From contig JAHLKG010000005.1 of NCBI GenBank assembly GCA_025526995.1, positions 1,054,001 to 1,118,000 of the forward strand: DNA of 64,000 bases, in the 5' to 3' direction. Of the stretch, positions 1 to 64,000 are shown one piece after another (position 1 is the stretch's first letter; every line of letters starts with the position of its first letter). This stretch comes from Powellomyces hirtus. Taxonomy: Eukaryota > Chytridiomycota > Chytridiomycetes > Spizellomycetales > Powellomycetaceae. The notes below the pieces were generated by a model. It was not told the origin of the DNA. It worked only from the letters and a program-made list of their open reading frames with translations, and did not search any database. Both the position numbers and the translations under genes were made by a program.

Positions 1-1054
1 CGCACCCCTCTACTTCCGCATGACTGCCACGGCGAAATTGGCCACAGACACTACTCGGACCGGACACCATGGCTGCGGGCTGCCGTCTTGGGTGCCAACG
101 ATGGCCTGGTATCGACGGCGTCTCTTATCCTCGGTATATAGCTGTTGTCATCAGAGAGCCTGAAAGGTCAAAGAATTGTCACACTGATGCCCACTGCTCC
201 GTGTCGTAGGTTTTGCCGGTAGTACTGAAAGTCACAGACTGATGATTCTCAGTGGTCTCGCTGCCCTCATTGCTGGAGCGCTGTCCATGGCGTGTGGTAA
301 GTCGCACGAGAGCATTCTCCAACCGATGGGTGAGCGTGGGCAACTTGACTGATCTTGTTGCGCAGGCGAGTACGTCTCGGTTGCAACCCAGAAGGACACG
401 GAAAGCGCGGACATGATAAGGGAGAAGGAAGAGTTCATGAAAGGTCCCCAGGCTATGGAACGGGAGCTGCGGGAGCTTGCCGGGATTTACGAGGCCCGTG
501 GGATCTCGCCCGAGCTGGCATTGCGAGTAGCGGAAGAGCTGCACCAGGCTGCTGATGGCGACATTGACGAGATTGTGAAGGTGCATCTTCGGGAGGAATT
601 GAACGTGGATGTGGACGAAATGGCCAACCCGGTGCAGGCGGCCGTGACGTCCGCTTTGACTTTCGCCGCTGGTGCTTCTTTGCCTTTACTTGGTATGTTA
701 GCCATGTCAATGAGGATGGATGTCACATATCAGTCGCTGACTTACGACGGCTCATCTTGCCCCTCACAGCTACAATATTCATCAAAGACTACGATCTGCG
801 TCTGTTGCTGGTGATCATTGCTAGCACAATCGGTCTGATTATCAATGGCATGCTTGGAGCCTATCTGGGTGGAGCTGTGTTGTGGAAAGGAGCCTTGCGT
901 GTGCTGATTGGCGGCTGGGTATGTTTGCACAAACTGCCGCTTTATGCTCAATGTTTGCTGATAACCAACCCTAACGCATCCACATCTTTTCCAGATCGCT
1001 ATGGCCGGCACATATCTCGTTGGAAGAACTTTTGATGTCAACGCCGTTGCCTAG
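1..1054 (+). CDS. VIT/CCC1-family iron/manganese transporter (5' partial)
   Basis: Five exons can be joined: <1..133, 210..296, 366..692, 770..918, 995..1054 (frame open from base 1). The product carries the VIT-family opening WLRAAVLGANDGLVSTASLI just after an HYSDR motif, then GLAALIAGALSMACGEYVSV, a charged cytoplasmic metal-binding region rich in Glu (EKEEF, ERELRELAG, EELHQAADGD, REELN), then ASLPLL, two further hydrophobic helices and the closing GGW-IAMAGTYLVGRTF. This is the full order of VIT1/CCC1 transporters, which move Fe2+ or Mn2+ from cytosol into the vacuole. The N-terminal cytosolic tail and the start codon lie outside the window. Substrate (Fe versus Mn) cannot be decided. 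All four introns are 69-77 nt GT-AG. Confidence 0.88.
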
Positions 1055-1222
1055 AATAGGGACCACTGAGGTTGCCGTTGTGTTTCGGACACTTGTTCTA
1101 CGCCTACACACCCATTACAGTAACGGTTATGCCAGTAGTGGGGACTGTATACACTCGTTAATATATTACAATTTTGCTTCACTAAGGAAATTACGTAAAT
1201 TACTTAGAACTGTATCTATGTC

Positions 1223-3043
1223 TTATAGCTTGGAAAGAGGTTTCGCTGGGAATTGTGCTCCTACATTATCTTCAATCACCGCAAAGAGTGCATCGAGTTT
1301 GTCTCCGGGTGATTGGATGTGAAGGCAGCGTTTGGGTAGACCTTCAAGAGCGACCAATTCACGAGGGGCAATGTCAGCGTAGGTTAACGGTTTAAAACCG
1401 CGTTGTGGGGATAGTGCGGGAGCGTTCTCGTTAATGGCTTTGAGGACGGCTTCCGGAAATTTGCCCGGGCTGGCAGTGGCTAGACAGATTGTGTGCGTTG
1501 ATTTGATACTCGAAGTGGTAGGGGTTGTGGAAGTGGCAACGAGCTGTTCAGCGGCGACGACACCAACTGCCGTGTGAGGATCAAGGACGTACGCCAATGC
1601 GGGACGTTCAGCACCATGATACGGCTTTGGCGCCTCATGCAGTAAGGTGTACTGATGGTGATAGTAGCGCGTTATAGCGTCCGAGGTGAGGGCATCCGAT
1701 GTGCAGAACGATGTGAACAGTCCTTTCGAGCTGTTAAATATCGTTTCGGGGACTGTGAATCCGCCTTTGTCACGCAGTTCTCGCATCCATTGAACCATGT
1801 TTGCACTGGCATGCTTTGCGCAAACGTCCGCGTCGGAGTTCGTGCTGCGTCTATCTTCAATGGAAAGATACCAGAGCAAACGCTCAAAGTTGGAGCTGAC
1901 GAGAATGTCCATGGCCGGGGAGAGCGTCTGCTTCACCGGCTCGCTACCATTGCGAGACTGCTTCTTTTCATATCGACCGGATTGGAAGAACCGATGCAGG
2001 ATATCGTTTTCGTTTGTTGCGACGATGAGGCGGTCAATGGGGAGGCCCATGCGGACCGCGTAGTAGCCAGCAAGCACGTCACCAAAGTTCCCTGTTGGAA
2101 CACTGTACTGGATTTTAGTCAATGCAGCATAGCTGCTGGCCCCAGACGGTGTTCCAATGCGTCGCAATACTGCAAAGTACGAATAGAAATAGTAGGACGT
2201 CTGTGCTAGAATACGTGCCCAGTTGATGGAGTTGACTGCTGCGAGGTGGAAGCGTCTGCGGAACTTCTGATCTGAGAATGCTGCTTTGACCATGACCTGA
2301 CAGTCATCAAAAGTTCCTTCGATGGCGACGTTATGTACATTCCTATCCAGAACGCTTGTCATCTGCTGTTCCTGTACGGGCGATATGCGTCCTTCCGGGT
2401 GCAGGATGAAAACATCCACATTCTTCTTTCCCCGCAATCCATAGATGGCTGCACCACCGGTGTCGCCACTGGTAGCACCCAGCACTGTGATTCCAAACTT
2501 GGTCGCGCTGTTCCGGTTCCGCCTCTCGAGAAAGAATTCAAACAGATTACCCAGAAACTGAAGCGCAACATCCTTGAACGCGAATGTGGGTCCATGGAAC
2601 AGTTCCAGTACGTAAAGATTTTCCAAATCCCCGTTACCATTTCCCACGGCCACGTTTGGCAACTTCTTCAGCGGAGTAACTTCCGGGGTCGAAAATGTCC
2701 CGAAAGACCGCGTAACAATATCAGCCAGATCTGCATCAGATATTTCCTCATGTGATATAAATTTTCTGAAGATTTTGGTGGCAAGCTGTGGGAATGATAG
2801 GTTTGACCACTGGTGGATTTCGGAGAGCGGAGTCTGTGGGATGGAGTGAGGAATGTACAAGCCGCCGTCGGGAGCAAGCCCTTCAAAGACTGCTTCTTCG
2901 AACGACAGATCCGTCGAGGTTCCTCGTGTGGAGCGATATCGCATATTTGTCGAAAAGCGGCCCACGCTGATTCTGTTGCGGGGATTCCACGATGCAGTAA
3001 ATCTTGGGAATGGGATACCGTCCGTGGCGCGAGCCGAACGCAA
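1223..3043 (-). CDS. THR4: Threonine synthase
   Basis: Intronless ORF of 606 codons. It converts O-phosphohomoserine to threonine with pyridoxal phosphate, the last step of threonine synthesis. Family signatures are clear: MRYRSTRG near the N terminus, LAPDGGLYIP, the PLP-lysine segment ELFHGPTFAFKDVALQF (Lys157), GATSGDTGGAA, NSINWARILAQ, YSVPTGNFGD and the C-terminal DPHTAVG. Fungal THR4 proteins normally begin close to the YRSTRG motif, so the true start may be Met34 (position 2944); the first 33 residues are Arg-rich and could be a targeting presequence or untranslated leader. Divergently transcribed from the CYRI gene across about 520 bases. Confidence 0.95.
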   Translation of the reverse strand: MRSARATDGIPFPRFTASWNPRNRISVGRFSTNMRYRSTRGTSTDLSFEEAVFEGLAPDGGLYIPHSIPQTPLSEIHQWSNLSFPQLATKIFRKFISHEEISDADLADIVTRSFGTFSTPEVTPLKKLPNVAVGNGNGDLENLYVLELFHGPTFAFKDVALQFLGNLFEFFLERRNRNSATKFGITVLGATSGDTGGAAIYGLRGKKNVDVFILHPEGRISPVQEQQMTSVLDRNVHNVAIEGTFDDCQVMVKAAFSDQKFRRRFHLAAVNSINWARILAQTSYYFYSYFAVLRRIGTPSGASSYAALTKIQYSVPTGNFGDVLAGYYAVRMGLPIDRLIVATNENDILHRFFQSGRYEKKQSRNGSEPVKQTLSPAMDILVSSNFERLLWYLSIEDRRSTNSDADVCAKHASANMVQWMRELRDKGGFTVPETIFNSSKGLFTSFCTSDALTSDAITRYYHHQYTLLHEAPKPYHGAERPALAYVLDPHTAVGVVAAEQLVATSTTPTTSSIKSTHTICLATASPGKFPEAVLKAINENAPALSPQRGFKPLTYADIAPRELVALEGLPKRCLHIQSPGDKLDALFAVIEDNVGAQFPAKPLSKL

Positions 3044-3567
3044 GCCAAGTGGGTACAGTAAGCGCGCGCCTCTCCGCTGGCCGCTCGTGCTGCCTTTGTT
3101 CTTTCCCCCATCAACCCCGTCAACCGTCTGCCGTTCGTCGCCCCGCTGCGTCCGCCTGACACTTTATTTCTTGTTTGTTTAACGAGAAGCCGACGTTCCC
3201 TCAAGTACCTCGTCCGCGCCTTAACAGTTCGGCCGCAAAACGCATTGCGCTTGCCGGGACACCCCGCTCGCCTTTTACCTGTATTTGAGCGTGTATTTGT
3301 CTAAGCGCTACTCCGCTACCGTATTCGACTCCACATCGACTCCAATTTTGCGACTTTTGGAATATATCGTACATATACAACGAACGAATCGAATCAGCGC
3401 TCTGAATCTTACTCCGCCGTCGAACCTTTCAGTTTGCGATTTTGACGCGCGCTGCATCACCGCGATTGTAAACGAACCGCAACTTCGTACATATTTCACA
3501 TTTCGGACCTGAACAACCGAAGACCAGCGCCCTACCACGACTATTCACACCGCGCCGAGACGAAAAC
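3044..3567. promoter_or_regulatory. Intergenic region between divergent THR4 and CYRI
   Basis: This 524-base gap separates two outward-facing start codons and must hold both promoters. It is moderately AT-rich in its centre (about 3340-3420). I see no TATA box that can be assigned to either gene and no conserved coding frame. Confidence 0.4.
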
Positions 3568-5217
3568 ATGGGAGGGCTGCTCTCTCTTCTTCGAGGTGGT
3601 GGCCCGACAGACGAGCCACCGATTGACATTCCGGTGGATTTGGAAGGTACGCGTTGAGACGGAGCGGACTTTTGCCAGGAAAGGCCAGGGCGACATAACA
3701 GCTGGATCAAAACCTCCGCTTGGCTTGGCAATGTTCTGAGCATTGGGAGCATGCGTGTGGTGCCGCGTTGGAATTGAAATACTAAATATTATCCCTATCA
3801 CAGGCGCGCAACCCACGGCTGAAGAAGTTGAGTTGTACAACTACATAAGACAGATCATGGCGCCAGCGCCTGGATACCTGGATGCGTTGCGGGGATATGT
3901 TGGATGCCAGGAAGAAATTCGGAAGGTCAGTGGGGTGCCCGCGATGCCGTTTAAAAGCTTTGTTGAACATGGTTATGGTTTTTTTGGATGCCTATGTGTC
4001 CTGTATTTAGGCTATCTCTACTCCAAGCCCAGAAACAGAGGAAGCTGCATGGGCAGCCGTATGTCCCGCTGTCTTGAAATTGCGGGAATATTACGAGTTT
4101 GCCCAGAGACTTGGTAAGAATGCTTGCGAAAAGAATTGCAACCGCGCGCATATGCACGAGCCTTCTTATCGAATGATTGATCTCACACGACCCCTCAAAT
4201 CGTTAAAGAGGAGGCATTTCCGCGCCTTTTGGCTTTCCTGTGTACTGGAGATGTAATGCAAAATCTGGAGGTCCGACAAGCGACGGCAAAGCAGATGGCG
4301 GACGTGCTGCACTTTGTGTCCCTCTTTGATGAGCTAAAGGTGAGAAAATGGAAACGGAGGGATGAGTGTATTTTGTTTCCTCCATTACTTTCTCTGTCAA
4401 TGTGACTTGATGAAACCAGTCGCTAAGAGATTTTCCATCTCACTTCAGATGGGTAATCCGAATGTTCAAAATGATTTCTCATACTATCGCCGGACGTCAA
4501 GCCGAATGCGAATGGCAAACCCAGTAAGCATTTTTGACCTCTCTGGTCCTCTGCGATCCTATTTCAGCTGGTTGACTTACCCCACACAAATCTAGGCGCA
4601 ACAGAACTTGGTTGTCCCCGACGAACTGGCCAACAGGATGTCGTTGTTTTATGCTCACGCGACTCCAATGACAAAATCGCTTGTGGACGCAACAATAAGG
4701 CTGGTGAAGGAGGCAAGTTAGCCAATTCTGAATTGAAGCAATCCGTCGACGGCGGTTTCACGAATTAAGGTGCACAAGGTTTTAACAATCTTTTGTCGCT
4801 CACATATGTAGAACCGAACGGTAACAGCGGACGCGGCAACGACGATATTGTCCATCATATCCGGCATCTGTTATAACGCCGTGATAAAAGAACGAGCACA
4901 GGGCGCCATGGTTCACTATTGTCTTCGGGTGCTTGTCGTATCTATCATCCTATACGACCATATGGATCCGGAGGGTGCCTTTGGGAAGAACTCCAAAGTC
5001 AATGTGAGTTTGATGATGCTGGGGCTGTTAGGGTTCCAGGTGATCCAGCACAGACGATTAACTCTAATTGCGTCCACAGATCCGAGCGTCAGTTAGAGTC
5101 ATTCAAACATCCGGCGGGTCCGGCAGCAATAACCTGCTGAACGCCCTGCGATACACGACGTTGCACCTGAACGACGAGTCCACACCAAAGTCAATCAAGC
5201 TGATGCTTGCCGCGTAG
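3568..5217 (+). CDS. CYRI / FAM49 (DUF1394) Rac1-interacting regulator of SCAR/WAVE
   Basis: Eight exons join to 318 residues: 3568..3646, 3804..3925, 4011..4113, 4209..4339, 4449..4523, 4596..4712, 4812..5003, 5080..5217. Animal CYRI-B is about 324 residues and matches along the whole length. Examples are GAQPT near the start, [64 protein letters not shown]-type helix with ILYDH, GAFGK-SK, and the C-terminal [18 protein letters not shown] binds active Rac1 and opposes SCAR/WAVE-Arp2/3 actin polymerisation. The arginine pair needed for Rac binding in mammals is present (Arg159-Arg160 in YYRRT), and the protein begins Met-Gly-Gly, compatible with N-myristoylation. Intron 6 starts with GC (AG|GCAAGT) rather than GT. 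Confidence 0.93.
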
Positions 5218-5830
5218 AACCCGCAGCGCCACTTTCTGGAACCAGCGCGGGGTCGGAGAGGACTCATTTGTTTGTCTTTTGCTTTTCGCGCGCGCTTTCT
5301 TTTGTTTCCCGCCTACGCGAGCAGCACATTGGCTTGCGCCCCCGTTTCGCCCCGGCCTATCTTGCCTTATTGCTTGGGGTTAGAAACATCCTCTTGTACA
5401 TGGGCCTGCATGGGCATTCCCGCTCAAATTCTGCCTTAACGCAATACATTTCCCCTTCTCATTTTCCATCTGCATTGCGGCAACAAATAGAACCGTTATT
5501 CTGCAAGGCACATTCCTGTGCCTCAGCAAACATTGTTCGGAATGCAATTTTCGTCGCTTCTAATACTTATTTTAGAGTGTAGCAGAATGAGCCACCTTCG
5601 GGGGAAAATGTTCTGGAGAGAGCCACCTTGAAACCCACAGCTGACTGGCTTGATTGCTCCAAGTCACAAAGCTCCGCCTGCCGTCTTTACTGTAGAATCA
5701 TCCTCATCACCAGCACGAAGAAGCAGTGAATATCTCGGTGAACTGGGATCGACTCGATTACATTGGATAGAGGCTACATAACTGCACATAGGGAACGATT
5801 GGGGACATTCGTCCACCTGGTTGGAAGGCC
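5218..5830. other. Intergenic, no gene seen
   Basis: This 613-base stretch is the 3' flank of CYRI and promoter of the SWIM-finger gene. Short open frames exist but none shows codon or domain character. No repeat or RNA gene was recognised. Confidence 0.5.
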
Positions 5831-6790
5831 ATGTCGACGGGGTCATTTCCGAGCGGGGGCGTCGACATTTGCACTGTTAAAGAAGCCGCCGCTCCTGGGT
5901 CGTTTGCCAAAGGTCTCGTCCTCTCCCGCAGTGGCGACAGCATTCACGACATATCTGTCGTGAAATCGAGCGATGGCCAAATCATTGCGGTCACCGGGTC
6001 GGTCAAAGGACAAGGCACGTATCGCGTCAAACTCAACATTCCTTTGTTGACGCCGCGGCAGTGGGACAGCCAGTGCTCGTGCCCGGATGATCGTGGCGGC
6101 ATATGCAAGCATACCGTTGCGGTGTTCTTGAAAGTTTTCCCACAGCTTCCCCACGACCACGGTCCGCACTGCCCCTGTCCAGACCCGACGGCGACGACAA
6201 GACAATCGGCTGTGGACAACAGACTGCCGGATGAGGCCGCTCGCATAGGGAGCGTTCTCTCGGAGGTGAGCCCCGAGGAGATTGTTGCGCTTCTGCGCAC
6301 GGTGATGAGTTCCGGAACACCCGAGCAACTGGCATCAATGTCGGTCATTTTCCCGAACACAATGTTTCCAGCGTTGAAAGCCGCAACGCACTGTCAACGC
6401 TGCCATAAGAACTTTGATCCACTGTACAACACCCCGGCGAAGATGCCTTGCAAAATTCCACATGAGGAGACCGGCCAAGCATATCACATGAGAACGTATC
6501 AAGATTCCCGTGGCAGTGACTACCAAACGGGTTGTTGCGACAAGCATGTGCACGTAAGCGGTGGCTGGGGCTCATACGACTTGGCAGGGTACTGCTTTGA
6601 AGGATTGCACACGGGCGACCCAGATCGGGTTGACTACAATGATGTGACGATAAAGCCATGCGATGAGTGCTCGGACTGTGATGAAGAGCAAATCAGTGGT
6701 AGCGAGGAAGAAAGAGATACCGCTGATGCTCGTGGAGGGGACGATGATTGCCAGATCTTGGGTTACACTGGCCTGAAGAGGAAGCGCTGA
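5831..6790 (+). CDS. SWIM zinc-finger protein with a Cys/His-rich C-terminal region
   Basis: Single-exon ORF of 319 codons. A SWIM finger of the form CxC-x7-CxH is visible at residues 82-94 (CSCPDDRGGICKH), preceded by the usual hydrophobic/basic run (YRVKLNI). SWIM domains bind zinc and act in DNA or protein binding. From about residue 190 a second Cys/His cluster follows (HCQRCHKNFDP, then CKIPHEE, then GCCDKHVH and a late GYCFEGLH), which looks like an independent zinc-binding module that I cannot name. The tail has CDECSDCDEEQ, an acidic run, and ends in basic KRKR, possibly a nuclear signal. No orthologue is recognised; function unknown. Start chosen as the first Met of the open frame. 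Confidence 0.8.
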   Translation: MSTGSFPSGGVDICTVKEAAAPGSFAKGLVLSRSGDSIHDISVVKSSDGQIIAVTGSVKGQGTYRVKLNIPLLTPRQWDSQCSCPDDRGGICKHTVAVFLKVFPQLPHDHGPHCPCPDPTATTRQSAVDNRLPDEAARIGSVLSEVSPEEIVALLRTVMSSGTPEQLASMSVIFPNTMFPALKAATHCQRCHKNFDPLYNTPAKMPCKIPHEETGQAYHMRTYQDSRGSDYQTGCCDKHVHVSGGWGSYDLAGYCFEGLHTGDPDRVDYNDVTIKPCDECSDCDEEQISGSEEERDTADARGGDDDCQILGYTGLKRKR

Positions 6791-7084
6791 TCTCGCGGTT
6801 GCCTTCTCGAGTATATGGATAGTCATAGCGATATGAGGCGCAAATTTAGATAGGTGTGAATCACTGTTATATGTAGACCACTGCGGAGGGTTCCATGGAG
6901 CTTCTTGACCGCATCTCCTTCATAAAGACCTTTGCTAATGCGTTCGTCGCGCCTGTTCCCAAACCATGTTTCTACCGTACAAGTGTAGTGTGCATCATGA
7001 TCGAGCAAAAGGGATCAAAGGGACGCCGAAGGGACGCGTTGTTCTAGCCCTCGCGTCTCGGCGAGATCACTTTTCTCAGAAGGA

Positions 7085-8797
7085 ATGGACGAACCTTCCT
7101 CTCTCAGAAGGCGCCGCCAGCAACAAGTCCTGTCGGAGTCGTCTCGTACTGCACCCCAAGCATGGCACCCGGATATCCCGGCGCCACCACTGTCAATACC
7201 GTTCTGGTCTCCTTTGGACATTCTCATGATATGCGTGATCTTGTTCGACATTTACCAGGCACCATATACGAAGGTTGAAGAATCATTCAATCTCCAAGCG
7301 ACTCACGATCTCCTGAAATACGGCCCGTTAGAGCGAGACAATTATGACCACCTACAGTTTCCCGGGGTAGTGCCACGGACTTTCGTGGGACCGTTGTTGA
7401 TCTACTTTACGATCCTGCCATTCCGGATGGTGTTTGGGCTGAACGGGAGCGGTAATCTGATCTTATGGCAGTATGTTGTTCGAGGAGTCCTTGGAACTGC
7501 AGTTGCAGCGTCTTTAGCGGGCGTGCGAAGAGCGGTGTGGCGAGAGTTTGGAAAGGGTGCGGCTGATTGGTTTGGCGTCTTCACGGTTGTGCAGTTCCAT
7601 CTCATGTTCTGGGCGAGCAGAACGCTGCCCAACATGTTCGCTCTCGTCTTCGTCAACATTGCAATTACTCACTGGATCGGAGCTCGACGACACGATGCTT
7701 CCCCGGACCTGTTACGAATATGCACATACCTCGTGTTTACGACAGCAGTGTTTCGATGCGATGTGATTCTTCTGGCGGCGCCAATCCTTTTGGCGGAAGT
7801 GGCAGGTGCAACCAACGTCACGTCTACGTTCTTTGCCCTAGTCTGGCATGCTTTGAAGGTTGCACTCCCGTGCATCGCATTGACATTGGCTGTGGATTCG
7901 TGGTTCTGGAAACAGCCATTGTATTGGCCGGAATTGCGTGTCCTCCTATTCAACACTGTCGACAATGGCTCTGTTGCTTATGGCGTCGAGCCTCCTTACG
8001 CTTATGTTCTGCGATATCTCCCAAAGATCACTCCTCTGGGTGTTCCCCTTGCGCTTTACGCGTACTATTCTGTTCCTGCGACGAGACGGTACCTTATTCC
8101 CGTCTCGGCGTTTGTGGGTCTGTACTCGTTGCTACCGCATAAAGAGTGGCGATTCATCATCTACGCCGTCCCAATCATTAACGCTATGAGTGCCGTTGCG
8201 GCGAGCACCATGGCGCGCAACGGTCACCGCCATATCGTGCTGCTGTTGAAGCTTGCTTTGATTATGCAGTGCGCTGTCTCGTTTGCCATGGTGTTTGTCT
8301 CGGCGCGCAACTATCCCGGAGGAGAAGCCCTTGCACGGTTGGATGCCTACCTTGCTGACTCGCCATTCCCGCCCACGCATCCGATCCGGGCTCACATTGA
8401 TGTGGCTGCCGCTATATCCGGCGCGTCGCTTTTCGGGCAAAGCTCAAATGTTACCTACTGTAAAGCCGAGAACATTACAACTGCGGACGAGTATTGGACC
8501 GCAGATTACACCCATCTGCTAACAGCTACTCCGGATCTACATGGAACGTCGCGCTGGAAAGTGATTGACGTGGTTTATGGCCTCTCAGGCGTGCGCTTGT
8601 ACTTCGGAGGTCCAAAGGCATGGTTGCAAATGTCAATGAGAAAACTGCGCCATAGACAGCTGACTTGGGCACCGGAAGATGGCATTTTTGGACTGCCATT
8701 ACCAATTGTTATTACGTCCGATCCGAAGATATGGATTTTGGAAAGAATCCTCGATAGGAATCAAAGCGTCACTTTCAATGAGTATGGCAAAGGCTAG
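7085..8797 (+). CDS. ALG12: Dol-P-Man:Man7GlcNAc2-PP-dolichol alpha-1,6-mannosyltransferase
   Basis: Intronless 570-codon ORF of the GT22 family. ALG12 adds the eighth mannose to the lipid-linked oligosaccharide in the ER lumen, using dolichol-phosphate mannose. Family marks: the catalytic first-loop motif YTKVEESFN (acidic pair at 65-66), HDLLKYG, then YDHLQFPGVVPRTFVGP, which is diagnostic for ALG12 within GT22. Later come FWASRTLPNMFA and the LLPHKEWRFI motif. Multiple hydrophobic helices follow throughout, as expected for a GT-C enzyme of about 10 or more transmembrane segments. Length agrees with fungal orthologues (about 550 residues). Confidence 0.94.
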   Translation: MDEPSSLRRRRQQQVLSESSRTAPQAWHPDIPAPPLSIPFWSPLDILMICVILFDIYQAPYTKVEESFNLQATHDLLKYGPLERDNYDHLQFPGVVPRTFVGPLLIYFTILPFRMVFGLNGSGNLILWQYVVRGVLGTAVAASLAGVRRAVWREFGKGAADWFGVFTVVQFHLMFWASRTLPNMFALVFVNIAITHWIGARRHDASPDLLRICTYLVFTTAVFRCDVILLAAPILLAEVAGATNVTSTFFALVWHALKVALPCIALTLAVDSWFWKQPLYWPELRVLLFNTVDNGSVAYGVEPPYAYVLRYLPKITPLGVPLALYAYYSVPATRRYLIPVSAFVGLYSLLPHKEWRFIIYAVPIINAMSAVAASTMARNGHRHIVLLLKLALIMQCAVSFAMVFVSARNYPGGEALARLDAYLADSPFPPTHPIRAHIDVAAAISGASLFGQSSNVTYCKAENITTADEYWTADYTHLLTATPDLHGTSRWKVIDVVYGLSGVRLYFGGPKAWLQMSMRKLRHRQLTWAPEDGIFGLPLPIVITSDPKIWILERILDRNQSVTFNEYGKG

Positions 8798-9018
8798 GCC
8801 TCGTGGGAGATATTACACTCGTATAAAGCAAAATCAATTCCTCGCACAACCCAGCATTTATGTAGCGTAGCAATAGAGATGGCATAAACAAATGTTTTGT
8901 ATTCACACAACGCGTGTTTGGCAGTCACAATCTGCCTTGCAAGGTTGAAAGTTTCTACATGAATCAAGAACAGTGCAGCACAGGACGCCGCATTGCTTGT
9001 TTGCAACTGCAAGTGGAT

Positions 9019-9884
9019 CTACTCCTGTTTGGTAGTGTACACTACCCGCTGCGTGGTGATGTTGTCGGATTCGGCGGGAGCGACGACTCCAACTTTGGCA
9101 ACGGTGGCTGGCACGTTGGGGTGAGGGTGCAGAATGGAGTCGACCTTGTCAGCGACCATGTGTGTGGCATTCTTTACGCTGGATGTGAGGGTCTCGGCAA
9201 CACCGGCGTGTTTGGTGGTGGCGGAGCCAGGGCGACGCGAGGTAAGCTTCTCTTTGAGGTCGTCGCGCTGGCTTCGGAATTTGTCCATCTTGATCAACAG
9301 CATGTGCAGCTGGAAGAGAACCGTGGAGCAGAAGAGGGTGAATGCGAGGACGTAGAAGTCACGTTGACCACGGAAGCGAGCAGAGAACAGGTCGTTGAGG
9401 TTTGAGATGTGGCCAGACGCATCAACAGTGTTGGCGATCCCGGGAGTAGCACCAGGAACGGCACCAGCAGCGCCTGCGAGCGCGTTGGCGTGAGCAGCCT
9501 GGATGCCCTCGATTTGAAGTGTGGTGCGGTTCAATCGGAGATACGTGTCTGCGAGGAGGATGGCGACAAAGGCGTGTATGCACACAATGACAACTCGGAC
9601 AGTCCAGAGTCTGATGGAAAGGACGCGTAACGATATCAGATGAGTCCGAACGGTCTCACGCAGTGGCATGAACTGTAGAGGACATACCTGGGAGAGTAGT
9701 GAATCCATTCCAAAACCTGTCTCCGGTACGGGACATAGAAAGGCATGCTGAGCAGAAGGATGAGGGCGCACTCAGAGTAGAGCAGGTATGAAGCCAGGTT
9801 CATCAATGGAGTTCCGGCTCCATTGGCAGGCGTTGAAGCGTGGATGGACTGCGCGGCTTGCGCCATCGTTGATGCTGCGGACAT
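9019..9884 (-). CDS. BAP29/BAP31-like ER membrane protein
   Basis: Two exons, complement(join(9019..9610, 9688..9884)), give 262 residues; an upstream in-frame ATG at 9905 would add seven. Three membrane spans are visible at about 30-52, 67-87 and 150-172. The first has the BAP31-like sequence LLYSECALILLLSMPF followed by a basic loop. The segment before the third, SARFRGQRDFYV, matches the RAQRN-YI motif of BAP29/31 and yeast YET proteins. These are ER chaperone/sorting factors for membrane proteins. The region between spans 2 and 3 is Ala/Gly-rich and longer than in animals. The C terminus has a short amphipathic region but lacks the KKxx retrieval signal of mammalian BAP31. Divergent from the PP2C gene. 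Confidence 0.75.
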
Positions 9885-10343
9885 TGTTTGTGTGTTTATG
9901 TGCAATCGGGGAGAAGCGAAGCTGAAGTAGGTTGATTGACCGCGGTCAAGCTATGTGTTTTTGTGTTAAAGTGTGTTGAAGGAGGATGTGTTGGCTCGGA
10001 GGGCGTTCTCAGCCTGGAGGTCCTTTTTATGCAGGGAGCCATCATTGGGTTGCTGGCGCAGGCCAAGGGGCAAGAAGGGCAACCACGTCATGCAGTCAGT
10101 CGTACGCCCCAAATCAGAATCCCCTTTCATCATTGTTCTCATCAGTAGTACATTTACCGTCTCCTACGACATATTTATGGCGAACCACGAAGGTGTGCAG
10201 AAAGGAACACTCAAACCTTTCCTGACGTCACGCATCAGTCATTCACTTAAACAAAGCAAACGCGTCAGATCACATGCCTTGCTTATGACATAAAATGGAC
10301 ACTCGGTTAGAAGCCGGCTTGTTTTGGATATCCCACTCCATCC
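9885..10343. promoter_or_regulatory. Divergent promoter region, BAP31-like / PP2C
   Basis: A 459-base gap between two outward-facing genes. No coding frame with family similarity; contains a TGACGTCA-type CRE palindrome at about 10222-10229 (cctgacgtcacg), a consensus CREB/ATF bZIP site. Assignment to either gene is not possible. Confidence 0.4.
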
Positions 10344-11561
10344 ATGCTACATTTATCTCGTTTGCTTACCACATCCACTCCCCCCTCGACATCCGACGCC
10401 TCGCGTCTCCACGTTCCACTGTCGCGCCGATATCCCGTAGAATTCCGCCACCCGTCATTCCTAATGTCACTCACAGTCACTGCCGCCGCTACCTCGGACA
10501 TAGGGCGGAGATCATCGCAGCAAGACGACTCTCTCATACAGAGTGGTATCTTTCCACATAAGCCAAATTCGCACCTGTTCGTCATTCTGGACGGCCATGG
10601 GCAGGACGGGGCGAAAGTCGCGAGTTTTGCAAAGCGAACGTTTCTGGAGAGCGTGATAGAATTTGAAGTCAAGATCGCCGCGGATCCAGTGAAGGCGCTC
10701 AAGGAAATCTTCAATATCGTCCATGAAAAGATCGCTAATAATCAGGCTATCGACTCATACATGTCTGGTTCCACGGCGAGTTTGGCGCTCACTGTCGGAA
10801 CAACGTTGATGGTAGCGCACGTGGGAGACAGCCGGATTGTTCTGGGAAGAGCGTCGGAAAGCGGGAGCATAGAAATCAAACAGCTGACCACGTGAGTGCG
10901 TGCAGCGTGAGAGTTGCTCGTCCTGCCAACACGAGGTCAATGGAAGAGCTAAAACCACAACGCGATGGTGCACACTAAGGGACCACAATTGCGACCAAGA
11001 AGCCGAACTAGCCCGTGTATCCGCTGCAGGGGCGAGAGTGGAAAAGCTGATCATCGATAATCAACCAGATGGTGGGTAGAACATAGATGATAGTTGCGCC
11101 AGGCAAAGCGCGTTTATCTAAACGTACGCGGACTCGACAACTCAACAGGGCCACTTCGGATATTCAAGGGGACTTTACCATATCCAGGGTAAGCAGGCAT
11201 ATGCAATTTTCGTGAGGCCTATTAGAGATTCAGCGCGCTGATCTGTCATATGCATGTGCCATTGAAAAGATTGGTTGTCACGCGAGCACTGGGAGATACT
11301 GTGGCGACACGCCTCGGCATTCTAAGCGATCCGGAAGTAGCGATAATACAATTGACAGCTGCGGATCGGTTTCTGATTATGGGAACAGATGGCGTGTGGG
11401 ACGGAGTGACATACGAGGAAGTTCTAGGCGCTGTGGCGACATGCCCAGACCCTGCCGATGCTAGCAAACGGATAACGGAAGCCAGTCTGGCCGGGATGGA
11501 CAAGCAGAACCTCGATGACAACACGACAAATATTGTCATATATTTTAAATGGGAAACATGA
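10344..11561 (+). CDS. PP2C-family (PPM) serine/threonine phosphatase
   Basis: Four exons: 10344..10891, 10980..11071, 11149..11188, 11270..11561, giving 323 residues; an internal Met at 10464 would give 283. All core PPM motifs are present in order: the basic-then-acidic N-terminal motif SDIGRRSSQQDDS, FVILDGHGQDGAKVA (metal-binding Asp-Gly), MSGSTASLAL-VG-TLMVAHVGDSRIVLG, the VTRALGD motif, IMGTDGVWDGVT (metal-binding Asp) and DNTTNIVIYF. These Mg/Mn-dependent enzymes remove phosphate from Ser/Thr. The 40 residues before the internal Met are rich in Arg, Ser and Thr without acidic residues apart from one or two, so a mitochondrial presequence is possible. Exon 3 is only 40 nt. Confidence 0.9.
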
Positions 11562-11642
11562 AAGAATCCTTTTTGGCGACGAATCTCTCTCATCCTTCCA
11601 ACGTCAAGCCTCCGAGGAACGCAATCCTGACATATCCGACTG

Positions 11643-12460
11643 TCATTGTTCTACCGAGAGAACCCGTTCCGTCGGCTGTATATCTTCAAATCCGCTTTTC
11701 ATCCATTCCCAATTCGGATATACCTGCGGGACACCGTACGAAATATCAGGTTCGAGCTAGTGGATGTATCATTGATCGATCGATCGATCGCATCGTACCT
11801 TACACAACACCCGCCCGCGAAGTAGTCCCATTGGTACAGGACCGTATTTACGTGAGTCCGTGGAGTTATTATAATTATCGCCCTGAAGCCATATATGCCC
11901 TTGTGGTATCTGCAAAAAGTGCTCTTCTATCAGACTTGTTTTCTCGGATGATGGATATTCTCAGATGTGGGCATACCGTCACCAGTTTGCTCCCGGGTAT
12001 TGTGGGATCTACATACACACGATCTCCGGGCTTTTGTATCACATGTTGTAGAGGGTGAGTAGTCTCCCAGGACAATGTGCACAGACTGTGCTTTGTGCGG
12101 ACTCACCAGCCCAAGAACGCGCTTGCAAACCTGGCGTTGAGGGTTCAGCGGCGACGTGCATACCACAACGTCTCCCAGTTGCAGCTTCCGGTAGCGTTGA
12201 GAAATATGCTCAACCACCACAAAGTCGCCTGCGATATTGAATGTGGGGAGCATCGATGGGCCGATGCTCTACAATTTGCCAACATGTTAGCGCAAGCGGA
12301 CGACAGTCGCGGAAACTAGGGAATGGCGTCATACCACCGTGACTTCACCGACATAATGCTGCAACAGAAGCGTAACGCAACTTGCTTGCACGCTCCAGTT
12401 AATAACGCGGAGAGTGTTGCGGCCAGCGCTGCGGAGAGCTCCCGGGGCAAAAAAGCTCAT
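11643..12460 (-). CDS. IMP1: Mitochondrial inner membrane peptidase subunit 1
   Basis: Five exons, complement(join(11643..11723, 11799..11909, 11977..12030, 12107..12268, 12335..12460)), 177 residues. IMP1 is an S26-type signal peptidase that cleaves sorting signals in the intermembrane space. The Ser/Lys dyad is visible: Ser47 in SIGPSMLPTFN and Lys91 in QVCKRVLGL. PGDRVYVDP, then the conserved HIWLQGDN, NSTDSRKYGPVPMGLLRGRV and a WE-containing tail follow. A hydrophobic N-terminal stretch precedes the active site. The last intron (11724-11798) contains a GATC tandem repeat. The gene converges on the PP2C gene with only 81 bases between the stop codons. Confidence 0.93.
11774..11790. repeat. 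GATC tetranucleotide repeat
   Basis: A perfect run of just over four GATC units inside the last intron of IMP1. Too short to suggest a function; a possible length marker. Confidence 0.8.
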
Positions 12461-13379
12461 GAGTTTTGGGTGTGGGTAGGCGGGAGGGCGACGAGGTCAA
12501 GCCACCAGCGCGAGAGAGTTTCAAGCGCGCGAAGCCAGGGACCTCTAACGCAACGGCTCTCAGCAGCCTGTAGGGACAGGAGGCTGTTGGAATTGTCAAG
12601 CGCCAGTGGATAGGTCAACACTCAAGATTACCAGTCTTTCGTTACAGAAGTCGATTTATGTACATGACGCAGAGGTGAGATTTCGGTGGGAAAGCTCACC
12701 AAGGGAGAAGATCTAGTATAGCAAACCGTAGATGCAATGGGGAAAATGTGGACACTGGAACCCGAATCTCGCTCTCCAAAGATGACTTGGCGGATGTGGA
12801 TATGCCGAAGCCGCTCAACCGAAGTCGGTGGCAAGCAGATCTTGATGCACCATTGGCAACTGAGCTTAGGGCGATTTACAACATCTTTGATTACATGTTT
12901 TCTGGAGTCACATTACAGCTGTTTCCACAAATGGGAATTCGGGTCCTGGCCAGTTGCAGCGATGATCATCATAAATCCTGCATCAAAAACCATGCCATCT
13001 GTCAGGAGTAGTAGAATAACCTACCACGGACCCAGGTGCCCGCACAATCGTTTGCCGAACCATTTTTCATACAGCGGGTTCACCTCGTGGTAAAATAACA
13101 GATGCCATGCGAGCCAGGAAACGCTGGTTGTGTAACTCCGTGCGCAAAACTGGACTCGTGCGAAGTTGATCCACAGATTGGCATGCAAGTATTGCAGTAT
13201 TACTACGGTACATCTGATGAGCGGGACCCATGTGAACCCGAGATGCAAGAATAAGTCCTTGGAAATCAAACATCGTCTATCAACTTCCTGACTTCAGCAT
13301 ATAATGCGACCGTCTGAGGGTCGGAAAAAAATCTTTATTACAAACTCTACTTGCGACCGTGCGTCTCCACATCAACGCA
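12461..13379. other. Gap between IMP1 and DHCR7 with unassigned small ORFs
   Basis: About 0.9 kb between the IMP1 start and the DHCR7 stop. Two small open frames overlap here. One is on the minus strand at 13021-13269 (82 codons, listed separately). The other is on the plus strand at 12748-13011 (87 codons, containing ADLDAPLATELRAIYN). Neither has a recognised family, and no spliced gene model holds together. The IMP1 promoter must lie in the left part. Confidence 0.4.
13021..13269 (-). CDS. Uncertain small hydrophobic ORF downstream of DHCR7
   Basis: An 82-codon minus-strand frame with two hydrophobic stretches (HLGFTWVPLIRCTVVILQYL and SVSWLAWHLLFY) followed by a charged, aromatic tail (EVNPLYEKWFGKRLCG). 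It ends LGPW followed directly by TAG, which in the sequence reads GTAGGT and could alternatively be a splice donor. It lies 110 bases past the DHCR7 stop on the same strand. No family is recognised. It may be a real small membrane protein, a terminal exon of something unsolved, or chance. Confidence 0.22.
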   Translation of the reverse strand: MISKDLFLHLGFTWVPLIRCTVVILQYLHANLWINFARVQFCARSYTTSVSWLAWHLLFYHEVNPLYEKWFGKRLCGHLGPW

Positions 13380-15087
13380 TCAGTACACGTAAGGAATCAG
13401 CTTGTAGGGAACGGCCCGGCAGTATTCCTCCCAGTAGGCGCCATACTTGCCCTTGCACCTCTCCTGGTCGCGAGCGACACGTTGTAGCAGCAAGATGGTC
13501 ATAAAGATAATGTAGAAGTAGGGCAAGAGGTGCTCGAATCCACAGGTGAGACACATGGCGGACGAGATGAGAAGATCACCAACGTAGTTAAAATGACGCG
13601 AGAGTCCTGGACCATACAAGAAAGATACCCGCAAATGAGTGTTAACACTCTAAACTACCAGATCATGAAGCTCTTACCCCAGAATCCTGAGCACAGTAGC
13701 AGGCTCTTGTGAACCTTTCCATCACTGGTAACAAACTCGGTTCGGATGACCTTCGCGGGGCGGCCCCAGATATTGCAGGTACCGTCCGTGCGACGCACAA
13801 TATCCTTCTGGTGGTTGACCGCGCGGAATATGTAGTATCCAGAAGCACCCAAGACAAAAACAAAGGTGAACCAGGGCCAAGTCATGTCCACAGGGTTGCG
13901 AACGAGGTAGTGAGACTGCAAAGTGTACATAAATGGAAGCCACACGGTGTCACCCCAGGAGAGGTAGAATCCAAAGTGATCGTGGGCAATGTCGATTGTC
14001 CTGAGATACCAATCCTCATTGATGAAGAAGTCGATGACGTAGGTCAGGTGCAACAGGTTGAGCAAGATCATCGAGTTGGTAACGTAACCGATCCTTTGAT
14101 ACTGGGCCGCGGCGAATGACATGTCGATCAGGGTCCAAGCAACGATTCCAGGACGTCCATTGTGGAACAGCTTGAAGTCAAAGTATTTGCCAAATCGCGG
14201 ATTGAACTCAATGCCCATATAGAGATCGTAGATGATGGAGCCAGAAAACTTCCTGTCTTCACGGTGCGACGGCGCAATTTGGGCTTTGAGGTAGCAAAAT
14301 CCGGTCAACAGGTAACCATACACATTGGTCGCAATAAGAAGACCACCCCAGTTGTCGTGAATAATCGACGCAGGGAAAAGACCAAGACCAAGAGAGGCAC
14401 CAAAGAAAAGAGCGTGGGTCACGATCCAGGTGAGAAGACCGTTGACCTGGGAGAAGGAGACGAGGTTGGCATGGGGATTCTGACACAATCGTCAATTGTT
14501 ATGTAAGGCTCTTACAATGTAGGGCAAAGTGTAGCCAGCGGGAGTCATTTGCCCGTATCCGATCTTTCCGGGCAACCAGCTGTAGCACACTGCCTGGAAC
14601 GCAAGCCATGCAAAGTAAAGTTTGAAACCCTCTACAAACTCAACAAGGTTAGAAAAGTGAATACCATTCCGCTAAGAAACTACTTAAGCCTACCAGATGT
14701 GGGCTTGGGGAAGTCGTCGTGCACTAGCGTCCTGATGCCCGATTCGATAGAATCGGCCTTGAACACCTTTTCCAGAGGTCCCATCAAGGAGCATTGGAAG
14801 GAAGTGCAGGACATCCATGCATAGACCACAAACAAAGGGCAGAAGGCCATAATAGCACCACATATGATGATGTTGATGGTACCGACATCTGTTACAGAAC
14901 GCAAGGGGTAAGTGTGTATGTCAAATGCGGTGCCGCTGAACCTTGCAAGCTTCGCTTCCGCACCTCTTGCTCGACCCCAGGTTTTTCCCATCTGTGCTCC
15001 GTCCTTGCGGGCTGTAGCTGCGTCAACAGGTTTCTTGACGGCTTCTCCGGTCCGCTGCCGGATGCTGCTTTCTGCACTGAGAGCCAT
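13380..15087 (-). CDS. DHCR7: 7-dehydrocholesterol reductase (sterol delta-7 reductase)
   Basis: Four exons, complement(join(13380..13606, 13678..14479, 14516..14631, 14694..15087)), 512 residues. Reduces the C7-C8 double bond of 5,7-diene sterols with NADPH in the ER. It belongs to the ERG4/ERG24 superfamily, but the sequence is specific to DHCR7 rather than to the C14 or C24 reductases. Markers are [119 protein letters not shown], then [10 protein letters not shown] and a [10 protein letters not shown] end. About nine hydrophobic spans. The middle intron is only 36 nt. Ergosterol-making fungi keep the delta-7 bond, so this gene implies delta-5 (cholesterol-type) end sterols. Confidence 0.95.
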
Positions 15088-15584
15088 TGCAGATGCTGTT
15101 TCTCAAATGGACAAACTCCAAGATCCCAGAACTTTTGGGAATGCGAGTTCTGAAAGCGGCCACGGGTTAAATAAACGATAGTTTTTCCGTCCCCGAAGCA
15201 AGAAAGCTCGAAGGGTCCGTTATTTAGAGTTGATACAGCCACCTCCTGTCGTCTCTTTTACCTCTGGATTCTGGAACTGTCAGGTCAGGGATGAGCCGAT
15301 GATGTGCCCCTGTGTGTAGTTTTCATACAACAAAACCTCATCGCATGTTGCTCCTGTGGCGTGTGCCTGGAAAAGCGCGACGCGTCTGGACGTGCAAAGC
15401 CACGTTTGTTGCTACTTCCCAACCAACACTCGTATCAACCGCATCATCGACATGAGAGGATAAAGTAAAAATGACTTTGATATTCAATGATGATGGGAAT
15501 GGTAAAGAACTCGGCTATGCTATGTACATGATTGCTCTCAATGCTACCGGGCGGAAATAAACCTCTCTAAATTAATCAAGCCGT
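15088..15584. other. Intergenic, DHCR7 upstream / RRP5 3' flank
   Basis: 497 bases with no supported coding frame. It contains the DHCR7 promoter (reading leftwards) and the RRP5 terminator. No sterol-regulatory element could be identified by eye. Confidence 0.45.
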
Positions 15585-18500
15585 CTAATTCTGCAACTGC
15601 TCCACGTATGCAACCGCAGCCTGCTTCACATGGTCAATGGTTTCCGGAGTGCCATGCGCCTTCTCGAAATCCAAAAACTTCTTGAAAAAGAACTTCATCT
15701 TCTTGGATGAGAATTTGTGGTTGATCACGCGCTCAAAGAGTCCGCTGAGAAACGCAAAAGAAAAGCATCAGTCAGTAAATCATTCCCCCCCAACAGAAAG
15801 CAGACAGCTCAATGTATACATACCGAGTGATGGCGACATCTCCATTGCGGGTCTCCATGTCCAGATATACTGACCAAAGGTCAATTCTTTTTGGGTAGTT
15901 GGCCATGATGCCTTCGAAGATCGTACGACCACGTTCGGCTTCACCGTATTTGAACTCCATCTGGGCGAACTTGCAGATAGTTTTTACGTCTGTAGTGGGG
16001 AAACGTTAGCTGACGAAAAAAAGACTGCCTTCAGTAACTCATCATTCAACATACGTTTTCGCTTGGCAAGACTCTGCAAGCTGCGCTGCAGAGTTTTCCG
16101 AGCGTCCTCGACCTTGCCTCTCTTGAGTTGGAACAAGCCCAAGGAGGTCCAGACTTTGGAGCTCTTGTTGAACTTCTTGGTAGCAATCATATGAAGCTGC
16201 TCGGCTTGGTCCCACTTCTCAGTGCGCTCGTAAATTCGGATCAACTGCATGTAGACGGCCTTGGGTTCGTTCATGGCCAGAGCCCGCTCGAAGACCTTTG
16301 TCAAGGTCTCTTGGGTTCCATAGCTGTTTTCCAAATTCATTAAGGCAACCCACACGTTCATCTTTTCCTGCTCTTCGCGGAATCCGATGGATTTCAGCGC
16401 CCGTTCGGCCACCTGCCGAGCTTTCTCAACCTCTGCCATTTGCAGTTGGAATGCCATGAACTTGATCCACAAGAAGGAACTGTTGGGGGATCCCATCAAG
16501 AGTCGCTCGAAATCCTCTGCCACTTCCGGTGGTTGGTCTCCGTCAAGAAGGGAGATTTCTTTCTGAGCGATGCGCTCCTCTTCCTCCCGCTTGGCACGCA
16601 ATTTGGCGCGACGAGACTTCTTCTTTGAGGATTTTCCATCGTCGTCGCTGCCGTCTGCATCGCTGTCGGGAGCGTCCTCATCGTTCTCGGCGGTGGCAGC
16701 TCCGTCCCAGTCAAACCCACCTACATCGAGACCATCGCCAGGTTCCGCATCTTCCTCCTCGTCTTCGTCATCAGAACCTTCAAAACCTTGAAAGATGTTT
16801 TCAACGTCTTTGTCATCCAGTTCTTCGTCTTCGGAGTCGCTTTCATTGTCAACCTCCATAGCATCGGCGTCATCACCGTCGTAGCCTTCGCTGCCATCTG
16901 CTTCTTGTTCTTCCTCTTCTTCCTCTTCCTCTTCCTCCTCCTCCTCTTCCTTGGCGGAATTGTCAGCGTCAGCATCTCCAATGTCCATCTGATCGCTGAC
17001 CGGTCCATCCACATCCATGGAATCATCCTCTTCAGCATAGTCATTCTCATCAAAGAACGACGCCTTGAGGCCAAGAGAAAGCTTTTTTTCCTTCTGGTCA
17101 ACCTTTAGGACGACGGCCTTCACGGCATCACCGACTGAGTAGAGCTTGTCAATCATGTTAACAGCGTTATCTGACAACTGCATGAATTACGTGTTAATCG
17201 TTGGCCACGCAGTAGAGATACCTGAGGGGAACTTTACCTGAGATTTGTGGCAGAGACCCGTGAGAGGGCTGTTGGCCAACTGAATGAACACACCGTACTC
17301 CTTAATGGCCTTGACCGTGCCTTTGACTTTCTGGCCCTTTTCGATGTTGTCCCACTTGATTTGCAATCCGTTGACGTCGGGGTCAACCACGCTTTGTTTG
17401 AGCGACATCTCAATTCGGCCTTGGTCGGAGTTGACACTGTGGGAAAAGGTTAGCAAAAGAAAATTGAAGTCACCTTCGTGTTCATAATTACCTGACAACT
17501 CTGCCTTGGACCAGCTGTCCAGGCTGGAAAGCATCTTTCCATTGCTTGATGAAGGCATCAGAAAGCTCAGAAATCTTCACTCGCGCAGAAAGATTCCGGC
17601 TGAGACCAACGAAACATCCAACATCTGATACGTTCCGAATGTATCCGCTGACAACAGTGTCGACTACGACATCCTCAATGCTCTTCACTTCAACGTTGGG
17701 AACCTCAGCAGAAGTTTGTTTGACACAAGAATCCCGCAGCGAAAGGTCGAGTTGGTGTTTCTCAGCATCGAAGCTCAGAACGCAACACTGCACCACATTG
17801 CCAACGTGATAATTGGTTAAAGGGTCCTTCTCGTAAGCGTCGGAGAGGTCGGTCAAGTATACTCTCCCATGCATTGAGGGGGAGATCTGAATTACCAACC
17901 CCTTGCCGGCCTCGATCTTCTTGATGCGCCCGACCAGGATCTGTCCTGCTTGGAAAGAACCCGTACTCGTCCCATCGACTGGAGCTCGCAATGTAAGGTC
18001 GAGGGTCTTTTTCTCCGGGTTGGCCATAGCGACCCAGCACTGGACTGCACTGCCAGGCGGATAGAACTTGTTTGGTTTCCTCAGAGCGGCGGGGTTCGGG
18101 CAATCGAGCAATTGGGCGCGTCCCAACAGACTGTAGCCAACATGTATCCAAAGGTTATCATTCTCAACGCTCTGCACGTATCCAACGCATTCCTGGCCCG
18201 CTGTCAACGTATCGAGGCTCTCGGGTTCTTGAGCTTTGGCGGAGAGTTCAGCATCTGGGAGCAACATCTCGGACGGCTTCAGCGTTAACTCCACGATGGT
18301 CTGAGCGGGGGATTTGCGATGGGTAAATGGCAACGAGCGGAAGGTTTTCGCATCGTGGAAGCCGAGAACCTTGCACTCGATCACCTGGCCGATCTTGTAC
18401 TTCGCAAAAGGATGCTTGGGATCCTTGAGGTCGGCAATCCTGTCAACAATCTGTGTAGCGTGTACTCGTCCTTTCAGGTTGCTTCCGAGCTCCATGTTGA

Positions 18501-21500
18501 GCTGAGTATCCTTAATAGACACAATTTTGGCCTTAATGCGAGATCCGAGCATCAAGTCTTCTACGCTCTTGAAATTAGAGTCGACCGCGGCCTTGATGGT
18601 CCGTTTGGTGTCCAGAACATCCTGCGGTTGGTCGCTGTCCAGTAGCGGAACCACGAGCATTCGCTGCCTCGAGAAACCCTCAAATGCTTTCGCAGATTCC
18701 AAGAATGGCACAGCGGTGACCTTTACTTTGAGCTGTTGACCGACACGGAACTTGGTGAAGGGAGTACCGGAAGAGTTGAAATTCTGCGCAACGGTATAGG
18801 CGACAGCGTTATGCAATTTGGGGATCGTGAGAATTCCGTAATCTTCCTTGATAACATGTACAACGGCTTCCACGATGGTTTCCTTGTCGTGGCTCCGCTT
18901 GGCCTCTTTAATCAATTGGGCATCAACGTTGGGCTTGCTATCGGTTACAGTGCTCTGCAAGACCACCATATCCACAATTTTTCGCTCCGCGTTCACATCG
19001 ACGATCTTTCCTTTGACACTCGTGCCAACAGCCAGAACACCTCCGTTTGGAGTGTTGGTGATCAGACCCGAAACTCCATCTTGCAACTCGACAATGACAC
19101 CATATGGCATCGATTTCTTGACGGTTCCATCGACCATATCGCCCAGCTTGAACGCGCTGGCCCAAGCACGGGCAGTCTTTGCCTTTTCAATCGGTACAGC
19201 GACAAAGTAGCTAAGATCCTGCTCGTAGAAGATAGAACGAAGCAAATCCGTTTCGAAGATGGCAGCAGTAGGAGACGCGGCGCAGACTGAGTGCTTCAGC
19301 GAAACTTCAATTCTCCGGTCTTCTTTGTCGACTTTGACAATCATAGCCAGGACTGTCTGTCCGATTTGGAGGAAGTCTGATACCTTCGTTACGTATCGAT
19401 CGGATATGTTCTATACGAAATCTATGGTAAGTTAGGGTTCTTGAGCACTCCCTAATGGAAGACTTACGTGAAGTTTGGCCATTCCAACAACGTCGCCAGG
19501 GAAGCCAACAAAGCAGCTCTTTTCGGTGACGTTCCTTACGTATCCCGGGACTGCCATGCCTTCTTCGAACTGGTCAAAAGTAAGGACAGCTTTGCGACGC
19601 TTCATTTCCTGAATAATGGATCCTTTCATCGACAACATTAGGTGCCCTTTCCGGGTGTCCTTTCCGAAAATCAGAACCTCTTTCAAGATAGTTCCTTCTC
19701 GGAGGCCGCTCAGAAGCTTTGGAGCTGCCACAGGATTCTCGGTAAGATGCGTCTTCGGTAGATATCCCCGCACCATGGAGGGTTTAAGCTCCACCAAAAT
19801 GCCATCAGAGAGGATTCCAACGACGGAGCCGGACACGACCTGTCCTACAGAAACGGCCTCAAGATCCGCAGGGCTTTGGGCAGATTTTCCAATAAGCTTG
19901 AAGCTTGCGCGCATCTTTTCTTCTTCTGCGTTTACATCCAGGATCCGGCACTTGACAGTTTGTCCAACGGTGACCACGTCCTCGGCATTTTTCACAAACG
20001 AATCGCTCAGCTCAGCCATCGGCACCAAGGCGCGGACCTCGTTGTAGAAAGTGACCAGGCATCCAAAAGTTTTCACTCCAGTGACAACTCCATGAGCAAG
20101 GGCTCCAGCTTTAACGTCCGAGTACGATATGATCTTCGGTAGAGTAGAGTTCAAGAGTGACTTTTTGTGGGTGAGGATGACGCGTTTGTTTTTCGCATCC
20201 ACTGAAAGGACTTGGCATTTGATCAGAGCACCTTCCTTGAACATCTTTTCCGGCTGCGTTAGAGCCACGTCTGCGTAGTGGATTTTCGGGCAGAAACCAT
20301 TGATGGACCCGGACAAGGAGATGATGACACCTCCTGGTGTGAGCTTCACTACCTTGCCTTTCACCGTCATGCCGACTTTGATCTCATCGTGTCGAACGAA
20401 AGGTTGCTCCAAGACGGACTTTTGGAATGTGACTTGCAAAAGGCCACCGCAGTAATCAAACCCTACGACTCGTCCTCGATGTTTGCTACCGACTTTGAAC
20501 TTCTGCTCCACTTTCTCCACTCGCTTATCGGACAAACGTGACACGTGAACAAACGCCGGTCCGACTTCTGGGTGCTCCACAATCAGTCCCAATTTGGCAT
20601 CGATACGACTCACGGTAAAGTCTGGGACGATTGTGCCAATAGTAACGATGGAAGGAGCCGGGAACTCGTAAGAAGTCCATTGGAGGAGAGTGGGAGTGAG
20701 GGTGAAGCCTACTTTCTTGCGTATTGGGTCAACGAACAGGACACGTGCTCGCAGCTTCTGTCCAACTTTGAAAAGAGATTGGAGATCCTCCTCAGGGTTG
20801 GAGATTTTGGTACCAACATTGAATAAGTTTGCTGTTCCTTCCAGAATTCCCAGGAAACTCAACAGAAGACCGTTGTCGAGGATGGTTTTCACTTTCACAT
20901 TCACAAATGCCCCAGCTTTTAGGGCGTCGAAGCCAATGGCATGTGCACTTGGCACTACGGTCTTGCGTATGAACTCAGGTTCGAGTGTCACAGAGACGAT
21001 CCGTCGCGCCTCATCCAACTTCAAGATGCCGCCATAAACGAGCTGTCCCACCTTCAAGGGTCGACCGCCGTTCTGTTCCGTGATGTACGACTTTGCATTC
21101 TTCTTGAGCAAGAAGCCGGAAAGCCCGTCAATCCCAAGAGATAGCACATATCCATGGTCTTCTTCACTTGTCACCGACGCAGTAACCAAGAGCCCTTCAA
21201 CCAGCTCGCCGGCCGACAGATTTGCATTGACCGCCTCTGGCTTGAGAGACAACGCCACTCGCTTTCTGCCTGATGTTGCCTTACCGGCTTCCTCTCCTGC
21301 AGTGGGGGCAGCGTCATGTTCCAATGCTGACACGGCGCACGATACCACTTGTCCAATCGAGAAGAATTCTCGCAAATCCGGGATGCCAGCTTCTTCATCG
21401 TCAGAATCTTCCTCGTCACCCGCAGCCTTTTCCACCTGGGCGGTGATGAATGCAGATATCTCTGTGATTGACACAAACCCAGTGAGCTGGTCAGGGAGGG

Positions 21501-22031
21501 AGATGGCCATATCGAGATCGTTGATTTCTTTGATGCACCCAATCATGGTCATGCCGATGTTTAGCCGTTTGAACGAGAGGGCCTCTGCGTATGTGGTTTC
21601 ATCAGTGCGGACTTTCTTTGCCCCATCCTTGGCGCCATCATCTTCTGCTCTCCTTCTCTTTGTTTTCGGTTTTGGTTTCTCTTCGACTTCAGTTTGCTGC
21701 GAGAGAGACAATGTGTCAATTCAGATAGTCCAATATTGTGCGTGCCATACTTATATCCACATACCTCAAACAAAACATCTTGCTTTGCCTGATCAGACAC
21801 CTCCCGATATTCCAAAGGTGTGAGAGTCGACGCCCCGCCACGCGGAAATGATTCCTCGACGACGGGCTTTGAGGGAACGGTGGGTTTCGAACTCGGGACA
21901 ACAGATTCTTCAGCCTTCAGTACTTTGGGTTTCTTTTCGGATGGTTTCGTTGCAGTTTCGGAGTGTTGTACTGAAGAAGCATTGGCTGCCTTTCGTTTTC
22001 TCTCGACTGGCGCTGAAGTTGCGGGAGCCAT
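15585..22031 (-). CDS. RRP5: Ribosome biogenesis factor RRP5 (PDCD11)
   Basis: Seven exons, complement(join(15585..15744, 15824..15989, 16055..17177, 17238..17436, 17492..19410, 19468..21696, 21765..22031)), 2,020 residues. RRP5 binds pre-rRNA through tandem S1 domains and is needed for processing on both the 18S and 5.8S/25S branches. The N-terminal 100 residues are Lys/Glu-rich and nuclear-signal-like. About a dozen S1 repeats follow (recurring G-x-V-x-G-x-V, G-x-x-x-F-V/V-S and G-x-x-x-x-x-V-L elements). Next is a strongly acidic linker including a long Glu run encoded at 16908-16950. The C-terminal HAT/TPR module is recognisable by SPNSSFLWIKFMAFQLQM, KRIDLWSVYLDME and KKMKFFFKKFLDFEKAHG. 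Yeast and human orthologues are 1,729 and about 1,870 residues, so this is somewhat long. Confidence 0.95.
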
Positions 22032-22409
22032 TGTGGCAGGTCCGCTAATGTGATAAGCGTTCCAAATTCAGAGGGAGAGTTGATTGAGCTGACTGAGAAC
22101 TATTGGTAGCGTGTGCAGCGGACAAGAAGAAAGGGAAAAAAAAAAAAGAACACTTGCTTCCTGGATAGTGCCGTTCACCGTATACCAGCGATTTCTGCAA
22201 AAGAGTCAAAAAAACTTCAGACTTGCTGAGTCAGCAAATGGAATTTATCACCGATGATGATAAAGGCACGCGCGTTGCAATGAGTGTGGCTTGTGACCCA
22301 ACGTTCGAAACTGATATGCAAGTTGTGATGATGATGAACGAATTGCAAGCAGCCAGTATCTGCAGAATGTGTAACGACTTCGCGCAACTATCTAGCTCAA
22401 GTAGCTAGC
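22032..22409. promoter_or_regulatory. RRP5 upstream region with a 13-bp bZIP palindrome
   Basis: 378 bases between the RRP5 start and the GST stop. It holds a poly-A tract around 22136-22148 and a perfect palindrome TGCTGAGTCAGCA at 22224-22236, about 190 bases upstream of the RRP5 ATG. This sequence is the classical extended AP-1/Maf-type bZIP recognition element. Confidence 0.55.
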
Positions 22410-23686
22410 CTACTTCTTCAGGCTATCCATAATCCACTTTGATGCTTCCGCAGCTTTCTTGTCGGCATCTTTGTCAAGAGCAAAGTCGCGATCAATGAGA
22501 TCATTCTTATCGGGCACATCCATGCCTTTACGAACGGCGGGGCGCTGGGCCACCCGGTGGAGCCATGCATCAACCTTTGGGAACTCGTCCTATTGATGTG
22601 GTATGTCAAGAACAGCTCAGTGTGTAAAACGACCGACAAGAAGGACCTACCAGGCCGACACCTGCCCAGTTGTGACCGGCGACTGCAAAATGATGGACTC
22701 GGTCAGTGCAGTTCCCTAAATACAAAATTTCGTCGACCCATACCCCATCCAAAGCATGCAATGTCGGCAAGGGAATAGTCCCCGACCAGATAGTCGCGGT
22801 CGTCCGAGAGGGCTCGCTCCATGACACTGTACAGACGCTTCGTCTCGTCTTGATAGCGCTTGATGCCGTAAGGAATCTTCTCAGGAGCGTACCTATAACA
22901 CACAACCGTGATCCTCGGCGTTAGAGTTGTGGTACATGCAATGTGAGGTTTTCCCATCTATTACCTGAAGAAGTGGTTGGCCTGACCTCTACGGGACAAA
23001 ATTCAGAATGTGGTATAGTAACGTTGGCGCAAATGTGAATCTTACTGCATAGGTCCAAGGCCACCCATTTGCCACATCAACCACTGGATGGCTTCGCTGC
23101 GTTTGTTAGCATCTTTAGCCAAGAGCAGGTGATTGGGGTCATAATGCTCAGCAAGGTAGAGCAAAATGGCGCCACTCTCCATTACGGGGAAGTCTCCACG
23201 ACCATTATCTACAAGCGCGGGAATGCGGCCTTGGTATTGCTGGTAAGTTTGGGTCGCAAATGCAGCCAACTCGCGTCGATCTCACCATTAGGATTGATCC
23301 TCAGGAACCATTCTGAATGACACATCTTAATAAAAGTATCATGACAAAAGGACGTTGGAACAAAAGGCTGCTTACCTTCTTTTTGTTCGTTTTTCGAGAA
23401 CTCGATTTTGTGCGTCTAGAGAGGTCTTAATAAGCGACGTATTTCTTTCCGTGTTTTGCCCCTGACTTGACCAGACCTTGTAAGGCAAACCGAGCTCTTC
23501 CAAAGCGATACTGGCTTTCTGACCGTTGGGTGTGCTGAAAAGGGTCAGGGAAGGAATGGGGAGGGAAGGGCCAACAACTATGCAAGTCAGTTATGCATTT
23601 TCGTGCTTTCTCGTGCTGTGCGCCAAGACAAACTGCTCGAGCCATTACCCAACGGTGTAAAGCGTAAGTGAAGGTGTGGAAGACAT
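22410..23686 (-). CDS. Glutathione S-transferase (fungal GstA/Ure2-like)
   Basis: Nine small exons, complement(join(22410..22589, 22651..22682, 22744..22892, 22965..22988, 23046..23229, 23286..23312, 23376..23415, 23477..23534, 23649..23686)), 243 residues. The thioredoxin-fold half reads [20 protein letters not shown], then [25 protein letters not shown] and the glutathione-binding [18 protein letters not shown]. The helical half has [36 protein letters not shown] and [18 protein letters not shown]. This pattern is that of the bacterial/fungal Ure2-like GSTs (nucleophilic or peroxidase-type conjugation of glutathione). Three exons are under 33 nt (24, 27 and 32 nt). Cytosolic; no targeting signal. 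Confidence 0.93.
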
Positions 23687-24878
23687 CGTTGAGTATAACA
23701 ATTTAGTTCGAGGGAATCGTGGGACTGCTCGTAGCATTTGCCTCGAGCTTTTCACACCACATCAGCGCTTTTATGGATGACGACGCGTTTGTCAGCGTTA
23801 GGCCTCAAGCCACATGTGTGACGATGTAATCCGTCGGACCATCGGACCCTCCGGCAATTCTGCCCGCATGTCCCGGCAAGGTCGGTTCTGTGTTCTCAGC
23901 GGAGATAAACGAGATTTATAAGCCTATGACACCTTGTACAGGGGCTCGCGGACCTTGAGACGAAGAGTCTTGAGTGACTTCTGGGCAGGTGGCAGAGGTC
24001 TTCATGAAACACCGGACGCACCCCTTGCTGGAAGTATTCCCTTGACAAGATTCATTATGGCGACGAACCAAGTTGAAGCATATCGGATTCAGAGCGGTAT
24101 CAGCAGCTGGAGAATTGTTCTAGGGAGCCGGTAGGGGTTTCCGCGAGTAGAACATCAAGAACTAGGGGAGCTTGTATGCGCACACCGATTGACTCTCTTC
24201 TGAGGAGTGCTTCACATGGCATGTGTGACAAACTGTGTGGGGCTCAACCTTCCAGAGTTCACAAAAAAATGTACTACAGCTAAAGAGATTTTGTTTATCG
24301 TCGAGCAGAGGACGATGTAGAAACTCTCATTCACCCCCCTCCGCCCTCCCCATCCGAAAAAGAGGGCAGAAGGATTTGACGACCAATACATTACATCGCA
24401 CGATTCATATGGAGTAGATATTGTTCATCGAAATGTTTAGCGTATGTCGCATATTTTATCGCTCCGTTGTCAGGTGAGCGGGGTGTTCCTTACATGGCTC
24501 GCGATGTGAACACTTCAAGTGCCAATACATTAGCAGTCGGCAGAACAATAATGACTAACGAAACCCTGGATCATTGTAAGCAAAAGGGCAGGACCGCTAA
24601 TTGTTGCCTTTGGCCATTGAAAGATGCTGTCTGCAAATCACATAGGGAACATCTAGTTCTGTTAGATATCCTTGAACGCATCCGTATGATTGCGCCAAAC
24701 CGCTTGAACGTTGCAGACATTGGAAAGCTTACCAAGCTTGCCAAGGGCGTTCAAACCAGTGGGAACTTGCTGTTCTCGCGCATATGCTGTCAAAAAGTCA
24801 CATGACCCGCTAGTCCGGAGGTCGGTTTGACAGCACCTTGACCGTCGCTACTTTGGCCTGGTCGCGAGTGAAGTAACG
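23687..24878. other. 1.2 kb gap, no supported gene
   Basis: Between two outward-facing genes (GST to the left, PPCS to the right). One open frame at 24467-24805 (112 codons, plus strand) is hydrophilic with a Leu-rich segment (HLVLLDILERIRMIAPNRL), but has no family, no flanking splice logic and no preferred codon use. No repeats or RNA genes recognised. The region carries both promoters. Confidence 0.4.
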
Positions 24879-26252
24879 ATGTCAAAAGATACCGCCAGCG
24901 ACCCTTCGCTTCCCGTAATGGAACTGGCACTCCCGACGCCGGCGCCTGCTATTGGCTGGGAGGAATACTTCCGGACGAATCCCCCTCCGAGTGGGACAGA
25001 AGACGCGGGTCAACGCATTGACAAGTTTATCTCATTCCACGCCAAAGCAAATCGGCGGGTGGTGCTGGTGACTGTGAGTTCAGAACCATCAAGCACATCA
25101 GACAGAGAGTTTGCATACAAACATACAAACACCTGCAACCATGTTGCGAGACGCTGCCATGACTTAAGATGTGTTTTATATGGTCCTGTTAATTCAGTCC
25201 GGCGGTACCACTGTGCCTTTAGAGAAGAACACCGTCCGATTCATCGACAACTTCAGTGCAGGCACGAGAGGCGCGACTTCAGCTGAATATTTCATCGAAG
25301 CGGGATATGCGGTCATTTTCATGCACCGACAATTCAGCTTGCAACCGTACAGCCGCCACTACACACACTCAAAGAACTGCTTCTTGGATTATATGCAAGT
25401 CGGCCCGGACGGGAGTTTGACTGGTATACCAAGACACCATGTTTTTACATCACGCTCTTATTAACGTCTGTGCCATCAAGTTGACCCGAAGTACAGTGAT
25501 CACATGCGAGAGGTTCTAGGGAAGTACCAGAAGGTAAAGACTTTCCCTCTTAACTAGCGCTGGGACCCCTTTGCCAATCGTATTCGTTTAGGCCAAGCAA
25601 GACAATCTTCTTATTATGGAGTCCTTTGTTACGGTGGAGGAATATCTTTTTCTTCTGCGGAGATTCACGACCGCTCTCTCCACTCTCCGGGAGAACGCGT
25701 TGTATTATCTTGCAGCTGCAGTCAGCGACTTCTTCGTTCCTCCAGATAAGATGGTACATTCAGTGGAAGTGCTCTAGCAGCTGTGTTTTGAGATCACACT
25801 AACTCTAGATCACAGACCGAACATAAGATTCAATCGTCCGGAGGGTGTCTAGAACTACAGCTTGATCAAGTGCCCAAAGTCATATATCCTCTCGTTGACA
25901 CTTGGGCTAGCCGGGGATTTGTTGTGTCCTTCAAGGTAAAATAATCGAATGTGGTATGATTTCCCTCCAGTTCTGAAGGCGCGCTAACACATACTAGCTC
26001 GAAACTGATCCTTCGATACTTATCCCGAAATCACGGCGGGCCTTGGAGCGATATAAGCATCAACTTGTTATCGGAAATATCTTGTCAACAAGAAAGAGAG
26101 TTGTAACCATGGTCACGCTAGAGGATGAGCAGGATATTACACTCTCTGACCAAGAGCTGGCTGAAGGAGTGGAGATTGAAAGCAGAATAATACCTGATCT
26201 CGTTGCACGACACGACCGTTGGATTAAGGAAAGTGCGAAGCACGCGCAGTAG
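24879..26252 (+). CDS. CAB2: Phosphopantothenate-cysteine ligase
   Basis: Six exons: 24879..25073, 25198..25423, 25481..25533, 25592..25753, 25816..25935, 25998..26252; 336 residues. It joins 4'-phosphopantothenate with cysteine, the second step of coenzyme A synthesis. Eukaryotic PPCS marks are [34 protein letters not shown] (nucleotide-binding loop), [22 protein letters not shown], then [11 protein letters not shown] and FVVSFKLETDP with a late YKHQLVIGN. It is the stand-alone eukaryotic form, not the bacterial CoaBC fusion. The in-frame extra acceptor at 25807 is ignored because the one at 25815 restores the TEHKIQSS motif in frame. Confidence 0.95.
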
Positions 26253-26437
26253 ATAGACATTGGGTTAGTTTTGGACTAGGCTAGACATTCGATTATAGAA
26301 AGCATCTGATTCATTGTGATGCCAGCTAAAGAGATGTACTTCGTCCAACAAGTATGCGTAATAAATTTTAACGCATTTACAGCACATCACATCAGAGCAT
26401 ATCACGCATTGTATCACACCTTCACACCCTCACATCC

Positions 26438-28870
26438 TTACGCTGAGGATGTACCACCAGTTGTCGGACTCGAAGTGGCAACAATGTTCCGCTTGGAATG
26501 CTTCACAAATCGCGGGTATGAATTGTAGTACTAGAAAACAACAAATCTGAGATTAGAACTGCGCGCGAAGTAATGCTGAAAGGGGCGCGTACCATGTTTT
26601 TCACCACTTCGCTTTTGGCCTTTTCGAACATCCCCCATTTCAGCTGCGAGGTTTCGATGCAATTTGTCACCTCTTCGCGGACGTGCGCCGGGATGTTGAC
26701 TTCCAATGGAGAGCCCTCGGCAATGTATGTGGCGTAAAACGCGATGAATTTTGGGCGAACATCATCTGGGATGTCAATATTCAAGTCTGCGAGACTGATT
26801 GAAGACGGACCTGCATCAGTAGTTTGAGTTGATGGATCGGCGGGTTTGGCAGATTGATGCGTAGACTTTGAACGAGGCGTCAAGTAATGTGGCTGGGTAA
26901 CTGCCAGAGGGGCGTCAGTAAAGACTGTAGTCTTTGGTACAAGCTTGGATCGAACACACGAGTTCAACGCTGAAACTTGAAGTTCCTCATATGCCTCGTA
27001 AAACAGGGTGTTCTCAACGCATAAGTCTAGGAATGCACTGAAATCAATTACTGAATGGCTACGATTGATACTAAGCAAAGCTGCTTGCGCTCACCCAATG
27101 CGGTAAATGCTTTGAAAGCTTCGAACGATGTTCGATCCCCAAGGACCTCGTTGAGAGCACTCAAGGTATTGGTAAGGGGCTTCACGGAGTCGCGCTTGCG
27201 CTGCTGTCTCCATGCTTCTACTGTCGGCAACACCACAGATGTGAAGTGTGTTACTACTGAGAAAGTCTGATTAATTTGACCAACCAGGGCGGGGAAGGGG
27301 TACAACCCCAAATGTGGTTTTCGTCAGTTAGAAACAGGATCATGAAAAAAAAACTGAGTGACACATCTATTACCAAGAGGAGGAACCAACGAGGGTATTT
27401 TCTCTGCTCCACAGGCGTGAAGATCTTCGGCCAGGCCAAAAATATCTTGTACAAAGAGTTGCGGATAGTTTAGATGAGGAAATGCGCCGGATCTTGGACA
27501 AAAAGTAACACTTACTGGGAGGCACAGGATTGCCATCGCAATGGTGATATTCAGATCGGTACGAATGCCCCTTGCGTCGCGAATGGATCGAAGCCTTAGA
27601 ATAAGGAATGGCAGAGCGAAATGGAAGAAGGCAACGGAAAGAACCATAAGAGGGATGAACTAAATAGTACAGGGTGATAGATATCATGGGCAAATGTTTA
27701 TCAATTCAACTCGGAAAAAGGAGGAGAGCTATAAGCTAAAGCTTACCTCCATTTCGCTCTTGCAACCGTTGACGTCCATCACTGGCCATATCCGATATTC
27801 CTTAGTGATAGCCTACGACGTCCCATACGGGTCAGTGTTTGAGCCGCATTAAACCGTTGAACACGGTGTTGCGGCCTCACCGAAATGATCAACAAGCAAA
27901 TCAATGTTATCAAAATCACCGCTGCCATTCCCATCAGGAATGTGCGATCGGATACGCGATCCTTGCGAGCATAATACCAATCTGCTTTGAGTCGAGCTAC
28001 TTGGCCCTGTGACGACACTGACGGCGCTCTTTCGTCAACCGCAACTGATTGTCTTTTACTGAATGTGGAATCGTCGTCGGCGATGAGTCTGGAACCAACT
28101 CTCGAGATCTGAGGCACTGTCGATGAGGAATTGACGCTCGTTTTGGTAATGTTGGCTCTGGCACTGACGCCGAAGAGTTTGGCTTGGTTGATTTTGAAAT
28201 TGAAGTAAAACTGGAAACTTTAAATCAATAATGCCGACCGCACGAAGGGGTAGTCAGTACGCTTCTCCTGGCAGTCTGCTTTTGCAAGAAGCGTAGCAGA
28301 ATTCTTTACGTACGCTCGGGCTGCGACGGCCGCAAACCAAATCATCGATGGCAGGGTCAGGCCCCAAAGCCACACGAAGCACGGGTAATCTTTACAAGCA
28401 TAACTCCAGAGGGTATTGGTTGTTTGCAGAAGGAGCCCCACGGCCTAATATCCATTGCCAGTCAATACATTATCGTAACCGAGCGCAAAGTAAACGAAGC
28501 GGTTTGCGAGGATTTACCTGGAAAAGAGTTGCGAGAACGCTTCTTCCTGCCAGTTGCGTCCGTAGCCGGAAGAAAGCAACGACCGAGATAATCCAGTATA
28601 CCGTAAAAATTGCCCAGATCGAACTGTACGTGGTTCGGTAACTGGGGTCTAGCAAAGCAAGTGTAAAGAAGCATCGTGATCAATATTGACATCCCGAGAC
28701 ACGTTTGCATCTACTCTACGGTCCCGGATGACTTGTCCGGGACAAGAATCCTACTTCTCTACGCAAAATCTCTAGCTGTGCTTCTTTCCAAATGGTTTCT
28801 GAAGATTTATATGAACATTCTTCAACTGACCCCATGGCAAAGTGGGTTCGTGGACGACGATTCCGCCCAT
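26438..28870 (-). CDS. Seven-transmembrane protein with C-terminal RGS domain
   Basis: Ten exons, complement(join(26438..26530, 26593..27050, 27095..27266, 27374..27445, 27516..27659, 27747..27812, 27881..28210, 28244..28444, 28518..28648, 28831..28870)), 568 residues. Seven hydrophobic spans can be traced at about 23-41, 58-75, 80-100, 213-233, 257-278, 291-309 and 324-345, with a long hydrophilic loop at about 105-210. The RGS box begins near residue 364 (LGDRTSFEAFKAFTAL), continues DLCVENTLFYEAYEEL, has a Ser/Thr/Pro-rich insert of about 60 residues, then PAHVREEVTNCI, KWGMFEKAKSEVVKNM and NSYPRFVKH. RGS domains accelerate GTP hydrolysis by G-alpha. The layout resembles plant RGS1 and the fungal class with an N-terminal 7TM. 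One intron (28211-28243) is only 33 nt. Confidence 0.88.
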
Positions 28871-29547
28871 TGTCACAATCAAATTCTTGAAAGAGAGGCG
28901 ATGAGATAATTGGCGTAATTACGTGGGAGTACTATCCGTTCCGGAGAGAAAATGTGGCGGGCAACTTTTCTCAATATGGCATCGAATCATCTGAGAAGGT
29001 TCCAAAAATAGAAACTCTCCGAGTCGGAGTTTGGTTATTTTCCGGAATAATATTGTTTATTAGTGACCCGCGGACTTCAAGCTTCATTTTGCTTCTAAGG
29101 AATGGAAACGGATATGCATGGCTATAATTCTCGTAGAAGAAGCGATGATCTTGAAGTCAATGCAAGGTTTAATTGTTGAAAAACACAAGCAAATTTTCTG
29201 TGGAAACCTGTATGCAAAATATCCTGCCACTTGAACGTCACAAGGCTATTGGGCTAGATCATTTCCTTGTGCAGGGCACGAACCATCCATAGAGCATTTT
29301 TCCTTAATATCATCGCCGCAATCTTTCGCGGATCATCCACATATCATAGATTTCTAATCTTAAGAATATTGAGAGGGAACGTCCGCTACAAGTGGTTGAC
29401 CACGCATCGATGAACCCAGTGCTGAGTTGTCGGGGTTACGGCGCGCCAATTACGTCAGGAACTTGCGCTCGAGTTGGGAGTGTGCAAGGCCTCGCTTCTA
29501 CAGGACATCTCACTACGATTCATTGCGCTGAGTAAGTAACTCCGTCC
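28871..29547. other. Intergenic, AT-rich divergent promoter
   Basis: 677 bases between the 7TM-RGS and NCA2 starts, clearly more AT-rich than the coding parts. No coding frame or repeat is supported. Confidence 0.45.
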
Positions 29548-31922
29548 ATGGGCTTTGTTTCTGAGCGCCTCAGTAGCCAACTGCGGGCGATTGAGCTTAA
29601 CTTTCAGCTCGATGCCGACCACTATGACCTGACGCACACGTACGCAATTCTGTTCGGGAAGGAAGAGAAACCCATTGACATCGACGAGGAAAGTCATGCG
29701 AAACCCATTCGGGAGCTTTGGGAATGCCTGCAGTCACAGGTATTGACGCCGGGGCTGTCGAAGAAGGTCATGGATGGCGACCTCGCCGAGGACCATCTTC
29801 CGTCTCTGGCCCTGGTCGGAAAGCAGCTAGGCGACATATCCAAATGTCTGTACGGGAGTTCCAGCGGACTAGCTGTAAAATCTAGCACAAACGTCGAGTC
29901 GGCGCGATATCCACTTGCTGAGCTGGCATTTTTGGCTAAGATTGCTGCTGTGCTCAACGCATATCTACTGCACAGACTGCTGGCGGCATCCACAACATTG
30001 ACGCCGGACATTGCGTATTGGAGGGATCAAGAAATATCTTCAACGAAGGCCGCGTACTACCTGTTGCAGACCCTCCCTGGAAGGCTGTACCATTATTCGC
30101 GAATCCTCTTCACCTACATCCGTGCTCAACAACCATCACATCTTCGCCCGCACTTCCGCATGTTTTCAGATAAATTGAGTCGTCGCCTCAAACAAAATCT
30201 GATGAAGTCTTCGCGATTGCCATCAGCGACCGGTCTGTTGGGACTCACTCGTGCCAGGCTGCAGGCAACGCCTACTGTATTTGACTTGGCCAAGCAAGAA
30301 ATTCGTGTCAGTCGAGAAAAGCTCGAGGTTGTTCGCCAAACGCAGGCCGGATGTCTGGGTCTGCTGGTGGTAGATGCATCTGATTTGCCGTGGAATCAAG
30401 CGTCTAGGCGCGGTGTGCGCTCGGTTGATTACACCGGTGATGCCGAGCTCGTCGCAACTGCAGAAAATGTGCAGTCAGCGTTGTCGCAATCTTTGGCCCT
30501 CATGGCAGGCGTTATGGAAAGGGTGCGGAAAGCTGAAACGGATCTCACACCTGAGGAAGATGCTGCATGCACAGACTTTTCCGACCTTGAAGGTACGCAT
30601 TACCCCATAGGGCAGAATAATTCCAGGAGTGAACACTTACTGGCCCAAAGCTCGGATTGCTCTAGTTACACCACAACCAATCCCACTGCTATATCAGCAG
30701 GCCAAGGATATTTATTCCTCACTGCAGCTCATGGAACCCTCATTTCATCAATTAATGAGCAGACATGGGCGTCCATCTGCACTAGCTAGATATTGGGCAC
30801 CTGTTGCGGCTCTGACTCTTACGGCTTACAAAGTCGGGAGCACTGTCGCCGTCCGCTGGGATGATGTTCAAGACTGGGCGAACAACTTCAAAGAAACAGT
30901 TTTGAGCTTCTTCTCGGAGTGGATCCTGAAGCCTCTCGAAAACATCTATGTTACTGTCCGACATAAGGAAGCCCGTCTGTCTCTGAGCTCGGGCGATTCA
31001 TTGACTGCTGATCTAGAGGTGGGACAAGTGAGTGGCTTCAAGAATCTATCCGAAGGAGATGCTAACAATGTCTTCGACAACGATCAGTCGTTGGAACGAA
31101 TGGTCGTAGACTACGCGAAGGATCAAGGAATCACTAGCGCAGCGGAGCTTAGGATCATTGCGGAGCAGGCACAGAAAGGGGATTTGTCGGTGGTGCTGAA
31201 GCGCTACGCTGAAGAGATCAAGTCACCTCTCAAGAACGCTGTTTCTGGTGAGCGAATTTTGCGACAATCTTCCTGGTTGGAATAGGCTCATACGTGCTCC
31301 ATCTCCCAGGGGACCTCATTCGTGCGCTGCTAATTCAAATTCAGAAGGCGAAAGTGGATGGCGAGCTTGCAATCGATGCATTGGACAAGCTGCTGCGGTC
31401 CAATGAGCTAAATTTTGCCTTTTTGGCTGTCACCCCTTCGCTGCTGGTTTCCTGGCTCCTTGGGAAGAAGATGGGATCTCTGTTCTCAAGTGGGAAGGAG
31501 AAGAGCAAGGCGAAAACATATGAGTACATCCGTGCGAGTATACGGTAAGCTTCATCGCCGTAAATCGTGGTGACAAGGCTCCTTTGATTCCTTAATTCGA
31601 AAATCTTAGCAACATCGATCGTATCCTGAACCAAGCAAATCGGGGTCCTGGCCAAAAGTCAACGCTCACATACAAGGCACATGGTCTGCTCTTGTGTGAG
31701 GTCTACCTCCTCCGGAAATGTGTCCCCGCGGTCACCAGAAGGGAAAGTTACCGTCAAAGGTTCATAGAGGATCTGCGTGAACTTGAGAGTGGGTTCCATG
31801 TAGATGAGGCCAAGGGCAGCAGAAGACTGGATTCAACGGGTGAATCGTGGACCGTGGCACAACGCGTAGCGACTGTGCAGCGCATGTATAGGACGTATCC
31901 GTTCGTTCGTGGCACCATGTAG
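29548..31922 (+). CDS. NCA2: NCA2 family mitochondrial protein
   Basis: Four exons: 29548..30592, 30627..31247, 31310..31544, 31610..31922; 737 residues. NCA2 is a mitochondrial membrane protein that in yeast is required with NCA3 for proper expression of the mitochondrial ATP6/ATP8 transcripts. The diagnostic segment is near the middle and end: KETVLSFFSEWILKPLENIY with TVRHKEARLSL, the SLERMVVDYAKD-GI motif, IRALLIQIQKAKVDGELAID with LDKLLRSNELNF, a hydrophobic AVTPSLLVSWLLGKK segment, and the C-terminal HGLLLCEVYLLRK and RQRFIEDLRELESG. The N-terminal half is poorly conserved in the family. No cleavable presequence is obvious at the chosen Met. Intron 1 is 34 nt. Confidence 0.88.
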
Positions 31923-32186
31923 ATAGTTAGGAAGATGCACTTAGTGACATGTCATATATAGCAAGATGCACTCTGAATAAATACACTCAACTCAGGATCC
32001 AGTACGTGACAAAGACCTTCACACGAGTATCAACGAGAAGCAACAGCGCGCACCGTCAGAATCTCGGAGCGACGCGTCCACCCAAAGACACGTGCCTGAT
32101 TATGTCATAAATCTGGACCTGATCTCCGCAATGATTCTGTTGGATGAACGAGGATGAACCAGACTTCCCGGCGCCTTCTTTAGATC

Positions 32187-35100
32187 ATGTTTACAGCGAG
32201 GCAATCCAGGTACAGTAAAAGTTATCGACAAAATTCCATTGCATTTTTGCATGCTGATGCTAATTCTTGTCTAGGCAACAACCACACGTTGGTTCAGCTT
32301 CAACCGCGACGCTTGCGCCTGATGACGACGATCTATACTCTTTTGACAAAAAGGTATACCGAGGATCTGAGGCTTTATAGCGCGGAAAAGAAGCAACTCA
32401 CCCGGAATGTTGACTCAGTCCCTTGCCTTTTTGATTTGTTTCTCAGACATCTGGAAATGCTTACACCGGCAGCACCTGGACATCGGCCGGGCGGGCGGGC
32501 GTCACGAGTTTCGGCCCGCGAACGGCAAAACCAGGAACGGGAATGCGGGGAGACACTGAAACTGCTCGTCCAATGACGTCGGTACGCGCTGCGGGATACT
32601 CTAGCCGGGGCAGGCCGGGAATGACTGCTGGACAGGCATTCGATCCTTTTCATCAAGGTGCGTGAAGCCACCCTAAAGTCAAATGAGTTTCGAATCCTCA
32701 TGCGCAACGCGAGACCTAATGAGATGAAATAAAGGTAGAGACAGCAGTGCGAGTGGCTATCACAAATTGGAAGAAACGCCAGAGGAGCAGATCAGGAACC
32801 TCGAGCGGAAAGTGAACCAACTCATCGAGGATTCAACCATGATTGCCGCCAGCGGGAATCTCCGGTCCGCGTTGGAGAAGGCCAAAGAAGCGGGAAAAAA
32901 AGAGCGTCAACTGTCGCGTCAGCGGGAACAGCTGGAGCTCGGCGACCAAATCAATCTGGACCTGACGTACTGCGTGCTGTTCAACCTCGCAAACCAGTAC
33001 CAGAGCAATCAGATGTACCAGGAAGCCCTCAACACGTACGGCGTGATTGTCAAAAACAAGCTGTTCAATCAGTCCGGAAGGCTGCGCGTCAACATGGGGA
33101 ACATATACTTTGAGCAGGCAAAGTACTCGCAGGCCGTGAAAATGTACCGGATGGCGCTCGATCAAATATCGAACACGAATAAGGACATACGGTGAGGACA
33201 GCAACACGGGGATATGGACAAGAATGATCTCTAAACAGATTCTGGATGCCTTGTGGAACTGCAGGCTAAAGATCATGCGGAATATCGGGAATGCGTTCAT
33301 CCGGATGGGCCAGATCCAAGATGCCATCACATCCTTCGAGGCCATCATGGAAGGAAGTCCAGACTACCATGCAGGTATGCTTTGTTGTTCATTCGCCAAG
33401 GCAACTGTGTGACGCCGACCATAACCCAAAACATTCACAAAGGATTCAACTTGATACTGTGCTATTTCGCGCTGGGAGACCGTGACCGGATGAAGAGATC
33501 CTTGCAACGACTCATGTCCATCCGCCCAGTCGCCGTCGAGCAGAATGAAGATTTCGGCATTGGACCAACGGACGAGCCAATCGAGGACCATGAAGTGTTT
33601 GACGAAGACGAACTTCGCGCGATAGCAAGACAAAGGTATGTCAGATTACGAGACTCAAGGCGACTTGCGTTTTAACATCCGATCATGAAACCCTCGACAG
33701 ACAACAAGCTGGTGAACGCTGCATCATCCTTGCTGCGAAGCTGGTTGCACCGAGCATAGAGAACACCTTCTCCGTGGGATATGATTGGATAGTGGAGACC
33801 ATCAAAGCCTCACCGCACGCTGCAATAGCTAGCGAGATCGAGATTGCGAAAGCAATTCAGTTCTTGAAAGCCAAAGATTTCACAAAGGTCGGCTAGTAAA
33901 CGTGCAGCAGAGACCAGGATGAAAGTATGCTGAAGTCGATTCCATATCAATTGGCAGGCGGTAGAGACCCTGAAGATGTTCGAGAAGACGGATCAGAAGA
34001 TGGTGGGAACGGCGGCCACCAACCTCTCCTTCCTGTACTTCCTTGATGGCGATCATAAGCAAGCCGAGAAGTACGCCGAGATCGCTATCCAGACAGATCG
34101 GTATAACGCAAAAGCGCAGACAAATCGGGGCAATTGCTATTTTGTCAAAGGTGAGAGAAGGGAGTTGCCAACCCGAGACGCGGAGCCCTGAACTGAATGT
34201 AGCTCTTATCTGCGCTTTGCAGGCAACTTTGAGAAAGCAAAAGAGCACTACCAGCAGGCCATAAGCGTTGATGCGGTATGCACTGAGGCGATATACAATC
34301 TGGGTGCGTTTCGGCTCAGGAAAAACGACGTTGGCGGCAGAATATACTAATCGGGTCTAACGTAATACAATATTCGACGTACAGGCCTTGTGAACAAGGA
34401 GATGGGGCTCCACTTGGAAGCACTGCAATCCTTCGAGAAGCTGTACGCGATATTACGGAATAGCGCCGAGGTCATCTTCCAAATAGCCGACATGTGAGTC
34501 TAACCCAGACTATACCGTTCGTGCTCGTCGGCAAGCTGACCGAGAAACTGTGTTCTCAGATATGACAAGCAAGGCAATCTGCAGCAGGCGATGGAGTGGT
34601 TTAACATTTTGATATCTGTGGTGCCGACGGACCCTGGCGTGCTGGCGCGGTTGGGAGACATGTTCGTGCGGGACGGGGACAAGTCACAGGCCTTCCAATA
34701 TTATTCTGAGGTAAAGAGCATCAAAATCTGGAACGACAATTTTTCCCCAGCTTACCATTTGTTCTCTGCGCGGCTATAGTCTTACCGCTATTACCCATCC
34801 AATATGGACGTTTTGGCTTGGCTGGGTGCATATTATGTCGAATGCGAGGTATACGAGCAAGCCGTGCAATTCTTCGAGCGAGCGGCGACGATACAGCCTG
34901 CGCAGGTGCGATGGCAGCTCATGATTGCGAGCTGCTATCGACGCGGCGGAAACTATCAGCAGTCGTTTGAGACTTATAAACGCGTCCACGAGAAGTTCCC
35001 TGATAACGTTGAATGTACAGTATATCTCGGAGCTGCCGTGTGGAGTGAGATCGTCCTAACACGCCTTTGTTTGTTTTCATCAGGCCTGCGATTCCTGGTG

Positions 35101-35580
35101 AGGATTTGCACAGATCTGGGCATGAAAGAGGTCCACGAATATGCAGAGAAGCTGTCCCGGACCGAAAGAGCAAAGGAACGTGCGGAAGTTGAGGTGTCCG
35201 CTGTGGCGAAAGGTGACGCCGGTGCTCGAGATTCGCCACTGCTCCGGAACAGCAGAGGGAGTCGGGCAGGTAGCGGGGATGGGGAGGGATTGGCGCGAAC
35301 CAGAAAGTCCGTGCTGATACGAGAACCGCAACCAGTGGAAAAGATTGGTGGGCAACCCTGCAGTTTGCCAGGAGCATTGGACCAATGGACTGATGATGTG
35401 CTCTTCTCTTCAAAGATCCAAACCCACAAGCGAAACGACCTCAAACATCGGTGCGTTCCAACTATTTTTGATAGCTCTCAGAAAGACTCCGACTTACAAT
35501 GGTTCTTGCTTTTTCAGAGTAAGCACCGGCCAGAAGCGGACGATTTCCAAGAAGATGTCAACACGCTCCTGCCAGAATGA
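32187..35580 (+). CDS. IFT88: Intraflagellar transport protein 88
   Basis: Thirteen exons give 841 residues: 32187..32209, 32275..32353, 32447..32657, 32735..33191, 33265..33374, 33443..33635, 33701..33887, 33958..34150, 34223..34303, 34385..34493, 34560..34710, 34780..35014, 35084..35580. IFT88 is a TPR subunit of the IFT-B core needed to build cilia and flagella. The N terminus has DDDDLYSF and ARPMTSVRAAGY. The core has LRSALEKAKEAGKKERQL, LGNV-type TPRs such as RNIGNAFIRMGQIQDAI, EHYQQAISVDAVCTEAIYNL, and LARLGDMFVRDGDKSQAFQYY, and the C terminus ends DDF-x-ED-x2-TLLPE like animal IFT88. An ATG at 32144 was rejected because it puts exon 2 out of frame. The final exon from about 35340 to 35520 is less conserved and may hide another intron. 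Confidence 0.95.
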
Positions 35581-35766
35581 AAATCGGAGGCATCCTCATT
35601 CGCTTCCAGACACAACAACCAAAGGTGGGAAAGAGTACGTCTTTCGGGATATCCTTGTACCGCAACGTATAATCATGAAATATATTGAAACATAAAGTGG
35701 TAGCATAAGTGCTCGTTGTATCAGTCATAATAACGGAAATGAGAGTTGGTATGCGCAAAGAGTGGA

Positions 35767-37279
35767 TCATGGCTTGGGAGGGGCGGCTCCGTCTCCTCCC
35801 AGCATATTCTCAGCCATACGGGCCATTTCGGGATTGTTCATGAGGTTGCTCATAGCGTCGGGGTTGCTCATCATCGATTGCGCCCTGAATTGATTGTTCA
35901 TCGCATTAGCCAAAAAGGTTCGACACCACGCGTGGTAAATAACCACACTCACATTTGAGTGAACGCAGGGTTCTGCATCATGGAGCTAATGGCCGGGTTT
36001 GACATCATGGAAGAAGCTTTGATGTTCTGGGTTAGCAAAAGTTCACGCCCGTTGCACATGGGTCAGGAGAAACTCTTACCCATTTGCATGAAGTTCGGGT
36101 TGCTCATCATGGATGCAAAGTCTGGCATGCCGCCACCTGATCTGGGTGTTGCGGTGGGAGCAGCACGGGAAGGCGCACGGTTATCTTCCATTTTCTGTTC
36201 CGAGGCAGTTTTGGTCTGCTTCAATGAGGCGTTTCCAGGTTCCAAACGGAGGCCTTCGTCGCAAGCATCAATGGCTTCCTGGTACTTGCCCAGACAGAAG
36301 TACGCTTGACTGCGTATAATCGTGTAAGAGGCGGCAGATCTAGAATGTCACAAGAGCAACAGCTTTGACTTACCCCATTCGACTGTAGCCCTTGCTGTAG
36401 CTGCTATCTATCTCGACAGCCTTCTTGGCGTCTGTCACGGCGTTGTCGTACTGACCAATCTGGGTGTATGCCGCCGCTCTGATCATCACTTCCATGTTAG
36501 TCATAAGGTCTAGAGCAGAAATGACCAAGCAGCACACCTGTTGGAATAGTAGACTGGATTTTCGGGGTTGAGTCCGATTGCCTGCGTGTAAAGCTCGATA
36601 GCCTGGGCATATTTCTTGGCAGCCATCTCCTTGTTTCCGGTGGTCTTTAACTCTTCAGCCTTGGCTTTGGTCTCTGCAGACACGGCGGGTGATGTTGATG
36701 TCGCGGAAGCCGCCTACATTGTAAAAGTATCGGAAGAAAGATGAGCTCAATATACAAACAGCTGTGTTCAGACGAAAAGGAAGTCGCCCCGCGCGAAAAC
36801 ACATTGCGCTTTTATTTCGAGGAGAGCAACGCACTGGCGGGCAAACGCAGAACCGTCCTCGATTCGCCAAGCAGACTGCTCCCAGCCCCATTTCCGTCTC
36901 TACTGCGCTCCGTATCTCCTGTCCGAAACGCTTGCATTACCTTCTCGGGAACCGTTTTAGCAGCCGCGGCCTTTTGCTGGGTGGCGAGGAAAATGTCAAA
37001 GATTTTTGGTAGGTTGGCAGGCTTGATCGAATACTGAGTCTGCTGAGCAGCATCAGAGGTGTCAACACCAAAGGCCTCTCCTATGCATTGGATGGCAACT
37101 GCGGTGATATAACAGGAGATCAGCAAAGTGCAACGCCTTCCCTTGCTCGTCGTTCATTCCAGATCAGTACCTTCAATACCCTCAGCATCGTCCTGCTTGA
37201 TGGTGCCGTTTGCAATGGACTCTTGCAGGTAGTCACAGATGGCGAATGCCAAGCGTTTTGGTTTGTCTGCTGCTGCCAT
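35767..37279 (-). CDS. SGT2: Small glutamine-rich TPR co-chaperone
   Basis: Seven exons, complement(join(35767..35884, 35953..36016, 36080..36309, 36374..36478, 36538..36713, 36941..37098, 37171..37279)), 319 residues. SGT2/SGTA captures tail-anchored proteins and hands them to the GET pathway. N-terminal dimerisation helices (KRLAFAICDYLQESI; VAIQCIGEAFGVD) are followed by three TPRs (AEELKTTGNKEMAAKKYAQA, YSNRAAAYTQIGQYDNAV, and LGKYQEAIDACDEGL ending LEPGN). The C-terminal Met/Asn-rich client-binding region has three repeats of the form MMSNP-x-F/A. It ends GGDGAAPPKP. Length and order match the family closely. Divergent from SIN3. Confidence 0.95.
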
Positions 37280-38010
37280 TTTCTGGTACGGGGATTGCTA
37301 ATGCTTTTGGTGTTGAACCTACTCTCGTGTATTTCTCCCACACATCCAGTGACGATTGCGGCGACGGCGGGCATTCGCCACGTGGACTCGCGATGAGTCA
37401 TGCTTTTGTAAGCGAAATGAGGCGCATGCGTCACGTGATACGTTGCCCGCAAAAAGCAAGTCATTAGACCAAATAGAGTCAGATGGACCTTCCCGCTTAT
37501 TCTCCTATCCCATTCACAAAAGTGATGAAGTGAGTCTGCGAGTGAGCCAACCAACGCTTTGGCCCCCTCGCCCCCTCCACTTGGCTTTCCTTGCTTCCAT
37601 CTTCCTTCCGCCCAAATTCCTAATTTCCACTTCGTCGTACGCCCGTCCTGCCGCTCTGCTGTTCCCACGCTGCAGAAAAGCAAACGACCAAGCGAAACCC
37701 CGCAGTCCTTCTGCCCCATTCTCAGTTACCCTCCGCGCGTTTTCTACCTTGCTAAGAGTCTAGACCATCGTCGTGTTGCGAAGACACAACGTTGGTCGTC
37801 AGCCGCTGAGAACCTATAACCTATCGCTATCCCGAAATAGAGACAACTGCTGTCAACGGATACTCGGACCCGCCTTTGTGAAAATTGCGGCCCAGTACGC
37901 ACCTTGAGCAGCGTCATTCCAGCTGCTAGCGCATTTGGCCGAACCGTCACACCACGCGCAGATCTCGCCGTTCGCATACTAATTCCACGGCCTTTGCCCG
38001 GTTCTGAGTA
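37280..38010. promoter_or_regulatory. Divergent promoter region, SGT2 / SIN3
   Basis: 731 bases between the two start codons. Two palindromic transcription-factor motifs lie close together: TGAGTCA (AP-1/Gcn4-type) at 37394-37400 and TCACGTGA (E-box, Cbf1/bHLH-type) at 37431-37438. Pyrimidine-rich stretches on the plus strand (about 37555-37620) precede SIN3. Confidence 0.5.
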
Positions 38011-41000
38011 ATGGCGAATTCGAGTGAACATCTTTGGGGTCCGCAACAGCATGGGACAAGTGGGATGGGCGTCCCTTCTCCCTCCGCGTCTCAAGGACCG
38101 CAACTGCCCAGCATGCACCTGTCGACTCCCCTCCCACCGCCGCCGCCGTCACACCCGCAGCAGCATGCGCAAATGCAATCGAACTCGATGGGACCCACTC
38201 TACCGTCTCTGCAGCAAGCCGATCTGCAACCTCAAACCATGCCAAACCAGCTTTATCCATACGGCGGAGGGTGAGTGAATGTCGCGTTTGTCTGTTTTTG
38301 ATTTTCTGCTTTGTCTTATCCTCGGTGCGGATGTCTTTGCGGGCAATCCCTATTGTCCTTACTGGATCAATCAACAAACTTACTCTCTGTGTTTAGCCAT
38401 CCCGCATCCAGCTCGTCCCACCCACCTCCACCGGCAGCTCCAACAAGCTCTGGATACGGTCAACCGCTCCCTGCCGCCGAATCGGCTCCTGCACACCGCA
38501 TGGGTTTGAGCCATCTTCAGTCTCCGCATGACTTGGGAAGCGGCTCGTCTGCGCCTCCACCACCGCCGCCTCCTCCCCCAGCTGTTCCCGCATCGACACA
38601 GATGCAATTGTCCTCTGGTTCTGGCTCTAATGGGAATGCGGTTCCAGAGCTGACTTCGGCCGAGTCTCAAGTCATTGGCGCTTCGCAAGGCTATCGGCCG
38701 CTCAATGTTAAAGATGCACTGTCGTATCTGGACCAGGTCAAGATCAGGTTCAATGATCAGCCCGAAGTGTACAACAGATTCCTTGATATAATGAAGGATT
38801 TCAAGTCACAAGCGTGAGTTTCCCGATTTGAGGTGATACAGCTGTTAACCCTCAAATTGCCTTTTTGATGGTTTTTGTTTTTTTATCCCGCAGTTTGGAT
38901 ACTCCCGGGGTTATCCGACGCGTATCCAACCTCTTTCGAGAGCATCCTGAGCTCATCAGCGGATTCAACACCTTTTTGCCGCCTGGTTACAAAATTGAGC
39001 CGGGAATCAACGGCGAGGTTAAAGTAACCACTCCTCGCGATGCTCCTCCCTATCATGACTCTTCCAGCGGCTTGCAGTCTTTAGGTGAGGGCGCGACGTC
39101 CGTTTCCAATGGCACTGCAATGCTAGGGAATTCCGCGCCACCCCTTCCCAACTACTTCGGAGCCTCGAGCAGTGCTTATGGGGCGAATGCTATGGCCAAT
39201 CTTCCTATTCCTTCACTTGCGCCGCACAATTCTGCTACCAACTCCACCGGTGGGGCCCAACCATTCAATGCGGCTATTGCTAGCGCCTCGAATATCATCA
39301 ACTCTATGCAATCCCACGGCGCTGCACCAGTACAACCACAAGGTGCCCGGAAAGGTAGCGGAGATGGAGACAATCGTCGTGCGCCTGTAGAGTTCAATCA
39401 CGCAATAAACTATGTGAACAAGATCAAGGTGGGTTCGCGACATTATACTGGATTAACATCGCGTCGAGACACTCAGCGAGTATGTCTTCAGAATCGATTC
39501 TCGTCTGAGCCAGAGACCTACAAACAATTTTTGGAGATTCTGCAGACGTATCAGAAGGAACAAAAGCCCATCCAGGAGGTTGGTTTCCGCAAATTCCAGT
39601 TTTGGTGATTTACCACGGATGAAACCTGACCACCTTACTCCCGATAGGTTTATGCACAAGTGCAGGTCCTCTTTAAAGGCGCTCCAGATCTCTTGGATGA
39701 ATTCAAGCAATTTTTGCCCGACAACTCCAACAATGGCCAGAACCAAAACCAACTCGCTGCATTTGGGCGGGCTGGAGGTTTGCCCGTATTGAGCACCATC
39801 AATGGAATGGCAGTGCCACAAGTCCAGGCGCCCAATGCTCAAAAGCCAACACCACAGTCTGGCTCAACTAATGCGGGCAAGAAAAATCAAAAGCGTCCTG
39901 CGCCTTCCGGTGGTCAAGCCGCGACAGGCACTACCAGTAGTGCAGCACCTTCAGCTCCACCAATCGCACAAATCCCAGTGCCGCCTCCTAAAAAGAAAGC
40001 AAAGATGGGCCGCACTGAAAAGCCCGGGACGATTGAAGAACTTGAATTCTTCGACAAGTGCAAGAAGATCATCAACAACAAGACTACCTATAACGAGTTC
40101 CTAAAGATTCTCAATCTTTTCAGTCAAGAGATCATTGAGGCCAAGGTCCTGGTCGAAAGAGTGGAGCCATTTCTTTCCCGTGCCCCTGATCTTTTTGAGT
40201 GGTTCAAGAGATTCGTCAAATATGAAGATGATGAAGTCATCTACAACATCCCGGCCGAACGTCCGGAAATCAATGTGAACACCCTGCGACGACTGGGACA
40301 CAGTTATCGACAACTTCCGGCAGAGATTCCCAGACCAAAGTGTTCCGGACGAGATTCTCTATGTATCGAAGTTCTGAATGATGAGTGGATCTCCCACCCC
40401 GTTTACGTGTCCGAAACTGGCTTCGTGAGTCATAAGAAGACACAATTTGAGGAAGCCTTGCATAAGTGCGAGGAAGAGCGCTACGAATTCGACATGAACA
40501 TCGAGGCAAACTTGCACACCATTGCCCTTTTGGAACCGATCGCGAGAAAAATCCAAGGCATGAACGCAGAGGAAAGGAATCGCTTGAAGTTTCCGAACGG
40601 TCTTGGTGGTAGGTTGATTTTATTGACGCCATGCGCCAAAAACACGGGCTGACCCGCAATGTTCCGTAGGTTCATCAAAAACGATTTATCAACGAGTCAT
40701 CAAGAAGGTGTATGACAAGGAGCGTGGTGCCGAAATCCTTGACGCTTTACATTTCAACCCGGCGGTGGCAGTTCCAGTCGTTTTGAAGCGTCTGAAGCAG
40801 AAGGATGAAGAGTGGAAGCGGTCGCAGGTGAGATTTGTGTCTATTGTTGTATCGTACGCAAACGTTTGGTATTGACGCTAGTCATTTGTAGCGGGATTGG
40901 AACAAGGTTTGGCGAGAAATAGATTCCAAAAACTACTACAAAGCGTTGGATCACCAGGGCATTCATTTCAAAGCTAGCGACAAGAAGATCATGTCCGCCA

Positions 41001-43257
41001 AATCCCTCGTTAATGAGATCGAGGCCATTCACGGCGAACAGCGAGACAAACGTGCTGGTATTTCGAACCGATATCAGTTTGATTTCTCGTTCAAAGACCA
41101 GGAGGTTTTCAAAGATGTTCGGGCCATTCTGCGAATGCAAGCGCATTGCAGCCCAGATATGGACAAAAAAGTCACGAAGCTGCTTGGTCTTTTTACCAAA
41201 CGATTCTTTCACATTGACCATGAAGACGTTGACAGTGAGGAGGACGATATCTCGGACATGGACGTTGAAGAAGAGTTCATGGTCCAAGATCGAGGCCGGC
41301 TTCGTGCGCGCACAAGTTTGCGTAGGAACGTTCTTGTTCGACAATCGGGGCCCGGCGTTAATGGACGAGCCGAATCCGGCGATGACGCCATGGATACCGA
41401 TGACGATGACGATAGCCAGTCGATAGATGCGCGCGCCGGTGGATCCGGTGACGTGATCCCTTCCGGCGAGGAGGACGCCGATCAAATGGATGTCGATCCA
41501 GTAGATACCAGCGTCGAAAACAGCGAAAATGGTGGTGAGCGAAGGGGAACTTTCGTGATGTACGCAAATAATGCGTTCTATGTCTTTTTGCGACAGTATC
41601 AGGTGCGTGTATGCTTATTGCCGGCATCGGGTTGACTATTACTTTGCCACTCACTGGACCTTTTCCCCACACTAGCTCTTGTACTCGAGATTGCTGAAAA
41701 TGAAGGAGCTTTCTGCCAAGATTGCGCACGATCCCCCGAAAACCGGGAGCAAAAGTCACATTGCCAAAGAACTAGGGCTGCAGAAAGATTCATGTAAGTT
41801 GCTGGTAGACGGGCAACCGGTCCGAGTAAATACTCATTCTACGTGATGCTGCAGTGGCCACATATGCCCATGTAGACCGATATTCCGAGCTTTTGCAGGC
41901 ATGTCATGCCTTTGTTACCGGCGATATGGATGCCTCAGAGTTTGAGGAAAAGGCGCGCACGATGTTTGGGACGTCAGCGTATTTGGTCTTCACCGTGGAT
42001 AAACTGTGTCAAGCGATCATCAAACAGGTACAGAACACTCATTGTGTCACCTTTTCAAATGGTGTATGTTCACTCAACTCGCCACAATGCAGGCACAGGT
42101 CACTGTAACTGATTCGAAGAGCTTGGACCTTGTTGAGTTATATTACAAGGATCGAGCCAAAAATGTCACCAGCCCTCGTCAGGAGGCGATGTACAGAATC
42201 AACACCGAGGCGATTATTCAGGACGATAACATCTACCGCATGGAATACGTAAGTCCGGTCGCCAGCTTTATGCGCACTTTGTGACTCTCGGGATGGCGTA
42301 TACTCACATTTGCCTGTTGTACGTTAGTTCTTGGACGAGAAGGTTTTGACCATTCAATTGCTTTCGAAAGAAGAGCACATCTCGGACGGCTCTGTATCGC
42401 TGGAAGATCGCTGGTCACTCTACGTTGATCATTTTGTCCAGCTTCACGCTACTGAAAACCTGCGGGCATTCCGGAAAGAACCCTTCCTGAAACGTAATCT
42501 TCCAGCAACTGCGCCGGATGAACCTCCGCATGATGTTGAAGCTCGCAGCGGTCTGGAAATGAAAGTTTGTGTCAACACGTACAAGATGTTCTTCGTTGAC
42601 CACACGGAGGACTTCTTTACGCGGAAACAAGTGGCCACCACCGACGCTGCTTTGTCAGATGCTCAGTCTGACTCCGACTCAGCGCAACCGTCGCGGGCAT
42701 TGGCGCAGATTGGCGATGCATGCGTGAAGCGATGTGAGAAGGTTCAATCTTGGAACGAATCGGAACGCGGCTGGAAACGCGGGATTTCTTCTGCAGAGGC
42801 TCAGCGACTGAGTCGCGGCTTCGATGATTGGATGAAAGGACATGTTGCCGTTGAAGGCGACCACGTATCTCCGTTGAAAAAGCGGAGAGTTGATGGAATT
42901 GTTCGATGGGAGCAGTCGGACGGCGATGTTCTGGTCGACATCAAAGCAGATGGAACCGCTCAAGATTCTGCAGCAGCCGTTTTGCCCCCGACAGCGCAAA
43001 CCGATGAGCCCGCCGGGCTTGCCCTACCACCGGCGCCAGTCGTGGAGCCTGTTGATTCAGGAAACGAGATGGAAGGAGTCCTGGAAACTGGAGCGTTGGT
43101 GCTCCCACAAATTGAGACCACCACAAGCGTTCTGGGCAATCTAGGAGACCTGACCGAAATCTCTCCACCTACTGCCTCAGCCGACTCAGTGACGTCGGGT
43201 GGTCCTCCCACTGCCACAAGCGAGCCAACTGGTCCATCCACACCAGCTCCTGTGTAG
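38011..43257 (+). CDS. SIN3: Transcriptional corepressor SIN3
   Basis: Eleven exons: 38011..38270, 38397..38813, 38894..39428, 39492..39578, 39648..40608, 40670..40827, 40892..41602, 41676..41793, 41855..42027, 42093..42248, 42328..43257; 1,501 residues. It scaffolds the Rpd3/HDAC corepressor complex. The N terminus is Pro/Gln/Ser-rich with a run of nine prolines. Three paired amphipathic helix domains follow. PAH1 has [23 protein letters not shown]2 has [20 protein letters not shown], and PAH3 has [19 protein letters not shown]. Then comes the HDAC-interaction domain with [22 protein letters not shown] and [20 protein letters not shown]. The C-terminal SIN3 domain includes FFHIDHED, an acidic stretch and FYVFLRQYQ. 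The tail is Pro/Thr-rich. Confidence 0.96.
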
Positions 43258-43588
43258 GATTTCTGCTTCATGTGATCATACCCGCTTTGAGTCTGCCTCC
43301 AGCGATATACTCCAATATCCCCCCAACTGAATCCCCTCCGCATGAGGATTTTTGTACACCCACCGCTCTAGTACCGGTCCACCTACGCCCATTCTTTTTT
43401 ATTGAAATGTAGTGTCAGTCAACTTTCGGCAAAAGCCCATGAGATTGTGCACAGCAAAGTACAGTATTATGTCCATATTTGGATAAAGTGTCAGGGACAC
43501 GTGACTTATCATTCTTTTTGCCGTGTTCTGGTTTTTGGAGATTTCGGCCTCGACAATCCACTGTGAGCAACCGAGATACTACTGCATA
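43258..43588. promoter_or_regulatory. SIN3 3' flank and SYO1 promoter
   Basis: 331 bases. A CACGTG E-box sits at 43498-43503, about 85 bases upstream of the SYO1 start. No coding frame. Confidence 0.4.
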
Positions 43589-46059
43589 ATGGGCAAAGCC
43601 GCGAACCAGAAGAAGAAGGCAGCAAGAAAACTGCGCAACGACCCCACCGGGCTGGCTGGGGCCGCGGACGATGTGAATGTCACAATGTCAGCAGGCGCCG
43701 CCAAACCTGAGGTGTTCCCTGTCGTTAAAAAGGTACTACATTCTTTTGCAGTGGACGATTCAGTGAGATGGGAAGGATGGAGGGGAACAGCGAGTACCAA
43801 GGTTCACTTCTCATGCTTTTATTTCGCTGTGGCATTTTCGCCATTCTAGCTCCAGTCCGATTCCGTCGACGACCGAGCTTGGGCGGCGACGACTCTGTCA
43901 AACCTTGTTCTGGAGCCTGACATGCGCAAGAAACTACTCGCATCGCAAGTCTTAGGACCGCTGTTGAAGCTTCTTGGAGACGCGCACGCCGAGGTTGTAG
44001 TGGAAGCGACCGGGGCGTTGCGGAATCTGGTTGTGGCGGGCGGGGAGGAAGTGTGTGGCGACTTGGTGCGGAACAATGCCGTGCCGCAATTGCTTGGTCT
44101 GCTGGAGAAAGTCAAGTCATGGATCTCGGCCCGGTTGGCGGATGTGCAGAGGGTGGCGGCTGGCGAAATGGTGGCCCCGTTGGCGGATAAGAAGGAACTG
44201 GCGAACCGCGCAGCGTGCTTTGATATTGCGGAGCAGTTGGTTGCTGTGTTGTGGTCATTGAGGTGTGAGCTGCGTCTTATTGCAGGATGACTGAATGAGG
44301 GGTGGTTTTCTCATGCGTTTGTTTTGGCTTTTTTCGCTTTGATAGTGAAGCCTTTGATGAGGCTGTACGGCTCGTAACGTCTTCTTCGGCCGTGTTCCCG
44401 TTCTTGATGGAGCTGTTGAACCCGGACCACGAGCTGCCATGGAAATTGGTGCAGATTGCTGGTGAGTCTTGTGACATGTGGTTTGCTTTCAGAGGGCGTG
44501 CTCGCCCTCTTGTGGTAGGCATAATCTGACATTGTGTTATATTTCCAGGTCAATGTCTGAACACGTTGACTGACGAGAACCCGGCGTGTTACGGTCTGTT
44601 TGTGCAACACCCTGAATACGCCGAGCGCGTCGCCGCCATCGCGTCGGGATCTGTGTCGGGTTACTCGACCTGGGACGAGAATCGCATGCTGCTGCGCCCA
44701 CTGTGCGGCAACATACTATTCAACATCCGTTCGGCCTTACTCGACCAATCGCAGTTTGCAGGACATGTGCTGTACGGGTCCATCTACAATTCCATCACCG
44801 CTGCTCTCGACTACGATGTGGCCGAGGCGTTGACGGCTGGCGAGGCGATCGAGAAGGCCATGGAGGCGACAGAGGCGATGGAGCCTCCGAAGGAGGAAGG
44901 CGCGTCGGTGGACATTCAGGAGCTGGTGCAAAAGGAGAACAGTCGCATGGCGGTTCTGGAGGGCAACTTGGAGACGGTGCAACTTGCGTTGGAACTGCTC
45001 GCCAATGTGGTTGTGGTGGAAGAAGGAGAAGGTTGGGAAAACGCGGATGAAGAGGACGGCATGGACGAGAGCGAGGAGAATGGGGACGACGATGACGACG
45101 ACGTTGCCATGATGGAGGCTGACACTGAGGTACTGGAAGCCATGCATGAGGTCAGCGGAAACGGTGACGACGACAAGGACGGTCTCGACCCCATCCTCGC
45201 GATGCTCGTCGACGAGTTCCCAACGCTGTTTACCAAAGTCCTTTCTCTCATCACCACTGCCCACCACAACATCCCCACAGCGAGCAACCTGCTCGCGCAC
45301 CTCGCGATTGTCCAGACGCGAGCACTCACAACCGCGGCCAACATTCTCGCCACACCCGTTGGCCCGCACGTGCTGACCACCCCCGTCGGTGCGTCGCAGC
45401 TCTGGAACGCTCTGTTTGTGCTGCTCGGACCGGCGCAGCAAGCCGGCAACATGGATTTCGTGGACGCGGCGTTGGCCGCCTTGCTCGCCGTCCTCCGCGT
45501 CACAGACGCGCATCCCGCTCTCGCCATGTCCGTTACCGAAGGACACATTACAGTCCTCGTCAACGCCCTCGTAGCAGGCTCGGCGCCATCCGGCCCCGAC
45601 TCGTCGTCTGCCAGTCAGCTGCCCGCATCGTCGCTGTCAAAATGCGTCAACATCCTCACCATCATCGCCAAGCAATCCACCTCTGTCCCCATCACCTCCC
45701 ACATCATGACCACCCTCCTCGCGCTTCTGACGGGAACCCCGCTCTCGCAACACCAATCCGCATCGCGGGCCGCACCCACCACATCGGTCCCGCTCGCGAC
45801 CGACATTCTGAACGCGTTTTATGATGTGTTCCCGGATGCGGAGACTGACCCGACCGACTGCGTGTTTGTGGACAACAACATGGCGGCGACGTTGCGAGAC
45901 TTTGGTCACACGTTCCGAACCATGGTGCGCAAGGTGGATAAACGCAAGAACCGCGAAGTCAGGGAACGAGGCGAGGAGGCGCTGCAGAACTTGCTGGCCT
46001 TTGTGCAATACAAGGAGGGGGAGCGAAAGGCGGCCCTCAAGGCCGCTGGCGCACAGTAG
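43589..46059 (+). CDS. SYO1: SYO1 / HEATR3 symportin (ARM/HEAT repeat)
   Basis: Four exons: 43589..43732, 43850..44262, 44346..44461, 44549..46059; 727 residues. Syo1 co-imports ribosomal proteins uL18 (Rpl5) and uL5 (Rpl11) into the nucleus for 5S RNP assembly. The protein opens MGKAANQKKKAARKLRNDPTG, the basic start typical of the family. ARM repeats follow (RAWAATTLSNLV, LLKLLGDAHAEVVVEATGAL, RNLVVAGGEEVC). In the middle is a large acidic insertion (about 45040-45180) with a run of Asp residues; in yeast the corresponding loop binds cargo. Further HEAT repeats follow, ending in RTMVRKVDKRKNREVRERG. The last exon is unusually GC-rich relative to its neighbours. Confidence 0.88.
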
Positions 46060-46428
46060 AAAGCAGATCTCTCGTCCCGGCTTGTTTCAACAAACCAACC
46101 ATCTACTCTATCATACAACCGCAGTCACGTTAGCCCGTCCCTTGTGGGCGGGCGAAGTGGATGTAGTCACAGTCAGGCCCCGCGGTTGACTGACAGTGCC
46201 CCCCATCTTTACGTAGCTCGACAGTCAGTATAGCGGTTTGCTCTATTCTGCCTTCTTCTGCTCTCTGAGCGCGTTCTACATGTATACATAAATAGCCAAA
46301 CTCTCATCTTTTCAATGTCATCGTTTCAACAGTTCATGTAGGATCCTCTAATCTAAAATCTGCTTTCTGGCTATCAATGTGTGCTGCTGGCCAAGGTGTC
46401 AGGGGTTGGCGGTTGCCCCCATCGCGGC
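46060..46428. other. Convergent intergenic region SYO1 / NAT9
   Basis: 369 bases between two converging stop codons, holding both 3' UTRs. Contains an AT-rich stretch (about 46270-46370) that could serve polyadenylation. A gcccgtcccttgtgggcggg inverted repeat lies at about 46133-46152. Confidence 0.4.
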
Positions 46429-47467
46429 CTACGGTAGTACCTCCTCCTCATCATCAAACTCCTCCACCGTGACCTCTCCCAGCCGCTCGAGCGCCTTCTT
46501 GACAATGTCAAGCGACGCCACCAACGTTGTCTCCTTGAAGAAATCCGACCGTTCCGCGACCACAAACCCCAATTTGCCCCGAAACAAGGCCAACGACGCC
46601 TCATTCTTGTCGGACACCTTGGCGAAAAACTCGGTGGTGCCAAGCTGGGTCGTCGCATAGTGCATCATCAGCAGCAACGCCGTCAGACCGTGCCCTTGCC
46701 CGCGGGCAGACTCCTCCGCAATCATGATCTCGATTTCACTCGTGGTGCGGGATGTGGAGTAGAGGTTGACGTCGCCAATCATGCCTTTGTTTTGAAATGC
46801 ACACGGGGAAAGGGAAAACGAAACTTGGGTTGTTAGTGACGCGCGGGGTTGGGGATGTGAGGGGTTAGGGGAGATTGGGCGGGTTTTTTCTCTCTCTCAC
46901 CTCCAAAGGCGGCGCTCCGACCAACGCGGTTGATGTGAGTATCAGAATCCAAGACAATGAACGTGCATTCTGAAAAAAGTGTTTTTTTTTTGGCAATGTT
47001 TATGTCGCTCTTAACCATTGCGCGCAGGCGGGCCACGCCCCGCAGTTCACCCCCTCATCGCAAACGTACTAGTTTCGTCGACGGCCCAAGTCGCTTGCAT
47101 GGCGTATTCTTCCTCGAGCGACAGCGGTTCCGACGCGGTCATCTCTGCATTTCATGGCAAAACGTCGTTTGAGATATCAGCTAGCCGGTTCAAATTCCTG
47201 GGTGTGTGTCTGCTTTGTCGACCCAGTGCAGTGGCAGCCGTTTGAGAAAGACGGACCTTGCAGAAACTCATCTTGCATCCAGTTGTGGTATATGGGCACA
47301 TGTTCTTTACGGTACGGGACCAGTACGGTCTTGTTCCCAGTCGCTGAAGACACCAAAAAGACGGACGAGGATCAATCAGTCAATCAATCACGATAAGCAA
47401 AAAAGTACCCATAAGAAGAGCAATGAGAAAGCACACCTTTTACTACCGAGTTGCAATTGGCTTTCAT
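46429..47467 (-). CDS. NAT9: N-acetyltransferase 9-like protein
   Basis: Five exons, complement(join(46429..46784, 46901..46969, 47070..47144, 47257..47343, 47437..47467)), 205 residues. GNAT-fold acetyltransferase of the NAT9 subfamily, proposed in animals to acetylate tubulin or stabilise microtubules. The whole family pattern is recovered: NKTVLVPYRKEHVPIYHNWM, MTASEPLSLEEEYAMQ-TW, CTFIVLDSD, MIGDVNLY, EIEIMIAEESARGQGHGLTA (acetyl-CoA loop, R-x2-G-x-G), LGTTEFFAKVSDKNEASLAL and LFRGKLGFV. The C terminus is acidic. Exon 1 is 31 nt. Confidence 0.92.
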
Positions 47468-48603
47468 TGCTGCGCGCGAAACCAGTTGGTCGAACCTAAA
47501 CGCGTGCTTGTCCCGCTAGCAGTCCGCCAAACTGACATGAGATGAAGTTCCCAACGGCGTCCTCAGGTTGTGCTCTTTACACCATCTTTTGACTCCATCA
47601 GCTTCATAACCGAAGGCAGCATGAGTTCGGCAGTGGTATTAATTACAGTACATATCGAGGTTAAGAGAATCCAGCTTTCAAGACATAGAAAATGATTGCT
47701 ACAATAGCTGTTGCCCAAATCAGTTTGCGATAACGAGCGTAGAATACGGCTGCCTTTTTGAGGTGTCGAAGTCCACGACATTTCAAACCGGTGAAGCGCA
47801 ATCGTGTCGTCCTCCGTGTGACATGCACCATCGAGCGTACATTGTTCAAATATATTTGATAGGAAGACAACGACGCTGTCTGAAGCTGTCGGGTTCTTCT
47901 CCATAATTGCGATGATGTGATCAATCAGGCGACCTTAAGCTGGATGGTGTGGGCTACCCATCATCACTGCATTTTTGATGAAAATGTTATTCTGTCCCTG
48001 CGACATGACATAGCTCTCAAGAGGCGTAGCGGACGCCGAACTTAAGCCTAGAACCTGGCGCCCATATATCTCGTTCTTCTCAATGATTTGACGAACGTGA
48101 TTGCTGGATGTTAACGAACGGTCTCTCTGTGTCCTCCCACATTCGCTGCTTCGACTTCAGCGGAAAAGCGGACGCGATGTATCATCGATTTCGTTCCGCT
48201 TTAATTGCATCATTCCACTGTTTTTTCGACGTCTTCGTTGTTACCGGTATCGATAACAACTTGAACATGAGGATATTTTTTTGGTCACGTGTTAACAGAG
48301 TTCGACGAAGCAACAACCAGCAGAAGCAGCAAGTGTACGAGTTTTCCTACGACCCCCACAGCTCGAAATGAGAGAAATTATTAGACAAATATAGTAAAAT
48401 CGGATACTCATTTTGTTAGGCTTTCATTTAATACATGCTTTCTCAAGTCGCAATATCACAAAGACTATCTGCATACGCCAATTCGTCATACGCCACTTAA
48501 TCGTGAAGTCGTCATACTAACAATTTGCTATATCGCCAATCTCAAGTCCGATACGCATGAAATTCTCGGGACACGCTTTCCTAGATCATTCACTTCATGA
48601 AGC
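47468..48603. other. 1.1 kb gap, only weak ORFs
   Basis: Between the NAT9 start and the stop of the zinc-knuckle gene. Holds the minus-strand ORF pair at 47563-47924 (next entry) and a plus-strand frame at 48108-48371 without recognisable features. The part from 48370 to 48560 is AT-rich. No RNA gene or mobile element recognised. Confidence 0.4.
47661..47924 (-). CDS. Uncertain small basic ORF with C-terminal hydrophobic tail
   Basis: An 87-codon minus-strand frame rich in Arg, Lys and Leu that ends with a single hydrophobic span (LIWATAIVAIIFYVLKAGF) and one more residue, the look of a tail-anchored protein. A second frame overlaps it (47563-47904, 113 codons) and has a less biased composition. 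Only one, or neither, can be real; no intron joins them. No family recognised. Confidence 0.22.
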   Translation of the reverse strand: MITSSQLWRRTRQLQTASLSSYQIYLNNVRSMVHVTRRTTRLRFTGLKCRGLRHLKKAAVFYARYRKLIWATAIVAIIFYVLKAGFS

Positions 48604-50658
48604 TCACCAGCCTGAACCTGAGGCGCCCGATGGAAGATCCTCAGCTGGAATATCAGTAGCCATTGCAACAGCCGCGTTGGTCTCGTTGTCGTCACCGGCA
48701 GGTGCGTTGGGACAGGCATCGGACCTGTGGCCTGTGAATAGCTTGATCATCAGATATGTCTTACCGTGGCTCATATACCCACTTGTAACTTGCCTGTTTG
48801 CTGGCATGTGAAGCACCTGCGCACTCGAGGCTGCGGGCATTCCTTGGAGAAGTGTCCAGGCTCTCCGCAGTTGTTGCAAGTGCGCGAGTCGGGTTCGGTG
48901 CAGTCGGACGCCCTGTGACCTAGATGCGATAACAGTAAGATCTCGCTTGGGAATGTTGTCCAGCTTCACAGCTGCTCACTCACCCTCTTGCTGGCATCGG
49001 CGGCAGACCATGGGAGGGCGAGTGTCCGCTTCGGTACAGTCCGATGCCTTATGACCTATTTGATGTATGGGTAAGGGCATCAGGCATCAGGCAGCGATTG
49101 TCGTTCTTTCAAACAAACCTTCCTGTCCACAGCGTCGGCACGAAAAATCACGAGTGTCCGGCAAGAGGCAATTCTTGGCATTGTGTCCATAGCCTTGACA
49201 GCGCTTGCACGCGTTTTCCGCTGTAACCGAATGTGAGCAATGCATCAAAGGGGGGGCAAACACATTTGATGACATACGGTCAGGATTAGGACAGTGACGG
49301 TGGTTGTGCCCTTCCTGGTTGCACTGTGTTGAAGGGATCAATGGCGTGTGAGGAACGTGGACATTGAGGGTCTCAGTTACAAGGGCACATCATACCTTGA
49401 AACACTTTTGCTGCTTCTTTTCATCGACTTCCTTTTCTTTTTTGCAGTCCTTGGTTTTATGATTATCCTCGCCTGTGGAAAGTCAACGCATCAACTTATC
49501 CTCCCTCCATCGAAAGAGAATACTATTTGTCAGTAATTTACCGCATCTGAGGCACTTGTTCTGGGCCATGTACTGCTGCTCCGTAGTCAAACGCGACATG
49601 GCCCACTCTGGCACGTGGTACTTGCCGTCCTCGCGAAGCCGTTCACGGATGAGGCCAGCATCCTTCAGATGCTCCTTGTTCTGGTTGATGGCCTCCTCTT
49701 CATTCTCGTTCTGAGAATTTACTCACGTTAGGCAGCGCGTCAAGACTGCCACGATGAATTTTGTAGCATACCTTTGCCCTCAATTTCTGCCTGAGAACGC
49801 GTGCGTTGCGGACGAATATTGCTTCATACATTTTGTTTCCTTGGCGCTGATTATCAGCGAGTTCTTTGCTGGGCGGGAGCACGCGGGGTCCCTCGGCAAT
49901 GATGTGAGTCCTGCCGGGAAAGGATTGTTAGAACATCCCCAATGATAGGAAGCAGCATGCAGGTACGATCGGGTTACTTGAGGTTCTCGGTGCGGAGTTT
50001 CTCTTCGAGCTCGGGCCAAGTCAGGTCGGGGTCATTTTTAATGTAGGACAGAAGAGCTTGTTTGACATCGTCAAAGTCGCCCGAACGATCGGCGACCACA
50101 ACCTTTTCCCACAAGGTCTGAAGCTCCTCAGCGGAAGCCTTCTGGCGCTCGTCGTGGCGACGGGTAGGACAGTCGCGAGGAAAGTGTTCATTGCTACCGC
50201 AATCGTAGCAGACTTGCCCTTCCTTGGGAGTATCCTTTAAGGGACAATCCCTGAAGACATGTTCGGTGCTTTCGCAGCGGCGACAAGTTTCTCCCTCACG
50301 AGGTTTCCTAGGAGCTGTGCATTCGCTTTTCTGGTGGCCAACCTCACCGCAGTTATGGCAGGGTCTGGTGTCGGGCTCGGTGCATTCAGCGACTCTGTGG
50401 TCTGTGAGCAAACCAGAAATGATGAATGGACGCGCAAACATGGGTGAGAAGGGGGGTTGATTGGGACTTGCCTGGGTTTCCACAGCGGCGACAGCCGTCA
50501 CCACCGCCTCCAGCACCATTCGCGTCAAAGCCACTATTGAGAGCACCGCCATCAGCTCCGTTGGCGTCATGGCCACCCGTGTCCATCGGGTCATTGTCGT
50601 TGGACTCGGTTGCAATAGCAGCGTCGTCCGCGGGAGCTGCAGTATCCCATCCAGACAT
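48604..50658 (-). CDS. Eleven-knuckle CCHC zinc protein (CNBP/GIS2/Byr3-like)
   Basis: Ten exons, complement(join(48604..48731, 48794..48919, 48984..49055, 49119..49220, 49278..49323, 49396..49472, 49542..49710, 49772..49910, 49978..50401, 50472..50658)), 489 residues. Eleven CX2CX4HX4C-type knuckles are visible, for example CRRCGNPDHRVAEC, CHNCGEVGHQKSEC, CYDCGSNEHFPRDC, CKRCQGYGHNAKNC, CNNCGEPGHFSKEC and CFTCQQTGHRSDAC. The fifth, CLRCGGEDNHKTKDC, has one extra residue. A non-zinc block of about 170 residues (SYIKNDPDLTWPELEEKLRT to WAMSRLTTEQQYMAQ) separates knuckles 1-4 from 5-11. CCHC-repeat proteins bind single-stranded nucleic acid. Two introns use GC donors (50471 and 48793 boundaries). 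Confidence 0.88.
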
Positions 50659-51728
50659 CTAGAATGTAAAGAGGACAGTGAACAAGCAGCAGAGTCAGAA
50701 AACATGCGCACGACGACGACCAGCAGCAGCAGCGGGGACTAACTTTTGAAGAAGGGTTGCGGGGTGGGAAAAGATGGGAGGAGGAGGGGAAGGAGTGGAC
50801 TCTGTGATTGATGGGCAGTGGGAGTCGCTTTGAGAAAGTCAAAGAGAGACAAAGGAAGAAAAAAAAGCGTTCAACAAAAGGAGCCTCCCGACTGAACAGC
50901 CATGGAAACCAAAGCGACTCACACAGAGTGAATGAGAATGACTCACTGAGTGATTGATTGACTGAGTGACTCAATGAATGAATGAATGAATGAATGAGAC
51001 TCACTGAGTGTCTTGTTGGAGGGAGTGACTTTGGAAAGGGCGGGGAGAGTCCGATGCGGTGGATTTGGAGGGGATTCCAAAGGGCCAATGGGAAAGGGAA
51101 AGACATGCATTTGGATTTGATTGAGTGAGTCACAGTCTGTCGACTTTTTCCTTTCTTCTAGATTTGGGACGCGCTTTCTTCTTTCTTTCGCTCTGATTTA
51201 TTTAGGCTGTCAATCAATCAGTCAATCTATTATGAATGGAAGGAATTGGAAGGAATTGGAAAGGCCTCCTCTTGCGATTCTCCCAATTTGTCTCTCATTC
51301 GTCTTTCTGCGACGGGCAATCAAGAAAGTCGTCGCTCCTATTGAAATGTCCATTGACTGACAGGTTGCTGTCGATTTCCTAGTCAAGAGCTTGCTTGCTG
51401 ACGGCACCGTCGATCGCGCGCGTGTATGAGTCAGCAAGCCCCCTCATGCCGTCCTATATACATGGCCAATAGGCACCACCCATGTCCCAGACCCATCGTG
51501 CATGAGAAAAAAAAAGGTTAGGCATTGCTGCCCCCCACCCTTCCCTTGGGGACCATGCCGTCCATGCAGCATGTGAGAAAACACACGCCTGTCCGCCGCG
51601 GAACCTATCAATTGCTCCCTCTGCATCACTCACCGCCTGACCTAAATACCCACGCAAAGTCGAGCTCGCGCACTTGCCCGCCACACCTTGCGAGAAGCCC
51701 CGCTTTCAGTTCGTATCTTTGTTCCATC
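50659..51728. promoter_or_regulatory. Divergent promoter with bZIP-type heptamers and simple repeats
   Basis: About 1.07 kb between the zinc-knuckle and oligopeptidase starts. Four TGASTCA (AP-1/Gcn4) heptamers occur at 50939-50945, 50967-50973, 51126-51132 and 51427-51433; the last extends to TGAGTCAGCA. A 13-base unit GACTCACTGAGTG is present twice (50940-50952 and 50998-51010), flanking an AATG repeat. No coding frame is supported. Confidence 0.5.
50973..50996. repeat. AATG tetranucleotide repeat (six units)
   Basis: Six perfect AATG units in the divergent intergenic region, embedded in a wider GA/GT-rich low-complexity block (50930-51015). Confidence 0.9.
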
Positions 51729-54286
51729 ATGCTTTCATTCGGTCCCGGGCGGTATTGATATTGATTTGATGTTTTTTTTTCTTTCAAAGGATGGTCCTTG
51801 ATCTTTCTTGTCATCTCGCTCACTTTGGTCATATGTAAGTCCCACTTGGCGAGGCTTTTGGTTCAATGAAAACCGGGTGCCTAACCCTGTCAAACAGGGC
51901 TCCTCGCTTTGGACCCTTCTCGAGTCCGATTTCCAAACCCTTATGTCCCTGAAGCCAAGCGAGTGCCAGAAACAAAACTTTTTCACGGCCTCAACATTAC
52001 TGACGACTATTCATGGCTCCGCGACATTGACAACGACCCAGACGTCACCGAATACATCGATGCCGAGAACAGATATGCGAGCTTTGTCCTGACTCCCATG
52101 CGGCCATTGCGTAAAACCATTGCGGGCGAGCTCCGTAAATGGAGCAAGGCTGTTCAGGTTCTTCCAGGGCGCGACGCGGAGCGCTCTTACGGACCCCAGA
52201 CACCGCCGCCGACACGATTCTTTGAATACGGTTCATATCTCTACTGGATGCAGTACCCAACCGGCAAAAAATATCCCGTGTACTTTCGTCGGTCTATCGT
52301 GGACAGTCAGCCCTCATCATGCGCGTGTCTTGGAACCAGCACGGCGCGTGGCACCATTGTTCTGGACTATAACCAGCTGATTCCGGATTCTGCTACGTAC
52401 TTTGCAGAGGGCGTCTTTGAACCGAGTCCGAAGCATCCAAATCTCATTGCTTTCTCTTACGACTTGTCTGGCGCGGAGAACTTTAGGCTTTTTGTCATGG
52501 ACCTCGATAAGGGACTGACCAGCAAAGGCATTGGAAACACTTATTATTCTGCGCGTTGGGGAGTCGATGCGGATGACATTTGCCTTTACTACAACGTCGT
52601 CGACCCAATATGGGGCATCCCGAGAAAGATTTTTCGGTCTTGCGTGATGCCAACGGATGAAGAGAGCGTTTTGGGAACGGGGAAGCTTGTGTATATAGAG
52701 CAGGATGTGACCAAGACAACGGAAGTCGACTCGACGAGCGATGGAAAGTACCTGTACATAAAGGTAGGTGTTGGTGGTTGGATCAACCATAAAGACCGAT
52801 TGCCTGAGAACATCTGAGGTTTTAGGTTGTGGGCCAAGTTACATCAGAGACCATGTTGATCAAGTCCAGCACGTCAGTCTTTCCGCAACCTCGGGCTCTC
52901 TTCAAGAGAGTTGAAGAGATACACTATTCCGTCGAGCACCGCCAAGGCCAATTTTACGTACTCACAAACGCCGGTAACGCACCCAACTATCAAATCATTC
53001 GGCTGGACGCAGAGGCTGCTACCAAGCTGCAACTCACCATTGAAGAAGCCCTCGCTGGGAAAGGTGGGCTGGACGTAGTGACAGTGGTGCAGCATAACAG
53101 GGCCGAAGTTATCGAACGCATGGAAGTCTTTGAAACACATCTGATCGCATGGGTTCGCACCGGTGGACTCCGGCTCTTCCGTATCTTTTCTCTCTTGAAA
53201 TCTGCGAAGACATTGCCTGGCATCCGCGTCGGGGAAAGTACCAATGTTCTCACATCTGCCTATTCCGTATTCCCTGGCACCATCTCAGACATGGAATCTC
53301 GTCTGCACCGCCGCTTCGATAGCCCATGTCTGGTCTTCTCCAACTCCTCATTCCGTTTGCCTGCCCGCATTTGGGCGCACGATCTGCGAAACGATGTGAC
53401 ATCTCTGCTTGTTGACCAGCAAGTTACTGGATATGATCCATCAGCGTACACAGAGCAACGCATCTGGGTTCCCTCCCTGGTCGACCCAACAATCCAGATC
53501 CCAGTATCCCTCATCCGTAGAAACGACTTTACCGGCCCTCGACCACTTGTCCTGAAATCATATGGGGCCTATGGTACCTACACAGACCCGGTCTTTTCTA
53601 CGGGCATTCTCCCGCTGTTGGACAGGGGGATTACCTATGCCATGTGCCATCCACGTGGAGACGGGAACCTCGGGCCGGCTTGGTACCAAGACGGGAAATA
53701 CGCCCTCAAGAAGAACACCTTGGACGATGTCGGGGCGTGTCTACATGGACTCATTGCTGCAGGCTTCACGGCTCGCGGTCAGATAGCTGTGTTCGGGCGG
53801 AGTGCAGGCGGCCTTATTGCTGGCGATGTTGTAAACAGATACTCATGGAACGGCGAGAACACCGCACACCCAGACGCCATTGTCAAGGCAGTTGTTGCCC
53901 AGGTTCCGTTCGTGGATCCTGTAGGCGACATGACTGACGAAACCATCCCATGGACGCCCTTTGAGTATTACGAGTGGGGCAATCCCATCAAAAACGTGAC
54001 CATCTTTGACGCAATGCGCGATTATTCACCCTACGAAAACATCCCGAACGGGAAGCAGCCAGACCAGCATGCCGCATTCCCAGCGCTCTACGTCTCCACG
54101 GGCTTGCAGGACCCGCGCGTCGGCTTCTGGGAGCCCATCAAGTGGGTAGCCAAATTGCGGACCAGCTACAGCTCTCGGCGACAAAAGGAGCTCGTGCTCC
54201 GTGTCGGAACTGGAGGTCATTTCACCACCGACCCTGCCGAATGGCTTTCTTTTATTATGTTCCACCTCATTGGTGACAAATCCTAG
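51729..54286 (+). CDS. Oligopeptidase B-like S9A serine protease with N-terminal membrane anchor
   Basis: Four exons: 51729..51741, 51790..51834, 51898..52763, 52826..54286; 794 residues. Prolyl-oligopeptidase family: a seven-bladed propeller precedes an alpha/beta hydrolase. The catalytic triad is visible: Ser634 (FGRSAGG), Asp737 (GLQDPRVGFWEP), His773 (GTGGHFTT). The LKSYGAYG, RGDGNLGPAWYQDGK and PFVDPVGDM motifs are those of oligopeptidase B, which cuts after Arg/Lys in peptides. Before the catalytic body (RFPNPYVPEAKRVPET) the first two exons encode a strongly hydrophobic segment of about 20 residues (SLIFLVISLTLVIWLLALD). That is a likely signal anchor, not usual for this family. The 13-nt first exon with donor G|GTCCCG is the weakest part of the model. 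Confidence 0.88.
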
Positions 54287-54515
54287 GCGACGCCCGACAC
54301 GTACAAAGTTTATAAAGACCCTTCCCGCGTGTCTCCTCCTCCTAGCTGCAACAAACAAACAGGAACTCTCTAAAAAGAATGTAAAATGAAAAAAATCTCA
54401 TTATGAATACAAATAAATCGGGCGTTCCGGCCTTTTGATACATCAAAGTTCCTCTCAAATGTGGAGAAGAGTTCTCCACTGATGTTATCTACGTAAGTTG
54501 GGTTGTAAAGCAATT

Positions 54516-55460
54516 TCATCTGCACACATCTTTTCTTTGGCTCATCATCTTGAAGATGGCTTCTGCTACAACACAGACGCATTCCTCCACGCTCTTGGCG
54601 TCCGTGTCCACAACCACGAGACCGTCCAAGCCTTCTACCTTCTCACCCGCAACAGCGCGCAACACCTTGTTGTTGTAGCGCAGATAAGCAGGCCACACGA
54701 CATCCCTGAAATACCCCGGCGGATCTTTCCACGTTCCGCCCGACGTCATGTATCCCGTGCGAGCAGCTCGTCGAGCCTCCAGCGTCCCATATTGCGCCGT
54801 GACAAACACTTTGATGTCCAACTGCTGGAAAATGGTCTCGGAGGCGTAAAAAGAAGAAACCCGTCGATGAGGTAGATGGGAACGCGAGGGGACGCTGCCC
54901 ATTGGCTCTGAAGATTGCTGATCACTTTGAGTGAAATGTCTGTGGGTGGTGAAGGGTCATTATATCCTGGTTCGTTCCTGGTGCTTGCTTTTGCAGATCC
55001 CCCTTTGTGCACCTCTCGCAGTCGTGCTGCAAACGCCTCCCTGTGCAGCTCACATATCAGCGATTGCAAGATGCGTTTTTTAGTGGGGGGCACGCTCCTC
55101 CCCACTCACATATCCATGGAATCGGGACTGTCCCAGTCTTGAACGCCATCAATCAATGGGATGTGATCACTTTTCTGGGTGTGTGCATGCGTTAGAACCA
55201 TATCAGATACAACAAGGGACCCATTTCGGAAGGCACCTTGAAGAATTTGTCTTGATATATCACATGAACAGGTAACACCTTTGCCAATCTGAAAATACGA
55301 CCCCATCAAACATCATTCACGCGTGCAGTAATACGCAAAAGGTTGGGCGATTCATGTACCTGTCCGTCACGGTCGACTTGCCTGAGCAAGAGACCCCTCC
55401 GATTCCGACCAGAATCGGTCGCGTGGCAGACTGCTTTGAACGGCCCATTGAAGACTCCAT
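54516..55460 (-). CDS. NRK1: Nicotinamide riboside kinase, with one-base frame break
   Basis: Four exons, complement(54516..55040, 55110..55174, 55237..55288, 55360..55460). Phosphorylates nicotinamide riboside to NMN. P-loop GIGGVSCSGKSTVTD, then VHVIYQDKFFK, IDGVQDWDSPDSMDM (with the Asp/Trp signature), YLIDGFLLF, and on the other side of the break ASETIFQQLDIKVFV, RRAARTGY, WKDPPGYF and DVVWPAYLRYN. Homology continues without a gap across the break, but the frame slips by one base at the A5 run at 54848-54852 (T5 on the coding strand). No intron fits. The second half of the last exon is therefore readable only in the -1 frame. It could be a sequencing error, a recent mutation or a frameshift. 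Start taken at the first in-frame ATG (55460). Confidence 0.87.
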
Positions 55461-55783
55461 CCTGACAGGGTATTCCTGGGCAGAGAAGCAGTTACTGTAG
55501 TCCAGAAGCTAGCCGCTGGACACGGCCGTTGCACACAGCGTCCAGTGGGGAACGAATAGGAGAAACTGAGCGAGGTCAATCATCAGCCAACCAACGCAAA
55601 CGATTCTATTTCGTCTTAAGCTATATGAAGCAGCCAGAAAGAAACAATGTGTTCTAACAATGTGCATCCCCGCGTTGGCGCGCAAGTCACAAACAGCGCA
55701 ACATTCCCACGCGGTCCGCGTTCTCCACTTGTTTTGAACATTGCAAACATTCAACTCTTCACATTGACCCCGGCCTTTTCGTC
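55461..55783. promoter_or_regulatory. Divergent promoter, NRK / SH3BGRL-like
   Basis: 323 bases between two outward-facing starts. No coding frame or recognisable palindromic motif. Confidence 0.35.
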
Positions 55784-56325
55784 ATGCCAGAACGAGTAAC
55801 ATTATACTATTCCTCCGTCTCTGGGGCACTGCAGGTAGGCAAGCAAAGCACTGTTGTATTGACCTTATGCCCCCAAATGTTTTTTGTTTTTGTTGTTCCT
55901 AAAGGCCCTCGGGGGTACGCTCCCAGGTGAAAAAGCAAACAACGCGCGTGCAGGACATTCTGGCTGCCCGCAAAGTAGCATACGACCTCGTTGACGTGGC
56001 TGCAGATGAGTGCGTACTTGATTCATCTCTCTGTCTTTGTGTTTGTCCACAAAATATCATGATGCAGTGCGTGCTTGCAAAAATTGACGTGAGGTTGCTC
56101 GTACTTAGGGATGCCAAAGAATACATGCAGCGGAAGAGTGGGAAGAATGCGCTGCCGCAGATATTCGTTGACGGCGAGTACAAAGGGGTACGTGGCCCTA
56201 TGTCAGTGCGTACTTGAACTGGGCAAGGGAGCTCATCATAGGACCGAATGGGGCTGCAGGGACACGATGAGCTAGACGAAGCCAACGAAATCGAAGAAGT
56301 CCCAAAGTGGTTGGGTTTACAGTAA
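55784..56325 (+). CDS. SH3BGRL-like thioredoxin-fold protein
   Basis: Four exons: 55784..55834, 55927..56009, 56109..56187, 56260..56325; 92 residues, the typical family length. Opens MPERVTLYYSSVSGALQVKK (a glutaredoxin-like first strand without the CxxC redox pair). It continues RVQDILAARKVAYDLVDVAA, then LPQIFVDGEYKG (the cis-proline loop that in glutaredoxins touches glutathione) and ELDEANE with a final WLGLQ. The family adopts a glutaredoxin fold but usually lacks redox cysteines; function is adaptor-like and poorly defined. Confidence 0.9.
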
Positions 56326-56682
56326 ACGTCATGTCGAATTACGTCCGAGCCTGAGTGGAGCCGGAAATTGCATCATATTCTTTTTTTTTCTATTTATTAC
56401 AAGTGTGTACCGCGCAAGTTATTGTTTTAGTTTGGCCATTGGGGAGATTGTGCCGCGACTGTGTGTACCACACCTGCGGGGTGGTTTGCTGGCGCACATG
56501 GTAGGAGGAGCGCCAGAAACAAGATGCGAAAATGACAAGAAGAGGGTACGGTGCGGGCTGCAACGGAGGTAAAAGACAAACACTGGTTCATTTTGTAAAG
56601 GTGAGGCAAATGAGAGTGCATGCTATACTGAAAGTTCTGCCAGATGATGTAAACTACGTTTGAGTCGAGAGGGAAGCGGCAC
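56326..56682. other. Convergent intergenic region
   Basis: 357 bases between converging stop codons of the SH3BGRL-like and GH43-like genes. A poly-T tract at about 56382-56390 and AT-rich flank could be polyadenylation signals. No gene seen. Confidence 0.4.
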
Positions 56683-57833
56683 CTAAGGCCTGTATGGTCG
56701 CAACCATTTTGCAGCCAGCTGATTGCGCTCATGGTACGTGATCGGGATGACGGACCCATGCCTCGGGATGGCTGGCAGCGAATAGTTTTTGCACAGAGTC
56801 CACACCCCACTGTTGATGTCGTCCGTCTCGTGCGGCAAATAACCTCTGGTGCCTGTCGAGTCGCCCCACAAATACCATTTCTTGCCGTCAATCGCTCTAA
56901 ACACAAAAGGTCCCTCGGTGTACGCGGCGTCGTTCTTGCCGATCTCCTGTGCAAGCAGCTTCCAGGGCCCGTTGAGGGATGGGCCCGACTGGTGGTTGAT
57001 GAAGCGCCCGAACCGAGTGTCATGGCCAAACTTGTGGAATGTCCCGTCATCCGCCCGGACAATGGTCGTGTCGAACAAGTCCTGACCCGTGTTTTCGTAC
57101 ACTTTGGCCGGCGAGAAGGTCTGGAAATCGCTCGTGTGCGACGCGAGGAGCTGGTTCCACACCTTGTCGCGACCGCTCGTGTGCTGCGGATCGTTCTCGG
57201 GGTATATGGTCGACGACCAATACATCATCCATTTGTTAACCGCCGGGTCCCAGATTGCGTCCGGTGCCCACGTGTTGCCTGCCGTGGCGGGTGAGACTGG
57301 CACCAGGCGTGCTTGGCTCCAGGTGATGATGTCCGAGGCATCCCACATGACGAGATTGCGGCTTTGGCGGCGTTGCAGAGCGTCCCAGTTGGGCTGCGTG
57401 CCTTGGATGCGGAGGTCCGTGGCCAGGATGTGGAAGCCGGTGGCGGTACGAACAATGGTTGGATCACGAATGCCCTTGTTGCCCACGTTGGAAACGAGAA
57501 TGGGCTTGCCGCGATTCAAGACTCTCCAGTGCAAAGGATCGGCCCACTCGCTGATGGCAAAGTAGATTTGTTCACCATCCACATCCTCTTCGCCCTCGAA
57601 ATCTAGTCAGAGACAACACATGTCAATATTCTTGGCATTGGAACAGGAAACCCGGATTCACTTTTGGGATCTCCCTACTTACAGACGTATAAGAAGGCAG
57701 CATACGGTTCAGCTGCCGCGACATTGCTGACTGCAGTGGCATTGAGAGGTGCAGCAAGCGACAACGGTGCAATCAGCGCACCGAGAACCAGAACGGCCAG
57801 GGCACAGAGCTGTCGTGATTCCCAAACTTTCAT
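56683..57833 (-). CDS. Secreted GH43-like five-bladed beta-propeller glycosidase
   Basis: Two exons, complement(join(56683..57602, 57683..57833)), 356 residues. The N terminus is a clear signal peptide (MKVWESRQLCALAVLVLGAL followed by a small-residue cleavage region). The GH43/GH62-type catalytic pattern is present: IRDPTIVR (general-base Asp, about 97), NTWAPDAIWD with WMMYWSS (pKa-modulating Asp) and AAYTEGPFVF (acid Glu). Conserved FDTTIVR and HFG-like blades appear in between. GH43 enzymes remove arabinose, xylose or galactose from plant polysaccharides; the subfamily and substrate are not determinable by eye. One intron only, close to the signal peptide. Suits a saprotroph growing on plant debris. 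Confidence 0.83.
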
Positions 57834-60218
57834 GTTTACAGAAGAGGTCCTTGGATAGTGATGTTGACGGTCGCCCAGCCCGTTGGTCGCCACATTATAT
57901 AGCGCACGAGAGAGCCCAGATGCAAATACATCTTAATCGCCTTACACAAATGACGGCTTGACGAGGTTTACTGTCAGATGACCTTACACACGACGGATGC
58001 GACCCATGTGGGGCCCGCACGATTGACAACTCTTGTGCAGAGTCCGACATGTATAGGATCAACCACAATCTCTAATGTCTCAAGACATTTTGTAATACAC
58101 AGTATATCCCGTCACGGGGGGTCAAGTGACAGGGAGATGTGCCAGTATATGACCAGGTTCGGTGCAACAACAATGGGTAAGGTGATGTCTCGTGGTTCAA
58201 TTGTGAGGGAAAAGGTATGACCAGCGCATTGTCGTACCGGGCCAGCGTCCAGTCTCAACAAGCTTGTTAAACATTGACCATGCGGGCAAGTAGACACCCC
58301 ATTCATCAGGAACCCCGCTTTCTGCTGCCCCCGCTCCCATCACAAATCAGAATGCATGCTACCCATCATGTACCCCTGATGAGTCGACTTCCTGTTCAAA
58401 GATGGATTTATGCATTTGATACGAGCTACTGTCAAGTACTTGGAACATACACTTTGCGATTGGGATGGTGTTCGAAGTGATGGCCATGCACCGCGTAAGG
58501 GAACACAGAACCAGCTGGTTTCCGATCGCTTACGGCATATCCGCGACGCGTCGTGCCACTTTCTCTGCCCAGCACGCATGGTGTGGGCAGAAAGAGAGAG
58601 TATCAATACATGTGCTGTGATATCCCCGTCGTAAATCAGACAATCGATTGATGCGGATAAACTTACTGCTGATGTGGGGTCGCAATATCCTCTCAGATCG
58701 TAATTTGTTTCTGAATGGGCCATCAAGGGTGGTTTTGTAACATGCTTTCTAGAGACTTCCCTTGTGCCCCTCCGCATGAGAAGCCTATGTACTCTCATGC
58801 TTCCGCATCAAGGGATAATTCCCGGACAATGTGCCTCGCACCCACTCCAGTTTATTTGGTACTAATTTAACATTTATGTCCTCGCCCTCCCACATGTAAG
58901 CCAACGGCAAGCTATATTCGCAGCCTTATTCCACGACGTTACATGGTACCCCACAGGGCTTATACAGTTTCCCTCTTGGCCGGACTCTGTAAGAAAGGAT
59001 GCGGAACGACCAGCGTCCGCTTTTGAAACCTCTGGACACGTCATTTTCAGTCCTTGGTGGTGAACATGGAAAGCCGACTCCTGATCCATTGCTCAATGGG
59101 AGATGTCAGTTTGAACGGCAAGCAGTACCCGGGATTCAGAAGGGCACTGTTGCAGGTCAACGGGGTTGGAATTTGGACTCCACATTCAGCGAGCGAGCCG
59201 TTCCTAATTCACTTGTACTTATTGGCACTTGCATCATGCGCACCTCGCGTCTCCCGCGACGAAAAATGTGAAAGGTGTCTTGATGTGAATCCTCGCTTCG
59301 CCTACGTCTTAGGTGGCAAAGGGCTTCCCAAGAACTTCATCGCAAACGTTGTGACAGCAGTCACGGTGGAGAAGTTTGCTGCCAGCCTTTGAGTCTTACC
59401 TGATGAACGTCACCAACTGTTGTCGTGAATTTTCAAACAAGCGAATTCCAACAATAGGTCACCAATATGCTCTTCAATGTGGTCGACTTGGACACAGCTG
59501 ACGCCCGTTGGGACCTCACGTAGGTAAAAGCCAGGTCTTTGCCTACGGTTGCGCATCAGCTTGCAGACAGGTTGGGCTGCGGAAGCTGAAGAGCTTTGCT
59601 TTTCATCGCCCCCCTCATTCAAAACTGATGTGAGCAACAAAAGCAAGTGTTTGTTCGATCTCAAAGTCACGTGAGAGATGTTTGAACACTGAGGCGGATA
59701 CAATGCAAAGATGAGCAATGCGAATAGCATGGGCTCTTTGCCGGACAGCATAACATATGATCCGAAGGTTAAAACAAAACATAAAGCAAAGAAAGATGGA
59801 CGGGATGGCCGGAAGCAATGAGAATTATGAGGCGATGATGCTCGGTTTGTGGGACGGCGAAGACACAAATCCCTTCCTCATAATTGACGGACAAGTACGA
59901 TGACCTGGGTTCTCTCGATGTGTTTGTGATGAATGTCTTTTAGGAAAGTATCAGGGAGATGATAAACAGATCAAGTGTCTGGGTGGCCCCATGGTCACAT
60001 ATTACCTTTCGAATAGGCCCACCACCAACCTTTCTGCATACTCCGACAAAGCATCGGGTCAAACCCTGTCGACAAATATCTGAGCCTTTGGAAACTGTCA
60101 TTTTCGGCAGCCTTTTTACGGGACGTGTCGCGGCTAAGCCACCAAGTGATTCCCAAATGACTTGACGCACTTTGCGGGCATACTCACATAGTCCTCACCA
60201 CGACGTTGTTTTTTCGCA
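57834..60218. other. 2.4 kb gene-poor region
   Basis: The largest gap in the window. Open frames exist (for example 59054-59392, plus, 112 codons; 59410-59868, minus, 152 codons). A possible two-exon plus-strand model near 59800-60165 has phrases such as GLWDGEDTNPFLIIDGQ, but its second exon is open in two frames. None shows a known domain or a convincing splice pattern. A TCACGTGA E-box is at about 59667-59674. No repeats or RNA genes recognised. Confidence 0.4.
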
Positions 60219-60711
60219 ATGGGCATCATGGGGTATGTGTTGAGCACCACAACGAATATGGCAGTCGGTCATGCTCGTAATAGATGTACTAAAGCCTGCA
60301 CATTGCGCTTTTAGCTTATTCACCACGCTGAGGCACCAGCTTTACAACTACCCCACAATCTTCGTCTCATATGTGCTGGGCATAACAGGTCAGTCTTCTT
60401 CATTAGGTTGCAGCTGCGGAAACTAATCGGGACATGCTTTATTCTTCGACTACCTTGAAGCTGAAAAGTGCTGACCTTGTTGTCTTGTCTTTTTTCTTGT
60501 TGTTGTTTGCAGGTCCCGTGTTGCTCCTGACAGTGTACCCCATGCGTCGTGAAATGGGTTATAAGGCACCGGTGGATGCGCCAAGGTCCTTCCCAAGTAA
60601 GAATGAATAGCGTTCTCCTCGAGTGATTGCGTTGGGCTGACCTGCTGATTCTGTAAACCTTTTCAGTACCGCAAGGAGCACGCACATTCCCTACCGGTTA
60701 CGATGATTGAT
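60219..60711 (+). CDS. Complex I 9.5 kDa subunit (NDUFA3/NUO-9.5-like)
   Basis: Four exons: 60219..60232, 60315..60388, 60513..60596, 60668..60711; 71 residues. An accessory subunit of mitochondrial NADH:ubiquinone oxidoreductase with one membrane span. The family pattern is short but distinctive. A basic N-terminal stretch (TTLRHQLYNYPTI) leads into the span (FVSYVLGITGPVLLLTVYP), then MRRE-GY, a Pro-rich segment and the closing IPQGARTFPTGYDD, matching the P-x-GPR-x-P-x-GYDD end of the fungal 9.5 kDa subunit. The first coding exon is 14 nt, which explains why simple ORF calling misses the gene. Confidence 0.85.
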
Positions 60712-60898
60712 ACCACACGACTGCCCGGGAAACAATGATTATGGGACCGCAAAACTCATAAACTTTGGTTCAGTAATTACAATATATGTACAATCTAGAG
60801 AATTTTTCCGTCTCCGCTGGATCGCTGGATCGGTGAATTGTCTATGTCATTTGCCGGAGACGTGCTGTACAAATTCAGTGCGAAACGACCTCGCTTCC

Positions 60899-63800
60899 TT
60901 AGTCTGTTCCGATAGTGCCCCGAACGCGCAACTCTTTTTCTTCCATGAGATTGATAATGTCCATCAACTCATCGTCGTCAAAGACACTGCGAAGGACTCG
61001 GAACGGTAGCATGTACAGATCTGTTGGGAGGATCAGCAAGAGTGCTATGTCTTCGACCGATACGGAACGTAATTTACATACCTTTGCACCACGGACATTG
61101 CTGAATAGCCCGGAAAAAGAGAGCCTTTGCCTTGCTTACATTGCCTTCTCGGATTTCAAACTCAATGTAGAGGTACCATAGAGACACACTGTGTTTGGAG
61201 CTGGGTCGACAGGAACAAGTCAGGCTATGTCATGGAGGTCCATTTTTTGGAATCAATCCTACCTTGGACATTCTACTGCATCTTCGAATAGCGAGCGGAC
61301 AATGTTTACATTATACGTCTGTCGCTGATGGAGTTCGGCCCAGATAGCAAACGTCCACAGGACGTGAGATGGTTTACTAAACCGAATTTGAGGTGAGTCG
61401 GGTTGTATGCATCGCAACGGAATGAAATGCCTACCTGGCCAATTGCGCATTCAACAGTCTCCGAACTCGATTGTCAATCTTGGTCCGCGCTTCGTTCCAA
61501 CCGTACATTGTCAATAGCACGATGTTGCAGGGGAAGCGCTTTAGTGCTCTCTCAGCTACATCGCGCATCAAGGCAGGCTTGAAGGCGGCGCCCGACGTGG
61601 CGTGTCGATGGATGAGTCGAATGTAGTCCTCAAATATAACTTCCTCCAGTACTGCAGGCGAGTGTGTTTCTCCGTCGGAAGTACGAGCTTGCAGTGACTC
61701 TAGAACTTGTTCAAAGACGCGCTGGGCTTCATCCAAACCCTGACTCAGATACTCGGTCAACGCATAACAATTCAGCGTGTGCAGTAGTATCCGTTCGCTT
61801 TGTTCAATACTGGTCCCTTTAGCTGCAGCAAGTAAGACCTCCAGTCTTTGAGCGTAGCCCTGCATGCCAGTCAACTCGAGCGTCAGTGCCTCGTCCAACC
61901 GAATATTCGCCAGTATAGGTAACTAACCTTCCTAGCCTTCAGGACCTTCGTCGGTTGCGGTTTATCTTCATTTTCAATTCCTACGACATGGGTAAGAGAA
62001 CGTTCGAAGTCCTTCAAATGTCGGTTGCAAGATCATACCAGCAGTCGGCTCGTTCAATCCAAACCCGACAAGGATAGTCAAAGCTTTGCCAGCATTTCCT
62101 CCTTCTAGCTCCATCTCCGCCAACATTTGATATAGGATAGGCGCTTCAGCGCGATGAGCCTCAGGAAAGCTGTGGTAAGACATGAGAGCTGTCTCATATA
62201 CTTTTCGGGCCTGAAAGATTATGTCATTAAACCGAATGAAGATATTATGCAGAAGAGCTGCATCTCATACCTCCGCAGGCTTCCCTCGGACTACATCAAG
62301 TTGCGCATACGTATTCCATAGCGCAAGATTCATGCGATCCGTTTTCAGTAAAGATTTTGCTGTTTTTTGGGCACTGCAGAGATGTTGAGTTATGATGTCA
62401 CCAAAAGCTGGAAGCTTACACAGCCATGCTCACCTCTTGATTCCAAACTCTTTCTCAAATGTCAGGAGCAGAGGAAGCGCATCTGGTATCGGCGCGGACA
62501 TCGCAGAGCATTGCAAAAGAACGTTCCTGCAACCATAATTTTTCAGCAGATGCAAATTGCAAGATTTGGGAGTCTGGACGTTACCTGATGAACTCGAACC
62601 GGCCGTAACCATCGGCCTTGACCTTTTGTGAATCCGCGGTGGTCCATTTTCGGAACCACGGTCTTGCTCCCAGCATGGTGCTCGAGGATTGTGGGTATGT
62701 TTTGATCGGGACGGTGAATGGGTCACTCTCCATCATTGGGAGCTCTAGATGGCTGCTGTCTGTTATACTCTTCTGAGACCCATCAGGTGGGGAGGGCCAA
62801 AAGAAACTAGACGCAACCGGGCCCGCCAGCTCGCAATGGAGGAATGGGTCTTGAAAAAATTGGTGATTGGAGGAGATACCACCATCAAAGTGAACAGACA
62901 AGAAATGGAGGAATCCAAGAATTAGGCGGTTTCTGTTTGCCGGGAGTGAGATATTAAACATCAAGGTCGAGACATCGTCGAAGAGGACCGCTCGATAAGG
63001 ATCTTCCAAGTCGTCTAATTCGAAAAAAAAGAAGTGAACATTAATTACCTTGATGAAAATTGTACGGATCATGGGAGGGAAAGGTACCTTCGTCTGCAGA
63101 CCTAAGCGGTAACCAATTGTAGAACTCCTCTTGCTGTTCCTTGTTCGCAAACAACTCAATATCATCTGTAATGGACAGGTCAACAGATGGCTCGGAGCAT
63201 CGGATGAAAAGGCAAGCAGCACCTTTCCCACTCGGCTCCGGGGTAGCACCGTCTAAACCCATTGCCACGGAATCCGCGGCATCTGGGTAGAGGAAGGTGT
63301 CAGTACATGCACAGGCCGGTATTCAGCCCTGAGGTCGGCGTACTTGTCATCAAGGTAGCCGCCCATCCAACAGCACCCTGAGAGACAATGCTATGAGTCA
63401 CGCTGATCACAACTTGCAGAATCGCTCTTTATCCCATACCTCTTCTCCAAACCTCGGCACTTCGCTCTCCCAGAAGCTTTCGAACATTCCAACTCGCTGT
63501 TCATATGTTTGTGTAGCGAAAGCGGGCGGACAGAAGCACGAAAACTCGATCATTGCCTGATACAAGGCGATAGCACGTTCTATGAAGCCTATGCACAATG
63601 AAATAGTGAGTATCGCATATATGCAAGTCTCCTTGTGTATGAGTGGTTACCTGACTGTGCGAGCATGAAGCATGCCCGAGAGAAAACATGTAGCAAGATC
63701 TCCTCTCTCAGCTTGATATCTGTCGAACAGGTCAAAATGAGTAATCGATGTTGAGACAAGTAGCTAGCTCTGCTCCCGCACCTATTTTGTCATCACGCCG

Positions 63801-64000
63801 TACGATATCAATGCAGGATTCATAAAGCTCAAGGCACCCAATGACGGTAAAGGCACTATAGTTCGTTTGTCGATAATCCAAGTACTGTTTCCAGAGGTCT
63901 ATGGAATCAGAATGGGTTTTCAAGACCCGATCCCATTTCGTCAACAGTGCGGTGGTGCTGTTTCAGAATCATGAGTATCGATAGCAAAAATCGGAACTGT
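60899..64000 (-). CDS. NRDE2: NRDE2 nuclear RNA-silencing/surveillance factor (5' partial)
   Basis: Minus-strand gene running off the right edge. The last exons are clear: 60899..61020, 61082..61188, 61263..61376, 61435..61922, with phases that agree; further coding segments lie at about 61974-62183, 62581-63249, 63407-63598 and 63732-64000. NRDE2 proteins are made of HAT half-TPR repeats and act in nuclear RNA interference or RNA surveillance with the MTR4 helicase. Recognisable pieces: WDRVLKTHSDSIDLWKQYLD with SAFTV (early HAT repeat), RVFEQVLESL, FEDYIRLIHRHA, LRSVFDDDEL and the C-terminal LMEEKELRVRG. Exon joins upstream of 61922 were not solved. The start codon and N-terminal region are outside the window. 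Confidence 0.88.

What the first reader, a model, noticed from the sequence alone, without database searches (positions are those of the whole stretch)
3568..5217. CYRI, the Rac1 brake on SCAR/WAVE, in a fungus
The 318-residue spliced product matches animal CYRI/FAM49 from end to end. It keeps the Rac-contacting arginine pair (Arg159-Arg160 in YYRRT) and a Met-Gly start suited to myristoylation. Dikarya lack the SCAR/WAVE complex. A complete CYRI suggests this fungus still uses Rac-SCAR-Arp2/3 actin waves, probably for amoeboid zoospore crawling, with the same negative feedback as animal cells.
Basis: partly seen in the sequence, partly recalled or inferred. Interest (0 to 1): 0.75.

Follow-up and report, generated by a model that had tools for sequence, protein, structure and literature searches.

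The report
CYRI actin-brake gene in a chytrid
This is an ordinary but complete fungal copy of CYRI, the animal protein that restrains Rac-driven cell crawling, in a chytrid fungus whose genome also carries the crawling machinery it is expected to restrain.

Summary
Window 3568-5217 (+) splices from eight exons into 318 aa that match the CYRI/FAM49 family over the whole Rac-binding domain (PF07159, E 3.3e-109) and mouse CYRI-B at about 50% identity. The Arg159-Arg160 pair and 12 of 13 published Rac-interface residues are identical, and the protein starts Met-Gly. The genome is Powellomyces hirtus, a chytrid.

The same genome holds CYFIP, Nap1, a complete SCAR/WAVE gene, a probable Abi, a Rac with Rac1-type contact residues, a WASP candidate and Arp2/3 subunit ARPC2. 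HSPC300 was not found, with a weak query. So a Rac-SCAR-CYRI circuit is very likely encoded; that it works as a brake is inferred.

It is not a surprise of kind. Chytrid SCAR and crawling, including in Spizellomyces, are published, and chytrid orthologs are already deposited, many as "fam49a". CYRI is also not a zoospore marker: it occurs in Glomeromycota, Basidiobolus and Piptocephalis. Whether those fungi keep the SCAR complex could not be settled; that is the most interesting loose end.

Verdict: new member of a known kind; interest about 0.3.

The parts
3568..3646 (+). CYRI exon 1 (Met-Gly start, N-terminal helix)
   Evidence: GT donor at 3647
3804..3925 (+). CYRI exon 2
   Evidence: PF07159 exon match
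4011..4113 (+). CYRI exon 3
   Evidence: PF07159 exon match
4209..4339 (+). CYRI exon 4
   Evidence: PF07159 exon match
4449..4523 (+). CYRI exon 5, 75 nt, phase 0 at both ends, encodes [25 protein letters not shown] (residues 146-170) with Gln152, Ser156, Arg159, Arg160
4596..4712 (+). CYRI exon 6 (ends at a GC donor)
   Evidence: compared with P0001, P0002, P0009
4713..4811 (+). GC-AG intron of CYRI
4812..5003 (+). CYRI exon 7
   Evidence: PF07159 exon match
5080..5217 (+). CYRI exon 8 with stop codon TAG at 5215-5217
   Evidence: PF07159 exon match

Best explanation
The gene is the vertically inherited CYRI (FAM49) ortholog of the chytrid Powellomyces hirtus, the only CYRI locus found in the genome. 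It most likely works as in animals and Dictyostelium: attached to the plasma membrane through an acylated Gly2, it binds Rac-GTP at switch I through Arg159/Arg160, Gln152 and Ser156, and so competes with the homologous Rac-binding domain of CYFIP in the SCAR complex, damping Arp2/3-driven protrusion. Shown here: gene structure, orthology, retention of the interface, and presence of SCAR, CYFIP, Nap1, Rac, ARPC2, a probable Abi and a WASP candidate in the genome. Inferred: acylation, Rac binding, competition, and use in zoospore pseudopods.
Confidence: 0.85

Rival explanations
1. CYRI in this fungus buffers Rac mainly in a process other than SCAR-driven crawling, for example polarised rhizoid or hyphal growth or membrane uptake, and its co-occurrence with SCAR is incidental.
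For: Orthologs with the Rac motif occur in eight of 120 listed rows from fungi that have no zoospores; seven of the eight were put in the tree and form supported clades (five Glomeromycota 100, Piptocephalis plus Basidiobolus 97), so the gene outlived the flagellum. CYRI-A acts in macropinocytosis in mammals (PMC8236918, start of abstract, passages).
Against: This genome retains SCAR and CYFIP, and 14 named chytrid species appear in both the CYRI and the CYFIP lists. Whether the non-zoosporic fungi lack CYFIP was not established: both CYFIP searches scored only about 8,000 candidates.
Confidence: 0.2
2. The gene is a detached N-terminal piece of CYFIP or a second CYFIP, not CYRI.
For: CYFIP shares the PF07159 domain, and the genome's CYFIP also has NNDFSMYRR.
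Against: The window protein is 17.8% identical to that CYFIP and 49.8% to mouse CYRI-B; the CYFIP is a separate 26-exon gene on contig 9; the tree separates them.
Confidence: 0.01
3. The gene was acquired from an animal by horizontal transfer or is contamination.
For: The resemblance to animal CYRI is high.
Against: It has eight exons in a contig of 1,591,103 bases, the length given for the contig of deposited P. hirtus protein P0001; the nearest rows from other genera are chytrids at 78-89% identity (P0002, P0003, P0005-P0009); animal CYRIs fall outside the fungi in the tree (support of the fungal clade 84).
Confidence: 0.01

Closest known systems
CYRI-B / FAM49B of vertebrates (PDB 6yjj, 7ajk, 7ajl)
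   Same: Whole PF07159 domain, Arg pair, 12 of 13 named Rac-contact residues, Met-Gly start; fold by proxy of an ortholog
   Different: About 50% identity; residues 1-19 diverged; one PF07159-only locus found here against two genes, A and B, in mammals (PMC6682259, passages)
Protein fam49a of Geranomyces, Thoreauomyces and other chytrids (deposited names)
   Same: Direct orthologs; 78-89% identity in P0002, P0003 and P0005-P0009
   Different: Nothing of note; some deposited models differ by what look like annotation errors
CYFIP/Sra1 of the SCAR complex
   Different: 1,265-aa gene at another locus, 17.8% identity over the aligned part

Membership tests
CYRI/FAM49 | Stand-alone PF07159 domain filling a protein of about 320 aa | tested here: met
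   residues 20-313 of 318, profile 1-301 of 301
CYRI/FAM49 | Closer to CYRI than to CYFIP | tested here: met
CYRI/FAM49 | Two adjacent arginines needed for Rac1 binding (R160/R161 in CYRI-B) | tested here: met
   Arg159-Arg160; invariant in 51 of 51 aligned homologs, (51 of the 120 listed were aligned)
CYRI/FAM49 | Rac1 interface residues of CYRI-B named in PMC7955166 | tested here: met
   12 of 13 identical including the Arg pair; Q68 is S70
CYRI/FAM49 | Gly2 as site of N-myristoylation | tested here: inconclusive
   Met-Gly start and a PS00008-like start pattern (pattern recalled); acylation itself not testable
CYRI/FAM49 | CYRI fold | tested here: met
CYRI/FAM49 | Binds active Rac, not Cdc42 | not testable with these tools
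   The genome has a Rac with A27, G30, S41, W56 and a Cdc42-like gene with K27, S30, A41, F56 (human numbering recalled)
CYRI/FAM49 | Limits SCAR-driven protrusion in cells | not testable with these tools
   needs an experiment
SCAR/WAVE complex in the same genome | SCAR with SHD, proline-rich stretch, WH2, acidic end | tested here: met
   426 aa, E 4.5e-19 to WAVE1 of the solved complex; WH2 by Pfam only at E 0.1, below its cut-off, but the WH2 and following stretch align with the WAVE1 C-terminus
SCAR/WAVE complex in the same genome | CYFIP | tested here: met
   the deposited P. hirtus protein P0121 (5 differences in 1,263 positions) matches CYFIP1 at E 2.4e-193
SCAR/WAVE complex in the same genome | Nap1 | tested here: met
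   seven matches, best E 7.5e-37; gene not spliced
SCAR/WAVE complex in the same genome | Abi | tested here: inconclusive
   PF07815 none; candidate at C1:1663681-1663932 E 0.034; its best PDB matches are three Abi2 sequences at E 0.0099 to 0.087, followed by homoserine dehydrogenase at 0.79
SCAR/WAVE complex in the same genome | HSPC300 | tested here: inconclusive
   One human query, no match, no positive control

The most novel reading that the evidence does not exclude
CYRI outlived crawling, and perhaps the SCAR complex, in land fungi: it persists with its Rac-binding motif in Glomeromycota, Piptocephalis and Basidiobolus, where it would be a SCAR-independent Rac buffer in polarised growth. 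The evidence shows the persistence of CYRI but not the absence of SCAR/CYFIP there.
Probability: 0.3. Interest if true: 0.55.

Novelty: new member of a known kind. Interest (0 to 1): 0.3.

Why it matters
It places the known brake beside the known engine (SCAR, CYFIP, Nap1, Rac) in one chytrid genome, which makes the animal/Dictyostelium feedback model testable in a transformable relative, Spizellomyces. The persistence of CYRI in fungi that make no zoospores raises the separate question of what CYRI does without pseudopods.

Tried and rejected
Rejected: CYFIP fragment or paralog; animal contamination or transfer. The two significant WH2 matches, on C4 and C3, were first considered as SCAR; their translations look like the N-terminal WH2 of verprolin/WIP proteins, so they were dropped; a third, C30 (E 1.16; translated), was not pursued. 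Searches that gave nothing: PF07815 Abi, human WAVE1 N-terminal domain, human HSPC300. The SCAR gene was then found with the human WAVE1 C-terminal piece, which shows that one search was a false negative and that the empty searches do not show absence. Two protein-database searches with CYFIP (33 proteins from 7,992 scored candidates; 16 from 7,989) listed no Glomeromycota, Piptocephalis, Basidiobolus, Piromyces or Gonapodya, but the candidate cap makes this uninformative: the 14 species found in both lists also leave out several chytrids that are in the CYRI list, such as Spizellomyces punctatus and Nowakowskiella. The CYRI list shows 120 of 1,215 matches, so presence or absence in Dikarya and Mucoromycotina was not established. 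Paper searches for CYRI, FAM49 or DUF1394 with fungi or chytrids showed no paper on fungal CYRI: searches (9 of 9 rows; 1 of 1; 3 of 3; 2 of 2) were listed whole, (20 of 5,361; 15 of 3,209) in part. Fort et al. 2018 and Prostak et al. 2021 are not held, so a mention there cannot be excluded. Passages of PMC12050087 and PMC8371127 were seen and settled nothing about CYRI or CYFIP in non-zoosporic fungi; one search likewise.

Full report
WHAT IS THERE. The window is part of contig 5 (1,591,103 bases) of a 29.26-Mb assembly in 60 contigs. The best database match to the gene, P0001, is a Powellomyces hirtus protein (99% identity) on a contig of the same length, so the organism is P. hirtus, a chytrid; the strain was not established. 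The gene at 3568-5217 (+) has eight exons and encodes 318 aa. Six introns are GT-AG and the sixth in order (4713-4811) is GC-AG. P0001 equals the 318-aa product minus three residues at this intron; P0002 and P0009 keep residues there.

WHAT IT IS. PF07159 covers residues 20-313 with E 3.3e-109. CYRI-B sequences 6yjj, 7ajk and 7ajl match at E 1.9e-82, 4.6e-82 and 2.9e-79. Identity is 148 of 297 aligned positions (49.8%) to mouse CYRI-B and 49 of 275 (17.8%) to the N-terminal part of the genome's own CYFIP. A tree of 30 CYRIs and 5 CYFIP domains puts the window protein with Geranomyces, Fimicolochytrium, Phlyctochytrium, Gaertneriomyces and Borealophlyctis (support 100). Glomeromycota (100), Piptocephalis plus Basidiobolus (97) and Piromyces plus Gonapodya (93) are further fungal groups; the fungi together have 84 and animals fall outside them. 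Many deeper nodes have low support (26 to 84), so only the named groups should be relied on. The pattern fits vertical inheritance.

RAC-BINDING SURFACE. From the CYRI-B:Rac1 structure paper (PMC7955166; passages, sections 9 and 11) I took 13 residues named as contacts, tested positions or part of the interface conserved with CYFIP. In the window protein 12 of 13 are identical: R64, M147, P150, Q153, N154, S157, R160, R161, N185, S188, L189, A192 in CYRI-B numbering. Q68 is Ser, as in Nematostella, Glomus and the own CYFIP in that alignment. The Arg pair is invariant in all 51 homologs aligned, out of the 120 listed, and 119 of 120 listed homologs contain QNDFSxYRR. Met-Gly starts 107 of 120; 68 of 120 fit a recalled PS00008-like start pattern, the window protein among those that do.

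PARTNERS IN THE SAME GENOME. CYFIP: PF05994 matches on contig 9; hand splicing gave 1,265 aa in 26 exons at C9:809312-814697, which differs at 5 of 1,263 positions from deposited P. hirtus protein P0121; P0121 matches CYFIP1 of the solved complex at E 2.4e-193. Nap1: seven PF09735 matches, best E 7.5e-37, on contig 1. SCAR: a weak hit (E 0.041) led to a seven-exon gene at C3:748616-750514 (-) of 426 aa with an SHD, a proline run, a WH2-like stretch and the end EDDEWD; against the PDB its matches are three WAVE1 sequences (E 4.5e-19 to 3.4e-13) and then N-WASP (7.5e-6). Its first 230 residues scored 173 against the human SHD, where 1,000 shuffles had a mean of 32.8 and a maximum of 65. Abi: a candidate reading frame at C1:1663681-1663932 (E 0.034) whose best PDB matches are Abi2 chains of the WAVE complex at E 0.0099-0.087; called probable. 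HSPC300: not found. Rac: contig 15, where residues 26-56, read across two exons joined by eye, differ from human Rac1 (numbering and letters recalled) only at V51I, with A27, G30, S41 and W56 kept; a Cdc42-like gene lies on contig 17 with K27, S30, A41, F56. These are the four positions given for Rac selectivity in PMC7955166. ARPC2: contig 12, E 4.2e-49. WASP candidate: contig 22, WH1 match E 0.089 alone (38.7 bits with its neighbours) followed by a CRIB-like ISAPTNFQYVSH.

WHAT IT MOST LIKELY DOES. By homology and interface retention it should bind Rac-GTP and compete with CYFIP, damping SCAR and Arp2/3. Published work shows that Spizellomyces punctatus has SCAR (SPPG_02302) and WASP (SPPG_00537) homologs and crawling zoospores (PMC7213984, passages), that SCAR plus WASP predicts pseudopods in Batrachochytrium (PMC5461030, passages), and that Dikarya and Mucoromycotina lost WAVE (PMC3298513, passages).

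CYRI is not by itself a sign of zoospore crawling. The 120 rows shown include Glomus, Geosiphon, Rhizophagus, Diversispora, Ambispora, Entrophospora, Piptocephalis and Basidiobolus, all with the motif. Fourteen named chytrid species appear in both the CYRI and CYFIP lists, while several other chytrids of the CYRI list do not, and I could not establish whether the non-zoosporic fungi have CYFIP.

NOVELTY. Orthologs are already deposited, many named 'Protein fam49a', and CYRI is described as conserved across many phyla (PMC6682259, abstract and passages). I saw no paper on fungal CYRI in the held library (two of these lists were capped), and two papers that might mention it are not held. It is a new member of a known kind, with a useful genomic context.

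Noticed in passing
4713-4811: GC-AG intron; the deposited P. hirtus model P0001 uses a GT 9 nt upstream and loses VKE, where orthologs read LVKENN or LLKENN.
   Followed up: yes
4449-4523: Exon 5 is 75 nt, phase 0-0, and encodes the Rac-binding segment; the deposited protein P0004 of P. hirtus (PhCBS80983_g03589) equals the product minus exactly this exon and VKE. Annotation error or a Rac-blind isoform; it is the only one of 120 listed homologs without the motif.
   Followed up: partly
homologs (P0044, P0049, P0051, P0057, P0063, P0075, P0085, P0112): CYRI with its Rac motif in fungi without zoospores (Glomeromycota, Piptocephalis, Basidiobolus).
   Followed up: partly
protein P0009 (Spizellomyces punctatus): Deposited CYRI has an aberrant C-terminus that resembles frame 2 of the last exon here (SKHPAGPAA against [10 protein letters not shown]), probably a mis-spliced gene model.
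   Followed up: partly
1223-3163 (-): Threonine synthase-like reading frame upstream of CYRI on the other strand (Pfam).
   Followed up: no
5792-6790 (+): Reading frame with a SWIM zinc finger.
   Followed up: no
7001-8797 (+): Alg9-like mannosyltransferase reading frame.
   Followed up: no
L027 and L028 (contigs 4 and 3): Two verprolin/WIP-like genes with an N-terminal WH2 after a proline run.
   Followed up: no
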